Shown one piece after another: positions 1-64,000 of a DNA stretch of 64,000 nucleotides. Source of the DNA: Nitrospira sp. (GTDB lineage Bacteria > Nitrospirota > Nitrospiria > Nitrospirales > Nitrospiraceae); assembly GCA_018242665.1 (NCBI GenBank), contig JAFEBL010000011.1, positions 62,001 to 126,000 on the forward strand, in the 5' to 3' direction. How positions within the stretch are numbered: the stretch's first letter is position 1; the number at the start of each line of letters is the position of its first letter. Position numbers and translations under genes: made by a program. Below the pieces are notes generated by a model, which saw nothing but the letters and a program-made list of their open reading frames with translations, made no database searches and was not told where the DNA came from.

Positions 1-379
1 CCGCCTGCACATGGTGACTGTGCAAATGCACATGCGCGCGGCCGCCATGCTCATGGACATGGAGGTGCCAGCGCTCGATGTAAATACGGCGCGCCAGCGA
101 CAGACCGAGCACGACCAGCATCACGCCGACCGCAAACTCAAATAGGCTGGCGACCGATTCGGGGATCGTGAGGTTGAGCGCCAGCAACGCCGTCCCCACG
201 CCGAGCAGCATCAGGGTATGCCCCAGCCCCCAAAACAATCCGATGGCCGTTGAGGCCTGAACCGTGGGGCGTTCAGCGAGCACGGTCGAGAGCGCGGCCA
301 GATGATCCGCATCCAGGGCATGGCGAAGCCCTAGCACGAATCCTAGGCTCAAGATAGTCAAGGTCTGCGAATCAAACAT
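1..379 (-). CDS. Nickel/cobalt transporter-like membrane protein (NicO/UreH/HoxN-like), 3' end cut off
   Basis: The first ~126 residues are present and the gene runs off the left edge. It opens MFDSQTLTILSLGFVLGLRH and carries the HX4DH metal signature HALDADH at about residues 20-26, which in NiCoT/NicO transporters lies in a membrane helix and is needed for nickel or cobalt uptake. Hydrophobic helices cover about residues 5-18, 42-65 and 70-90. They are followed by a histidine-rich loop (HLHVHEHGG, then HVHLHSHH) typical of metal-binding loops in this group. It lies 57 bp downstream of moaA on the same strand and could be cotranscribed. The HX4DH motif is shared with UreH/SafE-like relatives, so the substrate is not certain. 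Confidence 0.8.
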   Translation of the reverse strand, partial: MFDSQTLTILSLGFVLGLRHALDADHLAALSTVLAERPTVQASTAIGLFWGLGHTLMLLGVGTALLALNLTIPESVASLFEFAVGVMLVVLGLSLARRIYIERWHLHVHEHGGRAHVHLHSHHVQA

Positions 380-436
380 GTGCGGTTCCGAAAGCGGCGA
401 GTCGGCCGGACCGGTGTCGGGAGCAGGAACAGGCGA

Positions 437-1501
437 TCATCCCCCGCGTGCGTGCATTTCGAGATGGGGATCTTCACGGAGCCGATTGATTTCGATGAGA
501 CGCTGCTCTCGCAACCCCAAGGCTTCCAGGGCCTTGCGTTCTTCAGCGCCTCGATCCGCCCGCCCTTCCCAGGCGGCAGTGATCAAGGCTTTCAACTCAT
601 CACGCGTGCGCCCCTGCCGCAACGGCGCGCGGAGATCCAAACCGTCTTTGGCGTATAAGCAGAGATACCACATGCCGTCGGCCGTGAGCCGGCTTCGATC
701 GCAGGAGCGGCAAAACGGCGTCGTCGTAGAAGGAATGATGCCGAACACGGTGCCGTCCGGTAACAGGAACCGCTCAGCCGGCGCCACACTGTTCTCCACC
801 ACCGGCGTCACGCCGCCGTAGTGTCCGCCGATGCGATCCAGCATCTCCGCCCGCGACAGCACTTGGCTCATGGACCAATCCGTGGCGCCGCCGACATCCA
901 TATATTCGATGAACCGCACCTCGCCCCCCACCGACTTGCCGTATTCAATGAGGTCGATGAGTTCGTCATCGTTGTAGCCCTTGATGATGACCGTGTCGAA
1001 TTTCAGGGAAGGAAACCCGGCCTGAATCACCGCCTTGATTCCTTCGAACACTTGATGATGCAGATCCCGCTTGGTCAATGTGCGGAACCGGTCCGCCCGC
1101 AGCGTATCCAAGCTGATCGTGACACGGTTCAACCCGGCAAACGACAGATCAGCGGCCTGATCCGCCATGAGCACGCCGTTGCTAGTCAGTGCGATTTCGG
1201 TGATGCGGCGATTTTCCGACAGCTGCCGGACAAATCGCGGCAGATCGCGTCGCAGCAGCGGCTCGCCGCCCGTCAGCCGAACCTTGTCGACGCCTAGCTC
1301 AGTGAAGATCGCCGTGAGTTCGGCCATCTCCTCAAAGGTCAGAATCGTGTCGCGCGGCAACCAGGCGTAGTCATCCTCGGGCATACAATACTTGCACCGA
1401 AGATTGCAGCGGTCGGTCACCGAGAGGCGCAAGCTGCGAAGCGGACGCCCCAAGCGGTCGTAGATGGAAGGGACTGGTGTATCGAGCGTGTTCTGGTCCA
1501 T
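437..1501 (-). CDS. moaA: GTP 3',8-cyclase MoaA
   Basis: Radical-SAM enzyme that converts GTP to 3',8-cyclo-GTP, the first step of molybdopterin synthesis; cytoplasmic. At 354 aa it has the usual family length. The N-terminal radical-SAM CX3CX2C motif is CNLRCKYC (C32, C36, C39). The C-terminal second 4Fe-4S cluster motif is seen as FCRSCDRSR followed by a cysteine about 14 residues on. The protein ends in the conserved GG needed for activity. The ATG at 1501 precedes the conserved region YDRLGRPLRSLRLSVTDRC. It is the last moa gene of the minus-strand operon moaC-moaD-moaE-moaA. Confidence 0.97.
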   Translation of the reverse strand: MDQNTLDTPVPSIYDRLGRPLRSLRLSVTDRCNLRCKYCMPEDDYAWLPRDTILTFEEMAELTAIFTELGVDKVRLTGGEPLLRRDLPRFVRQLSENRRITEIALTSNGVLMADQAADLSFAGLNRVTISLDTLRADRFRTLTKRDLHHQVFEGIKAVIQAGFPSLKFDTVIIKGYNDDELIDLIEYGKSVGGEVRFIEYMDVGGATDWSMSQVLSRAEMLDRIGGHYGGVTPVVENSVAPAERFLLPDGTVFGIIPSTTTPFCRSCDRSRLTADGMWYLCLYAKDGLDLRAPLRQGRTRDELKALITAAWEGRADRGAEERKALEALGLREQRLIEINRLREDPHLEMHARGG

Positions 1502-1549
1502 CGAAACTCGAAGGCGCGGGCCTCTCCTCTCACGACATGACTGGGAGGG

Positions 1550-2023
1550 CTAGGGATGTTCCTCGACCCACACCTCTCCCTCGGGAGTGTGCTCGAGTTT
1601 CCAAATCGGTGTAATTTGTTTCAGTTCGTCGATGGCCCACTTACAGGCCTGAAAGGCCTCCGCTCGATGCTCGGCGCCGGCAATGATCAGCACGATATTG
1701 TCGCCGATGCCGATCTCCCCGTATCGGTGCAGGATCAGCAGTTCGATCACGCCGAAGTCTTTGAGCGCGCGCTCGCGGATCTCCCGCAGCTTTTTCTGGG
1801 CCATGCCTTCGTAATGTTCGAAGGTGATGCCGTCCACATCCTTGCCCTTGGAACGGTCCCTGGCCGTCCCCAAAAAGATCGCAATGCCGCCGATACGCTT
1901 GGATCGCGCGCGCACGCGACGGAGTTCTTCGTCGATGGAGAAATCCTCTCGCTGCACGCGGACCAACATGGCTTCATCGTCGGTAACCGGCTGGTCGGCT
2001 TTGGTGATCTGTTCGAGACTCAT
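1550..2023 (-). CDS. moaE: Molybdopterin synthase large subunit MoaE
   Basis: Large catalytic subunit of molybdopterin synthase, which receives sulfur from the MoaD C-terminus and converts cPMP to molybdopterin. The 157-aa product shows MoaE hallmarks: GGIAIFLGTARDRSKG, HYEGMAQKKL, HRYGEIGIGDN, and a C-terminal block with CKWAIDELKQITPIWKLE. I chose the ATG at 2023 because an AGGAG motif lies 6 nt upstream. A GTG one codon earlier (2026) is too close to it. It starts 9 bp after moaD ends, so the two subunits are probably made together. Confidence 0.95.
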   Translation of the reverse strand: MSLEQITKADQPVTDDEAMLVRVQREDFSIDEELRRVRARSKRIGGIAIFLGTARDRSKGKDVDGITFEHYEGMAQKKLREIRERALKDFGVIELLILHRYGEIGIGDNIVLIIAGAEHRAEAFQACKWAIDELKQITPIWKLEHTPEGEVWVEEHP

Positions 2024-2032
2024 CACTCGCTC

Positions 2033-2290
2033 CTATTGATTACCACCGGCAAACGGCGGCAATAGCGCAATTTCATCTCCATCGCGCACTTCAAGATCTT
2101 CATGCGCGATATCCTGATTGATCGAGACCAGCACCTTCTTCTTCTGCAGCAATTCGCCGATCTTCGGATAGGCCGCGTCAATGACCGCCACCAGGTCTTT
2201 TACGCGCCGACCCTCGGGCAGCGGCAAGGCCAATGTGCCCTGATTGCCGGCCAGCATTTTCGTCATCCCGAAGAGTCGCACCGTCACCAT
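2033..2290 (-). CDS. moaD: Molybdopterin synthase sulfur-carrier subunit MoaD (extended C-terminus)
   Basis: An 85-aa ubiquitin-like protein. In this family the terminal glycine is adenylated by MoeB and converted to a thiocarboxylate that donates sulfur to cPMP. The start MVTVRLFGMTKMLAG and the region DEIALLPPFAGG fit MoaD. The oddity is that the reading frame continues for two codons (Asn-Gln) after Gly-Gly before the TAG, so the di-glycine is not terminal. Either these residues are trimmed by a protease, as known for some ThiS/QbsE-like carriers, or this carrier is not activated in the standard way. Sits between moaC and moaE. Confidence 0.9.
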   Translation of the reverse strand: MVTVRLFGMTKMLAGNQGTLALPLPEGRRVKDLVAVIDAAYPKIGELLQKKKVLVSINQDIAHEDLEVRDGDEIALLPPFAGGNQ

Positions 2291-2332
2291 GTTACCGCGT
2301 CTCGCTCCATGCCTCAGCCAACGTGCCGTCCA

Positions 2333-2833
2333 TTACACCGGAACGGGCCGTTGATAGGTGCCGGATTTGCCGCCGGATTTCGTCAGCAGACAGATGTCGC
2401 CGAAACTCATGCCCCGATCCACCGCCTTGCACATATCATAAATCGTCAACGCGGCGACCGAGGCCGCCGTCATCGCTTCCATCTCTACGCCAGTCGGCCC
2501 CGTCGTTTTGGCCGTGGCGGTAATCAGAATCGAGCACCGTCCCTCACGGTCCGGTTGAGTGATTTCTTGAAAGGCAATATCCACACTCGTCAACAAGATG
2601 GGATGGCACATGGGAATCAGATCCGGCGTCTTCTTCGCCCCCATGACACCCGCCACCTGGGCAACGGACAACACATCGCCCTTCGCGATCTTCCCTTGCT
2701 GAATCTTTTCAAGGGTTTCCGGCTGAAGAAAAACAATGGCTTGCGCCGTCGCCAGTCGCTCAGTCGAAGCCTTGGCTCCGACATCGACCATCCGCGCCCG
2801 CCCCGATTCATTGAAGTGGGTAAACTCGGCCAT
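2333..2833 (-). CDS. moaC: Cyclic pyranopterin monophosphate synthase MoaC
   Basis: Converts 3',8-cyclo-GTP to cyclic pyranopterin monophosphate. The 166-aa product has the expected family length and conserved blocks: FTHFNESGRARMVDV near the N-terminus, PMCHPILLTSVDI around residue 80, and GPTGVEMEAMTAASVAALT with YDMCKAVDRG around 120-145. First gene of the moa operon. A good sigma70-type promoter lies 43-72 bp upstream. Confidence 0.97.
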   Translation of the reverse strand: MAEFTHFNESGRARMVDVGAKASTERLATAQAIVFLQPETLEKIQQGKIAKGDVLSVAQVAGVMGAKKTPDLIPMCHPILLTSVDIAFQEITQPDREGRCSILITATAKTTGPTGVEMEAMTAASVAALTIYDMCKAVDRGMSFGDICLLTKSGGKSGTYQRPVPV

Positions 2834-2875
2834 TCTCTATGCCAAATCAGGTGGTTGTCGCTAGAAAACCGCCGA

Positions 2876-2905
2876 ATTATAGGAGCCGGTCAAAATGGGA
2901 GTCAA
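2876..2905 (-). promoter_or_regulatory. Sigma70-type promoter of the moa operon
   Basis: Read on the minus strand: TTGACT (2905-2900), an 18-bp spacer, then a perfect TATAAT (2881-2876). It is about 43 bp upstream of the moaC start and in the right orientation. No moco riboswitch was recognised in the short leader. Confidence 0.6.
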
Positions 2906-3043
2906 GCCACGTGCACGGATCATCAACCGATCCCTTTCTCGCAAAGCCGGCATTGACCGGAGGCGAAGCCCGGTGCAAATGCGATCCGGAATCGAGTAGA
3001 GTGAACCAACATGGAATACCCGGGTTGAGGGGGTGGAGGATAC

Positions 3044-3361
3044 ATGTCGATATCGAGACGACCGGAATTGGAAAAGGATAATCCCATCGCCCCGCAGATC
3101 TATGTCGGGCCGAGACGGAGACAAGCCTTGGCGCGTTTGGCAGCCTCCATGCCTGCGCAGGCCGCGACAGGGCTGGAAGTGGCGCTGGAGGCATTGGTAC
3201 AGGCAGCAGAACAGTTTGCCCACAGTCTGCCGCCGACGGCGGAGACGGATCGCGAACGGTGCGCGTTAATGGAAGCCATCTCGCAGGCGCAGGCATTCCT
3301 GCCAATCGAAACCCTGCCGCGTGACACAGCACGACCCGCCGCAACGCGGCGAGAGGGCTAA
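3044..3361 (+). CDS. Hypothetical protein, 105 aa
   Basis: I do not recognise this protein. The ATG at 3044 follows GGTGGAGG with a 4-nt gap, a convincing ribosome binding site. The product is mostly helical, with an Ala/Leu/Gln-rich middle (about residues 30-65: LARLAASMPAQAATGLEVAL) and a basic, proline-containing tail. No signal peptide or membrane segment. It is divergent from moaC and followed by a GC-rich hairpin at 3380. Support is the RBS and a complete frame only. Confidence 0.45.
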   Translation: MSISRRPELEKDNPIAPQIYVGPRRRQALARLAASMPAQAATGLEVALEALVQAAEQFAHSLPPTAETDRERCALMEAISQAQAFLPIETLPRDTARPAATRREG

Positions 3362-3379
3362 GCGTCCCAGAAACACAAC

Positions 3380-3407
3380 GGGGGCAGCCACCGATGTGAC
3401 TGCCCCC
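3380..3407. terminator. GC-rich hairpin between convergent genes
   Basis: GGGGGCAG (3380-3387) pairs perfectly with CTGCCCCC (3400-3407) around a 12-nt loop. It lies between the 105-aa gene (+) and the Tim44-domain gene (-), where it could stop transcription from either side. There is no clear T-run, so Rho-independent activity is uncertain. Confidence 0.45.
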
Positions 3408-3508
3408 AATCGAGTAGGCCGACCTCGTTCACGATTCACGACGCCCGCGGGATGTTCCAGCCTCTGAACGGCGCGAGAGCGAAGCCGGCGGGCTTGTTCA
3501 GCATTCCG

Positions 3509-4534
3509 CTATGACACCTGCTGAATGGCCGACAGGAGCCACTTCCCGGCCCCGAACCGCATGAAGGTCCATACTTCTGTCGTTTCAACCGGCCGGTCAG
3601 CGTGGCCCTCCACGAGATACCCCTGTTCGCCCGGTTGCTTCCCGAGCGAGATCGTATAATCCTTGGCGCTCCAGCTGAGGCTGACCGTGGCATACTGGGT
3701 CGCGCCTTCACTCCACGACTCACGGACTTCCGCCCGTCCCAGCACGACATCTTCCACGCGGTTCGCGACACCCTCACTGGCCTGCTCGGCCAGACCGGTG
3801 CTGAAATAGTCCAGCATTTCCGGCGTCACCAGGCGGCGCAACCCTGCGAGGTCCTGTTGACTCCAGGCGGTTTGAATCTCGGTGAGCGCCTGTTGAAACG
3901 CCACCTTGTCTGCTGAGGTGATCTCGTCTTCGACCGCGGCCGCCCCGAATCCTGCACGCGATGATTCGGCCAGCAATGAACCACTCGCAGCACTGGTTCG
4001 CGAAAGCCCCGAAAAATTCGGCGCCGGCGTACGCCGCGATCGCATATACCACCAGAGCGCGCCGCCGCCCATCACCATCAACAACAGCAACATGCCGTTC
4101 GAGCCTGATCCGCCTGCCGCCTGTTCGCCCTCGCCACCTTCCGTCGTACGGGCACTCGTATCGGTCGCGCCAAAAATCATGTGCCCCAGCCAGGTTCCCG
4201 CAAGACCTCCGGCAATGCCGGCCAGCAACGGATTGCGCTGAATCCACGAAGGCTGCGCCGCAGGCGCAGGCCTGGATGCCGTCGAAGGATTGCCGGCCAT
4301 CGAAGGCGGCGGGGTGGCCGCAGGTCTGGCCGTCGTGGATTGCTCGATCGGCTTGGCTCCATTGTCCTGATAGGTCCGCGAGCCGCGACTCCCCATGCTG
4401 CCTGATGAACCACTGCTGCGCGATCCACTGGAGAACCCTCCCCCTGATCCTCCGCGCGCCTTCGCAAACGAGATCGTCGGCGCACCGACCAACAGAAGCA
4501 CTAGACCTGCAGCGATGAGTTTGGTTGTATTCAA
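3509..4534 (-). CDS. Tim44-domain membrane-anchored protein
   Basis: 341 aa. N-terminal signal/anchor (residues ~5-24, ends SFAKA), a Gly/Ser-rich stretch, a Pro/Ala-rich linker, then IQRNPLLAGIAGGLAGTWLG and a second hydrophobic segment around 148-163. The C-terminal ~135 residues form a Tim44-like domain (alpha/beta, ends TEVWTFMRFGAGKWLLSAIQ), also seen in bacterial Tim44/MMP37-like proteins of unknown role. The start is a TTG at 4534 preceded by AAAGGA with a 7-nt gap; no in-frame ATG fits better. Function in bacteria is not established, and an envelope location is inferred. Confidence 0.8.
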   Translation of the reverse strand: MNTTKLIAAGLVLLLVGAPTISFAKARGGSGGGFSSGSRSSGSSGSMGSRGSRTYQDNGAKPIEQSTTARPAATPPPSMAGNPSTASRPAPAAQPSWIQRNPLLAGIAGGLAGTWLGHMIFGATDTSARTTEGGEGEQAAGGSGSNGMLLLLMVMGGGALWWYMRSRRTPAPNFSGLSRTSAASGSLLAESSRAGFGAAAVEDEITSADKVAFQQALTEIQTAWSQQDLAGLRRLVTPEMLDYFSTGLAEQASEGVANRVEDVVLGRAEVRESWSEGATQYATVSLSWSAKDYTISLGKQPGEQGYLVEGHADRPVETTEVWTFMRFGAGKWLLSAIQQVS

Positions 4535-4740
4535 GTGGTTATCCTTTCCCTGAACAATCGAGTCATTTCCATGCTGACCACCCCCTCATCCTATCAGGCA
4601 TGAACGGAGAACACCAATGGGTGATCGGGCCTCCCAATGAGCACACATGACGCATGACCAGTCTATAAGGTAGCCTACGCGCATGGCAGACCGTCAAGAG
4701 CATCGAACCCGCTGCGAAATGTGCGGAGAAAGGTCGCATC

Positions 4741-4890
4741 GTGAAACAGGGCTACCGATTGATCGTGGTAGATAAGGACGGAGTACTGGTCTCTGAATTT
4801 CAACTGACCGAGCAGGCCCTCGCGGCCCCGGAAGCATTCGTCACCGCGCTGAAGGAGTCGATTGAGGAGATTGAAGAGGGGGAATTGTGA
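4741..4890 (+). CDS. Small acidic hypothetical protein, 49 aa
   Basis: GTG start with GGAGAAAGG 7 nt upstream. The product begins VKQGYRLIVVDKDGVLVSEF and ends in an acidic helix (ESIEEIEEGEL). The pattern of a short beta hairpin then an acidic helix looks protein-like, but I do not recognise a family. An overlapping 30-aa ATG frame (4682) is less convincing. It lies between the Tim44 gene and the old end of the CRISPR array. Confidence 0.35.
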   Translation: MKQGYRLIVVDKDGVLVSEFQLTEQALAAPEAFVTALKESIEEIEEGEL

Positions 4891-4987
4891 GGGTCAGGCC
4901 TTTAGAAAAGATGGAAGACGACTAGGGAAGGTTTGCCGCAGCCATTGAAATGAACGGCCAATTCGTCGACATTAGATCTCACATGTC

Positions 4988-7900
4988 GCTAAGATCCGCG
5001 CCCGTCCCGAAGGACGGGCGCTATATGGCAGGAGGGCTCTCTCTTCACCCTGTTTGTGTTTCAATCCTCGCCCGTCTGTAAGGACGGGCGCTATCCCTGA
5101 AGGATGAGGATGAGGCCATCGTGCCAGCCGTTTCAATCCTCGCCCGTCTGTAAGGACGGGCGCTATACGATGGAATGGTTGCTAGTACTCCATCTTGCGT
5201 TGTTTCAATCCTCGCCCGTCTGTAAGGACGGGCGCTATGGGTCTGGCAATTCCGAGGTGCGTCGGGACCTAGGTTTCAATCCTCGCCCGTCTGTAAGGAC
5301 GGGCGCTATAAACGCTGCGCGCGCATCTCGGCCTCTCGCAGGCGGTTTCAATCCTCGCCCGTCTGTAAGGACGGGCGCTATCCCGTGCTGCTGCTCCCAC
5401 AGATACTTGTACTTCAGTTTCAATCCTCGCCCGTCTGTAAGGACGGGCGCTATACGTAAGTACCGAAATATTCAAGCAGAAAAGGGTAGTTTCAATCCTC
5501 GCCCGTCTGTAAGGACGGGCGCTATGCGGCGTCGAGCGTTCGCAATACATCCACCGTCGGGTTTCAATCCTCGCCCGTCTGTAAGGACGGGCGCTATGAT
5601 GCCGGGCACGACCTGGGCGACGACGGACGCGGTTTCAATCCTCGCCCGTCTGTAAGGACGGGCGCTATGCAAGAGTGCGCAGGGCTTGCTGCAGGAGGAT
5701 TTGTTTCAATCCTCGCCCGTCTGTAAGGACGGGCGCTATGGAGGCAATCGACCCCACTGTATGGCCCAGCGAGTTTCAATCCTCGCCCGTCTGTAAGGAC
5801 GGGCGCTATTACCATCCTGCAATTGGATCATGCACCCTGATACGTTTCAATCCTCGCCCGTCTGTAAGGACGGGCGCTATGGCTTAATTGGGTAGATGAG
5901 TCATTAACAGATGAGGTTTCAATCCTCGCCCGTCTGTAAGGACGGGCGCTATCGCGACCGCCTCCGGCATCCCCCGGTGGTGCTGGAGTTTCAATCCTCG
6001 CCCGTCTGTAAGGACGGGCGCTATAGCAGGGCTTACCAAAACTCCGCAGCTCGCCGGCGTTTCAATCCTCGCCCGTCTGTAAGGACGGGCGCTATGAAGC
6101 TGTTGCGAATATGGAAACGCAGATGGAAGTTTCAATCCTCGCCCGTCTGTAAGGACGGGCGCTATTTCGGACGGTGGCACATCTGCACCATTCTCACGAG
6201 TTTCAATCCTCGCCCGTCTGTAAGGACGGGCGCTATCGAATCATCATGACCACCTGCAAGCGCTGCAAAGTTTCAATCCTCGCCCGTCTGTAAGGACGGG
6301 CGCTATGTGGTACACCGTACCAACCGAGCCCTCGTATACGGGTTTCAATCCTCGCCCGTCTGTAAGGACGGGCGCTATTCTACACCGAGATCCGCGCTGA
6401 CGAATTATTGGTGTTTCAATCCTCGCCCGTCTGTAAGGACGGGCGCTATAGCAAACTCATTGTGTCCTGGATGGTTGGAGATCGTTTCAATCCTCGCCCG
6501 TCTGTAAGGACGGGCGCTATTCCCTTTCCCCCTTCTATCGGTCAGAACGTAAATGTTTCAATCCTCGCCCGTCTGTAAGGACGGGCGCTATGTGTCTCAA
6601 TCAATGCCCGCATCGCCGAGCTAGAGTTTCAATCCTCGCCCGTCTGTAAGGACGGGCGCTATGACGGGGCGGCGCACCACCACTCGGGCGGGGAGATGTT
6701 TCAATCCTCGCCCGTCTGTAAGGACGGGCGCTATCGCTAGACCGCCTCACCACCCTGGAGACGTTGGTGTTTCAATCCTCGCCCGTCTGTAAGGACGGGC
6801 GCTATAGCGACACCACCAGAATGACGACGACGATCGTGTGTTTCAATCCTCGCCCGTCTGTAAGGACGGGCGCTATACCGGTAACGGTCTCAGCAGTCAA
6901 TCCGCTCTTCTGTTTCAATCCTCGCCCGTCTGTAAGGACGGGCGCTATAGCCATCGCTAAGTGGGATAATCGCTCTACATCTGTTTCAATCCTCGCCCGT
7001 CTGTAAGGACGGGCGCTATGACGCACCCGCCCGCGCATGATTGCCCGCATCCGTGTTTCAATCCTCGCCCGTCTGTAAGGACGGGCGCTATCATTGTCGA
7101 TGTGATCGAGGTAGGCCCAGCGCTGGGTTTCAATCCTCGCCCGTCTGTAAGGACGGGCGCTATGTTGCAGACGGCGGTACCCGCATCAGGCGATGCCGAG
7201 TTTCAATCCTCGCCCGTCTGTAAGGACGGGCGCTATGATTGCGCGGCTGACCAAAGAGCGGGATGAGGCCATGTTTCAATCCTCGCCCGTCTGTAAGGAC
7301 GGGCGCTATCGGGCTGGAACACCGGCAGCACGACGCAAGCCACGTTTCAATCCTCGCCCGTCTGTAAGGACGGGCGCTATTAAGTGGTACAGAGGTACAT
7401 CGGCGCGTGATGGTGTTTCAATCCTCGCCCGTCTGTAAGGACGGGCGCTATTGTCGTACCGCGGCTTGAGACGCCTCGTGGCGAGGTTTCAATCCTCGCC
7501 CGTCTGTAAGGACGGGCGCTATTCTGGCAATTCAACCGATGAGGCCCACCGTCCATGTTTCAATCCTCGCCCGTCTGTAAGGACGGGCGCTATGTCCCCG
7601 TCATCCCCGTGACCAGCGCAATTTCTTGTTTCAATCCTCGCCCGTCTGTAAGGACGGGCGCTATTGCGTGGCGTTGTTGTCTTGCAGGTACTCAACAATG
7701 TTTCAATCCTCGCCCGTCTGTAAGGACGGGCGCTATTCAGCGGATTGCGCTGTAGCTGATCCAACACCGGTTTCAATCCTCGCCCGTCTGTAAGGACGGG
7801 CGCTATAACAAGAGTTAGTGGCGAGTACGCGCCTTTACTGTTTCAATCCTCGCCCGTCTGTAAGGACGGGCGCTATTGTTGCTCGAGGCGCAGGAGGCGT

Positions 7901-10596
7901 TCGGGATCGTCGAGTTTCAATCCTCGCCCGTCTGTAAGGACGGGCGCTATGCTCTCGGAGTTTCGCCGTCATGGTGTGTCTCCCGGTGTTTCAATCCTCG
8001 CCCGTCTGTAAGGACGGGCGCTATGTTCATCACGCGGGTGACCTTGATGTCTTTCAGTGTTTCAATCCTCGCCCGTCTGTAAGGACGGGCGCTATATGTC
8101 ACGGTACCACTCCTGCCACTGAGGCAGTAGTTTCAATCCTCGCCCGTCTGTAAGGACGGGCGCTATAGAGACGCGCCCCCGCTCCGAATGGGACTGTCCC
8201 GTTTCAATCCTCGCCCGTCTGTAAGGACGGGCGCTATTTTTCTGGCGAGTAATGTTGCTGCACGGCTTTGAGGTTTCAATCCTCGCCCGTCTGTAAGGAC
8301 GGGCGCTATGGCCTCAAAGTTAGCCCAGAAACCTAACTCGTCGAAGTTTCAATCCTCGCCCGTCTGTAAGGACGGGCGCTATCATTGTCGATGTGATCGA
8401 GGTAGGCCCAGCGCTGGGTTTCAATCCTCGCCCGTCTGTAAGGACGGGCGCTATAGTGCCTTGACCCCTCTCATGTTCAGCGCCGCTTGTTTCAATCCTC
8501 GCCCGTCTGTAAGGACGGGCGCTATCAACGGCTCCCCCTCATTTCATGTTCGTTAGCAAGTTTCAATCCTCGCCCGTCTGTAAGGACGGGCGCTATTTCA
8601 ATGTGCGTACCCACATCGTGCATGAGCCGTTGTTTCAATCCTCGCCCGTCTGTAAGGACGGGCGCTATGTGCCAGCCACGGTCAGCCCGTCGCCCCCGAC
8701 GATGTTTCAATCCTCGCCCGTCTGTAAGGACGGGCGCTATTTCAGGTAGCCATGCTCTAGCTCGGTATCTGCCTTGTTTCAATCCTCGCCCGTCTGTAAG
8801 GACGGGCGCTATTGTCGCGGAGCCGCACTGTGCAATCTGACCGCAAGGTTTCAATCCTCGCCCGTCTGTAAGGACGGGCGCTATGCCGTCAGGCCCACGC
8901 ATCCGCCTGGGGCTGTAGCGTTTCAATCCTCGCCCGTCTGTAAGGACGGGCGCTATAGTGCAGGCGCTCGCCATACACGCGGACCACGGTGTTTCAATCC
9001 TCGCCCGTCTGTAAGGACGGGCGCTATATTTTCCAACTGGATCTGGACGGAGACCTATGGAGGTTTCAATCCTCGCCCGTCTGTAAGGACGGGCGCTATA
9101 GAGTCGCCGGTTCAAGGATGGTCGGCCGAGCGTGTTTCAATCCTCGCCCGTCTGTAAGGACGGGCGCTATGCACAGCAAGTTGATTTGCGGATGCAGGAG
9201 GTTGTTTCAATCCTCGCCCGTCTGTAAGGACGGGCGCTATACCGTGCCCTTGGCCTTCTTCCACTTGTAGTTCATGTTTCAATCCTCGCCCGTCTGTAAG
9301 GACGGGCGCTATTCAAAACCGCCATTCGCTGGGGGGCCGCACACACGTTTCAATCCTCGCCCGTCTGTAAGGACGGGCGCTATGCCAGAGATTGGAGATA
9401 CGGTGCAGGTTATCACGTTTCAATCCTCGCCCGTCTGTAAGGACGGGCGCTATTAAGCTTCGCCTCCATCTCCAAAGTGTCGGCATCGTTTCAATCCTCG
9501 CCCGTCTGTAAGGACGGGCGCTATGTCCTGCCCATTCCCCCTTGGAGTGCTTGAGATAAGTTTCAATCCTCGCCCGTCTGTAAGGACGGGCGCTATAAGA
9601 TCGGCAATGCACCGATGCCTATTGGGGGGCTGTTTCAATCCTCGCCCGTCTGTAAGGACGGGCGCTATGTGGCTGTCGAAGATCACGCCGTCGCCGATGG
9701 TGGTTTCAATCCTCGCCCGTCTGTAAGGACGGGCGCTATGCACCAGGTGATGGGCAGAGAGCCGGGATTGGTGTTTCAATCCTCGCCCGTCTGTAAGGAC
9801 GGGCGCTATCCACCAAATTGGTCTTGCCGGTCCTTGCGGCGAGGTTTCAATCCTCGCCCGTCTGTAAGGACGGGCGCTATGCGGCATGGCGCGATCTGTG
9901 AGCCCTGCCTCGAAAAGTTTCAATCCTCGCCCGTCTGTAAGGACGGGCGCTATGTTCGAGTTCCGCCGTCGGGCCAGCCATGCTCATGTTTCAATCCTCG
10001 CCCGTCTGTAAGGACGGGCGCTATCCGCCGTGCCTGCGCTGCCCAATGGTTTCGCAATGTTTCAATCCTCGCCCGTCTGTAAGGACGGGCGCTATTCCCC
10101 ATGCGTGTATGGTAGAGGTCTTGTTTGTCGTGTTTCAATCCTCGCCCGTCTGTAAGGACGGGCGCTATGACGGTCGGTTGCATGTGTTTCTGGGGGAGGG
10201 GTCGTTTCAATCCTCGCCCGTCTGTAAGGACGGGCGCTATTCATTAGCCGCTGCCGTGGCCTCAAAGCTATCCCAGTTTCAATCCTCGCCCGTCTGTAAG
10301 GACGGGCGCTATAGGCCGCTGTCGCCGCCGTTCGCGTAGCCTACGCGTTTCAATCCTCGCCCGTCTGTAAGGACGGGCGCTATATCGGTCGGACGGACGT
10401 GCTCTCGGGATTCGCGTGTTTCAATCCTCGCCCGTCTGTAAGGACGGGCGCTATTACTGTGCTGTACTTTACATTCATGAGACTGATCGGTTTCAATCCT
10501 CGCCCGTCTGTAAGGACGGGCGCTATCATCGAGCCGAGATACATCAATGCCGAACTTTCGTTTCAATCCTCGCCCGTCTGTAAGGACGGGCGCTAT
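4988..10596 (-). CRISPR. Type I-C CRISPR array: 78 intact 37-bp repeats plus one degenerate end repeat, 78 spacers
   Basis: On the plus strand each repeat begins GTTTCAATCCTCGCCCGTC and ends AAGGACGGGCGCTAT, with starts from 5058 to 10560. As far as I can read, the 78 are identical. Spacers are 33-37 bp (mostly 34-35). The repeat carries an 8-bp perfect stem (CGCCCGTC/GACGGGCG, 6-nt loop). The GGATTGAAAC end is 3' on the minus strand, so transcription should be minus, from the cas2 side. A degenerate repeat (4988-5024, 8 differences) caps the opposite end, which confirms polarity. Spacer 7092-7126 is repeated exactly at 8383-8417. The array directly follows the cas operon, whose Cas5 would process the transcript in type I-C. 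Confidence 0.98.
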
Positions 10597-10774
10597 GGCG
10601 CGAACAAAAATCCATGAAATCCCGCCAGGTTTGCCTCAAGTCGGCGCGAACCTGCTGGAATCACATGGGAACGGTGACAATACTTGGGTGTCACCTGATG
10701 AATTCTCCTTTCATTTCCAAAACTTCTCGTCTGCGCGATCCCACGCGTTATCTGTCAGCGCTTATGGTTCGCGT
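10597..10774 (-). promoter_or_regulatory. CRISPR leader
   Basis: The 178-bp noncoding stretch between cas2 and the first (youngest) repeat. GGCGCGAAC touches the first repeat (10597-10605) and recurs at 10643-10651. A related inverted copy lies at 10766-10773 beside the cas2 stop. An inverted repeat GGTGACA/TGTCACC (10673-10679 and 10689-10695, 9-nt loop) sits in the middle. These are candidate adaptation-complex or host-factor sites. I see no convincing -35/-10 pair, so the array promoter is not located. Confidence 0.75.
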
Positions 10775-11065
10775 TTACAAAACCAATGGCTCATCAAAAT
10801 CGACTGACGTGTCCACACCGAACACCTGCACATATTTTTCCTTGGGCTCCACCAATCGGTACACCCGCAAACTGTCTTCCTTCTCATCGATGATCTCGAC
10901 AAGGCATCGGACGAGTTCTTCAAACTGCATCTCACTCAGCACACACTCGAAGACTGATTTCTGCACCCGTTGCCCGAAATTCTTGCAGGCCTGTGCAACC
11001 TTGCGCAGGCGGCGGCGTCCTCCAGCCGATTCTGTCGCCACATCATATGCAACCAGGACGTTCAT
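10775..11065 (-). CDS. cas2: CRISPR-associated endoribonuclease-fold protein Cas2
   Basis: 96 aa, typical Cas2 length. It begins MNVLVAYDVATES with the conserved Asp of the beta1 strand (YDV), then RRLRKVAQACKNFGQRVQKS and VFECVLSEMQFEEL, matching the ferredoxin-fold Cas2 of type I-C loci. Cas2 bridges two Cas1 dimers in the spacer-integration complex. It starts 8 bp after cas1 ends and is the last cas gene before the leader. Confidence 0.96.
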   Translation of the reverse strand: MNVLVAYDVATESAGGRRRLRKVAQACKNFGQRVQKSVFECVLSEMQFEELVRCLVEIIDEKEDSLRVYRLVEPKEKYVQVFGVDTSVDFDEPLVL

Positions 11066-11073
11066 TCCGCTTC

Positions 11074-12105
11074 CTATCGAAAGAGAAAGGGTGGATAGGC
11101 GTTTAGGTCTCCGCGCAGCACCCGGGCTAGTAAGCGGGCCTGCACGTGGGGGACTAATCCTAATGGCATCTTTTGATCGAGGACCGGGTGGGTGATCTCT
11201 TCCTGCTTACGCTTTTGATAGGCCACGATGACCTCCTTGCGGGCGGCATCCTCGAGATGCACCGCCCCGCCTGGCCGCGCATGAAACTGGCTGGCGGCTA
11301 CCTGTTTACGGTTGATCAATGTGAGTGCGAGCCGATCGGCAAAGACACTCCGCAACTCTTCCATAAGGTCCAGCGCCAGCGCGGCTCGTCCAGGACGCAG
11401 GGCATGTAAGTAACCCATTTGTGGATCGAGACCCACGCCTTCCAGCGCCGCCACACAATCGTTCATCAGGAGTGCGTAGAGAAATGACAAGAGTGCATTG
11501 ACCGGATCGGTTGGAGGTCGCCGGTTTCGGCCATTCAGTGCAAACACGGCACGATCCTCACGGACCATGCGATCAAAGGTCGCAAAGTATTTTCGCGCGG
11601 CTTCGCCCTCCAAGCCGCGAAGGTGTTCCAGGTCCGGTGAGAGAGGCACGCGCCCCAGCACGTTCGCCAGCGCTTCGGCAGTCTGCCGCAACGCATCACC
11701 GTCATCGGATTGATCGCTTTCCCGCGCAGCCCGCAACACAATCTGCCGGCTGTTCTGGATTTTTCCAGCCACCACATTTCGAGCGATTGATAGGGTCTTG
11801 TCGACACTGCCCATAGCCGCATGCTGGGCGCAACGCAAGAGCACGTTGCCTGAGATCGGTCCTTCGACGCGTGCCTGAAAACGGCCATTGCGATCGAGAA
11901 ACACCACGAACCGGCCATCTTGGGCGCAGCGCGCCAGCGCCGCCGGACTCACCAGCACGTCACCGAAACAGACGATGCCGCCCAGGTGATGGATCGGCAC
12001 CTGTAGTTTCGTTTCCCGCTCGACCTCGACACGTAGCGTGTCGTGATCAAGCCGGAGATAGGCCCCTTCAGTCGTGAGATACAGGGTGTTCAGCAATTGA
12101 TGCAT
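11074..12105 (-). CDS. cas1: CRISPR-associated integrase Cas1 (type I-C)
   Basis: 343 aa from the ATG at 12105. The start MHQLLNTLYLTTEGAYLRLD matches type I-C Cas1 N-termini. An upstream in-frame start would overlap cas4 and add unconserved residues. Expected metal ligands are visible: E166 (LRGLEGEAARKYF), H234 (MGYLHALRPGR) and D246 (ALALDLMEELR). Catalyses integration of new spacers at the leader-proximal repeat with Cas2. The gene begins 7 nt after the cas4 stop. Confidence 0.96.
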   Translation of the reverse strand: MHQLLNTLYLTTEGAYLRLDHDTLRVEVERETKLQVPIHHLGGIVCFGDVLVSPAALARCAQDGRFVVFLDRNGRFQARVEGPISGNVLLRCAQHAAMGSVDKTLSIARNVVAGKIQNSRQIVLRAARESDQSDDGDALRQTAEALANVLGRVPLSPDLEHLRGLEGEAARKYFATFDRMVREDRAVFALNGRNRRPPTDPVNALLSFLYALLMNDCVAALEGVGLDPQMGYLHALRPGRAALALDLMEELRSVFADRLALTLINRKQVAASQFHARPGGAVHLEDAARKEVIVAYQKRKQEEITHPVLDQKMPLGLVPHVQARLLARVLRGDLNAYPPFLFR

Positions 12106-12112
12106 CGGCAAC

Positions 12113-12745
12113 TCAGCGCGAGTCTTGCGGCACAAATAGGGTACGGATCAATGCCTCTGCGCGTTGTCGCTCGCCGATTACCGACGGCATGCAGGCCTCG
12201 ATCAAGGAGCAATGTTTACACCGTGCATCGTTCACGGGAGATGGAATCGTTTTAGCCGCTATCATGGCGCGGATTTGCGCCAGAACCTCGACGACTCGGT
12301 CACGCAATTCCGCTGTGAAGGCCACTTCTCTCCGCCGCCGGGAACTATGGTGATAAATCGCACCTCCCGGGACCGCCTTGCCGGTCATCTCCTCTAGGCA
12401 GATCGCCTGAGCACACAATTGAAGGTCATCATGTTCCTTCTCTCGGCGTGGGCCATGCTTGTATTCCACCGGGTACGGCACGTCGCCATGAAACTCCACC
12501 ACATCGGCTCTGCCGATCAATCCGAGTCGCTTCGACCAGAGCGGAACCGCCCGCTCCACGCGCACCCCATCCACCATTTCAGACTCCGGCTCATCCACGC
12601 GCTGATGCACTGCCTGCCCGCGTAGCGTGTAGAGGTTCTCGTCGAATGTCTGTTCGATGTGAATCAATGCCCACTGCCGCGGGCAGTAGCTGTAATGTTC
12701 CAGAGCGGAGATCATGATGGGATCGTCTTGGTCCGACGCGGCCAC
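12113..12745 (-). CDS. cas4: CRISPR-associated exonuclease Cas4
   Basis: 210 aa. The RecB-like nuclease core is seen at GRADVVEF (D81) and PVEYKHG (E94, K96). The iron-sulfur cluster cysteines are C21 (HYSYCPRQW) and C176, C179 and C185 (CKHCSLIEAC). Cas4 trims prespacers and selects those with the correct PAM together with Cas1-Cas2. The start is a GTG at 12745 that overlaps the cas7 TAG by one base, so translational coupling is likely. Confidence 0.95.
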   Translation of the reverse strand: MAASDQDDPIMISALEHYSYCPRQWALIHIEQTFDENLYTLRGQAVHQRVDEPESEMVDGVRVERAVPLWSKRLGLIGRADVVEFHGDVPYPVEYKHGPRREKEHDDLQLCAQAICLEEMTGKAVPGGAIYHHSSRRRREVAFTAELRDRVVEVLAQIRAMIAAKTIPSPVNDARCKHCSLIEACMPSVIGERQRAEALIRTLFVPQDSR

Positions 12746-13848
12746 TATCCAACCTTGCTGATAAAGGTTACACCCGGAAAGCCGGTCATTGGCCCTACAG
12801 TCGGTGCTGTAACTGCATAGTCGTTAAAATTTCTGGGCGGGCCATTGCTGCCATTCGTTCGACGAATCTGGATAAGCTCAAACAGTTTGTGCGCGGGGGC
12901 GTTGCCCAGCTCCGAATCATGTTTAAAAATGTAAAGTCCTCGCGTTGTCATCTCACCTCGGGCAGCGGAACGGTCATGTTCAAACATACTGCTCAATGCT
13001 TCCCAGAGAAGATCAAGGTCCGTATCGGAAAATTTAGTCTGCTTGGCCAGGAAGGAGGAGACAAACCCATGTGCCATGTAAAGCCCATAGGGAACGGTGA
13101 ACTTTCGTCCCATAGTTCGGTTGTCGCCCTGTTGTTTTTCCGCCTCGACCTCAGTAGCCACCGCCATTCGTGTGATCGAATGTTCAGAAGCCACAATGGG
13201 ATCTATGGACCGTGCAAAAGTGAGTTGTACGGGTCCACGCACCTGGCCGCAGTTGGGAGCGGATTTGAGAGAAAGAACGGCCCCAAAAGTTCTGATATCA
13301 AAAAAGGTCTCGCACATCTTGTTTCTGCCTTGATCAGATTCCTCTCGTGTCGGCTTCCTGGCTTTCGCTTCTTTGAGTGTCTTGTTCAAAAATGTCTTGA
13401 CTGACTTCGGCAATTCATTCTCTTTAATCCACTGCTGGACTTCTTTTTTATCTAAGACGCCAGACACCATAAGGGAAGCACTTCCATCTTCCTCAATGGT
13501 AACTTCCAATCCCTCAGGAAGAGCCAACTCGCCTAGATGCTCTGCCACGTCAGGTGGAATGGGAATGGTCATGTCTTCACCAAGAGAGATGCCAAGATCT
13601 TTGAATGCCTGCACATGCGAACTGCCGAGAACGGCGCGCTCTTTCACATAAATATCAAAAGGCCTGACATAACCGTGCTTCATTGCAATGAAGTTTCTCA
13701 CCTTGCGCTTTAAGCTCACATCCGTAACCAGCCCCCGACCGGTTTCAGCATCCAAGCGCGGCAAGTTGCCAGCATCGGGATCGCCGTTGGGATTGCCATC
13801 CTTCACGTCGAACAACAACACAAAGTCGTAGCGATTTGAAATGCTCAT
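12745..13848 (-). CDS. cas7: Cascade backbone protein Cas7 (Csd2, type I-C) with an insertion
   Basis: Backbone subunit that polymerises along the crRNA. The N-terminal block [20 protein letters not shown], the middle block [11 protein letters not shown], and [17 protein letters not shown] and [13 protein letters not shown] are classic Csd2. At 367 aa it is longer than the usual ~290. The excess maps to about residues 87-172, between [10 protein letters not shown] and [12 protein letters not shown], and is partly charged helix ([15 protein letters not shown]). I chose the second ATG (13848) because AAGGAG lies 7 nt upstream of it; the first ATG (13854) is only 1 nt away from that motif. Confidence 0.93.
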
Positions 13849-13859
13849 GTTCATTCTCC

Positions 13860-14252
13860 TTACTCTGAATGATTTGGGGAAAAGAAATTATGGCGCTGGT
13901 GGTAATACCCCACAGCAAATCGGCCTTGATCAGAGATGGCCATATAAGAAGGAAATGGATTTGTAGCTGGCAACTTACTTGTAATATCGTCCACGAGCTT
14001 TTCAAGACGCACAGCAATGCCTTTTCTGCCTGACTTGGCGGCCTTAGAGATGTGGTGAGGATAAAGCCTCAATAATTGAGGGAACACCGTTACGGGTGTT
14101 GCTGATGCCGCACCGTAGAAGCGATCACGTATTGTTGTATTAGTACCGGGATTAGTTTTTGTGGAATGGGCAGCCCACTGAGCTTCTTCGAGCACAAAGA
14201 ATAATCGTCCTAGAAGATAGGCCACATCGGTGTTGTCTTCATCCAGAGACAT
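13860..14252 (-). CDS. cas11c: Cas11c small subunit, predicted internal translation product of cas8c
   Basis: Same frame and stop as cas8c, starting at Met458 of that protein (product begins [18 protein letters not shown], 130 aa). An AAAAGGAG motif (14266-14259) ends 6 nt before this ATG (14252), a near-ideal Shine-Dalgarno in the middle of a coding frame. Internal translation of the Cas8c C-terminus to give a separate Cas11 small subunit is established for type I-C systems. The placement here is my inference from the motif and the ~120-130 aa size. Confidence 0.7.
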
Positions 14253-15623
14253 TAGTAGCTCCTTTTCATGAGTCTTTCTGGCCCTATTCAGGCAAGCCTT
14301 TACAATGGCCGAACGCGGGTATGTTACCTCGCGTTCGGCCCGGATACGGCGTACTGCATTCTGTAACAACGATGATGGATAAGGCTGCCCCGAGAGAATG
14401 GCCCGCATGAGTTCCCCCCCAAGATTGGGCGGAATGTTGTCACTCTTGTTCTGTGTAGCAGTGGCAACCAGAAGCCGCCACAAGGAAAGGTAGCGTTTCT
14501 CGTATGGTGGGCAGTCAATCTCAATGTCATCGAAGTGCTGTTGAATGTTCTTTACTAACTTTGCCACGGTTCCTACATGCCAGAACCGAATAGCAATGCG
14601 TGCGGCATTTGGGCTTAACCCAAGCACGAAGAAACGTGTTTGCACGTCATCGACCGGCGCTATACCGTGCTTAGGAGCTTCATACAGCGCTTTAATGGCT
14701 CGCGCATTGCGATCTGGATCATCTTTGGGCGGCTCGCCGAAAAGGTCAGCGAACTGATCTTCCAATGAACTCGGCTTATCCGCCCAAAATACGGTGGAGG
14801 CGTCGCCTATCTGAATGCGTTGTTTACTATCTCTTGCCAATAGGTAATTGAGCGCTGTCGTGTAGGCAAAGGCTGCTTTTTCACCAACCGGCGCGTTGCC
14901 GCCTTGCTCCTTACCCCACGAAGTAAAGGAGGGCAAGTTGAACGACACAACATTGGCTCCGGAAGTTTGAGCTCCCCAAACACCTTTAATAGGAGGATGT
15001 AGACGTTCTATCTTCACCTTTTGACCTGTAAGGAGGCAGATCCCATCACCACCTTTCCCGCTCTCTGCCTCGTTCAAGGCGTTAATGACTGATGGACGCT
15101 GACACACAAGCTCGAGATCGCCTTGCAAACGAAACGTCATGTTTGGATTGGTGCTCCTTATCTCCTTCCATATCTCGCCGAACCTCTCCAGATCAGCAGG
15201 CTTGGTCTGATCGATGAACTTTAAGACGGCCTGAACACCTTCATCGGTTTGAACTCTTTCCGACAGAGCTTTCACGGCATCAACGAATGCCGCATGCATG
15301 TCTTTCAGGCGGTCTTCATACTCCCTCTCTTTGCCCTTGCCTCTCCTGTCAGTTAGTTTCTGCTCATCTGGCAACCCGAGGACATACTCCGCATTGCCCC
15401 AGAGTATGTTGGCAGCTACATTGACAGACTTTTTTGCTGCTTGGGGAATGAGATAATTCTTTGCTCGTTTCTTTTTTCCATCGAGAGTGCGAGTATCTTC
15501 GATCTGAACTGCTGAGCCGTTCTTGCTCACCTCGATCACGAATGGAATTTCCTTAGACTCGAATCCCTCTCGCGGCAGATCCGGTTTTCGCTGATAGTAG
15601 TCGTAGAGTGCTTGGAGGATCAT
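13860..15623 (-). CDS. cas8c: Cascade large subunit Cas8c (Csd1)
   Basis: 587 aa, the normal Csd1 length. It starts [12 protein letters not shown] and contains ICLLTGQ, the [20 protein letters not shown] and [12 protein letters not shown] blocks, and [20 protein letters not shown], all typical of Csd1. It recognises the PAM and holds the R-loop in the type I-C effector. The ATG overlaps the cas5 stop (ATGA). Its C-terminal ~130 residues probably double as Cas11c. Confidence 0.96.
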
Positions 15624-16357
15624 CCCCGCACCTCTTCACTCTCCCATGCAGGGACTACGACGGCACCATTGACCATACGGGCTGGGAAGAAGCGCGGTTT
15701 GGGGTGGGCGGAAACGCTGTAATCCAAGTCGTACAGCATCCAGCCAAGGTCTCGCGTTTCTTCGATAGGTTGCGGTTCCTCTCTCATGTCCTCTACCAGT
15801 CGGAATGAACAGGCAAACTCGCGGCAACCGAGGTAGGGCTGATTGACACATTGGCCTCGTGACGCTCTCCGCTCAAACATGCTTAAGAACTTGACAGCAT
15901 TGTTATCAGGCATCGCGCACAGATCCTCTTCCCCTCGATTGACTGTGGCCTTAGAAAGGTGTGGAAAATGAGGCTTATGAAAACTAGGATCGCGGAGTTC
16001 AAAGTAGGCGTGTAGACGGTAGGCCACATCGCGCAGGAATAGTCCAGCTCGTTGTTGACGTTCATCCTCGACGTAAAACCCCAAGTCGCCGGAGCCCGAA
16101 CCCATTGCAGTCTGAACATTCCTGGTCGATGCTATAGCCCCGACTTCATTGCGACGGACGCTGATCCACCTGATGGGCTTCAGTACTTCAATTCTAGTCA
16201 CTCGCCATTGGAGAGCTGGTTTCCAGATGATCGCCTCGAAGATCGCTCGGGCAGCCGATGGTGTCATCACGTCGTAAGAGACACGCTCGACCTTCATTTC
16301 TGGTCGCGTAAAGCAGGCAAAGTCTCCTGCCACTTCAAGACAATAGGATTTGTGCAT
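15620..16357 (-). CDS. cas5: Cas5 (Cas5d/Cas5c), pre-crRNA endoribonuclease of type I-C
   Basis: 245 aa. The N-terminal HKSYCLEVAGDFACFTRPEM, then MKVERVSYDVMTPSAARAIF, is the Cas5d signature. Type I-C lacks Cas6, and Cas5d both cuts the repeat RNA and caps the 5' handle. I prefer the ATG at 16357, which has GAGGA about 5 nt upstream and places the start next to the conserved SYCLE motif. The alternative ATG at 16369 overlaps the cas3 stop as ATGA and would add four residues. Confidence 0.95.
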   Translation of the reverse strand: MHKSYCLEVAGDFACFTRPEMKVERVSYDVMTPSAARAIFEAIIWKPALQWRVTRIEVLKPIRWISVRRNEVGAIASTRNVQTAMGSGSGDLGFYVEDERQQRAGLFLRDVAYRLHAYFELRDPSFHKPHFPHLSKATVNRGEEDLCAMPDNNAVKFLSMFERRASRGQCVNQPYLGCREFACSFRLVEDMREEPQPIEETRDLGWMLYDLDYSVSAHPKPRFFPARMVNGAVVVPAWESEEVRG

Positions 16358-16365
16358 AGCGTTCC

Positions 16366-18603
16366 TCATACAATCAGTTGAATTACATCCAATGTGCTGC
16401 CCACCATCACACCGATTTCGTTGTCGTATAGCGTGCTAACCGCCTGAGCAAAGATTCCAGGGTACACCTCTGATACTTCTCCGTCCGCGACGAGTTTGTT
16501 GACCACACCGCGAGGGAGATTGACGCTATATCGTTGCAATTTGCGCATAAGCCAGCGTTCCGGCCCATCCCTCTTGAGTTTTCCAATTAGAGCTTGGCTT
16601 TCGCCATACCAGACAAGGATGGCTTGGGTCTCAACATCATCGATGAGCTTGAATTTCTCGGCGGCGGTGCGGAATTGGATTTTCAACTCTCGTGCATCTT
16701 TCCCCAGCAAATCATTGATCCCGTGTTTGTCGAGTGAATCCGCCTTAATGTAGAAATGCTCGAAGTACCGGGTGAGCACTTCTCTCGCCATAGGATCACT
16801 CGTGCTGCCACTTAAAAGGCTCACTGTGGTTTGTTCGGCACGGCGCAGCGCACCCGGAGGCGAAGACTTGGGAGGCACAAACACGACAACTTTCCCGCGA
16901 TCTAGTTTCCCTTCCCGGTTGCAGCGACCGGCGGCCTGCGCGATGGAATCAAGACCTGAAAGAGCGCGATACACAACGGGAAAGTCGATATCTACTCCGG
17001 CTTCAACCAGTTGTGTACTGACAACCCTTGTAGGAACCTTCTTTTCTAACCGCTCCCGAATGGCTGCAATGACTTGAGATCGGTGCTCTCCACACATGGC
17101 GGCAGACAAGTGGATCGTTCCCTCCGGCATGAGCTTATGAAGCTCGTGACAATCACGTCTGGTGTTAACGACAGCGAGTACCGATTCGTGAGCCGCTAGC
17201 TCGGTAGCGATTTCCTCCCAACTTCGACGATCATGAAAATCTGAAGGCATCTCGACTACCACCCGAGTAAGGTCACGATACAGCACATCGGGGTCAGTCA
17301 TGATTTCGCGCACATCATTCAGTCCCCTGAATTTCCAACCAAAACCTTCTCGTGAGTTTAGCGCCGGCTGTGTCGCGGTAGAGAGCACGAACGTGACACC
17401 ATAGTGTTGGGATAATAAATTGATAGTGTCCAATATGGGTTGCAGGAACTCGTGATTGAGCAACTGCGCTTCGTCCAGAACCACCACGCTATTCACAATG
17501 TGGTGAAGTTTTCGGCAAATCGAAGTCCGTGCAGCAAATAGCGACTCAAAAAACTGGACGTTGGTTGTGACAATGATTGACGCATCCCAGTTTTCTGTTG
17601 CTAGCCTGCTCTTGGCAGTTTCCTTCTCGGGGTCCAGATTGCTGTGGTGTTCAACAACGTTGTCACCAAAGATGTCCCGAAAGACCCCTGCCGTCTGCTC
17701 GATGATACTGGTGTAAGGAATGACATAAATGATGCGTTGCTTCTGATAGCGCGCCGCGTGAGTAAGCGCGAACGCAAGGCTGGAAAGCGTTTTTCCGCCA
17801 CCGGTCGGAACAGTGAGTGAGAAAATACCTTGCGGATCTGGCGCCCGGTCGCGGCATTGCCGCAGAACTTCAGCACGTACACGGTTCACAGGCGTTGGAT
17901 TGGCTTTAGCCGTGACCATGCGCATCCACTCGTCAAATTTGGCCAGAAGCTGGTTAATTGGAGGAAACGACCCGCGAGGCTGCACTTCCTCCCCACCCAT
18001 GAACCTCTCTGTATCGAGGAAATCTGCATCAACGAGGCAGGAAAACAACATCCGAAGCCAGAGCGGGAGACCAACTGCGCCGCCAAGTGGTTTGGCCGCT
18101 GGGGTGATAGCAGGACCTAGAACGTCTTCGGGAATGGTCACGGCTGAAATGGCCTGTAAGTGCTGTTTATCCCCCAGTCGTTGAGACAACGATGATAGGG
18201 CATTCTCGTCCGAGTGCCAGTCCGGCAAACCCGCATGATGTCCCGCGATGAGATATGCTAAGAGCCGCCCCTTCCCGCCCAGTGTCTCGACAGCATGGAG
18301 AGCTCCCGCAGAGGAGTGATTGACCCGCCCCTTGCCACCCTCGATGTGCGCATCTGGATCAAAGCCGCTGCCCTTTGCGATATAACTCTGAAACGCGGGG
18401 GAATACTTTCCGAGGTCATGCCACAGGCCAGCCAGACGCCCCCAATCAGCACTAGCGAAGGTCGACGCAAAATCTTGAGACAGGCGAGCGACTCCGCGCA
18501 GGTGTTCCTCAAGATCATGGACCAGAAATGATCCATTAGCATTCTGGCGCACATGCGCAAGATAACGTTTCGCTGATTGCTCAGGAGGCCGTGTTGGATT
18601 CAT
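16366..18603 (-). CDS. cas3: CRISPR-associated helicase-nuclease Cas3
   Basis: 745 aa. The N-terminal HD nuclease has WHDLGKYSPAFQ (H62, D63), NHSSAGALHA and GHHAGLPDWH. The SF2 helicase has Walker A TVPTGGGKT (K271), the DEAQ box (VVLDEAQLLNHE, ~377-380), STATQP, and motif VI with IAQAAGRCNREGK. Recruited after Cascade binding to nick and degrade target DNA. First gene of the cas operon. All key HD and helicase residues seem intact, so interference is expected to work. Confidence 0.97.
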   Translation of the reverse strand: MNPTRPPEQSAKRYLAHVRQNANGSFLVHDLEEHLRGVARLSQDFASTFASADWGRLAGLWHDLGKYSPAFQSYIAKGSGFDPDAHIEGGKGRVNHSSAGALHAVETLGGKGRLLAYLIAGHHAGLPDWHSDENALSSLSQRLGDKQHLQAISAVTIPEDVLGPAITPAAKPLGGAVGLPLWLRMLFSCLVDADFLDTERFMGGEEVQPRGSFPPINQLLAKFDEWMRMVTAKANPTPVNRVRAEVLRQCRDRAPDPQGIFSLTVPTGGGKTLSSLAFALTHAARYQKQRIIYVIPYTSIIEQTAGVFRDIFGDNVVEHHSNLDPEKETAKSRLATENWDASIIVTTNVQFFESLFAARTSICRKLHHIVNSVVVLDEAQLLNHEFLQPILDTINLLSQHYGVTFVLSTATQPALNSREGFGWKFRGLNDVREIMTDPDVLYRDLTRVVVEMPSDFHDRRSWEEIATELAAHESVLAVVNTRRDCHELHKLMPEGTIHLSAAMCGEHRSQVIAAIRERLEKKVPTRVVSTQLVEAGVDIDFPVVYRALSGLDSIAQAAGRCNREGKLDRGKVVVFVPPKSSPPGALRRAEQTTVSLLSGSTSDPMAREVLTRYFEHFYIKADSLDKHGINDLLGKDARELKIQFRTAAEKFKLIDDVETQAILVWYGESQALIGKLKRDGPERWLMRKLQRYSVNLPRGVVNKLVADGEVSEVYPGIFAQAVSTLYDNEIGVMVGSTLDVIQLIV

Positions 18604-18863
18604 CTCAATCTAGCCAGCCTTTTCCAAATTCCTTGTCCTTATCTGCTCCCTGTTTCGAAGTGGCTCGCTCCCTCAAAGAGCGTCACGCAATCGCCCGAAG
18701 ATCGACGTTTGAGAATACAGACCCGACCTTCTGGGTTGTTCCTCTCATTTCCTTCAGCGAGCAGCAGAGACTGCATCGACTCGTCGTTCGCGGGTCCATC
18801 GCGCCCTTCCTTTCCTGGCTCCTCACATACCTCGGCCAAGGCTTTGGCTCGATCGAACGGTTT

Positions 18864-19139
18864 TTACTCGGCGCCATATGGTGGCATGGCCTTGCCCACT
18901 AGCCAGTGCGACCCTTCAGGATCTGCCTCCTCATCCGGCAGCGACACCGTTACCGCGATGCATCGGCCCTGCTGACTGTGTTGCCGCACGTCTGCTTCTA
19001 TGAACGCCAAGTGCACATCCTGGTTGCATTCCGGGCAATGCCGCACACGATCGTTGTTGGTGGGGATAAGGCGATTCCAGAGTTGCGGGCACGTGAAGTG
19101 GAACTGACACCTGATCCGCGCCTGTTCGTTCCATTCCAT
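18864..19139 (-). CDS. Small cysteine-containing (zinc-ribbon-like) hypothetical protein, 91 aa
   Basis: The product starts MEWNEQARIRCQFHFTCPQ and has cysteines in CxFxFxC plus a CPEC knuckle (RHCPECNQDVH), suggesting a bound zinc; the enzymatic role is unknown. The ATG at 19139 follows GGAGGA with a 4-nt gap, much better than longer in-frame starts. It lies 261 bp upstream of cas3 on the same strand. No known cas family is recognised, so I treat it as a neighbour rather than a CRISPR component. Confidence 0.65.
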   Translation of the reverse strand: MEWNEQARIRCQFHFTCPQLWNRLIPTNNDRVRHCPECNQDVHLAFIEADVRQHSQQGRCIAVTVSLPDEEADPEGSHWLVGKAMPPYGAE

Positions 19140-19501
19140 GTTGTCCTCCGAATGCCGACGCACTGTAGCAAGAATCGCGACGGGCGTCCCGCACAAAACG
19201 TAGCTTTTTCTCATTAAGAAAATATTGAGATCCTCAGCGCTGCATTCGTTCTTGAGGCCAACGTACCACCGCAGTGTGACATCCGGGGTCACAACAGAAA
19301 AAATTATCGTCTCTCGTCGTTCGTGAAGCGAATCTCGTGAGGAGAAGAACGGCGGGTTGTCCGGAGGGCCTTGCGCAACTCCTGCCGCTTAGCCGCGGGT
19401 GACTATGGCTGGTTGTGGTGGGATCAACATGGTGAGACCCAGGGCAGCGAACGCAGCCGGAGAGAGAACGAGGCGTTGACTAGGATGACATTGGGCTGCG
19501 C
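19140..19501. other. Noncoding stretch
   Basis: 362 bp between the zinc-ribbon-like gene and the toxin gene. No frame with a plausible start and ribosome binding site was found. The sequence is not repetitive, and no tRNA or clear terminator is visible. Confidence 0.5.
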
Positions 19502-19840
19502 TTATTCGCGAGCGTAGCCGACAACCGCACACAGTCCCTTCAACACACTTTGCACCGTTTGTGGAGACAGCGTGCCGAATGTCTTGATGATACTGCTCTC
19601 GGAAAGGGTAAAGATCTTGTCCAACCTGATCCAGGAAGGTTTGGGGAGCGTTCCTTGGATCAGGTTTGCCTCCTCCACTGGCAGAGCCTGCTGTTGTTGC
19701 TCGACAGTGGTGACTGCGAGCCCGATAAAATCGGCGTGGCGATCGGGCGGAGTCAATACCAGGACGGGACGTTTTTTCGCTGACTGCAGGTCCGAAAATG
19801 GAAACGGGATCAAGACGAGATCACCTGGCTTACATGCCAT
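19502..19840 (-). CDS. MazF/PemK-family mRNA-interferase toxin
   Basis: 112 aa from the ATG at 19840 (MACKPGDLVLIPFPFSDLQS). The PGDLVLIPFPFSD start, KKRPVLVLTP and a later IRLDKIFTL segment are typical of PemK/MazF-like endoribonucleases that cut mRNA. The frame overlaps the upstream antitoxin gene by 11 bp, as usual for toxin-antitoxin pairs. A longer frame exists upstream but lies inside the antitoxin gene. Confidence 0.85.
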   Translation of the reverse strand: MACKPGDLVLIPFPFSDLQSAKKRPVLVLTPPDRHADFIGLAVTTVEQQQQALPVEEANLIQGTLPKPSWIRLDKIFTLSESSIIKTFGTLSPQTVQSVLKGLCAVVGYARE

Positions 19841-20030
19841 TCCATACCTCGTCGTCTTGGTTGTCCCACGCATGGCGCATGGCCGGCTCCTGCGCCTGCT
19901 TCAACTCCTCGGTCTGACGATCCCTCAGGCCGTGCTTCAGCTCAATGTATCCGATGAAGTCCAACACCTCTTGTGCGAGGGGATCAGGGAGTTTTTGTGC
20001 TTCCTTGAAAATTTTCTCCGCCGTCGACAT
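19830..20030 (-). CDS. Antitoxin of the MazF/PemK pair (DUF2281-like)
   Basis: 66 aa. Starts MSTAEKIFKEAQKLPDPLAQ, with the pattern IFKEAQKLPDPLAQEVLDFI seen in DUF2281-type antitoxins. The ATG at 20030 has AAGGAGG 6 nt upstream. A longer in-frame start is possible but has no ribosome binding site. The C-terminal half is charged and likely wraps the toxin. A palindrome lies ~50 bp upstream and is a candidate autoregulatory site. Confidence 0.8.
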   Translation of the reverse strand: MSTAEKIFKEAQKLPDPLAQEVLDFIGYIELKHGLRDRQTEELKQAQEPAMRHAWDNQDDEVWNGM

Positions 20031-20070
20031 CGAAACCTCCTTCACTCCACCGGAACCACAGACAGTAGAT

Positions 20071-20089
20071 ATATTATGGTCTGAAGACC
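20071..20089 (-). promoter_or_regulatory. Candidate operator/-10 region of the toxin-antitoxin operon
   Basis: GGTCTGAAGACC (20078-20089) is a palindrome with 5-bp arms. Read on the minus strand it is followed at once by an AT-rich ATAATATAT segment that could be a -10 box. It lies about 40-60 bp before the antitoxin ATG, where antitoxin autorepression commonly acts. Inferred from position and symmetry only. Confidence 0.4.
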
Positions 20090-20330
20090 GTTCCGACACA
20101 ACTGTTAGGCATTCTCCTAGACAGGATACTGGTTTGCGGCGTAGGCCACGGGCAGAATAGCTCCGAGATCACTCTCTTGCGCAACGCAGCTCGATTCGCA
20201 AAACAATGTTCGACTTTCAAGATGATCGATTGAACATTGAGCGCTGAACATTAAACCTTCCGGGGAAGCCCGAGCGACGGCCCCCTTGCTCCGAGACGTT
20301 TGAAATACCAGCATTTCCCGCAGCGCTGCG

Positions 20331-20359
20331 TTGACAGATTTCTTCATAACGATTACCGT
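20331..20359 (+). promoter_or_regulatory. Candidate promoter of the caspase-like gene
   Basis: A perfect TTGACA (20331-20336), a 17-bp spacer and a weak TACCGT -10 (20354-20359), about 75 bp before the ATG at 20434. The -10 is poor, so this is tentative. Confidence 0.3.
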
Positions 20360-20433
20360 ACCGCCACGATTGTGCTTGTCATTCGCTCTCATCCAGATCT
20401 GACATTCGAAGCCCGCTCACCCAGGAGGTACGT

Positions 20434-21345
20434 ATGGCCAACACCGCGTCATCATCCGGCAGCAAACCAAAGGGCCTATCCCTGCACATCGGTCTCAACG
20501 CCGTGAGTCCCGCCGCCTACGGGGGCTGGAGCGGCGACCTGGCCGCCTGTGAATTCGACGCCAAGGATATGGCCGCCATCGCCACATCCCAGGGCATGAC
20601 ATCCACGGTGCTGCTGACCAAGAAGGGCACACGCGCCCAGGCGCTGGCCGCCATGCGGGCTGCCGCGAAGCAACTAAAAAAAGGCGACCTGTTTTTCCTC
20701 ACCTATTCAGGCCACGGCGGACAGGTGCCCGATGTCACGGGAGAAGAAACCGACAAACAGGATGAAACCTGGTGCCTGTATGACGGCCAATTGATCGATG
20801 ACGAGTTGTACTTCGAACTGAGCCGTTTTGCGGCAGGCGTCCGCATTCTCGTGCTGTCGGACAGTTGCCACAGTGGAACCGTGACCCGCGCTGTCCCACG
20901 GCCGACCGACGGTGTGGCCTCAACCGGCCGTTCGAAAATGATGCCCCCTGCTGTTGCGATCCGCACCTATCGCGAGCATCAACCGTTCTACGACAAGCTG
21001 CAGCGCGACGTGGCGAAAGCCGCGGGGAAATCCGGCACCGTGGACCCGGACGGCGTCCTGGCCCAACTCGCGACGAGCCCGCGTCTGACCGCGATCGCGA
21101 AGGACTTCAATGCCTCCGTGATCCTGATCTCCGGCTGCCAGGACAACCAGACCTCGATGGACGGCGACCATAACGGCGCATTTACCGAGCAGGTCCTGAA
21201 GGTATGGAATCACGCAGCCTATCGAGGGAACTATGCCAAATTCCACGCGGCTGTGAAAGCCGGTCTGCCCTCCAGCCAAACGCCGAATCTCTTCACGCTC
21301 GGAGCGTCCGCAAGGTTTCTGCGACAGCAACCGTTCAGTGTGTGA
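20434..21345 (+). CDS. Caspase-family (peptidase C14, metacaspase-like) protein
   Basis: 303 aa with an intact catalytic dyad: His94 in [11 protein letters not shown] and Cys145 in [11 protein letters not shown], the signatures of clan CD caspase-like proteases. The N-terminal strand [11 protein letters not shown] and the acidic turn [15 protein letters not shown] are typical of type I metacaspase p20 domains. No signal peptide, so probably cytoplasmic. AGGAGG lies 6 nt before the ATG. No fused partner domain is visible, and the substrate and trigger are unknown. Some bacterial caspase-like proteases act in regulated cell death or phage defence, but nothing here proves that. Confidence 0.88.
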
Positions 21346-21389
21346 GGCCGGAAGCGACGGTTCAGGCTCGCTAGCCGCGGAGGAGGGAC

Positions 21390-21908
21390 ATGACTGCCAA
21401 ATATCTCGTCACATTGGCCGCCACCGTGGTGTTCCTCTGTGCGGCCTCCATGCTGCAGGCGGCGGACATGTCCGGCGCCTGGAAAGGCCAGCTCGCCAGC
21501 GCGGACGGTAGCCGGACGGAAGTGCAAATCGATTTCAGCGCTCAGGGCTTTCCCCTCTATTCCTATACCAATAACAAGGGGCTGACACGGCAGATCGAGC
21601 TGTCGCACGCCGGGCAACAAGTCGAGTACGTACCGCCGGGAGGGGGTGTCCAACGCATGACGGTGAAGAACGTGGAGCGAGGGCCAGGGCGATTGTCTGT
21701 CCGTCTCGTCGGGTCCTTCGAACGGGCGAGCCAAGGCTATATGGATCAACGCGAGGAAGCGGCGCTCTTTGAATACACCCTCGTGCCCGAGGGGTTGAAG
21801 CTGCGGATCACCACGCGTACGGTCAGCCACTTTGGCGACAAAGATATGATCGTGGGTGGCGATCCCACCCCCGTCGTGGCCGAAGGAGTGCTTCAGCGGC
21901 TCCGGTGA
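21390..21908 (+). CDS. Secreted hypothetical protein, 172 aa
   Basis: Signal peptide at residues 1-25 (hydrophobic VTLAATVVFLCAASM then LQAAD), followed by a beta-rich domain (MSGAWKGQLASADGS, VQIDFSAQGFPLYSY) that looks like a small barrel or lipocalin-like fold; I cannot name a family. A GGAGGAGGG ribosome binding site precedes the ATG. It starts 44 bp after the caspase-like gene on the same strand and could share its transcript. Predicted periplasmic or exported. Confidence 0.65.
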   Translation: MTAKYLVTLAATVVFLCAASMLQAADMSGAWKGQLASADGSRTEVQIDFSAQGFPLYSYTNNKGLTRQIELSHAGQQVEYVPPGGGVQRMTVKNVERGPGRLSVRLVGSFERASQGYMDQREEAALFEYTLVPEGLKLRITTRTVSHFGDKDMIVGGDPTPVVAEGVLQRLR

Positions 21909-22058
21909 GTCGCGTCAGGTCACGTTGGCGGAGGAGCGCTCACCGGGTAAAACTACCAAGTTGCTCGCTGCAGAAATTGCGTCTTTGCTATCCCGTTTGG
22001 CCTGCCTGTCCTACAATGCCATCTACGTAGATGGTATTCACGACAGGAGGTATCCGGC

Positions 22059-22544
22059 ATGTTCCGCCCCGCTCGATTGTTCAGTTCGAAAAACCGCCGC
22101 GCCCCGCTGCAATGGACACCCCGCCGCGCAAGTGGTCAACCGATAGATGAACAGATCCGCGCCTTGCAAGGCGCCTGGGGGGATGCCCTGCCCCTGCCGC
22201 TCTGCCTGACCCTACTGGCCCTGTACGAATGGTGGCGATGGCTGTTTTCCATGACGCCGAATCCTTTGATGCTCACCGTCGCCGCAGCCGTGGCCATTCA
22301 CGCCACCTGGCGACGCCGGAAACGGTACCGATCCGAACTGACCCAACTGCGCATGACCTGTCCCGCGCCGCCGGCCGCGAATCACTGGCCGGAACTCATG
22401 CGCCTCGTGGGTGTTCGCCTGTGGCAGGAACTGCGAGTGAGGTTCGCTCCCGCCCAGCTCGCCGCATCGCTGCGTCGATGGTTGTCACCGGCCAACGGCC
22501 TTGCCAAACGTCTCGCCACGGCATTCCTGAACAATCCGGGATAG
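22059..22544 (+). CDS. Membrane-associated hypothetical protein, 161 aa
   Basis: The ATG at 22059 follows ACAGGAGG with a 7-nt gap. Basic N-terminus, a helix with hydrophobic stretches at about residues 44-60 (LPLPLCLTLLALYEWWRWLF) and 68-82, then a basic helical tail. No family recognised. Likely an inner-membrane protein with two short helices. Confidence 0.6.
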   Translation: MFRPARLFSSKNRRAPLQWTPRRASGQPIDEQIRALQGAWGDALPLPLCLTLLALYEWWRWLFSMTPNPLMLTVAAAVAIHATWRRRKRYRSELTQLRMTCPAPPAANHWPELMRLVGVRLWQELRVRFAPAQLAASLRRWLSPANGLAKRLATAFLNNPG

Positions 22545-22569
22545 CCCCGCGAAATAAGTTCCCATCTTG

Positions 22570-22634
22570 TATTTCCCGTCTCCCTTCTGACATTTCCCGT
22601 TTCACGTCTCACCTTTCACGTGTTACCTGTCACG
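22570..22634. repeat. Degenerate TTCACGT/TTCCCGT-type tract
   Basis: A pyrimidine-rich run of imperfect 8-12 bp units (TTTCCCGTC, TTTCCCGTTTCACG, CTTTCACG, CTGTCACG) between the membrane protein and the FolB fusion gene. No frame covers it. It looks like a short interspersed noncoding tract rather than a CRISPR or a coding repeat. Confidence 0.5.
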
Positions 22635-22683
22635 CTCCCCCGCTCAGCTTGACAGCCCAAAAGCCCTTCCCTGACAATGCGCC

Positions 22684-23613
22684 ATGGCCGCGCGCATCAT
22701 CATCGAACGTCTCGAATGTTACGGCCGCTGTGGCGTGACCGACGAGGAACGCCGAAAACCCCAGCTTATCGCGGTCGACCTTGAACTCGACGCGGCGGTA
22801 GAGCCGGCGGGACTGTCCGATCGCCTCGACGACACCATCGACTATGCGCGCGTAGCCGACCGCGTGGTGGCCCTCAGCGGCAGCCTATCTTGCCGTCTCC
22901 TGGAAACCCTCGCCGAGCAGCTGATCGAGATGTTGTTCGCCGAATTCCCGGTCGAGCATGTCCGCTTATGGGTCCGCAAACTCCATGCTCCCTTGGCCAC
23001 AGTGGCCGGATCAGTCGGGGTCCGCGTCGAACGCAGGCGCAACACGCCATCACCGGCCCAGCCGATGCCCTCGCCGTTCCTCGTCGAGCAACTGGCTCGC
23101 ATCCCCAAAGGAGTTGTGCTGGATGTCGCGGCAGGCCGAGGCCGCAATACACTCTACCTCCTGTCGCACGGATCACAGGTTGAGGCGATCGACCGGGATG
23201 CCGAGGCATTGGCAACCTTGGAGACAGCCGCGAAAGTCCGCCATCTTTCCGGACTGACGACTCGTGTGATGGATCTCGAATCCAACCCTGATCGCCCCCC
23301 CAGCTTGGGTCAGGCCTGTTATGATGCGATCATCGTGTCGTACTATCTGCATCGCCCGCTGTTTCCGTCGCTCCTCGACGCGTTGAAACCGAACGGCATG
23401 CTCCTGTATGAAACCTTCACCATCGACAACTACTTCCGCCATCGCCATCCGCGCCGATGGGAGTTCTGCCTCGCGCCGAACGAACTCCTTCGTCTCACGT
23501 CTCCCCTGCGTGTGCTGCACTACGACGAGGGCGAACATGACGGCGGCCATGGCAGCGGACCGAGTTATACCGCGCGCCTCGTCGCGCAGAAAGCGGGGCC
23601 AGAGACGACATGA
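22684..23613 (+). CDS. folB: Dihydroneopterin aldolase (FolB) fused to a SAM-dependent methyltransferase
   Basis: 309 aa. Residues 1-117 are a full FolB domain: CYGRCGVTDEERRKPQ (E21/E22), the TIDYARV tyrosine (Y54), LLETLAEQL and the catalytic-type lysine (VRKLHAP, K99). FolB converts dihydroneopterin to 6-hydroxymethyl-dihydropterin in folate synthesis. Residues ~130-300 are a class I methyltransferase with motif I VVLDVAAGRGRNTLYLL (147-160) and a TehB-like layout (IIVSYYLHRPLFPSLL). No stop or frameshift is visible between the halves. Fusion of these two domains is unusual. The methyltransferase substrate is unknown. Confidence 0.88.
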   Translation: MAARIIIERLECYGRCGVTDEERRKPQLIAVDLELDAAVEPAGLSDRLDDTIDYARVADRVVALSGSLSCRLLETLAEQLIEMLFAEFPVEHVRLWVRKLHAPLATVAGSVGVRVERRRNTPSPAQPMPSPFLVEQLARIPKGVVLDVAAGRGRNTLYLLSHGSQVEAIDRDAEALATLETAAKVRHLSGLTTRVMDLESNPDRPPSLGQACYDAIIVSYYLHRPLFPSLLDALKPNGMLLYETFTIDNYFRHRHPRRWEFCLAPNELLRLTSPLRVLHYDEGEHDGGHGSGPSYTARLVAQKAGPETT

Positions 23614-24458
23614 GCCGCATCGATCTCCATCTTCACACCACCCATTCGGACGGCAGTTGTTCGACACGCGAGGTCATGAACTTCGCCAAACAGGCGGGCG
23701 TCGTCGCGCTGGCGATCACCGACCACGACATCGTCGACGGCATTCCGGAAGCCACCGCAATCGGCAAGGAACTCGGCATCGAGGTGGTGCCCGGCATTGA
23801 AATCAGTTCCCGGCTCGGCGACAACGAACTGCACATCCTGGGCTATTTCCTGGACTGGACCGATTCTCTGCTGGCGCAACGGCTCAAGACATTGCGCGAC
23901 AGCCGTCACCGGCGAAATCCCCTGATCGTGCAGCGCCTCAATGAGTTGGGTATTCCCATCACGTATGAGGACGTGCGAGCCCTCGCAGGCACGGAATCCG
24001 TCGGCCGTCCCCACATCGCCCGCCTGCTGATGGAGAAGAAATTTGTCAGTTCGGCGAAGGAAGCCTTCGATCGATATCTGGCCAACGGGCGGCCGGCATT
24101 CGTCGATCGGCAATTGCCGGAACCAGCCGAGGCGGTACGGTGGATTCGCGACGCCGGCGGCGTTCCGGTTCTCGCGCATCCGACCTGGGTTCGCACATCG
24201 GCCGACGGCTTACGCACGCTGGTTCGCGACCTCAAGGCGAGAGGGCTGGGAGGCATCGAAGTCCACTACAGCACCCACACCCCCAGCCAGACGACCGAGT
24301 ATCTCGATTTGGCCAAGCACTGCGACTTGCTTGTGACCGGAGGGAGCGATTTTCACGGCGTGACCAAGCCGGATATCGAAGTCGGCATCGGGCGTGGCCA
24401 ATTGAAGGTGTCGCACACGCTGCTCGACCCACTGAAAAAAGCCGCCACCGCCGCCTAA
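23610..24458 (+). CDS. PHP-domain phosphoesterase (RNase AM / YciV-like)
   Basis: 282 aa. Opens IDLHLHTTHSDGS with the PHP metal-binding His cluster, then ALAITDHDIVDG and VVPGIEIS, and near the C-terminus the TGGSDFHG metal site. This family includes nucleoside-3',5'-bisphosphate phosphatases and 5'-3' RNases (YciV/RNase AM). Overlaps the previous gene by ATGA and is probably cotranslated with it. Confidence 0.9.
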   Translation: MSRIDLHLHTTHSDGSCSTREVMNFAKQAGVVALAITDHDIVDGIPEATAIGKELGIEVVPGIEISSRLGDNELHILGYFLDWTDSLLAQRLKTLRDSRHRRNPLIVQRLNELGIPITYEDVRALAGTESVGRPHIARLLMEKKFVSSAKEAFDRYLANGRPAFVDRQLPEPAEAVRWIRDAGGVPVLAHPTWVRTSADGLRTLVRDLKARGLGGIEVHYSTHTPSQTTEYLDLAKHCDLLVTGGSDFHGVTKPDIEVGIGRGQLKVSHTLLDPLKKAATAA

Positions 24459-24538
24459 CCCATTCCGCCGGCGTACGCATCCCTTATTCCGAACAGGGCC
24501 TTGTCGCGCCTGTCTCACTGCATGATTCCCTCCTTTCG

Positions 24539-24566
24539 TTGACTCTGCCGGACCTTCCGTTAGACT
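24539..24566 (+). promoter_or_regulatory. Candidate sigma70 promoter of the kinase-phosphatase-FHA operon
   Basis: TTGACT (24539-24544), a 16-bp spacer and TAGACT (24561-24566), with a probable start about 22 nt before the kinase ATG. Orientation and spacing fit. Confidence 0.45.
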
Positions 24567-24594
24567 GGGACACAACAACGCATCACGCCAACTC

Positions 24595-26001
24595 ATGACC
24601 ACATCCTGGGGCTGGATCGGCCCGTATGTCATCGTCATCGTGCTTGCAATTCTGGTGGGGCCGTTTCTGGCGGCACTCCCGCTGTTCACCCATACCTTCA
24701 TCCGTCCCCTTGGCCTGAACGCCTCGCAGGTCGTCTTGTTCCTCGCCGACGGTATCTGCCTCCTCATGTTGTGGATGAGCGCGGCCAGGGCCAGGCATGA
24801 CCTGCACGACAACGGTCGAGGCCAAACGTTCGTTCGCGCCATCCTGTACCCATCCATGCTGCTGTTGATCGTCGTGATGGCATCCCGCGCCTATGAAGCG
24901 CACGGAATTCCGGTCTTGGGACCGCCCAAGCAACCCTTCTATACCTGGCTGGTCACCGGCGGCCTCATCGGCTCGGCGACTTGGCTGACATTCGCCTGGG
25001 TTCGACATGTCGATGCCTTGACCCAGGCCTTGACGAGGCGCCCGACCCGCCGGCAGGTCAAGCCCGATGCCATGCCGGGGCTTCGCACCAGCGACGCGCA
25101 CTCTGCGGTTGAGGCCGCCGTTCCCGCGTCAGGCCGCCAGGCCGGCTCCGCCGTCGCCCGTCACGGCGCCACACCGGCCACGTTGGGGCGATATCACGTC
25201 GTCAAAGAATTGGGACGCGGAGCCATGGGCGTGGTGTATCTGGGGAAAGACCCCACGATTCAACGGTTCGTCGCCATCAAGACCATGCGCCTGGACGATC
25301 TCGACAGCGCGGAGGAACTCAAAGAGTTTCGGGACCGGTTCTTTCGCGAGGCCGAATCAACCGGGCGTCTCTCGCATCCCAACATCATCACCGTACACGA
25401 TGCCGGTGAGCAGGAGGGCCTGACCTACATTGCCATGGAATATCTCGAAGGCACGCTGCTCAGCTGCTTCTGCCAGAAATCGACGTTGTTGCCGTCGAAA
25501 CAGGTCTTGGAAATTGTGGCGACGGTCGCCGACGCGCTCGACTATGCGCATGGCCAGGGCATCGTCCATCGAGACGTCAAGCCCCCGAACATCATGCTCC
25601 TGAAGCAGCGCCACGTGAAGGTGATGGACTTCGGCATCGCCAAGCTCGCAACCGCCTCCAAGACGCAACCCAGCCTGATCATGGGGACGCCGCGCTACAT
25701 GTCGCCGGAGCAGGCCACGGGAAAGGACGTGGACGGCCGGTCCGACGTGTTTTCGCTCGGCGTGGTGCTGTTCGAATTGTTGACCGGGGAACGACCCTTC
25801 GACGCCGAAAATATGCCCGCGCTCGTGACGCGCATCACCAAGGCGCCGCATGCGCCGTTGCTGAAGTATCGGCAAGATCTGCCGCCGCGCGTCCAAGGCA
25901 TCCTAGACCGGGCCCTGCAGAAAGACATTCCGAATCGATACCGCCACGCCGGCGACATGGCGCAAGACCTCCGCGCCATCTTCCAGGTCATGCCGAGATA
26001 A
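24595..26001 (+). CDS. Membrane-anchored serine/threonine protein kinase
   Basis: 468 aa. Four predicted membrane helices lie in the N-terminal 140 residues (about 5-30, 42-64, 80-102, 116-138), a linker follows, then a Hanks-type kinase at ~198-465. Kinase landmarks: glycine loop LGRGAMGVVYLG, VAIK lysine (K229), HRDVKPPN (H325, D327), MDFGIAKL and YMSPEQ. The kinase is C-terminal to the membrane part, the reverse of the common PknB layout, so the sensor is probably the helical bundle itself. Followed by a PP2C phosphatase (8 bp) and an FHA protein. Confidence 0.93.
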   Translation: MTTSWGWIGPYVIVIVLAILVGPFLAALPLFTHTFIRPLGLNASQVVLFLADGICLLMLWMSAARARHDLHDNGRGQTFVRAILYPSMLLLIVVMASRAYEAHGIPVLGPPKQPFYTWLVTGGLIGSATWLTFAWVRHVDALTQALTRRPTRRQVKPDAMPGLRTSDAHSAVEAAVPASGRQAGSAVARHGATPATLGRYHVVKELGRGAMGVVYLGKDPTIQRFVAIKTMRLDDLDSAEELKEFRDRFFREAESTGRLSHPNIITVHDAGEQEGLTYIAMEYLEGTLLSCFCQKSTLLPSKQVLEIVATVADALDYAHGQGIVHRDVKPPNIMLLKQRHVKVMDFGIAKLATASKTQPSLIMGTPRYMSPEQATGKDVDGRSDVFSLGVVLFELLTGERPFDAENMPALVTRITKAPHAPLLKYRQDLPPRVQGILDRALQKDIPNRYRHAGDMAQDLRAIFQVMPR

Positions 26002-26009
26002 TTCCACCC

Positions 26010-26846
26010 ATGCACTCCTGGCACGTCACACATGGGGCCGCGTCGGACATCGGCCGCACCCGCCATCACAATGAAGACCGCTTCCATGCCGATCCCGCCG
26101 CCGGCTTATTCATCGTCTGCGACGGAATGGGTGGGCATCGAGCCGGAGAAGTCGCCAGCAGCCGCACGATCGAACTGATTCCGCAGTATCTGGCCACGGC
26201 CGCCGCCGACCCGGCACTCCCCCTCATCGGCATGACAAGGCCGGAATGGTCGGTCGCGACTAACCGCTTGGCAAGTGCCGTGCGGCTGGCCAATCACCGC
26301 ATCCATCAGGAAGCCGCGCACGAGCAGGCCTACGCGGGGATGGGCACGACCGTGGTTGCCGCCTGCCTGGCGGGGTCAACGCTCTCGATCGCCCATGTGG
26401 GAGACAGCCGTCTCTATCTGATCCGGGACCGGACCATTCAGTTGCTCACGCAAGACCATTCATTAGTGCAAGAGCAGCTGCGATCAGGACTGCTGACCGA
26501 GGCCGAAGCCATGCGTGCCGCACATAAACACATACTGACCCGCGCCGTCGGCGTCCAGGCCCTGGTGGAGGTGGAACTGGGAGAGTTCCCCTTGTGCGAC
26601 GGAGATCTTCTGCTGCTCTGCTCCGATGGATTGACCGCAGGCGTGTCCGAGGATGCGATGCTCCATGCGGTGCTGGGGTCGACGGATCTTCGCGCCGTCT
26701 CGAACCGGCTCATCGCTCTGGCCAATGAGGCCGGCGGCTCGGATAACACCACGGTGATCGTCGTCCACGTGACGTATCGAGAGCCAGGCCTTTGGAACCG
26801 ACTCTACAACCGCCTGCATGCCGATCCCACAATCAACCCCCGGTAA
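26010..26846 (+). CDS. PP2C-family serine/threonine protein phosphatase
   Basis: 278 aa. Metal-binding motifs are intact: RTRHHNEDRF (Asp in the NED site), CDGMGGHRAGEVAS, THVGDSR-like AHVGDSRLYLI, and the C-terminal GGSDNTTVI. It would reverse phosphorylation by the adjacent kinase and is encoded 8 bp after it. Soluble. An operon of kinase, PP2C and FHA is inferred from spacing. Confidence 0.93.
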   Translation: MHSWHVTHGAASDIGRTRHHNEDRFHADPAAGLFIVCDGMGGHRAGEVASSRTIELIPQYLATAAADPALPLIGMTRPEWSVATNRLASAVRLANHRIHQEAAHEQAYAGMGTTVVAACLAGSTLSIAHVGDSRLYLIRDRTIQLLTQDHSLVQEQLRSGLLTEAEAMRAAHKHILTRAVGVQALVEVELGEFPLCDGDLLLLCSDGLTAGVSEDAMLHAVLGSTDLRAVSNRLIALANEAGGSDNTTVIVVHVTYREPGLWNRLYNRLHADPTINPR

Positions 26847-26854
26847 GGAACACC

Positions 26855-27580
26855 ATGTCGCAGCCCCATGCAGCAATCCCCACCCTCCTGATCGCATTGC
26901 CACACGGCGGCATCAGAGTCTGTGAGCTTTCGCGCACCCCGTTCACCATCGGTCGTGCCCAGGGGAACGATCTCTGCCTGGAAGACTCTGCCCTTTCCGC
27001 CCACCATGCTCAAATCATCATGGTGCAGAACCTGCCGTTCCTTGAAGACGTCGGGAGCTCAAGCGGCACCTTCGTGAACGACGCGCGCGTCGAACGCCAC
27101 CACCTTCGTGATGCTGACACGATCCGTCTCGGTGCATACCGCCTCACCTTTCGAGAACACCACCGCGCGGCCGGGGAGGCAGCCAGCCACCGCAAGGCGC
27201 CGATCGCAGACACGACCGTGGTCCTGTCGCGCCGCCAGGAAGGACCGGGCCCCGCTCCTGAGCGCCACATCGGGATCGTGGAAATTCTCTCCGGGGCAAC
27301 CGGGCAGGCACAGTATCACTTGACCAAGCCCACATCGCTGGTCGGGGCACAGGATGACGCCGTCATCACCCTCACCGGCTGGTTTGCTCCCAAAACAGCC
27401 GCGATGATCAGCCGGAAAAACGAAGGCTATGCCGTGAGTCAAACGGAGAGCGGCAAGCGCATTCTTATCAATGGCCGGGTCACGCAAGGAGAACAGGCGT
27501 TACGGCACGGGGATGTCGTGGAAGTGGCAGGGATTACCATGCGCTTTCTGCTGCGAGCCCAGAGCAGCGACGCGGTCTAG
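26855..27580 (+). CDS. Double FHA-domain protein
   Basis: 241 aa from the ATG at 26855 (TAAGGAA 5 nt upstream). The first FHA domain covers ~18-100 with FTIGRAQGNDLCL and the phosphothreonine-binding SAHHAQI. A second, more divergent FHA-like region covers ~145-240 (TSLVGAQDDAVITL, ISRKNEGY, NGRVTQGEQ, HGDVVEVAG). FHA domains bind phosphothreonine, so this is a likely adaptor for the adjacent kinase. The tandem arrangement could let it bridge two phosphoproteins. Confidence 0.88.
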   Translation: MSQPHAAIPTLLIALPHGGIRVCELSRTPFTIGRAQGNDLCLEDSALSAHHAQIIMVQNLPFLEDVGSSSGTFVNDARVERHHLRDADTIRLGAYRLTFREHHRAAGEAASHRKAPIADTTVVLSRRQEGPGPAPERHIGIVEILSGATGQAQYHLTKPTSLVGAQDDAVITLTGWFAPKTAAMISRKNEGYAVSQTESGKRILINGRVTQGEQALRHGDVVEVAGITMRFLLRAQSSDAV

Positions 27581-27593
27581 ACGTCGGACCGGT

Positions 27594-28208
27594 TCAATTG
27601 AGCAAACGCCCGCGCTTAGGCAACAGTTGAAAACACTGGTCGGAGACCGACTGGGCGTGAGATTCCAAACACTGGACCAGTCCCTCGCCACCGGCGGGTA
27701 CATCCCGGCAATATTGCCGCCGATCCGCCTCACAGGCCACCCGTAGTTGTTGCAGGCTTTCTTTCATCCGGACGAGTTTCTCCCGCAGCATCGGCCGACA
27801 AGGCAGAGACAGTTGTGCCGCTTTGCGCTGTAAACAGGCATGGCGCGCACCTGCTTCCTCCGGACAGAGCGCGGAGATTTCCAGATCACATTTGGCGTCC
27901 CGTGCCGCCGGATTGCCTCCGCGTTCCGCGGGCGACGGGCGTGGTGGGTCCTGTACGACGAGCGGAACCTCCGCCTGCATGACCGCCGGGGATGGAGCAG
28001 CATCAGGCACGGTGCTCACAGGGGGAACAGCGGGTGATGGCGACGGAAGCGGAGGCACGGTCGGCGCGGTCTCCGGCAACACCTCGCTCTGGGGGAGCAG
28101 AAGCATCACCAGCCCCCACACGCCGCCCAAGACCAGACAACTCAGTACCGTGACCAGGATGACGGCCCCGATGCGGGATGAGCCAGCCAAGGAACCCCTC
28201 GGTGACAA
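27594..28208 (-). CDS. Membrane-anchored cysteine-rich (GLG1-type repeat) protein
   Basis: ~204 aa. One N-terminal membrane helix (about residues 14-38), a long Pro-rich linker, then a domain with paired cysteines: CDLEISALCPEE, HACLQRKAAQLSLPC, VACEADRRQYC and GGEGLVQCLESHAQ. The spacing (C-x~7-C ... CL-x~9-C) resembles GLG1/ESL-1 cysteine-rich repeats, probably disulfide-bonded and periplasmic. TTG starts at 28208 or 28190 are the options; GAGGGG precedes the latter. A related secreted protein lies at 54164. Confidence 0.7.
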   Translation of the reverse strand: MSPRGSLAGSSRIGAVILVTVLSCLVLGGVWGLVMLLLPQSEVLPETAPTVPPLPSPSPAVPPVSTVPDAAPSPAVMQAEVPLVVQDPPRPSPAERGGNPAARDAKCDLEISALCPEEAGARHACLQRKAAQLSLPCRPMLREKLVRMKESLQQLRVACEADRRQYCRDVPAGGEGLVQCLESHAQSVSDQCFQLLPKRGRLLN

Positions 28209-28316
28209 CGGTTCGGTGCCGATGGATCAGCGGGACGCCCGATGGAGTAATCGGGTCATCACCGCCATGTGAAGAGAACGTACGGTTTCGCGATCCCTGC
28301 CGCGAACCGGCGCCGG

Positions 28317-29330
28317 TCAGTTTTCCGGCGCTTCCACGATGTGGTTCTCGAATCGCGTGCAGCCCTCGGCCAACAATCGATTCGTCAGCATTTCGCCGGG
28401 CCATTCGATGGGCAGGTCGGCCGTGAACACCCAGACATCGGGCGACGTCCAGACCGGACCATGGTCTTCAGGCAATTCCGGATCAAAGAGGTCGGTCCAG
28501 ACCGGCATGTAGACCCCGTTCCCGCATTGCGTATGCAGATGGACGATGGTGCGCGCCCGTACCATCGGATCCAGGTCCCGCCAGACCGCAGCCGTTTCAT
28601 CTGCCAATCGATGCAGGCGCACGGCATTCTGCGCGTCAAACAGCGCGTAGGACGCATACACCGGCACTTCCAACGTATCGGGAGCCAGGGCCAATTCCGA
28701 ACATTGCGCCACCAGGCCCTCAAGTAAGGCGCGGCGCGCCGGTTCCTCCAATGCGTCCGGCAGTCCGGGATCAGGCAGCCCGATCAGTTGGAAAAAGAGG
28801 AACGCCGTATTTTCCACCGGGGGATAGAGCCGGGAGGCGATGGCCTGTGTGCGCTGAGAATCGGCGATACTGACGAGATGTTCATTCAAGGTCTGCAGCG
28901 TCAACCCTTCGAGCGTGGCATCCGTCAGCAGGCGAGGTTCGACGCGCACCACCACGCCAGAGGGAATCTGCAAATGCCGGTGGAGCAGGTCCGCGGTGGC
29001 GACGGGATCGATTTTCAAACCGAGCGGTTGTCCCAGATTGGCCTGCAGGGGCAACTCCAGCGCCGCCATCACCGCATAGGCACTTTTTTCTTCGTCCGGT
29101 CCATCCATGATGACGGCGCAGGACGCTTCCGCCACCAGGTCGAACATCCACTCCGCCATCTCCTCATCCAGCGCGGCCAAGACCGTCAGCAAATCCTGCT
29201 CACGCCCTTGCTCGATGAAGGCCTGCAGTGTATCGATGGCCGCATCCGTGTCCCCATGGTCGTGACGGCGGGCATTAATGAGGTGGATCAAATCTCGCGT
29301 CAGCGGATCCGGTCGTGACCAACTCAACAT
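28317..29330 (-). CDS. Hypothetical protein, 337 aa
   Basis: I do not recognise this family. The ATG at 29330 has GGGAGG 7 nt upstream, better than the longer frame. Globular, Leu/Asp-rich, mixed alpha/beta; no signal peptide or membrane segment. Recognisable stretches are LSWSRPDPLTRDLIHLINAR at the start and PVWTSPDVWVFTADLPIEWP near the end. Likely cytoplasmic; transcribed in the same direction as the YjbQ gene upstream of it. Confidence 0.7.
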   Translation of the reverse strand: MLSWSRPDPLTRDLIHLINARRHDHGDTDAAIDTLQAFIEQGREQDLLTVLAALDEEMAEWMFDLVAEASCAVIMDGPDEEKSAYAVMAALELPLQANLGQPLGLKIDPVATADLLHRHLQIPSGVVVRVEPRLLTDATLEGLTLQTLNEHLVSIADSQRTQAIASRLYPPVENTAFLFFQLIGLPDPGLPDALEEPARRALLEGLVAQCSELALAPDTLEVPVYASYALFDAQNAVRLHRLADETAAVWRDLDPMVRARTIVHLHTQCGNGVYMPVWTDLFDPELPEDHGPVWTSPDVWVFTADLPIEWPGEMLTNRLLAEGCTRFENHIVEAPEN

Positions 29331-29479
29331 GGCTGGCCTCCCAGGTCGATGCGATGTCGCGATGCTAGATATGCGGTCATCCTGTTGTCCATGTTGCCAA
29401 ACTTTCCGGAACGTGGCAAGCGCCAATGCGGTTCGCCCTGGGCCCATTCCCGAGTCCAAGGCCGAAGCAGGCCCGCAGC

Positions 29480-29893
29480 CTATTCTCCGATGATCTTCAC
29501 CAGCACCCGCTTGCGCCGCCGCCCGTCAAACTCACCGTAAAAAATTTGTTCCCAGGGTCCGAAATCCAGTTTCCCATCCGTGATCGCCACCACCACTTCC
29601 CGCCCCATCAATTGCCGTTTGATGTGCGCGTCGCCGTTGTCCTCGCCGGTGTCGTTGTGGCGATAGGTCGCGTCGTGCGGCGCGAGCCGTTCGAGAAACG
29701 CATCGTAGTCTTGGAGCAGCCCGCCTTCGTCGTCATTGATGTAGACGCTGGCGGTGATGTGCATGGCGTTGACCAGCACCAACCCCTCGCGCACGCCGCT
29801 CTTCCGCACGGCGGCTTCCACCTGCGCGGTGATATTCAGATAGGCGCGTCTGGTTTTCGTCTCAAACCAGAGTTCCTCACGATAGGATTTCAT
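29480..29893 (-). CDS. YjbQ-family protein (secondary thiamine-phosphate synthase type)
   Basis: 137 aa from the ATG at 29893 with GGGAACG upstream. Family blocks are [34 protein letters not shown] with the conserved His/Asp cluster, [15 protein letters not shown] and [21 protein letters not shown]. coli YjbQ has weak thiamine-phosphate synthase activity, but the physiological role of the family is not settled. Confidence 0.9.
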
Positions 29894-30170
29894 CGTTCCC
29901 TGTCTACTGGCCGTACGCGATTCTGCAACGGCGCTGTTCGAAGTTGCAAGCCCTGGCACGCCGGACAGGGAGACTCATCGCCACGGTGCACGATGTTGGC
30001 ATGCTGTCTCGGGCCGGGGGGGCGCCCAAGGTGCGGCGGATGTCCCTGCCACCCGCCGATCGGCACAGGCACGCATCCCGCTGCTTTCCTGAACAAAATT
30101 GACAGGCCCCGGAACCGGTGATAAGTACCTACGATTAGACAGCGATGGTTCCGAATGAGGAGGTCCTCCG

Positions 30171-30950
30171 ATGATATCATCCATGGGCATTCCCGCGATC
30201 GGCAGTGAATGGACAAATTGGCGTCTCCTGTTCGCGAGTCAGCCCGAGCCTGACCTGGAATTCACCGAAGAAGACTTGGACGAAGCGGCGCCTCCGCCGG
30301 CCCCGCCCATGAACGCGCCGAAACGATCGAAGAAAGGACCGCTCCTCTGGATCCTGCTCCTCCTGCTCGTCGGCGGCATCGGGTACGTGGCGATGGATCC
30401 CGACTCCGCGATGCAACTGATCCAGCCCTACCTGGATGGTGGCGCGGAGACCGCTCAGCCAGTCGCCCAACGCCCTGCACCGCCGGCCCCGAAGCCCGCT
30501 GCCGTGCCAGCACCCGCGCCCGAGACAGCGCAGACCCCTGTTCCCACTCCGATGGTTGCCCCACCCGCGGCTGTCGAGAGCGCCCCGGCGGCACCTGTAG
30601 ACCAGCCGGCCCCGAAGCCGATGCCTACAGCCGCCGTCCCCGCTCCAGCTCTCGCTCCAGCACCGGCCGCCACGCCGGCTCCCATGGCCGTTAAGATCGC
30701 CGGTCCAGCCTTTGCCGAGAGGCAACGCGTGACCGTGGTCGCCGATCCCCATCGGCCGAAGGCTCCTATGCCGCTCTTCGTCGATGCCGTCGGCAGTAAG
30801 ACCAGCACCACGGTAGCAGCCGGCGCCACGTTGATGATTCTCGACGGAGACTATCAGAAGAGCGGGTGGGTCTATTCAGTCCGAACTCAGGACGGCAAGA
30901 AGGGCTGGATCTCCGAACGCCACTTGAAATCGATCAAGCCAAAACGCTGA
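30171..30950 (+). CDS. Single-pass membrane protein with Pro/Ala-rich linker and SH3-like C-terminus
   Basis: 259 aa. Acidic N-terminus, one membrane helix at ~55-75 (LLWILLLLLVGGIGYVAM), then a ~100-residue Pro/Ala-rich linker (PAPAPETAQTPVPTP and similar). It ends in a bacterial SH3-like module (TTVAAGATLMILDGDY, GWVYSVRTQDGKKGWISERH). AGGAGG lies before the ATG. Probably a cell-wall or periplasm-facing adaptor; the ligand is unknown. A Rho-independent terminator follows. Confidence 0.8.
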   Translation: MISSMGIPAIGSEWTNWRLLFASQPEPDLEFTEEDLDEAAPPPAPPMNAPKRSKKGPLLWILLLLLVGGIGYVAMDPDSAMQLIQPYLDGGAETAQPVAQRPAPPAPKPAAVPAPAPETAQTPVPTPMVAPPAAVESAPAAPVDQPAPKPMPTAAVPAPALAPAPAATPAPMAVKIAGPAFAERQRVTVVADPHRPKAPMPLFVDAVGSKTSTTVAAGATLMILDGDYQKSGWVYSVRTQDGKKGWISERHLKSIKPKR

Positions 30951-30979
30951 CACGCGATCACGCGTCCGATGCTCCTATC

Positions 30980-31019
30980 ACGGCCCGCTCCTCCTCGGAA
31001 CGGGCCGTTGTCTTTTTTT
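30980..31019 (+). terminator. Rho-independent terminator
   Basis: ACGGCCCG (30980-30987) pairs with CGGGCCGT (31001-31008) around a 13-nt loop and is followed by TGTCTTTTTTT. Ends the SH3-like gene transcript. Confidence 0.8.
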
Positions 31020-31104
31020 GCCGGTTCACCCTTGTTATAATGCCGCGCCTGCACCACCGGCCCCCACCCAGCGGGGATCTCCACACAAGGATGCATCTGT
31101 ACGA

Positions 31105-31815
31105 ATGATGAACGAACTACGCGCCATTATTTTTGATTTTGACGGCGTGATCGCCGATACCGAACCGCTCCACTTCGCCGCCCTGCAGCGGGTCTTGGCC
31201 GGCATCGACATTACGCTGACGGAAGCCGAATATTACGCAGACTATCTCGGGTTCGATGATCGCGGCTGTTTCCTGGAGGCGTTGCGCGCCCGTCGCCGAG
31301 AAACCACTCCCTCGCTCGTCGGGGATCTGATGGATCGTAAGGCACAGGCCTATCTCGCCGCCATCAAAGATCATCTCGTCATCTTCCCGGGGGTGCGCGA
31401 ACTCGTGCAGGAGGCGGCCGCACGCGTACCGCTGGCCATCGCCTCCGGGGCACTACGAAACGAAATCGAAGTGATTTTGGAGGAAGCCGGTCTGCGAAAA
31501 GCATTTTGCCACATCACGAGCGCCGAAGACGTCGCACGGGGCAAACCGGCGCCTGATCCCTTCCTTCATGCGATGGCCGGATTGAACCGACAGCCGGCTC
31601 AGCCTGCGCTCACCCCGCGGGACTGCCTGGTGATCGAAGATTCCTTGCCGGGAGTCAGGGCGGCACGGGCGGCAGGCATGAAGGTGCTGGCCGTCGCCAA
31701 CACCCACACCATACAAGACCTGGGTGAAGCCGACGCGATCACCCATTCCCTTGCCGATACCCAGCTGTCCGACCTCCAGGCACGGCTGTGGGGACCGGCC
31801 CAGGGTCAGTCATGA
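31105..31815 (+). CDS. HAD-superfamily phosphatase (beta-phosphoglucomutase-like)
   Basis: 236 aa. HAD motif I is DFDGVIADTEPLH (nucleophile Asp and general acid Asp), motif II IASGALRNE, motif III lysine at RGKPAPDPFL, motif IV VIEDSLPGVRAA. The cap domain type fits PGM-beta/phosphoglycolate-phosphatase-like enzymes. Substrate unknown. The ATG at 31105 precedes the beta1 strand closely; ATG 31108 is equally possible. Overlaps the next gene by ATGA. Confidence 0.88.
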   Translation: MMNELRAIIFDFDGVIADTEPLHFAALQRVLAGIDITLTEAEYYADYLGFDDRGCFLEALRARRRETTPSLVGDLMDRKAQAYLAAIKDHLVIFPGVRELVQEAAARVPLAIASGALRNEIEVILEEAGLRKAFCHITSAEDVARGKPAPDPFLHAMAGLNRQPAQPALTPRDCLVIEDSLPGVRAARAAGMKVLAVANTHTIQDLGEADAITHSLADTQLSDLQARLWGPAQGQS

Positions 31816-32744
31816 ATATCTGTTCCCTCGTACCGGGAGCGACCGAGGTCGTGTCGGCCTTGGGACTCGAAGACCATCTCGTCGGCATCAGCCACGAATG
31901 TGATGTGCCCGGTAGCCTGACGCGAGCTTCGGTGATGGTGCGCGGACGCGTCGACAGCCAGACGCTCTCGAGCGCGCAGATCGATGCGCAAGTCGGCGCA
32001 CTGCTCTCGACCGGTACGAGTCTCTATGAATTGGACGAGTCGCGACTCCTGGCCGCGCGACCAGACCTGCTCATCATGCAGGATCTCTGTGATGTTTGTG
32101 CCATCACACCCGCGCAGGTCGCCCGGGTGCTGCAAGCTCTGTCACCGGCACCACGCGTGGTCACCCTCAATCCCCATCGACTGAACGATGTCCTGCGCGA
32201 TATCGAAACGCTGGGCGATGCGATGGAGCGGGAAGAAGCTGGACGACAACTGACCGCCACCTTGCGCCGCAGACTCGATGCGGTACGAGCAACTGTGAGT
32301 ATGGATTCACGAAACGTGAGAGTAGCCTGTCTCGAATGGCTTTCTCCACTGTACAGCGCCGGCCACTGGGTGCCTGACATGGTGGAAGCCGCGGGCGGCA
32401 TCGATGCACTGGCTGCTGCGGGAACTCCTTCACAAAAGATTGAATGGGAAGCGCTCGCGGCCAGTGCGCCCGATGTCATCGTCCTCATGCCCTGTGGCTT
32501 CACTGTGGCGCGCACCAAGACTGATCTGGCTGCGGTGACGGGACATCCCGCTTGGAAGGCTCTGCCAGCCGTGCAACGAGGCGAGGTCTATCTGGTCGAC
32601 GCCCTCTCCTATTTCAGTCGCCCAGGCCCGCGGCTGGTCGACGGCGTCGAACAACTGGCCGCCATTTTTCATCCGTCCTGTTACGGCCACCGGCTCCCGG
32701 CCACCGTCGAACGACTCACAACCCCTGACGCCTCCACCCGATGA
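31812..32744 (+). CDS. Cobalamin-binding-like protein (BtuF/COG0614 type) without signal peptide
   Basis: 310 aa. The bilobed type III periplasmic-binding fold is seen as ICSLVPGATEVVSALGLED and GISHECDVP at the N-terminus, LIMQDLCDVCAIT in the middle and ARVACLEWLSPLYSAGHWVP at the hinge. No signal peptide or lipobox is present, so it is probably cytoplasmic, unlike true BtuF. The CDVC pair is conserved in this cytosolic subgroup as I recall it and could bind metal. Cobalamin binding is annotation by family only. Confidence 0.75.
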   Translation: MNICSLVPGATEVVSALGLEDHLVGISHECDVPGSLTRASVMVRGRVDSQTLSSAQIDAQVGALLSTGTSLYELDESRLLAARPDLLIMQDLCDVCAITPAQVARVLQALSPAPRVVTLNPHRLNDVLRDIETLGDAMEREEAGRQLTATLRRRLDAVRATVSMDSRNVRVACLEWLSPLYSAGHWVPDMVEAAGGIDALAAAGTPSQKIEWEALAASAPDVIVLMPCGFTVARTKTDLAAVTGHPAWKALPAVQRGEVYLVDALSYFSRPGPRLVDGVEQLAAIFHPSCYGHRLPATVERLTTPDASTR

Positions 32745-32745
32745 C

Positions 32746-33624
32746 ATGATGATGACACCGACTCAAGCTCAAACCTATTGCACGACGCTCACAAAAAAAA
32801 GCGGGAGCAACTTCTACTACTCGTTCCTGTTTCTGCCGAAAACTCGCCGCGATGCCATGTACACCGTCTACGCATTCTGTAAAGAGGTGGATAACGCAGT
32901 CGATGAACCGCCTCCCGGCAGCCATCCGCAAGAGGAGCTGGCGCGCTGGCGACGAGAACTGGCCGCGACCTACGACGGCACACCGACCTTTCCCGTCACC
33001 ATCAGCCTGGCCCGGCACGTTCGAGACCTCTCCATCCCCCAGGCGTACTTTGAAGAATTGATCAAAGGCGTGGAGATGGACCTCACGACCAAGCGGTACG
33101 CCACGTTCGATCAGTTGTCGCTCTACTGCTATCGAGTCGCTTCCGTGGTGGGGTTGATCTGCCTCCACGTGTTCGGGACCACATCACCCCGGGCACAAGA
33201 TTATGCGGTCAATCTCGGCATGGCGTTTCAATTGACCAACATTTTGCGGGACCTGGGCAACGACGCCGAATGCGGCCGCGTCTACCTGCCGCAAGAAGAT
33301 TTCGCGCGTTTCGGCTACCGCGAGGAGGACCTGCTGCACCGGCGGTACAAGCCTGAATTCACCGAGCTCATGAAGTTTGAGGTCGAGCGCGCAAAGGAAT
33401 TCTATGCCAAGGCCGCGCGGGCCCTCGACTCACTGCCGCGCGAGGAACGCCGGGCCCTGACCGTCGCCGAGATCATGCGCGGCGTATATCGCCGGATTCT
33501 CGAGCGCATCGAGGAGTCCGGCTATCGCGTGTTGGGAGATCGCGTCACCCTATCCTCCAGCCATCGACTGGCCGTGGCCGCCGGCGTCTGGCTGCGCTCA
33601 CGCTTACCTGCTGCCGCTCCATGA
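32746..33624 (+). CDS. hpnD: Presqualene diphosphate synthase HpnD
   Basis: 292 aa. Squalene/phytoene synthase fold with SGSNFYYSFLFLP, the first Asp-rich motif in YAFCKEVDNAVDE, YCYRVASVVGL and the second Asp-rich motif in NILRDLGNDAECGR. The HpnD-type N-terminus distinguishes it from phytoene synthases. Condenses two farnesyl diphosphates to presqualene diphosphate for the hopanoid/squalene pathway. Several closely spaced ATGs (32746-32752) leave the exact start open. Overlaps hpnE by ATGA. Confidence 0.9.
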   Translation: MMMTPTQAQTYCTTLTKKSGSNFYYSFLFLPKTRRDAMYTVYAFCKEVDNAVDEPPPGSHPQEELARWRRELAATYDGTPTFPVTISLARHVRDLSIPQAYFEELIKGVEMDLTTKRYATFDQLSLYCYRVASVVGLICLHVFGTTSPRAQDYAVNLGMAFQLTNILRDLGNDAECGRVYLPQEDFARFGYREEDLLHRRYKPEFTELMKFEVERAKEFYAKAARALDSLPREERRALTVAEIMRGVYRRILERIEESGYRVLGDRVTLSSSHRLAVAAGVWLRSRLPAAAP

Positions 33625-34946
33625 GCCGTCAGGTGCTCATCCTCGGCGGGGGACTTGCCGGCCTCACGGCGGCCCTGCATCTGGCGACCGAGGGCCATTC
33701 TGTCAGCGTGCTAGAACAGGGCGATCAGGTGGGCGGGCACCTCCGCCACGCGCCGCCACCGATACTCCTCGAAGCCCACCACGCATTCTGGTCGCTCCTC
33801 GCCAGCCTCGACAACGACACCGCCGCCCGGCAGATTCGACACACACCGCTCGAGTTTCTGCAAGCCACAGGGACCCGCGTTCAGTTTCTTCACCTGCCGC
33901 TGCCCAGCCCACTCAATACCCTGCTTGGCACGACCCTGTTCCAAGGCCTTTCCATGCGTGATCGCTGGCACTTGCTGTCGTTCCTTGAACGGACCTGGGA
34001 GCAGGACCCTCCCCTGCCAAACGATCTCGATTCGCGAGCGGCCGACGAGTGGCTCACGAGCATCGGCCAGTCCGAACAGGCGTGCCACGGCGTCTGGAAC
34101 AGCCTCGCACGATTGTTAGTGGGGGATGCGCTGCCGATGGTCTCCGCTGGGCTGTTCATGCGCACGCTGCGACGATGCTTCCTGACCGGCGCCCGCGCCA
34201 CCAAACTGATCGTGCCCCCCCAGGGAATCGAGACGTTCTTGCTCGCGCCGCTCAAAGCGCGCCTCGACAATCTCGGAGTCGAATTCACGCTGAACGCAAC
34301 GGTCACACAACTGCACTTTGCGCAACAACGTGTGACGGGGGTCGAATTGACGGATCGCCGCAGGCTCACCGCTGACTGGTACATCTCCGCCTTGCCCCAC
34401 CATCGCCTGACCCCGTTGCTGCCCGAACGGGTCGTGACCCACTATGCCTATTTCCAACAACTGAGCCATCTCAGCGAATCGTCCATACTGGTCGTTCGAC
34501 TCAACCTCGACCGGCCGGTCAAACAGACACAGCTTGTCCTCCTGGAAGGGAAAACGTTCCATTGGATGATCCGACACGCCGATGCCGGCAGACAGGACCA
34601 GGCGTCGATACTCTGGGCCGTGGCCGTGGGGGAAGCGGATCTCCTTACACAGACACAGGATCGCCTCGTCGAACTCGCGCTGGACGAGATGACAGCCGCC
34701 TTCCCGGGCGACACCCCGCTTCCCCATGTCTTGGACATGGAGATCCTCCGCCTGCCATCGGCCATACTCGCGGCCAGACCAGGTGCGCAGCAGTTTCGCC
34801 CGGTGTCGACCAGCCCGTTCACCAATTTTCTGATGGCCGGCGCATGGACCGATACGGGATGGCCGGCCAATCATGAGTCCGCCATTCTCAGCGGCCAGCG
34901 TTGCGCCATGGCGCTGGCCGCGGCGGTGCCTGGTTCACACCGGTAG
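33621..34946 (+). CDS. hpnE: Hydroxysqualene dehydroxylase HpnE
   Basis: 441 aa FAD-dependent amine-oxidase/phytoene-desaturase-fold enzyme. The Rossmann motif VLILGGGLAGLTAALHLA is at the N-terminus, LLEAHHAFWSLL and VPPQGIETFLLAPL follow, and the C-terminal FAD site is around FLMAGAWTDTGWPANHESAI. In the known pathway HpnD makes presqualene diphosphate, HpnC makes hydroxysqualene and HpnE reduces it to squalene. hpnC is not adjacent here. Confidence 0.9.
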   Translation: MSRQVLILGGGLAGLTAALHLATEGHSVSVLEQGDQVGGHLRHAPPPILLEAHHAFWSLLASLDNDTAARQIRHTPLEFLQATGTRVQFLHLPLPSPLNTLLGTTLFQGLSMRDRWHLLSFLERTWEQDPPLPNDLDSRAADEWLTSIGQSEQACHGVWNSLARLLVGDALPMVSAGLFMRTLRRCFLTGARATKLIVPPQGIETFLLAPLKARLDNLGVEFTLNATVTQLHFAQQRVTGVELTDRRRLTADWYISALPHHRLTPLLPERVVTHYAYFQQLSHLSESSILVVRLNLDRPVKQTQLVLLEGKTFHWMIRHADAGRQDQASILWAVAVGEADLLTQTQDRLVELALDEMTAAFPGDTPLPHVLDMEILRLPSAILAARPGAQQFRPVSTSPFTNFLMAGAWTDTGWPANHESAILSGQRCAMALAAAVPGSHR

Positions 34947-34973
34947 TTATTCCCACTCCCTTCACTCCTTGCA

Positions 34974-35002
34974 TTGACATGGTAGGAGTGCGCGACTAAG
35001 AT
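34974..35002 (+). promoter_or_regulatory. Sigma70-type promoter of the uracil-DNA glycosylase gene
   Basis: A perfect TTGACA (34974-34979), a 17-bp spacer, then TAAGAT (34997-35002), about 27 bp before the ATG. Confidence 0.6.
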
Positions 35003-35028
35003 TCGGCATCCATCCGGATCTGTCATCC

Positions 35029-35700
35029 ATGTCCTCACCTCAGATCGCCCTGCAAGAACTCGCGGAATCCCTGCATAACTGTCAACGATGCCCGCTGGCC
35101 ACACTTGGGCGGCGACAAGTCGTCTTCGGCGTGGGCAATCCGCAGGCATCGGTCATGTTCGTCGGAGAAGCCCCGGGATATCACGAAGATCAGAAGGGGG
35201 AACCGTTCGTCGGCGCGGCTGGTCAGTTGCTCAATGAGCTGCTTCAATCGGCTGGATTATCGCGGACGGATATTTATATCGCCAATGTGATCAAGTGTCG
35301 CCCGCCCAACAATCGCGACCCCGAACCTCAGGAGGTCGACATCTGCAAACCGTTTCTCCTGAAGCAGATTGCGCTGATCCGCCCAAAGATCGTCTGTTCC
35401 CTCGGGAACTGGGCCACCCAGACGTTACTGGAACGCAAAGTCGGCATTACACGCGTACGAGGACAAGTGTTCTATCTCAAAGATTTCGCCCTCTTTCCCC
35501 TGCTGCACCCCGCCGCAGCGTTGCACCAAGCCGCTATGCTCCCGCCCCTACGCGAAGATTTTCAGAAACTACAGGCGTTCCTCGATCGCCAGAGCAAGCC
35601 TATTGAAGCGGAACCACTCGCGGCGGGCAGCGGAGATCGCACGCTGCAGATCGAGCGCCCGGCCCCCGCCGCACAGCAAATGGACTTGTTCGGATCGTAG
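35029..35700 (+). CDS. Family 4 uracil-DNA glycosylase with 4Fe-4S cluster
   Basis: 223 aa. Removes uracil from DNA. The catalytic motif GEAPG is at 46-50 with the family-4 EPFVGAAG following, and the HPAA motif is near 164. Four cluster cysteines are C18 and C21 (NCQRCP), C90 (VIKCRPPNN) and C106 (VDICKPF). The C-terminus ends QQMDLFGS, which looks like a bacterial beta-clamp binding peptide (QxxLF type), suggesting coupling to replication. Start chosen at the first ATG after the promoter; no strong ribosome binding site. Confidence 0.93.
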
Positions 35701-35717
35701 GTGGAAGGACACACGCC

Positions 35718-35754
35718 GCCGGCCGCCCACGCATAGGACACGCGGGCGGCCGGC
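35718..35754. terminator. Long GC hairpin between convergent genes
   Basis: GCCGGCCGCCC (35718-35728) pairs perfectly with GGGCGGCCGGC (35744-35754) around a 15-nt loop. It lies between the UDG gene (+) and a hypothetical gene (-). No T-run, but the 11-bp GC stem would be a strong barrier for both strands. Confidence 0.55.
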
Positions 35755-35765
35755 GCGGGAATCAC

Positions 35766-36221
35766 TTAGTTTCGGGCAGGGCTGCTCTCGGTGCCGGTTT
35801 CAGTAGGACTCGCTTCAGCCTCCGCCTCTGCTGGCTCCTCATCCTCCGGCGCGCCGAACCATTGCACTAACATCTCGTCCCACCAGGCCTCATCGACGTC
35901 GGAACCCGGATCAGTCCCGAGGAACGCGACGTGCTCCGCCGTGATACCTTCGCCGACGAGATGCGGCTGGAACTTTGCCCGATCGATCACTTCCTTCGTG
36001 GCATACCCGCCGAGAATCCAGGAATCCGGATCAGCCCGTCTGGACTTGTACGCTTTGAGATTCAGCTTCAGATAGAGAAACATCTGTTGCTGCCGCTCAT
36101 CCCCGACCCCGCTCTGCGGCAAACTGAGTGTCTTCTCAATTTTCTTCCGCCAATGTCGATCATCGTACCGCGAGGTGATCAATTGCAGCATGCGTTGTCC
36201 AAATTCGGCATCGAGCGCCAT
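35766..36221 (-). CDS. Hypothetical protein, 151 aa
   Basis: Starts MALDAEFGQRMLQLITSRYD, with AGGATA upstream. Mixed helical protein with tryptophan-rich segment DEAWWDEMLVQWFGA and a disordered acidic Glu/Ala/Ser tail (EEPAEAEAEAS). No signal peptide. Family not recognised. Lies downstream of tldD-pmbA on the same strand but about 95 bp away. Confidence 0.65.
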   Translation of the reverse strand: MALDAEFGQRMLQLITSRYDDRHWRKKIEKTLSLPQSGVGDERQQQMFLYLKLNLKAYKSRRADPDSWILGGYATKEVIDRAKFQPHLVGEGITAEHVAFLGTDPGSDVDEAWWDEMLVQWFGAPEDEEPAEAEAEASPTETGTESSPARN

Positions 36222-36316
36222 AATGTGTATCCTCAACTGTCTGGTGATGAATACTGAGCCGGTGCATGCTCCCGCGGCTGGTGGCTAGTCCGCCGCATGC
36301 CGGCCGTTCAACCGAT

Positions 36317-37677
36317 TTAGTTTCCCGCAACCACCATGTCCGCGATCTTTACCGTCGGGCTGGCGATCCGTCCACGGAACACCAAATCGGACCCGATGGT
36401 TTCGATGTTCGAATACATCTGTTTCAGGTTGCCGGCGATCGTGATCTCCTCGACCGGATAGGCCAACTCCCCGTTCTCGATCCAGAATCCGCTCGCTCCG
36501 CGGGAGTAGTCTCCAGTGACCATATTGATGCCGAACCCGATGAGATCGGTCACGTAGAGTCCCTGCTTCACCGTGGCAAGAATCTCTTTCGGGCCGGTAG
36601 TGCCGGGCACCATATAGAAATTAGTCGGTCCGGCGGAAGGACTTTCGCCGATGCTGCGCGACGCGTTGCCCGTGGATGGCAATCCGAGTTTTTTCCCCGA
36701 ATAGGTATCCAACAGATAACTGGTCAAACGGCCGCGCTCCACCATCGCCTGCTTCCTCGTCGGCAGCCCCTCGCCGTCGAACGGGCGTGTCCCGAGCCCA
36801 CCCGGCATACGTCCATCGTCGTAGATCGTCACAAACTCGGGGGCGATCTGTTGGCCGAGTTGCCCGATCAGGAAAGAGGCGCCCTTGTAGAGGGCATACC
36901 CCGACAGTGCGCTGCACAGATGGCTGAGGAGGCTGCCCGCCACCTCGGGATCGAATATCACCGGCACTCGCCCGGTGGGCACCTTGCGCGCGCCGAGTTT
37001 GCGCACCGTCCGCCGCGTGGCCTCCTGTCCGATGGCTTCCGGAGTTTCGAGCTTGGAAAACGCACGATTGACGCCGTACCAGTAGTCCCGCTGCATGCCG
37101 GCTTCATTGGACGCAATGGGCGACACCGACAAGGAGAAACTACTGTTGGCATACTGCCCGAAAAATCCGTGACTATTGGCGAGGATGATGCGCCCGGAGG
37201 ACACGTCGCATTCGCCGCCCTCCGAGTTGGTAATGCGTGAGTCGGCAGCAAACGCCGCCCGTTCGGCGCGGAGCGCGAGATCGATCTGCTGGTCGGTGTG
37301 AAGCTTCGTGCTGTCGTAGATATTGAGATCCGGAGAATCGATGGCATAGGTGCCCGGCTCAGGCAATCCGGATACCGGATCCTCCACGACGGCCTTGGCC
37401 AGTGCACAGGTTTCTCCCACGAACCGTTCGAGGGAGTCGAGGGAGAAATCCGAAGTCGACGCACTCGCGGAACGCTGGCCGAAAAAGACCCGCAGCCCCA
37501 ACCGCTTCTCGCGCGCCTTGGTCAACCGATCGACGGCCCCCATGCGGACTTGCACCGAGAGGGTCTCCCCGTCGGCGACCAGGACATCTGCAGCCGTCGC
37601 CCCGTGCTTCGCGGCGCGTGACAACAAATCTTGGGCGACATTCGTATAATCCGGTGCGGCGATTTCACGTGTCATGG

Positions 37678-37681
<4 letters not shown>
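36317..37681 (-). CDS. pmbA: TldE/PmbA metalloprotease partner subunit
   Basis: 454 aa, normal for PmbA (TldE). Family blocks include GHEAIGHG-lacking but TldE-like FDPEVAGSLLSHL, LGTRPFDGEGLPTRK and GNASRSIGESPSAGPTNFYM. TldE has no catalytic HExxxH and acts with TldD in a heterodimer that degrades unfolded or leader peptides (for example in microcin B17 maturation and CcdA turnover in E. coli). Overlaps tldD by ATGA. Confidence 0.92.
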
Positions 37682-39114
<1,433 letters not shown>

Positions 39115-39222
39115 GAAAAATTCTCCTCTCTGCGGTGCATGAGTATACCGTACTCATTTCTGGAGGCGCAATGCGAACACGTTCGAACCACCTGCAAATA
39201 CAGCGAAATTGGGAAATACTGT

Positions 39223-39251
39223 TTGACATTCCTGGACCTCACCGCTAGACT
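39223..39251 (+). promoter_or_regulatory. Sigma70-type promoter of uppS
   Basis: TTGACA (39223-39228), 17-bp spacer, TAGACT (39246-39251). It leads into uppS about 68 bp downstream and probably the whole uppS-cdsA-dxr-rseP-proS run. Confidence 0.6.
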
Positions 39252-39319
39252 CGCCTTACTGCAGTCAGGCTTCCGTTGCAAGAATACTTACTAAAGAAAC
39301 TGGTGCCCTACCCCGTTCT

Positions 39320-40105
39320 ATGAACGACTCTCGATCCCGCGACATTGAGCCACCACCCGACGCTGACCTGCTCTCGCAACTCGACCCCGACCTGTTGCCC
39401 AAACATCTGGCCGTGATCATGGATGGCAACGGCCGATGGGCTGAGCTCCGTGGACTCCCGCGCATCGCCGGCCACCAGGAAGGCATCAAGTCCGTACGGG
39501 AACTCATTTCGCTCTCGCTCGACCTGGGCATCAAGGTCTTGACGATCTACGCGTTTTCGCAGGAAAACTGGAACCGGCCAGCCCAGGAAATCACCGCCCT
39601 GATGGGATTATTGGAACATTATCTCTCAACCGAACGCTCGAGCCTGGTCGAAAAGGGCGTCCGCTTCCAGACCATCGGCCGCGTGACGGCACTTCCCGCG
39701 TCGGCGCTGCAATGGGTCCGCACCACCGAACAGGAAACCGCACACCTGGATAAGCTTATCTTGAACGTGGCGCTCAGCTACGGCGGGCGGGCCGAACTGG
39801 TCGATGCGGCCAAGGATCTCGCGCGGGCCGTGCAGGAAGGCCGGCTCTCGATCGACCAGATCGACGAACGGGTGCTGCAACACGCGCTCTATACCCACGA
39901 TCTCCCCGACCCGGATCTCTTGATTCGCACAAGCGGGGAGACGCGCATCAGTAATTTCCTGTTATGGCAACTGGCCTATACGGAACTCTACTTCACCCCG
40001 ACTCTCTGGCCGGATTTCCGTCGACGCGAAGCGTTGGTCGCGCTGATCGAATACCAGCGGCGCGAGCGCCGCTTCGGTCGAGTGTTCAGCAGCGTGTCGT
40101 CCTAG
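39320..40105 (+). CDS. uppS: Undecaprenyl diphosphate synthase (isoprenyl transferase)
   Basis: 261 aa cis-prenyltransferase. The catalytic Asp is D35 in IMDGNGRW, followed by AELRGLPRIAGH, TIYAFSQENWNRP and the C-terminal RTSGETRISNFLLWQLAYTE. Makes the C55 lipid carrier for peptidoglycan from farnesyl diphosphate and IPP. First gene of the essential run. No strong ribosome binding site is visible before the ATG. Confidence 0.96.
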   Translation: MNDSRSRDIEPPPDADLLSQLDPDLLPKHLAVIMDGNGRWAELRGLPRIAGHQEGIKSVRELISLSLDLGIKVLTIYAFSQENWNRPAQEITALMGLLEHYLSTERSSLVEKGVRFQTIGRVTALPASALQWVRTTEQETAHLDKLILNVALSYGGRAELVDAAKDLARAVQEGRLSIDQIDERVLQHALYTHDLPDPDLLIRTSGETRISNFLLWQLAYTELYFTPTLWPDFRRREALVALIEYQRRERRFGRVFSSVSS

Positions 40106-40150
40106 ACCTCCTCCGTGGTGAAACCGGAGACATGCCAGTGCGAGGAGACC

Positions 40151-40999
40151 ATGCCGCCCCCACTGGACCATGCTCGCCCCCGGTCATCGTCTGAAGCGAT
40201 CCGCCGCGTATTGGCGGCGGTCGTGTTTCTCCCGATATTCTTTTTCCTCGTACACGACTTGGGTCCGATCGCCTTTTTCGCGCTGGTTGCCGTTTCGGGC
40301 CTCTTCGCCGTCGGGGAGTTTTATCGCCTGCATCTCGGCTCTGCCCCTTGGCCCTGGTGGGGGTGGGCGGGCGTCATCGCAACCGGTCTCTTGTTGAGCA
40401 GCGCCCAATGGCCCGCGCTTCTCAGCGACCGCGCAGTCTTGACGGGCCTTCTGGCGCTGGCGCTCTGTCTGCCGCTGCTCTCCGCCAAACCGTTGAGCGA
40501 GTCGCTGCGTGAGGGCATGGTGCTGATCATGGGCGTCCTGTACGTCGGCTTGTCGCTCGGCTATCTGCTGCTGACGAGAGCGCAGCCGGATGGCGCGCTG
40601 CTGATTTTTTTCGTGGTGCTGGTCACCTGGGCCGGTGACACCGGCGCCTATCTCGCGGGAAAGTCGATGGGGCGTCATGCGCTCGCCCCGATCGTCAGCC
40701 CGAAGAAGACCTATGAAGGATTGGCGGGGGGACTCGCGCTCGCATGCCTCGCAGCCCTACTCGCACGGGCCTGGTTCCTTCCCCGTTTCTCGCTCGTCGA
40801 TTGCCTTGCGCTGGGCGTCCTACTCACCCTCGCCGGCCTCATCGGCGATCTTGCAGAGTCGGCCATGAAGCGCAGTACGGGCGTCAAGGATTCCGGCGCG
40901 CTGATTCCCGGCCACGGCGGGATGTTGGATCGACTCGATAGCCTCTTGTTCACAGGACCGGCGTTCTACTACTATGTCGCGATCGCCGCTACCCTGTAA
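40151..40999 (+). CDS. cdsA: Phosphatidate cytidylyltransferase CdsA
   Basis: 282 aa integral membrane enzyme with about eight hydrophobic helices, making CDP-diacylglycerol from phosphatidate and CTP. The CdsA signature is at the C-terminus: DLAESAMKRSTGVKDSG followed by PGHGGMLDRLDSLLF. The ATG at 40151 has GAGGAG 4 nt upstream, so I prefer it to the earlier in-frame start at 40115. Confidence 0.94.
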   Translation: MPPPLDHARPRSSSEAIRRVLAAVVFLPIFFFLVHDLGPIAFFALVAVSGLFAVGEFYRLHLGSAPWPWWGWAGVIATGLLLSSAQWPALLSDRAVLTGLLALALCLPLLSAKPLSESLREGMVLIMGVLYVGLSLGYLLLTRAQPDGALLIFFVVLVTWAGDTGAYLAGKSMGRHALAPIVSPKKTYEGLAGGLALACLAALLARAWFLPRFSLVDCLALGVLLTLAGLIGDLAESAMKRSTGVKDSGALIPGHGGMLDRLDSLLFTGPAFYYYVAIAATL

Positions 41000-41031
41000 C
41001 GCATGAGTGTCCGCTGGCCCTGGAGCATGTC

Positions 41032-42192
41032 ATGAAGAATATCGTCATTCTGGGTTCGACCGGATCAATCGGCACGAACACCCTCGATATTGTGGATCGG
41101 TTTCCGCAGGAGTTTCGCGTCATCGGCTTGACCGCCGGCTCGAACGACGACAAACTCGAAGCCCAAATCCGCCGCTTTCGCCCGGCATGTGTGGCGCTCG
41201 CCAATGAGGCGGCCGCAGAAAAGTTGCGCCGGCGCTGCACCGATCTCCCCGTGAAAATTCTCGCCGGTCAAGAGGGAGTGGCCCAGGTGGCACAATCGGC
41301 CGACGCGGAGCTGGTCATTTCCGCCATCGTCGGCGGCGCTGGTCTGCTCCCGACGTTGGCGGCGATCAGGGCCGGCAAACAGATTGCGCTCGCCAATAAA
41401 GAACCGATGGTCATGGCCGGGGCTCTGATGCAGACGGAGGCCAAGAAACATCACGTACGGATTTTCCCCATCGACAGTGAACACAGCGCGATCTTTCAAT
41501 CACTCGAAGGGCACCGCCGTGAAGACGTGAAGCGCATAATTCTAACCGCCTCGGGCGGACCACTCTGGAATTTCTCCCGCGAGCAATTGCAGGACGTCAG
41601 CCCTGAACGCGCCTTGCAGCATCCCAACTGGAAAATGGGGTCCAAGATCACCATTGACTCGGCCACCCTCATGAATAAGGGATTGGAAGTCATCGAAGCC
41701 CGTTGGCTGTTCGATATCCCTGAAACCCAGATCGAAGTGCTCGTCCACCGCGAGAGCATCATCCATTCTCTGGTAGAATACAGGGATCGGTCGGTCATCG
41801 CCCAACTCGGGCTTCCGGATATGCGGACGCCGATTTCCTACGCGATGCGGTATCCTGAACGAATGCCGTTGGAGCTCCCCTCGTTGGATTTGACCGAGAT
41901 CGCCACCTTGACGTTCTTCAAGCCGGACCACGATCGCTTTCCCTGTTTGCAACTCGGGTATGAGGCCTTACGCATCGGCGGCACCATGCCTGCGACGATG
42001 AATGCGGCCAATGAGGTGGCCGTGGAGGCGTTCCTGCAGAGCGGAATTCGTTTTCTGGATATTCCGGAGATCATTCGGAGTACAATGGAAGCTCATACGC
42101 CACGGCCGATCGCCGGGTTGGATGACGCACTGGAAGCCGATCGGTGGGCCCGCGAAAAAGCCGAATCCCTGGTGCATGCCTTGACGCGGTAA
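41032..42192 (+). CDS. dxr: 1-deoxy-D-xylulose 5-phosphate reductoisomerase
   Basis: 386 aa. NADPH-binding GSTGSIGTNTLDIV at residues 8-21, the metal/substrate site DSEHSAIFQSL around 148-158 and SGGPLWNF, MNKGLEVIEARWLF and NAANEVAVEAFL. Second enzyme of the MEP pathway, feeding isoprenoids to uppS and hpnD. Start ATG at 41032, 32 bp after cdsA. Confidence 0.97.
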   Translation: MKNIVILGSTGSIGTNTLDIVDRFPQEFRVIGLTAGSNDDKLEAQIRRFRPACVALANEAAAEKLRRRCTDLPVKILAGQEGVAQVAQSADAELVISAIVGGAGLLPTLAAIRAGKQIALANKEPMVMAGALMQTEAKKHHVRIFPIDSEHSAIFQSLEGHRREDVKRIILTASGGPLWNFSREQLQDVSPERALQHPNWKMGSKITIDSATLMNKGLEVIEARWLFDIPETQIEVLVHRESIIHSLVEYRDRSVIAQLGLPDMRTPISYAMRYPERMPLELPSLDLTEIATLTFFKPDHDRFPCLQLGYEALRIGGTMPATMNAANEVAVEAFLQSGIRFLDIPEIIRSTMEAHTPRPIAGLDDALEADRWAREKAESLVHALTR

Positions 42193-42217
42193 TCCCCTGA
42201 ACCGAAGGAGTGTTATT

Positions 42218-43609
42218 GTGGGAACATTCTTTGCCTGGTCCCCTGACGTGGTGTCGATGCTGACTCACTGGGCGCTGCCGTTTCTGGTGGTGCTGGGCGT
42301 ACTCGTCGCCTTCCATGAAGCAGGGCACTTCTTAGCCGCGCGCTGGGTCGGGGTGAAGGTCCTGAAGTTCTCGCTCGGGTTCGGGCCCAAGATCTTCGGA
42401 CGCCAAATCGGGGAAACCGAATACCTCTTGTCGGTCGTGCCGCTCGGCGGCTACGTCAAGCTCTTCGGGGAAGACGAACATGAACCCCTCACACCCGAAG
42501 AAAAAAAGCGGGCGTTTGTGCATCAATCACTCTGGGGCAAGACCCTCATCGTCGCGGCCGGGCCGATTTTTAACTTCATCCTCGCCTATTTGATTTATAC
42601 GGCCTATATCGGTCTCGGTTACACCCTGCCGGTGCCCAGCTTCAAGGACATCATTCCGGAAATCGAAGCCGTGCTTCCCGGGTCGCCGGCCGATCAGGCG
42701 GGACTCAAGCCCGGCGATCGCATCATCCGGGTCAATGAGAAAGAAATCTCCACCAATGCGGAGCTGCTGAAGTTTATCGCCCAAAGCAACGGCAAACAGC
42801 TCACGCTGGACCTCACGCGCGGCGAACAGATCAAGACCGTGCTGGTGACACCGAATAAAACTACCCTGCAGGACAACGGCAAGCCTACGACGATCTACCA
42901 ACTCGGCATTGAGGAACGGGCGCCGGTCATTACGGCCGTCATCCCCGGTTCTCGCGCCCAGGCGGCGGGGCTCGTGGCCGGAGACCGCGTCGTCCGCATC
43001 GACGGACATGACATTTTCACCTGGTCACAAATGACCGCCTTGGTGCGAGAGAACCCGAATCATGCCCTGCAGTTTGAGGTTCAACGGAGCGGGTCTGCGC
43101 AGACCGTTGCCGTCACGCCCATGGGCGAAAAAACCACCGTGGACGGGAAACCCGCCGAGGTAGGAAAGATCGGGATTTCAGCGCAGAACCAGACGATTCT
43201 CCAGACGAACGAACCGCTGAAAGCGCCCTGGCTTGGCGCCCAGGCCACCTGGGGATGGACCGAGCTGACTGTAGTCGGCATCTACAAGATCATCACGGGC
43301 GATATCTCACGGAAGAACATCGGCGGGCCGCTCACCATCGCCAAGACGGCGGGAGACGCCGCGGAACAGGGTACGTCGAGCCTGGTGTTCCTCATGGCCA
43401 TGTTGAGCATCAACCTGGGGGTACTCAATCTGCTGCCCATTCCTATTCTGGACGGCGGGCATCTGTTATTTTTCTTTATTGAAGCGATTCGGCGAAAACC
43501 ACTTGAAGATCGGCAGCGAGAACTGGCACAACAGGTGGGATTGGTGCTGTTGGTCGGCATTATGATTTTCGCCTTCTGGAACGACATCGAGCGACTGATT
43601 TCCCCATAA
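42218..43609 (+). CDS. rseP: Site-2 metalloprotease RseP
   Basis: 463 aa. The intramembrane zinc site HEAGH (H33, E34, H37) lies in the first helix and the second motif NLLPIPILDGGH near residue 409. Two PDZ domains lie between (GSPADQAGLKPGD and GSRAQAAGLVAGD). Cleaves anti-sigma factors and signal-peptide remnants in the inner membrane. GTG start at 42218 with AAGGAG 8 nt upstream. Confidence 0.96.
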   Translation: MGTFFAWSPDVVSMLTHWALPFLVVLGVLVAFHEAGHFLAARWVGVKVLKFSLGFGPKIFGRQIGETEYLLSVVPLGGYVKLFGEDEHEPLTPEEKKRAFVHQSLWGKTLIVAAGPIFNFILAYLIYTAYIGLGYTLPVPSFKDIIPEIEAVLPGSPADQAGLKPGDRIIRVNEKEISTNAELLKFIAQSNGKQLTLDLTRGEQIKTVLVTPNKTTLQDNGKPTTIYQLGIEERAPVITAVIPGSRAQAAGLVAGDRVVRIDGHDIFTWSQMTALVRENPNHALQFEVQRSGSAQTVAVTPMGEKTTVDGKPAEVGKIGISAQNQTILQTNEPLKAPWLGAQATWGWTELTVVGIYKIITGDISRKNIGGPLTIAKTAGDAAEQGTSSLVFLMAMLSINLGVLNLLPIPILDGGHLLFFFIEAIRRKPLEDRQRELAQQVGLVLLVGIMIFAFWNDIERLISP

Positions 43610-43615
43610 CCCCCC

Positions 43616-45322
43616 ATGCGCGTTTCCGAAATCCTCATTCCCACCCTGCGAGAAGATCCAGGCGAGGCTGAAACCGTCAGCCATCGATTCATGCTGCGCG
43701 CCGGCATGATTCGAAAGGTGGCGGCCGGCATCTATACCTATCTGCCGCTTGGATTGCGAGTGCTTCGAAAGATCGAAAAGATCGTCCGTGAAGAAATGAA
43801 CCGCGCCGGCGCGCAGGAACTCCTCATGCCGGTCGCCTCCCCGGCGGAACTCTGGCGCGAGACGGGACGGTGGGACTTCTACGGCAAGGAACTGCTGCGA
43901 TTCAAAGATCGCCACGAACGTGACTTCTGCCTCGGCCCGACCCACGAAGAGGTCATTACTGACCTCTTCCGCCGTGAAGTGCGTTCCTATCGCCAAATGC
44001 CGCTGAACTTCTACCAGATCCAGACGAAATTCCGGGATGAAATCCGACCCCGTTTTGGCTTGATGCGCGGGCGTGAATTCATCATGAAGGATGCCTATAG
44101 CTTCGACCGGGACGAAACCGGGGCCAGGTTGAGCTATCAAAAAATGTACGACGCGTACAACCGGATCTTCACCCGCTGCGGCCTGACATTCCGGCCGGTC
44201 GAAGCGGACACCGGGCTTATCGGCGGAACGTCCTCGCACGAGTTCATGGTACTGGCCGAGACCGGCGAGGAGACCATCGTCTACAGCGAGGAAGGCACGT
44301 ACGCCGCGAACGTCGAACGCGCCGAGATCCTGCCGACGGAAACCGCTGAGTTGCCTCCGCATCGCCCCCTCACGGCCGTCTCGACGCCGGGACGACGGAC
44401 GGTGGAGGAAGTTACCAAGTTCCTCAAAATCGCGCCCGCGCAGCTCGTGAAAACGCTGCTCTACAGCACCGGCAAGGACACCGTGGCCGTCCTGGTTCGG
44501 GGCGACCACGAGGTCAACGAAATCAAGGTCAAGCGTCTCCTCGGCGCCACCGACATTGAGCTCGTCGCGCCTGAGCGGATCCCGGCATTGACCGGCGCTC
44601 CCGTCGGCTATGCAGGGCCGGTGGGTCTCAAACACGTCCGGATTCTAGCCGACTGGGCCGTCAAAGCCATGGCCAACTTCGTGGTGGGAGGCAACCAGGC
44701 CGACACCCATCTCGTGGACGCCAACTGGGACCGTGACTTTACCGTGGATCAATTTGCCGACCTGCGCAATGCACAAGCCGGTGACCCTTCCCCACGGAAG
44801 GACGGGACGTTAAAAACGGCCAAGGGCATCGAAGTCGGCCATGTGTTCATGTTGGGGACGAAATACAGCCAGGCGATGAAGGCCACGTTCCTCGACGCGC
44901 AAGGGCAAGAACAACTGGCCGTCATGGGCTGTTACGGCATCGGCGTGAGCCGGGTGTCCGCCGCAGCAGTCGAACAGAATCATGACGCCAAGGGCATTAA
45001 GTGGCCGATTCCCATCGCTCCCTTCCACGTCACCCTGCTGCCGCTTAGCCAATCCGAGCCGGTCACCCAGCTTGCGGCCTCTCTCTACCGCTCGATGCTG
45101 GACTCCGGCATCGAAGTGTTGTGGGACGACCGCGACGAACGCGCCGGGGTCAAGTTCAATGATGCCGACCTGATCGGCGCCCCGTTTCACCTGGTCATCG
45201 GAGAAAAAGGCCTGGCGCAAGGGCAGGTGGAGCTCAAGCTTCGCCAGACCGGCGAGACAAAAAAAATCGCTCCCGCTCAAGTGCTTCCGACCCTCACGAC
45301 GTTGATTCAGGCAGCCTCCTAA
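43616..45322 (+). CDS. proS: Prolyl-tRNA synthetase (bacterial type)
   Basis: 568 aa. Class II motifs: AGMIRKVAAGIYTYLPLG (motif 1 region), FRDEIRPRFGLMRGREF (motif 2), and GCYGIGVSRV (motif 3). An ybaK-like insertion (editing) domain lies about 230-380 (TVEEVTKFLKIAPAQLVKTL). C-terminal anticodon-binding domain VLWDDRDERAGVKF. Length matches the bacterial ProRS with INS domain. 6 bp after rseP. Confidence 0.97.
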   Translation: MRVSEILIPTLREDPGEAETVSHRFMLRAGMIRKVAAGIYTYLPLGLRVLRKIEKIVREEMNRAGAQELLMPVASPAELWRETGRWDFYGKELLRFKDRHERDFCLGPTHEEVITDLFRREVRSYRQMPLNFYQIQTKFRDEIRPRFGLMRGREFIMKDAYSFDRDETGARLSYQKMYDAYNRIFTRCGLTFRPVEADTGLIGGTSSHEFMVLAETGEETIVYSEEGTYAANVERAEILPTETAELPPHRPLTAVSTPGRRTVEEVTKFLKIAPAQLVKTLLYSTGKDTVAVLVRGDHEVNEIKVKRLLGATDIELVAPERIPALTGAPVGYAGPVGLKHVRILADWAVKAMANFVVGGNQADTHLVDANWDRDFTVDQFADLRNAQAGDPSPRKDGTLKTAKGIEVGHVFMLGTKYSQAMKATFLDAQGQEQLAVMGCYGIGVSRVSAAAVEQNHDAKGIKWPIPIAPFHVTLLPLSQSEPVTQLAASLYRSMLDSGIEVLWDDRDERAGVKFNDADLIGAPFHLVIGEKGLAQGQVELKLRQTGETKKIAPAQVLPTLTTLIQAAS

Positions 45323-45576
45323 CCATTCCCCCGTTCCACACGCATCATCCAACACAGCCACCAGGCACCGGCAGGCCACTGCTCCGACCGAAGGGCCGAG
45401 AGCCGGCCGAATGGTTTGAGAAAATGGCTTTTCCTTGCCTTGACCGACCGTTGCGATACACTGACACACACGGAAGAAGCCTGGCCGGGAACTGCGCCCA
45501 GCGCAGGTTTCCAGTTCGAGAGTGCGATCCCGACACCACGCTCGGCTCCCCGTTCAGCCCGTTTGGAGACAACGTG

Positions 45577-47889
45577 ATGCAGCCCAAAGCTCCGCTGCCT
45601 GGTGTCAGTGACTCCACGCTCAAGGCCGGAAACTCCGAAAACGTCAAGCGGATCAGCGCGCAGATTCTCGCCGCCGCCGACATCGATCACATCCTCCTCG
45701 ATCTCCACCACGACATCCTCAGTTGTTTCGACGCCGAGGATCTCACGCTCTTCGTCGTCGATTCGGAAAAGAAGGAAATCTTTTCCAAGATTCCCCATCT
45801 CGATACCGTCCAGGAAGTTCGCATACCGATCACGGAACAAAGTCTCCCGGGCTTCTGCGCCAAATACCTCCGCCCGGTCAATGTGGGGGATGCCTACAGC
45901 CTGGCTGAGCTGGCTGCGATTCACCCTGCGCTGACCCACGATGCCACCTACGACAAGAGCACGGGGTTCAAAACCAAACAGGTCCTCACCTATCCCGTCG
46001 TTGCAGAAAACAAATATCTCATGGGCGTCATCCAGCTCCTCAACAAGAAGAGCGGTGGACGATTCACCCGCAAAGACGAGGAATGCGTCGCGGAGATCGC
46101 CAAAGCCCTGGGCACCGCATTTCACACCCTACGCAAGACTTCGAAGAAGCCGCCGTCCAAATACGACTACCTACTCGCCAACGGCAAGATTTCGCAACAG
46201 GACCTGGATGTGGCCCTCAATGAAGTGAAGAAGGGCACGACGGACATCGAATCACTGCTCATCGAAAAGTACAAGGTCCCGAAGGCAGAGATCGGCAAAT
46301 CACTCGCCAATTTCCACAAGTGCCCCTACATCGAATACAACGAGCGCACGATTGTGGATATTGAGCTGCTCAAGAATCTCAATGTCGACTACCTGAAGAA
46401 AAATCACTGGATGCCCCTGAAGCGCGATCGCGCCGCGATCGAAATTCTGACCGACGATCCCGGTGATTTGGACCGCGTCCAGGACATCAAGCGGACCTTT
46501 CCAGGCCTGAATATCCGTTTCGCCGTCAGTCTTCGCCGCGACATCGCCCTCTTTCTGACGAGTACCACCGGTACTCCCGAGACCACCAACAAAATGAACG
46601 AGAATGTCTCGGACATTCTTGGCGAGTTGGTGAACGAGTCCCAGTTAGAGGCCCAGGAAGAAGCATCCAGTGCGGGACTCGACGAGAACGACAATGCCAT
46701 CGTGCGGCTCGCCAACCAGATCATTGCTGATGCCTTCCGGCAGGGAACGTCCGACATTCATATCGAGCCCTACGGAGAAAAGCGCGACACCCTCGTGCGA
46801 TTCAGGGTCGACGGCGACTGTTTCGAATACATGAAGATTCCTCCGAGTTACCGCCGCGCCATCGTGTCCCGTCTCAAGATCATGGCGAGCCTCGACATTG
46901 CGGAACGCCGCAAGCCGCAGGACGGAAAGATCAAATTCAAGATCGGCGACAACAAGGAAATTGAGCTCCGTGTCGCCACGATCCCGACCGCCGGCTACAA
47001 CGAAGACGTGGTCATGCGTATTCTCGCCGCGAGCGAGCCGCTCCCCGTCGACAAAATGGGGTTTTCCGACCGGAACCTGCGGGAGATCAAGAACATCGCC
47101 CAGAAACCCTACGGCATCATTCTTTGCGTCGGACCGACCGGATCCGGAAAAACGACCACGCTCCACTCCGTACTCGGATACATCAACACCCCGGACATCA
47201 AGATCTGGACGGCGGAAGACCCGGTCGAAATCACGCAATACGGTCTCCGGCAGGTGCAGGTGCATGCGAAAATCGGATTCACCTTCGCCGCCGCTATGCG
47301 CGCCTTCCTCCGCGCCGACCCGGACGTCATTATGGTCGGAGAAATGCGCGACAAAGAAACGGCGGATACGGGCATCGAAGCCTCGCTGACCGGTCACTTG
47401 GTGCTCAGCACCTTACACACCAACAGCGCGGTGGAAACCATCACGCGTCTGTTGGACATGGGCTGCGACTCCTTCAGCTTTGCCGACGCCATGCTGGGTG
47501 TGCTGGCCCAGCGGTTGGCCCGACGCATCTGCAAAGACTGCAAGGAAGCCTATCAGCCGTCCAAGGAAGAATATGAAGAGTTGCGGTTGGGATACGGCCC
47601 GGACTACTGGGATTCGTTAAAAGTCGCCTTCGACGCGAATTTACGACTCTACCGTGGGAAAGGATGCGATACCTGCAACCGGACTGGATTAAAGGGACGC
47701 GTGGCGCTGCACGAGTTGTTGCTGGGCACGGATCACATGAAGAAGTTGATCCAAAACAAGGCGAAGACCGATGAAATGCTCAAGGCCGCCATGGATGACG
47801 GGATGACCACCCTGGTGCAGGACGGGATTCAGAAGGTGCTGCAGGGGCACACGACGTATAAAGAGGTCAAGGCCGTCGCCATCAAGTAA
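45577..47889 (+). CDS. GAF-domain GspE/PilB-type secretion or pilus ATPase
   Basis: 770 aa from the ATG at 45577 (GGAGA upstream); the frame opens much earlier, but that part is unconserved. Order: N-terminal GAF domain (~20-190, with VAENKYLMGVIQLLNKK), MshEN/T2SSE-N region (~205-340) and the ATPase. ATPase motifs: GPTGSGKTTTLHSVLG, DPVEITQYGLRQ, DPDVIMVGEMRDKETAD, STLHTNSA, and a CKDC...CDTC zinc site. Powers a type II secretion or type IV pilus machine. The N-terminal GAF makes it unlike canonical GspE/PilB and may sense a cyclic nucleotide or small molecule. Confidence 0.93.
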   Translation: MQPKAPLPGVSDSTLKAGNSENVKRISAQILAAADIDHILLDLHHDILSCFDAEDLTLFVVDSEKKEIFSKIPHLDTVQEVRIPITEQSLPGFCAKYLRPVNVGDAYSLAELAAIHPALTHDATYDKSTGFKTKQVLTYPVVAENKYLMGVIQLLNKKSGGRFTRKDEECVAEIAKALGTAFHTLRKTSKKPPSKYDYLLANGKISQQDLDVALNEVKKGTTDIESLLIEKYKVPKAEIGKSLANFHKCPYIEYNERTIVDIELLKNLNVDYLKKNHWMPLKRDRAAIEILTDDPGDLDRVQDIKRTFPGLNIRFAVSLRRDIALFLTSTTGTPETTNKMNENVSDILGELVNESQLEAQEEASSAGLDENDNAIVRLANQIIADAFRQGTSDIHIEPYGEKRDTLVRFRVDGDCFEYMKIPPSYRRAIVSRLKIMASLDIAERRKPQDGKIKFKIGDNKEIELRVATIPTAGYNEDVVMRILAASEPLPVDKMGFSDRNLREIKNIAQKPYGIILCVGPTGSGKTTTLHSVLGYINTPDIKIWTAEDPVEITQYGLRQVQVHAKIGFTFAAAMRAFLRADPDVIMVGEMRDKETADTGIEASLTGHLVLSTLHTNSAVETITRLLDMGCDSFSFADAMLGVLAQRLARRICKDCKEAYQPSKEEYEELRLGYGPDYWDSLKVAFDANLRLYRGKGCDTCNRTGLKGRVALHELLLGTDHMKKLIQNKAKTDEMLKAAMDDGMTTLVQDGIQKVLQGHTTYKEVKAVAIK

Positions 47890-47892
47890 GCG

Positions 47893-47917
47893 GCCTGCCG
47901 CGAATCGTCGCGCAGGC
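47893..47917. terminator. Hairpin between convergent genes
   Basis: GCCTG-C-CGCGA pairs with TCGCG-CAGGC (one bulged C, loop ATCG) immediately after the GspE-like stop and at the end of the TPR lipoprotein gene. It could end both transcripts. No T-run. Confidence 0.4.
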
Positions 47918-48876
47918 TATCTCGCGGGCCCTGGCCCAGCCAGTTGCTTCAATCCTTTCTCCAATCGCGCGACGTCCGATTCCCGCCCCAGCCGTTTGGC
48001 GCAGGCCAGCGCTTCAGTCACGGCCGCTTCAGCTCCGGCCCGATCACCTTGCGCCAGATAACTGTGGGAAGCGCGCTCGAAGAACGCGAGCCCGCGATCG
48101 GGAAACCCCCGACGGTCGGCCATCCGTCCTAATCGCACCAGATCCGCGGCAATCCCCGCTCGATGCTCCGCGGCCTTGTCCAACTCCAACGCCCGTTCAA
48201 ATTCCTGCTCAGCCGCATCGTAGGCCTGACGCGCCTCCGCCACCATCCCCAAGTTCACGTGGTTGCTGGCTTCGGAGGCCAGATTGCCGGTTGCCTGATT
48301 CAAGACCACGGCTTGGCGGAACAACTGCGTCGCCTGCTCAAGATCACCGTTCGCCTGCCGCACCAAACCGAGATTGTTGCGAAGCGTCGCTTCCATCGAT
48401 TGATCCCCCTGCTGTTGAGCCAGGGGCAACGCCTCTTGGTAGAGCCGCTCGGAGTTCTCGTGATGCCCGGATTGCTGTTCGGCCGTCCCCAACGCCGTCA
48501 TGCTCTCAAGCAGGAGATCCGACGCGCCCAGATCCCGAGCCAGGGCCATCGCCCGCCCATGCGACGCCAGGGCCTGGGCCGAATCCCCACGGCTGAGCGC
48601 CACGCGCCCAAGATCATTGAGCGCGCCCGCGAGGCTCTTTCTGTCGTCAAGACTTTCCGCCAAGCGACGCGCGGCCTCATACGCCTCCGTCGCACGGACG
48701 CGATCTCCCCTTGTCAGCCAGTGATCACCTTGCTGCCGGAGAGCGTTCACCTGTGCCACCCAGGGACCGGGCTGTGATTCGGCAGGCACAGGTGGTGGGG
48801 AACTCGCGCATCCCACGAACGTACACAGCGCGACCACGCCCCCGCCTACCCAACACCATGTTCGCCTCCCCTTCAT
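47917..48876 (-). CDS. TPR-repeat lipoprotein
   Basis: 319 aa. Signal peptide with lipobox FVGCASS (C23). Then about seven TPR-type helical repeats (for example AYEAARRLAESLDDR, LGRVALSRGDSAQALASHGR, LRNNLGLVRQANGDLEQA, NLGMVAEARQAYDAAEQEF). Overlaps the MCE gene by ATGA, so it is probably an accessory protein of the lipid-transport operon, anchored in the envelope. Confidence 0.85.
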   Translation of the reverse strand: MKGRRTWCWVGGGVVALCTFVGCASSPPPVPAESQPGPWVAQVNALRQQGDHWLTRGDRVRATEAYEAARRLAESLDDRKSLAGALNDLGRVALSRGDSAQALASHGRAMALARDLGASDLLLESMTALGTAEQQSGHHENSERLYQEALPLAQQQGDQSMEATLRNNLGLVRQANGDLEQATQLFRQAVVLNQATGNLASEASNHVNLGMVAEARQAYDAAEQEFERALELDKAAEHRAGIAADLVRLGRMADRRGFPDRGLAFFERASHSYLAQGDRAGAEAAVTEALACAKRLGRESDVARLEKGLKQLAGPGPAR

Positions 48877-49862
48877 CGCCGCAATTGATCTCCCCTGAGG
48901 CTCTGGGTGCCAGGCTGGGATCTGACAGGCGAATCCTTCGGCGGCGGCCCGGCGTTCTGCGCGAACCGGTTGAAGGGAAACGTCTGTTTCGCGCCACGCA
49001 CCAGCAGTGAGACATCGGTCAAGGTGCCTTCCGCCGTCCGAATGACGGGAATGAATTCCTGACTCACTTCATCCACCGACTCCGACAGCCGCTTCACGCT
49101 GGCCAAGGTGGATTCGGCGCTGTCCAGGATGGCCGGCAGCCGCCCCGTTGCCCGCTGCACATCCGCGGTGACACGATCCACGACATTCAAGGTCCGCTTG
49201 ATGGAGCCGGTCATGGTCGGCAATACCGTCGCGGTTTGCTCCACCGAGGCCATCGTTCGCTGAACCGACGCCACCACCGACGGCAAGTCCTGCGTCGCCA
49301 CGGCAACTTGCTCCAAGGCCTTCCCACCGGCTTTGAGGCCGCCTTGCAAATCCTGGGTGATGGTCTCCACACGAAGGAGCGTTTGCTTCACCGCCATCAA
49401 CACCGGCTCGACCTCGTTCAGCAGGTCACCGATGTCCCTCGGTTCCACCGCACGAATCGTCGCACCATCGCCCAGTGCCGGACTGCCGGCCGTGCCCATT
49501 CCAATATCGACTTGCGTCTGCCCGACCACGACCCCGCTCTTGGTGATCCGCAATTCCGAATTGTCCTTCACCATATTTTGATAGCGGGTCAACAGTTGCA
49601 GCGTCAGATCAACGGTGCCGCGATCGTTCAAATCCACCTGCTTCACCCGCCCGATCGAAATGCCCGACACCACCACCGGGGCGCCAGGCTCCAGCCCATA
49701 CGATTTGCTGAGACTGGCCCTGAGCGCATATTTCGGTTCAAACAGATGTTCGGCCCGCGACATCCAAAACCCCGCCACGGCCAGAATCAGCAGGGGAATC
49801 ACCACAAAGGTCCCCACGATCTGAGCCAACCGCCCGCTCGACAGTTGATGTGAATAATGCAT
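48873..49862 (-). CDS. MCE/MlaD-family lipid-transport protein
   Basis: 329 aa. One membrane helix (~17-37), then a MCE domain (~43-125, KYALRASLSKSYGLEPGAPV and VSGISIGRVKQVDL). A long helical segment of about 180 residues follows (VEPVLMAVKQTLLRVETIT, LPSVVASVQRTMASVEQT) and a disordered tail. MCE proteins form a hexameric ring between inner-membrane MlaFE and partners. In operon with an Mla-type permease, ATPase and TPR lipoprotein. Confidence 0.92.
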   Translation of the reverse strand: MHYSHQLSSGRLAQIVGTFVVIPLLILAVAGFWMSRAEHLFEPKYALRASLSKSYGLEPGAPVVVSGISIGRVKQVDLNDRGTVDLTLQLLTRYQNMVKDNSELRITKSGVVVGQTQVDIGMGTAGSPALGDGATIRAVEPRDIGDLLNEVEPVLMAVKQTLLRVETITQDLQGGLKAGGKALEQVAVATQDLPSVVASVQRTMASVEQTATVLPTMTGSIKRTLNVVDRVTADVQRATGRLPAILDSAESTLASVKRLSESVDEVSQEFIPVIRTAEGTLTDVSLLVRGAKQTFPFNRFAQNAGPPPKDSPVRSQPGTQSLRGDQLRR

Positions 49863-49900
49863 GATCGATCCTCTTTCGCTCCGACGACCGCAGCAGCCAG

Positions 49901-50632
49901 CTATGTTACATATCGACTCAGGGCCGGTGGAATGAGACTGGCCACCGATTGAGGACTGGCATCAGCTTCCACGCGTCCATCCTGCAGCACGATCAGTCGA
50001 TCCACGTCGGCGATGAAGGGCGAATACGACCGCAACGCCGCCATCACCGTCAAGGGGTGCTGCTTCCGTCGTTCCTCGACATACTGTTTCAAGACGAGCA
50101 CCATATCCGCATCAAGTCCCGCCACGGGATCGTCCAACAGGAGCACGTCCGGCTCCAAGATCAACGCTCGAACGATAGCCCCCCGACGGATCTCCCCGTG
50201 ATTGAGTTCGGCAGGAAAACGGTCTCGCAACGGCGCCAAGGCCAATCGCGCCAACCCCTCCATCACCACGCGCTCCCGTTGACCATCCGGCATCGCCCCA
50301 CGATGGTACCGCAGTGGTAAGAGCACATTGTTGAAGAGGGTCATATTGCTCAGCAAGCCGGGTTGTTGCAGCACGGTGCCTACCCGGAGGCGCACCGGAT
50401 CGGCGCCGTCAGCCCGGACGCTGCGCCAGTCCTGCCCGAGCACCGTCACCGTGCCGGATTCCGGTGACACCAAGCCCGCCGCCAATTCGATGGCCAGGCT
50501 TTTCCCCGAACGGCTCGGCCCCACGAGCGCCACGAATTGACCTGTCTCGACCTGCAGGTCCAGTTGCAAGCAGGAGACGCCCCCGGCCAGCGGCATCCGA
50601 ACTTTGGCAAAACTGATTGCGGCATGACTCAT
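49901..50632 (-). CDS. Mla-type ABC transporter ATPase with degenerate catalytic motifs
   Basis: 243 aa. Fold and position match MlaF, but key residues differ: Walker A is GPSRSGKS (R41 for Gly), the signature is LNHGE (144-147 region) for LSGG, Walker B is LLLDDP with D168 where the catalytic Glu belongs, and R201 stands where the H-loop histidine belongs. Walker A lysine K44 is kept. It may bind ATP without normal turnover, or work with altered chemistry. Start ATG at 50632 overlaps the permease stop. Confidence 0.88.
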   Translation of the reverse strand: MSHAAISFAKVRMPLAGGVSCLQLDLQVETGQFVALVGPSRSGKSLAIELAAGLVSPESGTVTVLGQDWRSVRADGADPVRLRVGTVLQQPGLLSNMTLFNNVLLPLRYHRGAMPDGQRERVVMEGLARLALAPLRDRFPAELNHGEIRRGAIVRALILEPDVLLLDDPVAGLDADMVLVLKQYVEERRKQHPLTVMAALRSYSPFIADVDRLIVLQDGRVEADASPQSVASLIPPALSRYVT

Positions 50633-51414
50633 AAATAGAGCGGCACCGTGACGGCGACATCCACCAGCAAACACAGGACGAATGAATTGATCATCGCTCT
50701 CGTCGTTTGTTGCGGCACCTCCGTATAGGAGGACTGCACCGCCAGACCATGGTAACAACAGACCGCCGCGACAGCCGATCCGAAGCCGAACCCCTTGATC
50801 GCGGTCATCAGCACATCCGTCGTCGACAAGGCTCGGGTGACACTATCCACAAACGCTGAAAAGGGGATGGTCAATTGCGCATCGGCCACGAGATATCCAC
50901 CGAAGACCGCCACGACGTCAAAGTAAAACGTCAGGCACAACATGGACAGCACCATGCCGACCATGCGGGGCATGATGACGAACTGGCTGATGGGAATGCC
51001 CATGAGTCGAAGCGCCACCACTTCACGCGTCACGGACATATTGCCCAGCTCCGTGGCAATCGCTGTCCCTGATCGACCGACCACGATGAAGGCCGTGATC
51101 AGGGGACCGAGTTCTCGAATCACGGTCACCACAATGATGCTGCCCACCAGCCCGCCGGCCCCGAGCCTGGGAAGCTGGGTCCCGGCCTGCGTCACGATAA
51201 TAATGCCCAGCAGCAACGCAATGACGCTGGTGACGGGCAGCGCATCGACTCCCGTGAAGAGAATCTGGCGAATCACCACTCGGAGGGTTTCCCGCCGTCC
51301 TTGTCGCGCAGGGGACACCAGGTCCAGCACCGCTTGCGTGAAGAGCGTGGCCAGCGCAGCCAGATAGGAATAGCCGGCAATCGTCTTCCGTCCTACCCAC
51401 TCGATCATCAGCAA
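50629..51414 (-). CDS. MlaE-family lipid-transport permease
   Basis: 261 aa with five to six membrane helices. The MlaE block ALPVTSVIALLLGIIIVTQA, the conserved RELGPLITAFIVVGRSGTAIAT and ELGNMSVTREVVALRLMGI and the helix FYFDVVAVFGGYLVAD fit. It forms the channel for lipid movement with the downstream ATPase and MCE protein. First gene of this minus-strand operon. Confidence 0.93.
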   Translation of the reverse strand: MLMIEWVGRKTIAGYSYLAALATLFTQAVLDLVSPARQGRRETLRVVIRQILFTGVDALPVTSVIALLLGIIIVTQAGTQLPRLGAGGLVGSIIVVTVIRELGPLITAFIVVGRSGTAIATELGNMSVTREVVALRLMGIPISQFVIMPRMVGMVLSMLCLTFYFDVVAVFGGYLVADAQLTIPFSAFVDSVTRALSTTDVLMTAIKGFGFGSAVAAVCCYHGLAVQSSYTEVPQQTTRAMINSFVLCLLVDVAVTVPLYL

Positions 51415-51620
51415 TGCCCGCGTTCACCCGAAGCCACAGTCTAGGCCAAGCCGTTGCTCGGCACCCCCGACGACAGGGCGAAATTGTAGGGAAGGATCAC
51501 GGGTAAAGCAACGAGCCCGGGCGGGCGCCGCGATGCGGATGAGTCAACCTATCGCTCTCTGACGGGATCGGTACGGAAGGAGCCAGGAGGACCAGCGAGG
51601 TGGAACGCCACGGTGGACGA

Positions 51621-51953
51621 TCACGACCGGGGGCGATGCTTGATCACGAACTGCTGGATGCGTTGAAGCTGCGGCGGGCGCATCACCACAAACTCGAGTC
51701 CGAACTCTCCGCCCCGCGCCCATCGAACTACCGCCTCTTCGACTCGCACCGGCCACTCGAGCCCATCTTCGAGAAACAGGGCGACACGCATGCGAAGGCC
51801 CGGTGGCACGGGATGGTTCGATCGTGCCATGCAGCCGGTGGAGGACACGTCCAGCATGTCCGCTTCCCCGTCGATCTCGTCTTCCCCGATAAATTCCAGG
51901 CGACAATCAGTGGCCACCCGGTTGGACTTGCGCAATGTGTTCGTGTGTTCCAC
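51621..51953 (-). CDS. PilZ-domain protein, 110 aa
   Basis: GTG start at 51953 preceded by GAGAGG. The c-di-GMP motifs RKSNR (RxxxR) and DVSSTG (D/NxSxxG) are both present, followed by the beta-barrel RMRVALFLEDGLEWP and VEEAVVRWARGGEFGLEFV. A stand-alone PilZ receptor. A longer in-frame start exists but adds an unconserved N-terminus. Confidence 0.85.
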   Translation of the reverse strand: MEHTNTLRKSNRVATDCRLEFIGEDEIDGEADMLDVSSTGCMARSNHPVPPGLRMRVALFLEDGLEWPVRVEEAVVRWARGGEFGLEFVVMRPPQLQRIQQFVIKHRPRS

Positions 51954-51991
51954 TTGACCCTCTCCCCACTCACTTCCGACCGTTGTGGCTC

Positions 51992-52369
51992 CTAGTCCCC
52001 AAGAGGGGCGGCGCCCATGAACTGACGCAAGCGAGCTTGCTCGACCGTCCCCATCGATACGAACTCCACGCCGAAACAAACTTCGCTGCCCCAACGCACC
52101 AAAGCCAGATCAACCGCGGTGGGAGCGGACTCCCCGGGAAGCAGAATGATGAGCGACATCGCATCTCCCACCCGCACGCCCGCGTCGCTGGCGATTTTGC
52201 AGCCACCGGGAGAAAGGTCGAGAATCACGCCTTCGCCCTCCACATCTCCGTGAAAACTCAACGTCGGGGCAAAGGGCGCGAAAGACAGCAGGCAACCCGG
52301 AGGCGCGAGATGCCGATGGTGTTGACGCAGATCATGGCGGAGAGGAAATCGCATATTGGATTGATCCAT
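51992..52369 (-). CDS. PilZ-domain protein, 125 aa
   Basis: RQHHR (RxxxR) at 15-19 and LDLSPGG (DxSxxG) at ~50-56, then SLIILLPGESAPTA and VDLALVRWGSEVCFGVEFVS. Both motifs intact, so c-di-GMP binding is expected. Sits 38 bp upstream (in transcription order) of the 110-aa PilZ gene and is probably a paralog. Confidence 0.87.
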   Translation of the reverse strand: MDQSNMRFPLRHDLRQHHRHLAPPGCLLSFAPFAPTLSFHGDVEGEGVILDLSPGGCKIASDAGVRVGDAMSLIILLPGESAPTAVDLALVRWGSEVCFGVEFVSMGTVEQARLRQFMGAAPLGD

Positions 52370-52512
52370 AGCCGAGCGGATGATGTGATTAATGCGGTGA
52401 TTCAGCAGAATCAGTATACCGCAGGGGAGGACAGACGCCGAATACTTCCCGAGAATTCGTGAGGCGTTCCGGCGCCCTTCAGGATAGGGCCGGTCCGCCG
52501 CCGCAACAACAG

Positions 52513-53451
52513 TTACCGCCGATAGAGCGACGGCTCACCGGGAGGGCGGCTTTTGAAGCGGCGGTGCTGCCAGAAATATTGCTCCGGCACGCGGCGAACG
52601 GCCGCTTCAATCAAGCGATTGACGCGTGTGGCATCCTCAATCATTTCTCCGGACGGAAATTGATCGAGGGCCTGCCCCACTTCGATGTCATACCCCGATC
52701 CGTCTGCTCGTCGATAATAGAAGCAGGGCACCACCGCCGCGCCGCTGACCTTGGCTAATCTCGACGTGGCCGTCAAGGATGCAGCCGGCACCCCGAAGAA
52801 CGGTGCGAAGACGCTACGCTTGGTGCCGGCATCGATATCAGGCGCATACCAGACCACCTGGTTTCTGGCCAACGCGCGCAGGATGCCCCGCATGTCACGG
52901 TGTTGAATCAAATCGGAGTAGTATCGGCTCCGGCAGCGATTCGCGACCATATCCGCCACAAGATCGTTCTGCGGCCGGTAGACAATGGCGACTGGTTGTT
53001 CCAAGGCCATAAACCGTCCCGCCAGTTCCGCCGAGTGAAGATGCGCCCCGCAAAGCAATACCCCACGGCCGGCACGGAGCGCCTCCCGGAGATGTTCCAG
53101 CCCCTTGATCGTGCATTCGCAGTGCTCCCGAGGATCCTTTGCCCACCAGGCCATGGCGATTTCCAACACTCCCATCCCCATGGACTCGAAACAGTGCAAT
53201 GCCACCGCGTTGCGTTCTTCCGGCGTCTGTTCAGGAAAACAGAGTTGCAGATTGACGCGGACGATTTCCCGCCGCTTAGTCAGCAGGCTGTGCAGGAGTC
53301 GACCGCATCGCCGTCCAAACGCGAGTTGCGACCGATAGGAGAGCCATGAGAGCAGACGAAACAGGGCGATACCAACCCAGGTGGGCCAATACATGAGATG
53401 GTACGGGCTGTGAGGCCGCCGCTTCGTATGTGGGGTCTGTGTCCTCGACAT
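52513..53451 (-). CDS. LpxL/HtrB-family lysophospholipid or lipid A acyltransferase
   Basis: 312 aa. The HX4E catalytic motif is H137 to E142 (GAHLHSAELAG), with VAIVYRPQNDLVADMV and QVVWYAPDIDAGTKRSVFA. These are LpxL/LpxM-type acyltransferases that add an acyl chain to lipid A precursors at the inner membrane. A hydrophobic N-terminal helix (~24-40) acts as an anchor. Flanked by PilZ genes on both sides. Confidence 0.9.
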   Translation of the reverse strand: MSRTQTPHTKRRPHSPYHLMYWPTWVGIALFRLLSWLSYRSQLAFGRRCGRLLHSLLTKRREIVRVNLQLCFPEQTPEERNAVALHCFESMGMGVLEIAMAWWAKDPREHCECTIKGLEHLREALRAGRGVLLCGAHLHSAELAGRFMALEQPVAIVYRPQNDLVADMVANRCRSRYYSDLIQHRDMRGILRALARNQVVWYAPDIDAGTKRSVFAPFFGVPAASLTATSRLAKVSGAAVVPCFYYRRADGSGYDIEVGQALDQFPSGEMIEDATRVNRLIEAAVRRVPEQYFWQHRRFKSRPPGEPSLYRR

Positions 53452-53622
53452 GACTAAAATGGGGAGGACATTGTATGGAAACGGCGCAGCGAGCGCAATC
53501 TCGAAGGCAGGATGGACACTCCCGCCCAGACGCAGTGGGAGAGCAACGACAGACCGGCATTCCAGCTCCTGCCCAATCCGACGGCATCCATGTGACCGGG
53601 CAGGCAGCGACGGAGGCTTCGC

Positions 53623-54003
53623 CTAGGTGGCGGGTTTCGTCGCCAGCGCGATGAACTTCCGCAACCGCATTTCGGCTACCGACGAAAGGTTGACGAACTC
53701 CAAGCCGTACACTTGCTCCCGCTCCCAGCGTACCGTGGCTTCTTCCACCGTCATCGGCGAGACCTGATTCGGCAACGACAGACTCACGGACAGCCTGTCG
53801 CCGCGCTGCATCCCGGTTTCGCTCATGACCTTGGCGCCCCGCATCGACACGTCAAACACGACCCCGATGCCGTCGCCGCCACGGCCCAGCCATTTGGCCA
53901 ACCCCAATCGTGACATCGAGCAGACGAATGGCGCCGACACCCGTAACCGGGGATGTTGACGCAGGTCGACGGAAAACTGTTCCTGTCCCGTAGTGCCACT
54001 CAT
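53623..54003 (-). CDS. PilZ-domain protein, 126 aa
   Basis: RQHPR (RxxxR) and DVSMRG (DxSxxG) both intact, followed by RLSVSLSLPNQ and VEEATVRWEREQVYGLEFV. Third PilZ gene in 2.4 kb. The C-terminus (AEMRLRKFIAL) resembles the second PilZ protein, consistent with duplication. Confidence 0.87.
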   Translation of the reverse strand: MSGTTGQEQFSVDLRQHPRLRVSAPFVCSMSRLGLAKWLGRGGDGIGVVFDVSMRGAKVMSETGMQRGDRLSVSLSLPNQVSPMTVEEATVRWEREQVYGLEFVNLSSVAEMRLRKFIALATKPAT

Positions 54004-54163
54004 ACGTACCCTCCCGTATGTATAGTGGTCACTCTATCGCACGAGACGCGCTTCGAACATGAAATTGACGAAATCAGCGGGGGCCCTGTAGCTACTAGAC
54101 CGGCACCGCGTGGGACAGGCACGGATCTCCCGCGGGAAGATCCGCGCCAACACCCGTATTCAC

Positions 54164-54523
54164 TTAGGGACGGCGCGGCCCCCGTTGCTGCATCGTTTGC
54201 GCGCACGTGGATGAAAGATCCTGCGCATGCTCCTTCAAACACTGGACAATGCGCCCCTCTCCGGGTTTGACGCCCGCGCAGAGCCGTTTGACATCCTCGG
54301 CACAGGCCTTCTTCGCCCCATGACCTCCTCGCCCTCGCTCTTCCGGCCCCGCCCCGCCCGCGCCGGATGATGGCGGAGCGGATGCAGCCGGCGCATCCTG
54401 TGCAGGTGGAGTGGAGGAGTCCGCCGACCAGGCAAGGCCAGCTCCAAGCCAAAGTCCAACCATGAGTCCTCCCGCAAGCACCAGCAACCTGGCTGTTCCC
54501 CGGATTTCACGATCCATACCCAT
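54164..54523 (-). CDS. Secreted cysteine-rich (GLG1-type) small protein
   Basis: 119 aa. The ATG at 54523 has AAAGGAG 5 nt upstream. Signal peptide (LLVLAGGLMVGLWLGAG, cleavage near WSADS), Pro/Ala/Gly linker, then a cysteine-rich repeat: KACAEDVKRLCAGVKPGEG with IVQCLKEHAQ and SSTCAQ. Its spacing closely matches the last repeat of the 27594-28208 protein (CEADRRQYC...CLESHAQ...C). Exported and probably disulfide-bonded. Confidence 0.75.
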   Translation of the reverse strand: MGMDREIRGTARLLVLAGGLMVGLWLGAGLAWSADSSTPPAQDAPAASAPPSSGAGGAGPEERGRGGHGAKKACAEDVKRLCAGVKPGEGRIVQCLKEHAQDLSSTCAQTMQQRGPRRP

Positions 54524-54748
54524 ATGCACTCCTTTCGATTGGTGATGCCCGCTCCTGCCAGAGCCGTCTGGCGGGATGGGCAGCTGATAGAAGACACACT
54601 CTCGCTAGGCTATTCAACGGCCTTTCTTGCGGGCGGTTGACGAGCACGATGACGGCCGGCCGGCAATGTCCCTGGTACGCGCCTGACGCGCCTCGCGTAT
54701 CAGAAGCAGGCTCTTGCGAATTGCCTGCTGCTTATCTATTGTAGCGGC

Positions 54749-55618
54749 ATGCAACAGGCACCCCCGAACCCAGTTCCGGCGCACATTGTCCACCGTGTGC
54801 ATCATAAATTCTGGACCTACCTACTCTTCTGGTCGGTGGTCGCCGGCTCTATGATTGCGGTTCCGGGCTATGGGTTACTGTACGGCTACTCGTGGTTGGA
54901 TTGGACGATGTTCGCCGTGCTCTATGTAGTCACGGGACTGGGCATTACGGTCGGGTACCACCGGCTCCTGACGCATCGCAGTTTCGAATGCCCAGACTGG
55001 GTCAAGGCCTGCCTCCTGATCGCAGGCGGGTGGGCCCTGCAGAATTCCGGCGCGAAGTGGACCGCCGATCACCTGCGCCATCATGCACATTGCGACGACC
55101 CGGCCGATCCCTATAACGCCAAGCGCGGCTTCTGGTATAGCCATTGCGGGTGGCTTCTGGATCCTGTCCCCTGCCATGACGACCGATTCGGCTCACGCGT
55201 GATGCAGGACCCGGTCGCCATGTGGCAACACCGGAACTATGCGGCGATCGTGCTCATCGGCCTCGCATTGCCCTTTGTCATAGGCTTCCTCCACAACGGC
55301 TGGCAAGGAGGCGTCGGCGCCTTCATGCTCGCGGGAGTGGGACGCACGTTTGCCGTGCTCAATTCCACCTTCTGCATCAATTCTGTCTGCCACATCTGGG
55401 GCGACCAACCCTATGGGACAGCCGATTCGAGCCGGAACTCCTGGTTTGTCTCTCTGCTCACCTTCGGCGAGGGGTATCATAACTACCACCACACATACCC
55501 AAGCGACTACCGCAATGGTCCCTTGTGGTACAACTTCGATCCCTCAAAGTGGCTCATCTATACCTTGTCGAAGCTGGGGCTGGCGTCATCACTGCGTACA
55601 GCCTCCTCGGGCAGCTAA
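54749..55618 (+). CDS. Membrane fatty-acid (acyl-CoA) desaturase
   Basis: 289 aa with membrane helices at about 25-45, 55-70, 82-97 and 167-185. The three His boxes are intact: HRLLTH (71-76), HLRHHAH and YHNYHH near 240, typical of delta-9 type desaturases that bind two irons and put a double bond in an acyl chain. No good ribosome binding site. A promoter-like TTGCGA-N17-TATTGT ends only 6 bp before the ATG (54749), so the message may be leaderless. Confidence 0.93.
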   Translation: MQQAPPNPVPAHIVHRVHHKFWTYLLFWSVVAGSMIAVPGYGLLYGYSWLDWTMFAVLYVVTGLGITVGYHRLLTHRSFECPDWVKACLLIAGGWALQNSGAKWTADHLRHHAHCDDPADPYNAKRGFWYSHCGWLLDPVPCHDDRFGSRVMQDPVAMWQHRNYAAIVLIGLALPFVIGFLHNGWQGGVGAFMLAGVGRTFAVLNSTFCINSVCHIWGDQPYGTADSSRNSWFVSLLTFGEGYHNYHHTYPSDYRNGPLWYNFDPSKWLIYTLSKLGLASSLRTASSGS

Positions 55619-55929
55619 CCGCCTGACATCCGCGATCGCTGGCTGGTTCGTCCGCCGGCCGGCGGATGGTTCCTGGCAGAGGCGAAAACCACCCGCTTGT
55701 GACGGCACTAGCAATCGGGCGTTGCATCTGATACGATGCTGGCAAGTTCATGACGGGCCGCATGAGCTTCACAAGCGTGAACGGCCCATCACCGATATTG
55801 TTTGTTACCGAGCAGTTGATCGGAAGTCAGACCCAAGTCGCCTCAACCATCGCGCCTTCGGCCCGCTCATTCCCCTCATTTCTCTGTTCTCGTGTCGCCG
55901 ACAATGTCATTTCAAAAGGAGAGACCCCT
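55619..55929. other. Intergenic region before the RRM gene
   Basis: 311 bp. Nothing clearly coding. The segment just before the ATG at 55930 holds AAAAGGAGAG, a strong ribosome binding site, and a long 5' leader is likely. No riboswitch identified. Confidence 0.45.
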
Positions 55930-56244
55930 ATGGGTAACAAATTGTATGTCGGCGGACTGCCGTATGCTGCCACTGAATCTCAACTGAGCGACCTGTTCGC
56001 GGCTCACGGCACCGTCGAATCGGCGCGCGTGATCACGGACAAGTTTACCGGACAATCACGCGGCTTCGGCTTCGTGGAAATGTCCAATGAAGAAGAAGCG
56101 AAGGCAGCCATCACGGCCTTGAATGGCTCGGAAATGGGCGGACGCCAGCTCACCGTCAATGAAGCGAAACCGCAGGAATCGCGCTCAGGCGGCGGCGGGG
56201 GACGGTTCGGCGGCGGCGACCGTGGCGGACGCAACCGCTTCTAA
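55930..56244 (+). CDS. RRM-domain RNA-binding protein
   Basis: 104 aa. RNP2 is KLYVGGL and RNP1 is SRGFGFVEM, the canonical RNA-recognition motif. The tail is Gly/Arg-rich (GGGGGRFGGGDRGGRNRF), as in cyanobacterial and other bacterial Rbp proteins, which are often cold- or stress-linked. AAAAGGAGAG lies before the ATG. A strong terminator follows. Confidence 0.95.
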   Translation: MGNKLYVGGLPYAATESQLSDLFAAHGTVESARVITDKFTGQSRGFGFVEMSNEEEAKAAITALNGSEMGGRQLTVNEAKPQESRSGGGGGRFGGGDRGGRNRF

Positions 56245-56270
56245 GTCACCACGAGTCTCAGCGAGGCTCT

Positions 56271-56306
56271 GAAGGGGCGCGTCATCCGACGCGCCCCTTC
56301 CTTTTT
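56271..56306 (+). terminator. Rho-independent terminator of the RRM gene
   Basis: GAAGGGGCGCGTC (56271-56283) pairs perfectly with GACGCGCCCCTTC (56288-56300), 4-nt loop, followed by CTTTTTC. It also faces the convergent arfB gene. Confidence 0.88.
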
Positions 56307-56323
56307 CCAGCCGTTCCCTCGCG

Positions 56324-56740
56324 TCACTCCCTGTCGAGCTTTCCGCGCAACGCCTTGAGCCGTCCCCGTTGGGTCTTTTCCTCGAGGCGTTTCTGTTTGG
56401 CCCCTCTCGTGGGTTTTGTCGGACGCCGTGGCGGGCGGGAAATTGTGGCCTGCCGAATCAATTCCCGCAGGCGGTCCAGCGCCAGCTCCCGATTGCGTTC
56501 CTGACTCCGCGAATCCTGCGCCTTGAGGATGATCACACCCTCGCGAGACACACGATGGTCGCGTAACGCCAGCAGACGTTCCTTACAGGCTGGTGACAGC
56601 GAGGAGGCCCGGATATCAAAGCGGAGGTGGATCGCAGAGGAGACTTTGTTGACATGTTGCCCGCCTGCGCCTTGCGCGCGCACGGCCGTCAATTCGATCT
56701 CTTCGTCCGGAATCGACACGTGAGCCGAGATGAGCAGCAT
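56324..56740 (-). CDS. arfB: Alternative ribosome-rescue factor ArfB (peptidyl-tRNA hydrolase type)
   Basis: 138 aa. The GGQ catalytic motif is at 26-28 ([15 protein letters not shown]). The basic C-terminal tail ([20 protein letters not shown]) enters the mRNA tunnel of stalled ribosomes in the known family. Length fits ArfB/YaeJ. Convergent with the RRM gene; the terminator between them serves the plus strand. Confidence 0.93.
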
Positions 56741-56925
56741 GCCCCTCGCACCTCCAAGTGGCAGGACCCTACTCGGACAGGGCCGGACGAGTCAACTCTC
56801 CCGCCGGATGAGGCCGAGGCCGGATCATGCGTGGCAACGGCGTATAGGCTGCTCGCGGATAGATCTCGCGACAGGAACCGGCTACTATATTGAGGTCTTC
56901 TCTCAGTGACCGATCCGGCACGCCC

Positions 56926-58713
56926 ATGACACAACTAGACCACACCACGTCACAGGCCGGCACACCGACCCAGGACTCCGCCTGGACCGGCGGCCTCTTG
57001 CCGCTGTTGCTTCTGCTTTGCTTCCTGATCGCCACAGCGTTGGGACTCTATGCCCTTTCATTCCTTCGCTCGATCCTGGTGACGGAACGAGGCAACGAAC
57101 TCGCCAGAAACGCGGCGGCGGTCGCCGATTCACTTGATCGTGTCCTCTTCGAACGATTCGGTGATATTCAATTATTCGCAAACGACGGCACTCTCCGGGA
57201 CGGCACGCCGGATGAACAGCAACGCAGGCTCCTGCACTACAAACAGCTCTATTGGTACTACTCCTGGCTGGGCGTGGCCGATGCCGACGGCCGGATTGTG
57301 GCCGCCACGGATTCCCCGTTCTCTGCCCGCGCCGCCGCGCTTCCTCCAGACCTATTCGAGCGCGTGCGTCGGACAGGAACGATTGACGTGGGACAGGTCG
57401 CCCCGGCGGAAGCGGGAGAGAAGAGGACTGCTGTTGGATTCATCGCTCCCATCTACGACCCCGGTGGCACATTTCGCGGAGCCGTGGCCTCGCGTGTGCC
57501 GGTTGACAATCTCAAGACGATCTTCGAGCAGGAAGGCCGGCTCCGATATGGCCAGGATGTCTACGACTGGCTCCTGCTCACCCGTGATGGGGTGATCATC
57601 AGCGAAAAACGTCCCGCCGCCGGCAGCGAGCAAGGGCCGGTGACGTTGGCCATTCCCTCAGTGGGGAAGGCGACGGCCGACTCCAATCACTCGGGCTTTG
57701 TCGAAGAAACGGATCACCGCCAGGGAGAACCCGTCGTCACCGGCTACGCCTCTACGAGGGGATACCACAATTTTTCCGGGATCGAGTGGATCGTGTTGTT
57801 TCGCCAGAGTCATGAGCAGCTCTATGCGCCCGTCGACCACCTGCTCTGGACGGTCGGCGGAGTCGGCCTCATGGTCATTCTGCCGTTGACGGGATTCGGC
57901 ATGTGGGTCTCGTGGCAACTGGGACGGGAACGCAGCAAGTTGCTCCAGGCACGTCACACATTGGAAAAGTCCGTGATGGAACTGGGACGCTCCAATGCGG
58001 ATCTCCAGCAATTCGCCTATGTGGCCTCGCATGATTTGCAGGAGCCGTTGCGTATGGTCAGCAGCTATACGCAGCTCCTGGCCAAGCGATATACAGGCAC
58101 ACTCGATTCCGATGCGGACGAATTCATCGGATACGCCGTCGACGGGGCGACCCGCATGCAAAAGCTCATTCAGGATCTCCTGACCTATTCCCGTTTGAGC
58201 ACCACGGCACGGGAGTTCGAACCAGCCCCGATGGGAGCCGTGTTGAACTGTGCTCTGGACAACATGGTCAATGCGGTGAAGGAAAGTGAGGCGGTGATCA
58301 CGCACGACCGTCTGCCGACGGTGCGAGGCGACGCACAGCAATTGGCACAGGTGTTCCAGAATCTGCTGAGCAACGCCATCAAATTCAGCGGGAACGCCCC
58401 GCCGCGCATTCACATTTCCTCTCGGCGCGTGGAAAATGAGTGGCGATTTTCCACGCAGGATCACGGCATCGGTATCGATCCGCAATATGCGGGACGCATC
58501 TTTGTTATCTTCCAGAGGCTGCACACGAGAGCGGAGTATCCCGGCACCGGGATCGGATTGGCGATTTGCAAGAAGATCATTGAACGGCACGGCGGACGCA
58601 TCTGGGTCGAATCGGAGCTCGGGAAAGGCGCCACCTTCTGGTTCAGCATTCCCGATCCGCCAGCAACGCCACAAGCTTATCACCAGACCGGCGGAACTGC
58701 CCTGTCCGGCTAA
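56926..58713 (+). CDS. Membrane sensor histidine kinase with extracytoplasmic Cache-like domain
   Basis: 595 aa. Helix at ~20-45, a periplasmic sensor (~50-300, [19 protein letters not shown] and a Cache-like beta region), a second helix at ~308-327, then HisKA with the phosphorylated His369 ([15 protein letters not shown]) and HATPase_c ([36 protein letters not shown]). The ATG at 56926 is preferred over the earlier frame. Probably partners the downstream Rcp-like receiver. Confidence 0.92.
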
Positions 58714-58744
58714 ATTCGCGACAGCCATCGAAGGAGCCCAGCCC

Positions 58745-59206
58745 ATGGTCATTCCCAATTTGGTGAAACCGATCGAAATTCTTTTGGTGGAAGACAATCC
58801 GGGGGATGTGCGTCTAACGATCGAGGCGCTGAAGGAAGCGAAAGTCATCAATCATCTGACCGTCCTCAAGGACGGCGTGGAGGCGCTCGCGTTTCTGCGC
58901 CGCCAGGGGCCCTACGCGACGGCGCCGCGACCGCACCTCATTTTACTCGACCTGAACCTGCCCCGAATGGACGGCCGCGAAGTCCTCGCCGCCATCAAAG
59001 CTGACGACGACATGAAGCGCATTCCTGTCGTCGTACTCACGACCTCCCAAGACGAACAGGACGTGCTCAAGAGCTACAACCTCCACGCCAACTGCTACAT
59101 CTCCAAACCGGTGGACCTAGATCAATTCGTGCGAGTCGTGCGGTCCATCGAGGACTTCTGGCTCGGCATTGTGGTCTTGCCTGCCTCGAACCATGGAGCG
59201 GCATGA
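58745..59206 (+). CDS. Rcp1-like single-domain response regulator
   Basis: 153 aa. Acidic pocket [10 protein letters not shown], phosphoacceptor D69 ([15 protein letters not shown]), VVLTTS and the lysine [12 protein letters not shown]. This type pairs with phytochrome-like kinases of the HDLQEPL class, and the upstream kinase has exactly that motif. GGAG before the ATG; overlaps the next gene by ATGA. Confidence 0.94.
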
Positions 59207-62200
59207 ACACCGGCTCGATTCATGTGCTGCTGATTGAGGACAATCCCGGCGACGTCCGTCTTCTACGCGAACTGCTGGGGAACACCGGAGCCGGAGCCTT
59301 TACTCTCACCCAGGTCGACCGCCTAGCCGCCGGTATCCGGCATCTGGAGGAGAGCACCATCGACGTCATCCTTTTGGACCTGTCGTTGCCAGACAGTCAG
59401 GGCACTGAGACGCTGCTCAATATCCATGCGGCCGCACGCGGGGTTCCCATCGTGGTGATGACCGCGACGGAGAATGAGGAATTGGCCCTGCAACTCATCC
59501 AGGCCGGGGCCCAGGACTATCTCGTCAAAGGCCAAACCACCGTCTCTCAGCTGACGCGCACCCTGAAATATGCCGTGGGTCGCAAGCGGCTGGAAGAGAC
59601 CCTGCGCGAGCAAACACGGTTTCTCCAATCCGTACTGAACAGCATGGCCGACGGCGTGGTGATGGCCGATGAATCGGGAACGTTTCGTGTCTGGAACCCC
59701 GCCGCCGAACGAATCCTCGGAAGTGGGCCGGTCAATCTGAAGATCGGGCAGTGGTCCGAACACTATGCCCTGTTTCTCCCGGACAAAGTGACGCCCTACC
59801 CTGCGGCCGACATCCCGCTCGCCAAGGCCATCCGCGGCGAATCGGTGACCAATGCCCTCATCTTCCTCCGGCGGCCGGCTCCGACTGAGGGAATTTGGCT
59901 TGACGTCTCCGCCCGACCCCTGTTCGACGAACAGGGACAGGTGAAAGGCGGCGTGGTCGTGTTCCGGGACATCACCGCCGCGAAGCAAACCCACGAAGCC
60001 CTCCGGGATAGCCAAGAACGATACCGGTTATTGGTCACCAAAGCCAATGACATCATCTATAGAACGGACGCATCGGGCCGGTTCACATTCGTAAACCCGG
60101 TCGCGATGCGCCTCATGAAGTATACGGAACCGGAACTCTTGGGACGTCGGTTCATCGAGTTGATTCATCCCGATCATCAGCCGGCGGCTGAACGATTTTA
60201 TGGGCGGCAATTCATCCGGCAACGGCCAAGCACCTATTACGAATTTTTAGCTCTCGCCAAGGACGGGAGAGAAGTCTGGATCGGTCAGAACGTGCAGGTT
60301 CTTCTGGAAGAGGGCAAGGTGGTTGGGTTCCAGGCTGTGGCGCGTGACATCACCGAGCGCAAACGTGCGGAAGAAGCGCGACAGGAGAGTGAGGAACGGT
60401 TGCGGTCAATTGTGCAATCAACCTGCGACGCGATCATTCTGATGGACACTCGTGGAAACGTGGCATTCTGGAACAGTGGCGCGGAAAAAATCTTCGGGTA
60501 TACGGCCAATGAAATCCTCGGTCAGCCGATGACCCGCATCATTCCTGAACGATTCCGCGAGGCCCACCTACGAGGCGTCGCACGGGTCGCCGCAGCCGGT
60601 CGCTTGACCTTGCAGGCTGACATGCTTGAACTGATCGGCTTGAAGAAGGATGGCACGGAGTTTCCATTGGAATTCAGCCTGGCGGCGTGGACAGCTAAAT
60701 CAAAACTTTTCATTACCGGCATTATTCGGGATATCAGCGAGCGCAAGCAGGCAGAGACGGCATTACGCGAAAGCGAGGAACGGTTCAGAGCGATCATGGA
60801 GAATAGCCCGGCCCTGATTTTCGTCAAAGACATCGAGGGGCGCTATCTTCAGACCAATCGACAATTTGAGACCGTCTTCCGTCTGACCCGCAGCGAGATC
60901 GTCGGCAAGACCGACCTGGACATCTTTCTGCCTGAGCAAGCCGCCGCATTTCGCGCGAACGACCGCAGGGTCCTGGAAGCGGGATCGCCGATGGAGTTCG
61001 AGGAGGTGTCCATCCATGATGACGGTCCCCATACGAGCCTAGTCGTCAAGTTTCCTCTCCTCAACGCGCAGGGCCATTGCTACGCGTTGTGCGGGATTGC
61101 GACCGATATCACGGATCGCAAGCACGCCGAAGAAACCAGGCAACGGCTCACGAAGGATCGCCTTCTTCTGCTCGAATCCACCGGAGAAGGCATCTATGGC
61201 ATCGATACCGCTGGTCGCTGCACTTTCATTAACTCAGCGGCCGCGCGTATGCTGGGGTATCTGCCCGATGAGCTGCTGGGGAAGAACATGCACGCGTGCA
61301 TTCATCATTTGTATGCGGATAGGACTCCCTATCCCCGGGATCGATGCCACATTCACAAGACGCTCATGAGCGGGACGGGCTGCACAATCGACCACGACGT
61401 GTACTGGCACAAGGATGGGACCGCATTCCCGGTCGAATATTCCTCCTTTCCCGTCATCGAACAAGAGCAGATTACCGGGGCGGTAGTGGTCTTCGTGGAT
61501 ATCACTGAGCGCAAACGGGCTGAACAACAATTGACCCTCTCCCATGACCGGCTGAGAAACCTTTCCGCCCGCCTCGAACTGGTCCGCGAGGAGGAACGGA
61601 TTCGGATTGCCCGCGAAATCCATGACGAACTGGGACAAGAACTCACCGGCATGAAACTCGAACTTTCCTCACTGAGCGACCACCTGCACACAGCGGGAGC
61701 GGTCCCCCGTCAGAAGCTGCATTCGCTCTCCATGCTCGTGGACGCCGCCATCCAATCGGTGCAACGGATCGCCACCGAGCTGCGTCCTGTCGTACTGGAC
61801 CAACTTGGCCTCATCGCGGCCATTGAATGGCAAACCCATGAATTTCAGGCACGCACGGGGATTCAATGTACGCTGGATATCTACCTGCGGGCCGTCGCGT
61901 TGTCCCATGATGGCTCCAACGCAATGTTCAGGATCTTTCAGGAAATTCTGACCAACGTGGCCAGACATTCACAAGCGACGGCCGTGGCCATCACGCTCCA
62001 GGAACAGGCCGGCAGCCTTGTGTTGGAGGTTCGCGACAACGGGCGCGGCGTGACCGAATCCGAGCTCTCGAATCCTCACTCGCTGGGGTTGGTCGGCATG
62101 CGGGAGCGGGCGCTGCTCCTAGGTGGCGAGACTGTGCTGACCGGGATTCCCCAGGGGGGGACCACCGTGAAGGTCCGAATTCCGCTCAGCCAATCGCAGC

Positions 62201-62208
62201 CGGCATGA
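59203..62208 (+). CDS. Hybrid REC-PAS(5)-histidine kinase (NarX-type transmitter)
   Basis: 1001 aa, soluble. An N-terminal receiver (acceptor D59, [13 protein letters not shown]) is followed by five PAS-type modules (starting near 145, 278, 400, 525 and 655). A HisKA_3 transmitter has His807 ([15 protein letters not shown]) and the catalytic ATPase block has DNGRGV and [14 protein letters not shown]. The receiver at the front suggests input from the preceding kinase. The HisKA_3 transmitter matches the NarL-type regulator 34 bp downstream. Confidence 0.93.
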
Positions 62209-62242
62209 CCGCCTCGTCTGAGAGAAAAGAAAGGAGCGGAAC

Positions 62243-62887
62243 ATGACAGCGATTCTCGTCGTCGACGATCATGCGGTGGTGCGGCAGGGCGTCCGGCAAA
62301 TTCTCAGCGAGCAGTTCCAGGACGCGGTCATCGGCGAGGCGGCGAGCGCGCAGGAGATGATGGGACAACTGCGCCTGCGCAACTGGGATGTCGTTGTCCT
62401 TGACGTGGGAATGCCAGGGAAAAGCGGCCTGGATGCACTCAAGGACCTGAAACAGGCCTCCCCCAAACTCCCCGTCCTCGTGTTGAGCGCCTATCCGGAG
62501 GATCAACTGGCGCGGCGCATGCTGAAGGCGGGCGCTGCCGGCTATCTCAACAAGGACAGCGCGCCGAATGAGCTCGTCCATGCGCTGCGAAAGATCCTTG
62601 GCGGGGGGAAATTCGTCAGCGCGGCGGTCGCAGAACTCCTGGCTTCGAATCTGGACGACCACTTCGAAAAGCCGGTCCATGAACAGTTGTCCGATCGTGA
62701 ATACCAAGTCCTGTGCCTGATCGCCGTCGGAAAAAGTTTAAAAGAAATCGCGGACGATTTGTGCGTCGGCATCAGCACCATCAACACCTATCGCGCGCGG
62801 ATCCTCGAAAAAATGCAGCTCCGCAACAACACCGAACTGACTCACTATGCGCTCGAAAATCGCCTCGTGAACCGGCTCGTTTCCTGA
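62243..62887 (+). CDS. NarL/FixJ-family response regulator
   Basis: 214 aa. Receiver acceptor D54 (VVVLDVGMPGKSG), K near 103 (GYLNKDSAP) and a LuxR-type HTH (LSDREYQVLCLIAVGKSLKE with ISTINTYRARILEKM). The natural partner of the upstream HisKA_3 kinase. AAAGGAG lies before the ATG. Confidence 0.95.
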   Translation: MTAILVVDDHAVVRQGVRQILSEQFQDAVIGEAASAQEMMGQLRLRNWDVVVLDVGMPGKSGLDALKDLKQASPKLPVLVLSAYPEDQLARRMLKAGAAGYLNKDSAPNELVHALRKILGGGKFVSAAVAELLASNLDDHFEKPVHEQLSDREYQVLCLIAVGKSLKEIADDLCVGISTINTYRARILEKMQLRNNTELTHYALENRLVNRLVS

Positions 62888-63061
62888 CCGGGAACGCTCT
62901 CCCCTTCCCGCTCCCTGCCCGGTCCCTCTTCGTAGCATAAACGTCGACAGGCTGACTCGCACGATCGGTGACGCGGAATATCCGTAAAGCGCGATGCTGA
63001 TCCACGCCTGCTTCCGGTAGAGATAGGACCCGTAGCATGCACGACGGGAAGGGAGTCGACG

Positions 63062-63406
63062 ATGATCACGACGGAAGACACCAGACACGGGGCACCACTG
63101 ACGGAGCGGCAGGTTTCACGCTCGCCCTCTATCGGCGCGCTGATCATTCATGCCCTGGAACAAGAAGGCCCCTGCACCATTGAAACCCTGACCGCCAAAC
63201 TCCCCTACTGTTCATGGAACCAGCTGTTTATGGCAATTGATGCCTTGTCGAGAGAAGGGGCCCTCCTCCTTCAGCTGCATGCCCGGGCTCAGTACCTTGT
63301 CGCGCTCGCGACTCCACGGACCGGCTCCTACCCAGGCGGACATCAGCTCGGCGAATGGCCGGATCACCTGCATCTCAATCCGGGCACAAAGGAGGCCAGT
63401 TCATGA
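63062..63406 (+). CDS. Small helical (winged-helix-like) hypothetical protein, 114 aa
   Basis: Likely core ~25-80 (IGALIIHALEQEGPCTIETL, CSWNQLFMAIDALSREGALL), which fits a small winged-helix pattern: three helices then a beta hairpin. A DNA-binding role is inferred, not shown. Overlaps the pseudo-receiver gene by ATGA, suggesting a functional pair. Confidence 0.6.
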   Translation: MITTEDTRHGAPLTERQVSRSPSIGALIIHALEQEGPCTIETLTAKLPYCSWNQLFMAIDALSREGALLLQLHARAQYLVALATPRTGSYPGGHQLGEWPDHLHLNPGTKEASS

Positions 63407-63834
63407 GCGCGACGAGCATGCCTAGCAAACGAGCGGGAAGAGTTCGCATCATGATCGTGGACCCTGAGCTCTCGCTGGGACTTCGCTTGGCCGATTGTTT
63501 GGCGACAAGCGGATACCAAGCCGTGCTGGTTCGGGATCTCGAATCGACAGTGGCTCAACTCAATGAAATCCAACCTGAGATGATTCTCCTGAGTCAGGAT
63601 GCCTCCGATACGCAACAGCCAGTTGCCGGCGTCGATACGCTACAGGTCATCAACAGGCTGTGCCCCCAGGCTCCGGTGCTCGCACTGAACCGAACCACGC
63701 CTGGCACCATGCCCGGCGCCACACAGCGCTCCGCTCCTCTCACCCCCATCCCACCACTTCCAACCTTACAGAACAACGTGGTTGAAGACGTGCTTCGCGC
63801 CCAACTCGGCATCCCCTGCATGCGACTACAGTAA
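63403..63834 (+). CDS. Receiver-like protein lacking the phosphoacceptor Asp
   Basis: 143 aa from the ATG at 63403 (AAAGGAGG, 7 nt gap). The beta1 strand VRIMIVDPELS matches receiver domains but has a single Asp. At the usual acceptor site the sequence reads MILLSQDAS, with Ser64 where Asp is expected. The C-terminal half is Pro-rich and diverges. Probably a pseudo-receiver that does not take phosphate at the usual place. Coupled to the winged-helix-like gene. Confidence 0.6.
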   Translation: MSATSMPSKRAGRVRIMIVDPELSLGLRLADCLATSGYQAVLVRDLESTVAQLNEIQPEMILLSQDASDTQQPVAGVDTLQVINRLCPQAPVLALNRTTPGTMPGATQRSAPLTPIPPLPTLQNNVVEDVLRAQLGIPCMRLQ

Positions 63835-63895
63835 GGCCATAGCCCCGGCTCGGCCGATCCCACAGGCCATCCGCGGAACTTTTGTAAGGGAGAAC

Positions 63896-64000
63896 ATGAC
63901 CATGCACTGCCCAACCACGGACTGCCGTCAATCGATGCAATCGGACTATCGTGCCGGGTTTGATGCAGTCACCGGTCTCGAATGCCTCTACTGCCCACGT
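63896..64000 (+). CDS. Cysteine-containing hypothetical protein, 3' end cut off
   Basis: The ATG at 63896 follows AAGGGAGAA. The first 35 residues are visible, with MHCPTTDCRQSMQ and LECLYCPR forming paired cysteine knuckles that could bind zinc. Truncated by the window edge; family unknown. Confidence 0.5.
   Translation, partial: MTMHCPTTDCRQSMQSDYRAGFDAVTGLECLYCPR

Follow-up and report, generated by a model that had tools for sequence, protein, structure and literature searches.

A compact operon in the window, by which we mean the whole 64,000-nucleotide stretch of Nitrospira sp. DNA analysed here, on balance seems to encode a dedicated Mla/MCE-type inner-membrane lipid transporter, one that is not driven by normal hydrolysis and whose ATPase subunit has turned into a pseudo-ATPase. 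Judging from the sequences, we consider that lipids are probably moved or gated here without the usual hydrolysis of ATP. The genes are all encoded on the reverse strand in the order permease, ATPase, MCE, TPR putative lipoprotein. The first codes for an MlaE-type permease (50629..51414; Pfam MlaE, 211.5 bits against a cut-off of 22.5), and its 3’ end overlaps by 4 nt the start of the gene for a degenerate MlaF-like ATPase of 243 aa (49901..50632; Pfam ABC_tran, 82.4 bits against a cut-off of 25), the putative pseudo-ATPase. These are followed by a 329 aa MCE (MlaD-domain) protein (48873..49862; Pfam MlaD, 52 bits) and, again with a 4-nt overlap, by a TPR-repeat putative lipoprotein (47917..48876; Pfam TPR), in which alignment reveals an invariant Cys23 after the signal peptide. 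The ATPase gene therefore adjoins both an MlaE permease gene and an MCE gene, the context of an MCE system. The MCE protein has an N-terminal helix, a single MCE domain and a long C-terminus that is predicted with low confidence to be helical and lacks confident structure in the AlphaFold model. The position of the TPR gene is conserved in the orthologous operons, and no second ATPase gene was found in the operon. Promoter and terminator scans gave results no better than chance.

A competent ABC ATPase is expected to have a Walker A motif GxxGxGK[ST], an LSGG signature, a Walker B DE and an H-loop His, and the window protein departs from all four. The four substitutions that the initial annotation described are each present at the residues claimed when the gene is translated. 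Walker A (residues 38-45; 50498..50521, reverse strand, as are the other motifs) reads GPSRSGKS, with Arg41 in place of the second Gly; the signature (residues 143-147; 50192..50206) is LNHGE for LSGG, the MCE type being LSGGM, which is typical of Mla- and TGD-type NBDs (PMC7367683); the end of Walker B (D167-D168-P169; 50126..50134) has Asp168 for the catalytic Glu; and the H-loop has Arg201 for His (50030..50032). Walker A K44 and S45, Walker B D167 and Q-loop Q89 are kept, and the Q-loop/coupling segment VLQQPGLLSNMTLFNNVLLPLRYH (residues 87-110; 50303..50374) is conserved. An AlphaFold model of the protein (pLDDT 92.5) has the ABC fold, with E. coli MlaF (6xgz) as the best PDB match (TM 0.88). 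The C-terminus ends 10-19 residues short of those of canonical relatives, such that most of the MlaF extension is absent; this extension (the handshake) is required for assembly of MlaFEDB in E. coli (PMC7367683), and it is also absent in most of the orthologs, a few having short unrelated tails. Loss of the A-loop aromatic residue was considered as a further defect but not retained, Leu being found at this position in a canonical paralog too.

Orthologs of the ATPase are present in 33 Nitrospirales genomes belonging to three families, including 21 of the 22 genomes sampled in the genus. A first scan of species-level genomes using the window protein alone as the query, which reaches close relatives only but extends beyond the phylum, identified 13 close orthologs, all with the four departures and all from records labelled Nitrospira apart from one contig labelled Nitrosospira; the count rose to 33 when profiles were searched against 295 and 395 genomes of the phylum. 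Orthologs with canonical motifs would have pointed to decay or sequence error, as the initial annotation noted, and every ortholog found is degenerate: the canonical motif set is present in 0/33, with all four motifs altered in 29, three in three and two in one, the least altered being that of G238. The P-loop Arg replaces the second Gly in 30/33, none has LSGG (LNQGE is the commonest signature), and the Walker B Glu position is occupied by Asp in 29, Glu in three and Ser in one (G143). The H-loop His is absent from 31/33 and kept in two, with Arg at the position of residue 201 in 27/33. Other members depart in their own ways. Core nucleotide-binding residues are lost in two genera: G336 has Arg for the Walker A Lys (GPSRSGRG) together with LLLEDP, and G306 has His for the Walker B Asp (LLLHDP). 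In family f40 (G354 and G350) the P-loop is GP[RS]GARKS, which retains the second Gly but has Arg in place of the third. The position of Q89 is also variable, with Glu in two Nitrospira orthologs (L007 and L009; VLEQ), Ala in the f3 members and His in G306. The recurrence of such departures in 33 species-level genomes indicates that they are not due to chance.

Among the closest known systems is E. coli MlaFEDB, where the genes for the permease, ATPase and MCE protein are likewise together, the permease is of the MlaE family and the ATPase, MlaF, is the nearest fold. The Nitrospira operon differs in the four altered ATP motifs, the loss of most of the C-terminal extension, the presence of a TPR lipoprotein and a diverged coupling helix in the permease, and no MlaB or MlaC gene was found in it. 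In E. coli, function is not supported by MlaF with K47A (Walker A) or E170Q (Walker B) (PMC7367683); because these single mutants fail, and because four altered motifs are fixed across the order, an ordinary pump motor is unlikely. If the ATPase forms a homodimer as in MlaFEDB, which we assume from the 2:2:6:2 stoichiometry of that complex (PMC10212509), then both ATP sites would be degenerate. The Nitrospira subunit may still bind nucleotide through K44, S45, D167 and usually Q89, with hydrolysis too slow to drive lipid movement; certain other genera lack even nucleotide-binding residues. It could act as a structural clamp or as a nucleotide-sensing gate that keeps the permease able to conduct lipids, in which case passage between the membrane and the MCE channel would follow the lipids' own gradient, with no ATP-powered pumping. 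The clamp or gate with passive lipid flow is the weakest step, and taken by itself we offer it tentatively. In vitro, lipid is reported to pass from MlaD to MlaC without ATP, and subsequent work finds that ATP hydrolysis prevents such transfer (PMC10212509); this ATP-independent transfer makes a passive or gated lipid conduit conceivable. It is possible, though we would not claim it with conviction, that the operon encodes an MCE transporter in which both ATP sites are naturally inactive, forming a passive or nucleotide-gated lipid conduit between the membranes that has been fixed for the age of the Nitrospirales.

Among 16 matched Nitrospira genomes, the median dN/dS (Nei-Gojobori, using pairs with dS < 1) is 0.190 for the degenerate ATPase, 0.063 for its own permease and 0.077 for its own MCE protein, as compared to 0.060 and 0.023 for the canonical ATPase and permease of the class on contig C13; mean pairwise identities are 0.70, 0.88 and 0.85, and 0.92 and 0.96, respectively. 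By these measures the degenerate ATPase is under purifying selection, with a clear but relaxed constraint. Invariant sites are concentrated in its Q-loop/coupling segment (19/24, versus 38/176 outside the motifs; Fisher p 5e-8), whereas canonical MlaF shows no such concentration (20/24 versus 133/186; p 0.33), and from this distribution constraint on the degenerate ATPase is focused where the permease should be met. Relaxation is strongest in the signature and the H-loop, and the P-loop is unrelaxed, with 6/8 sites invariant within the genus in both the degenerate ATPase and canonical MlaF. The equal conservation of the P-loop in the two proteins, together with the retention of K44, S45, D167 and Q89, suggests that nucleotide still matters. 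The most economical reading is that the pseudo-ATPase is retained because it contacts the permease, with nucleotide sensing as a possible further reason in Nitrospira.

The initial annotation had proposed a slow, regulatory or non-hydrolysing ATPase, and the uniformly degenerate orthologs are in keeping with that range of predicted activities. At one end of it lies a genuine but slow ATPase, in which Asp168 acts as a weak base and Arg41 and Arg201 as partial substitutes, and the complex is a slow pump or a timer. The retained nucleotide-binding residues in Nitrospira fit with this, the prevalence of Arg41 (30/33) and Arg201 (27/33) looks selected rather than drifting, and ABC exporter sites with Asp for Glu are capable of slow hydrolysis (PMC7756269). 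The ABC transporters with one degenerate site, Pdr5, TM287/288 and TAP, share with the Nitrospira protein the Walker B Glu-to-Asp change and the loss of the H-loop His, and Pdr5 has an LN-type signature as well (LNVEQ) (PMC7756269). However, their permease fold differs from the MlaE type, and the reviewed Asp sites are too slow to sustain transport and have a canonical partner site (PMC7756269), whereas a single gene would supply both sites in the Nitrospira operon and both would be degenerate in a homodimer. The Walker A Lys or the Walker B Asp is also lost in related genera. We regard a slow ATPase as unlikely, and favour a subunit in which ordinary hydrolysis has been given up.

A second alternative is a mixed dimer of the degenerate subunit and a canonical MlaF from another locus, with one site degenerate and the other hybrid, as in heterodimeric ABC exporters. 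The genome (57 contigs, 99.9% complete) contains two further MlaE permeases, on contigs C13 and C17, and the ATPase encoded after each of them retains Walker A, LSGGM, DEP and the H-loop His; the search for another MlaF that was called for at the outset thus yields two, each in its own Mla operon. FtsE, encoded beside FtsX on contig C24, is the best non-Mla paralog and was rejected as a missing partner. The two canonical operons are paralogous to the one described here and alike in gene types, but their ATPases keep all of the motifs, and evolution is slower in the C13 class. Canonical-class MlaE permeases are also present in the other genomes tested that have the degenerate operon, and reliance on a different MlaF, as the initial annotation suggested, is possible in principle. 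It is not favoured, because the canonical MlaFs lie in permease-MCE operons of their own, the degenerate subunit is present in every intact permease-MCE operon of its class examined, and the coupling helix has diverged. In E. coli this helix connects MlaE with MlaF (PMC7790496), and in the window permease it is GNMSVTREVVALRLMGI, as compared to the canonical pattern G.M[RK][IV]TE[QE][IL]DAL; the window permease reads TREVVAL here, other members of the degenerate class have NREVTAL, GQEVTAL or GQEIDGL, whereas the canonical classes in the same genomes have TEQIDAL or TEELDAL. The adjacent permease had been described as looking intact, and as judged by Pfam it does read as an intact MlaE protein, but its coupling helix is off the canonical pattern. 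Loss of the Asp in this helix was rejected as a universal marker, as the E. coli permease has Ser there. Change on both the ATPase and the permease side of the interface within one lineage points to a dedicated pair. A mixed dimer also sits poorly with the roughly three-fold faster evolution of the degenerate ATPase relative to canonical MlaF (dN/dS), and with the failure to find a canonical-class permease in G350 (88% complete); we consider it improbable. At the operon itself no canonical partner NBD is encoded, and any such partner would have to come from elsewhere in the genome.

Gene decay, in which the operon is being lost and the motif changes are neutral, is disfavoured and is perhaps a shade less probable than the mixed dimer. 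It draws on the raised dN/dS of the ATPase and on evident losses. In the Nitrospira genome G018 the operon is reduced to two fragments (L142:6103-6736) lying between intact flanking genes, a PilZ gene and a type II secretion ATPase gene; a 91-codon piece of the permease and a 53-codon piece of the TPR gene are all that is left, with the ATPase and MCE genes gone, and the system has therefore been lost as a unit. In G354 (family f40) the MCE and TPR genes were not found beside the copy, where only the permease-ATPase pair is seen, and the system in this family looks further reduced; the loss in G018 and the seeming reduction in f40 argue that this system is not indispensable. Elsewhere, the full gene order is kept in those Nitrospiraceae-type (f1) and f3 loci that are long enough to show it. 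Against decay, dN/dS is still about 0.19, there are no internal stop codons among the ATPase matches listed, the same P-loop Arg recurs in 30/33, the ATPase is never missing from an intact operon examined, and motif loss spans three families, which indicates that it is old. In permease and ATPase trees alike, 23 degenerate loci fall on one side of a branch with 100/100 support and diverge in the same order, G284 first, then G238 and then the rest, although long terminal branches leave the exact places of G284 and G238 uncertain. Sequencing or assembly error can be set aside as having next to no likelihood, since the same residues are present in independent assemblies, including single-contig genomes.

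A pseudo-ATPase that serves an MlaE permease may also be compared with the minimal MlaEFD system of Veillonella parvula (PMC10665443). Both have a permease, an ATPase and a long MCE protein with no MlaA or MlaC alongside, but V. parvula MlaF is closely similar to those of model diderms, unlike the degenerate Nitrospira ATPase, and the MlaD C-terminus is a beta-barrel (PMC10665443) where that of the Nitrospira MCE protein is predicted, with low confidence, to be helical. We found no description of a Nitrospira or a degenerate MlaF in the open-access papers searched, an absence that is not proof of novelty. The ATP requirement of Mla/MCE systems and the direction of lipid movement are still argued, and an old, conserved system that has lost its hydrolysis motifs and resides beside canonical paralogs in the same cell offers a direct comparison, one that would show what role the ATPase subunit has for an MlaE permease when it is unable to pump. 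Intermediates within the order, some of which retain the H-loop His or the catalytic Glu, also illustrate stages in the loss.

Family f40 presents an additional arrangement, in which two adjacent but different MlaE permeases precede the MCE gene (L143, G354:C97:10230-12955; G310:C12:79945-82667), and in G354 there is an ATPase match between the two. The pairing suggests a heterodimeric permease. In the window, the region upstream of the operon codes for three PilZ-domain proteins, two of them in overlapping ORFs (51621-52369 and 53623-54003), with a lipid A-type acyltransferase (52513-53451) between the PilZ genes in an order that is conserved across the genus. A c-di-GMP link to envelope lipids is possible. 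A small Cys-rich-repeat protein (54164-54529) and a fatty acid desaturase (54749-55618) are also encoded nearby.
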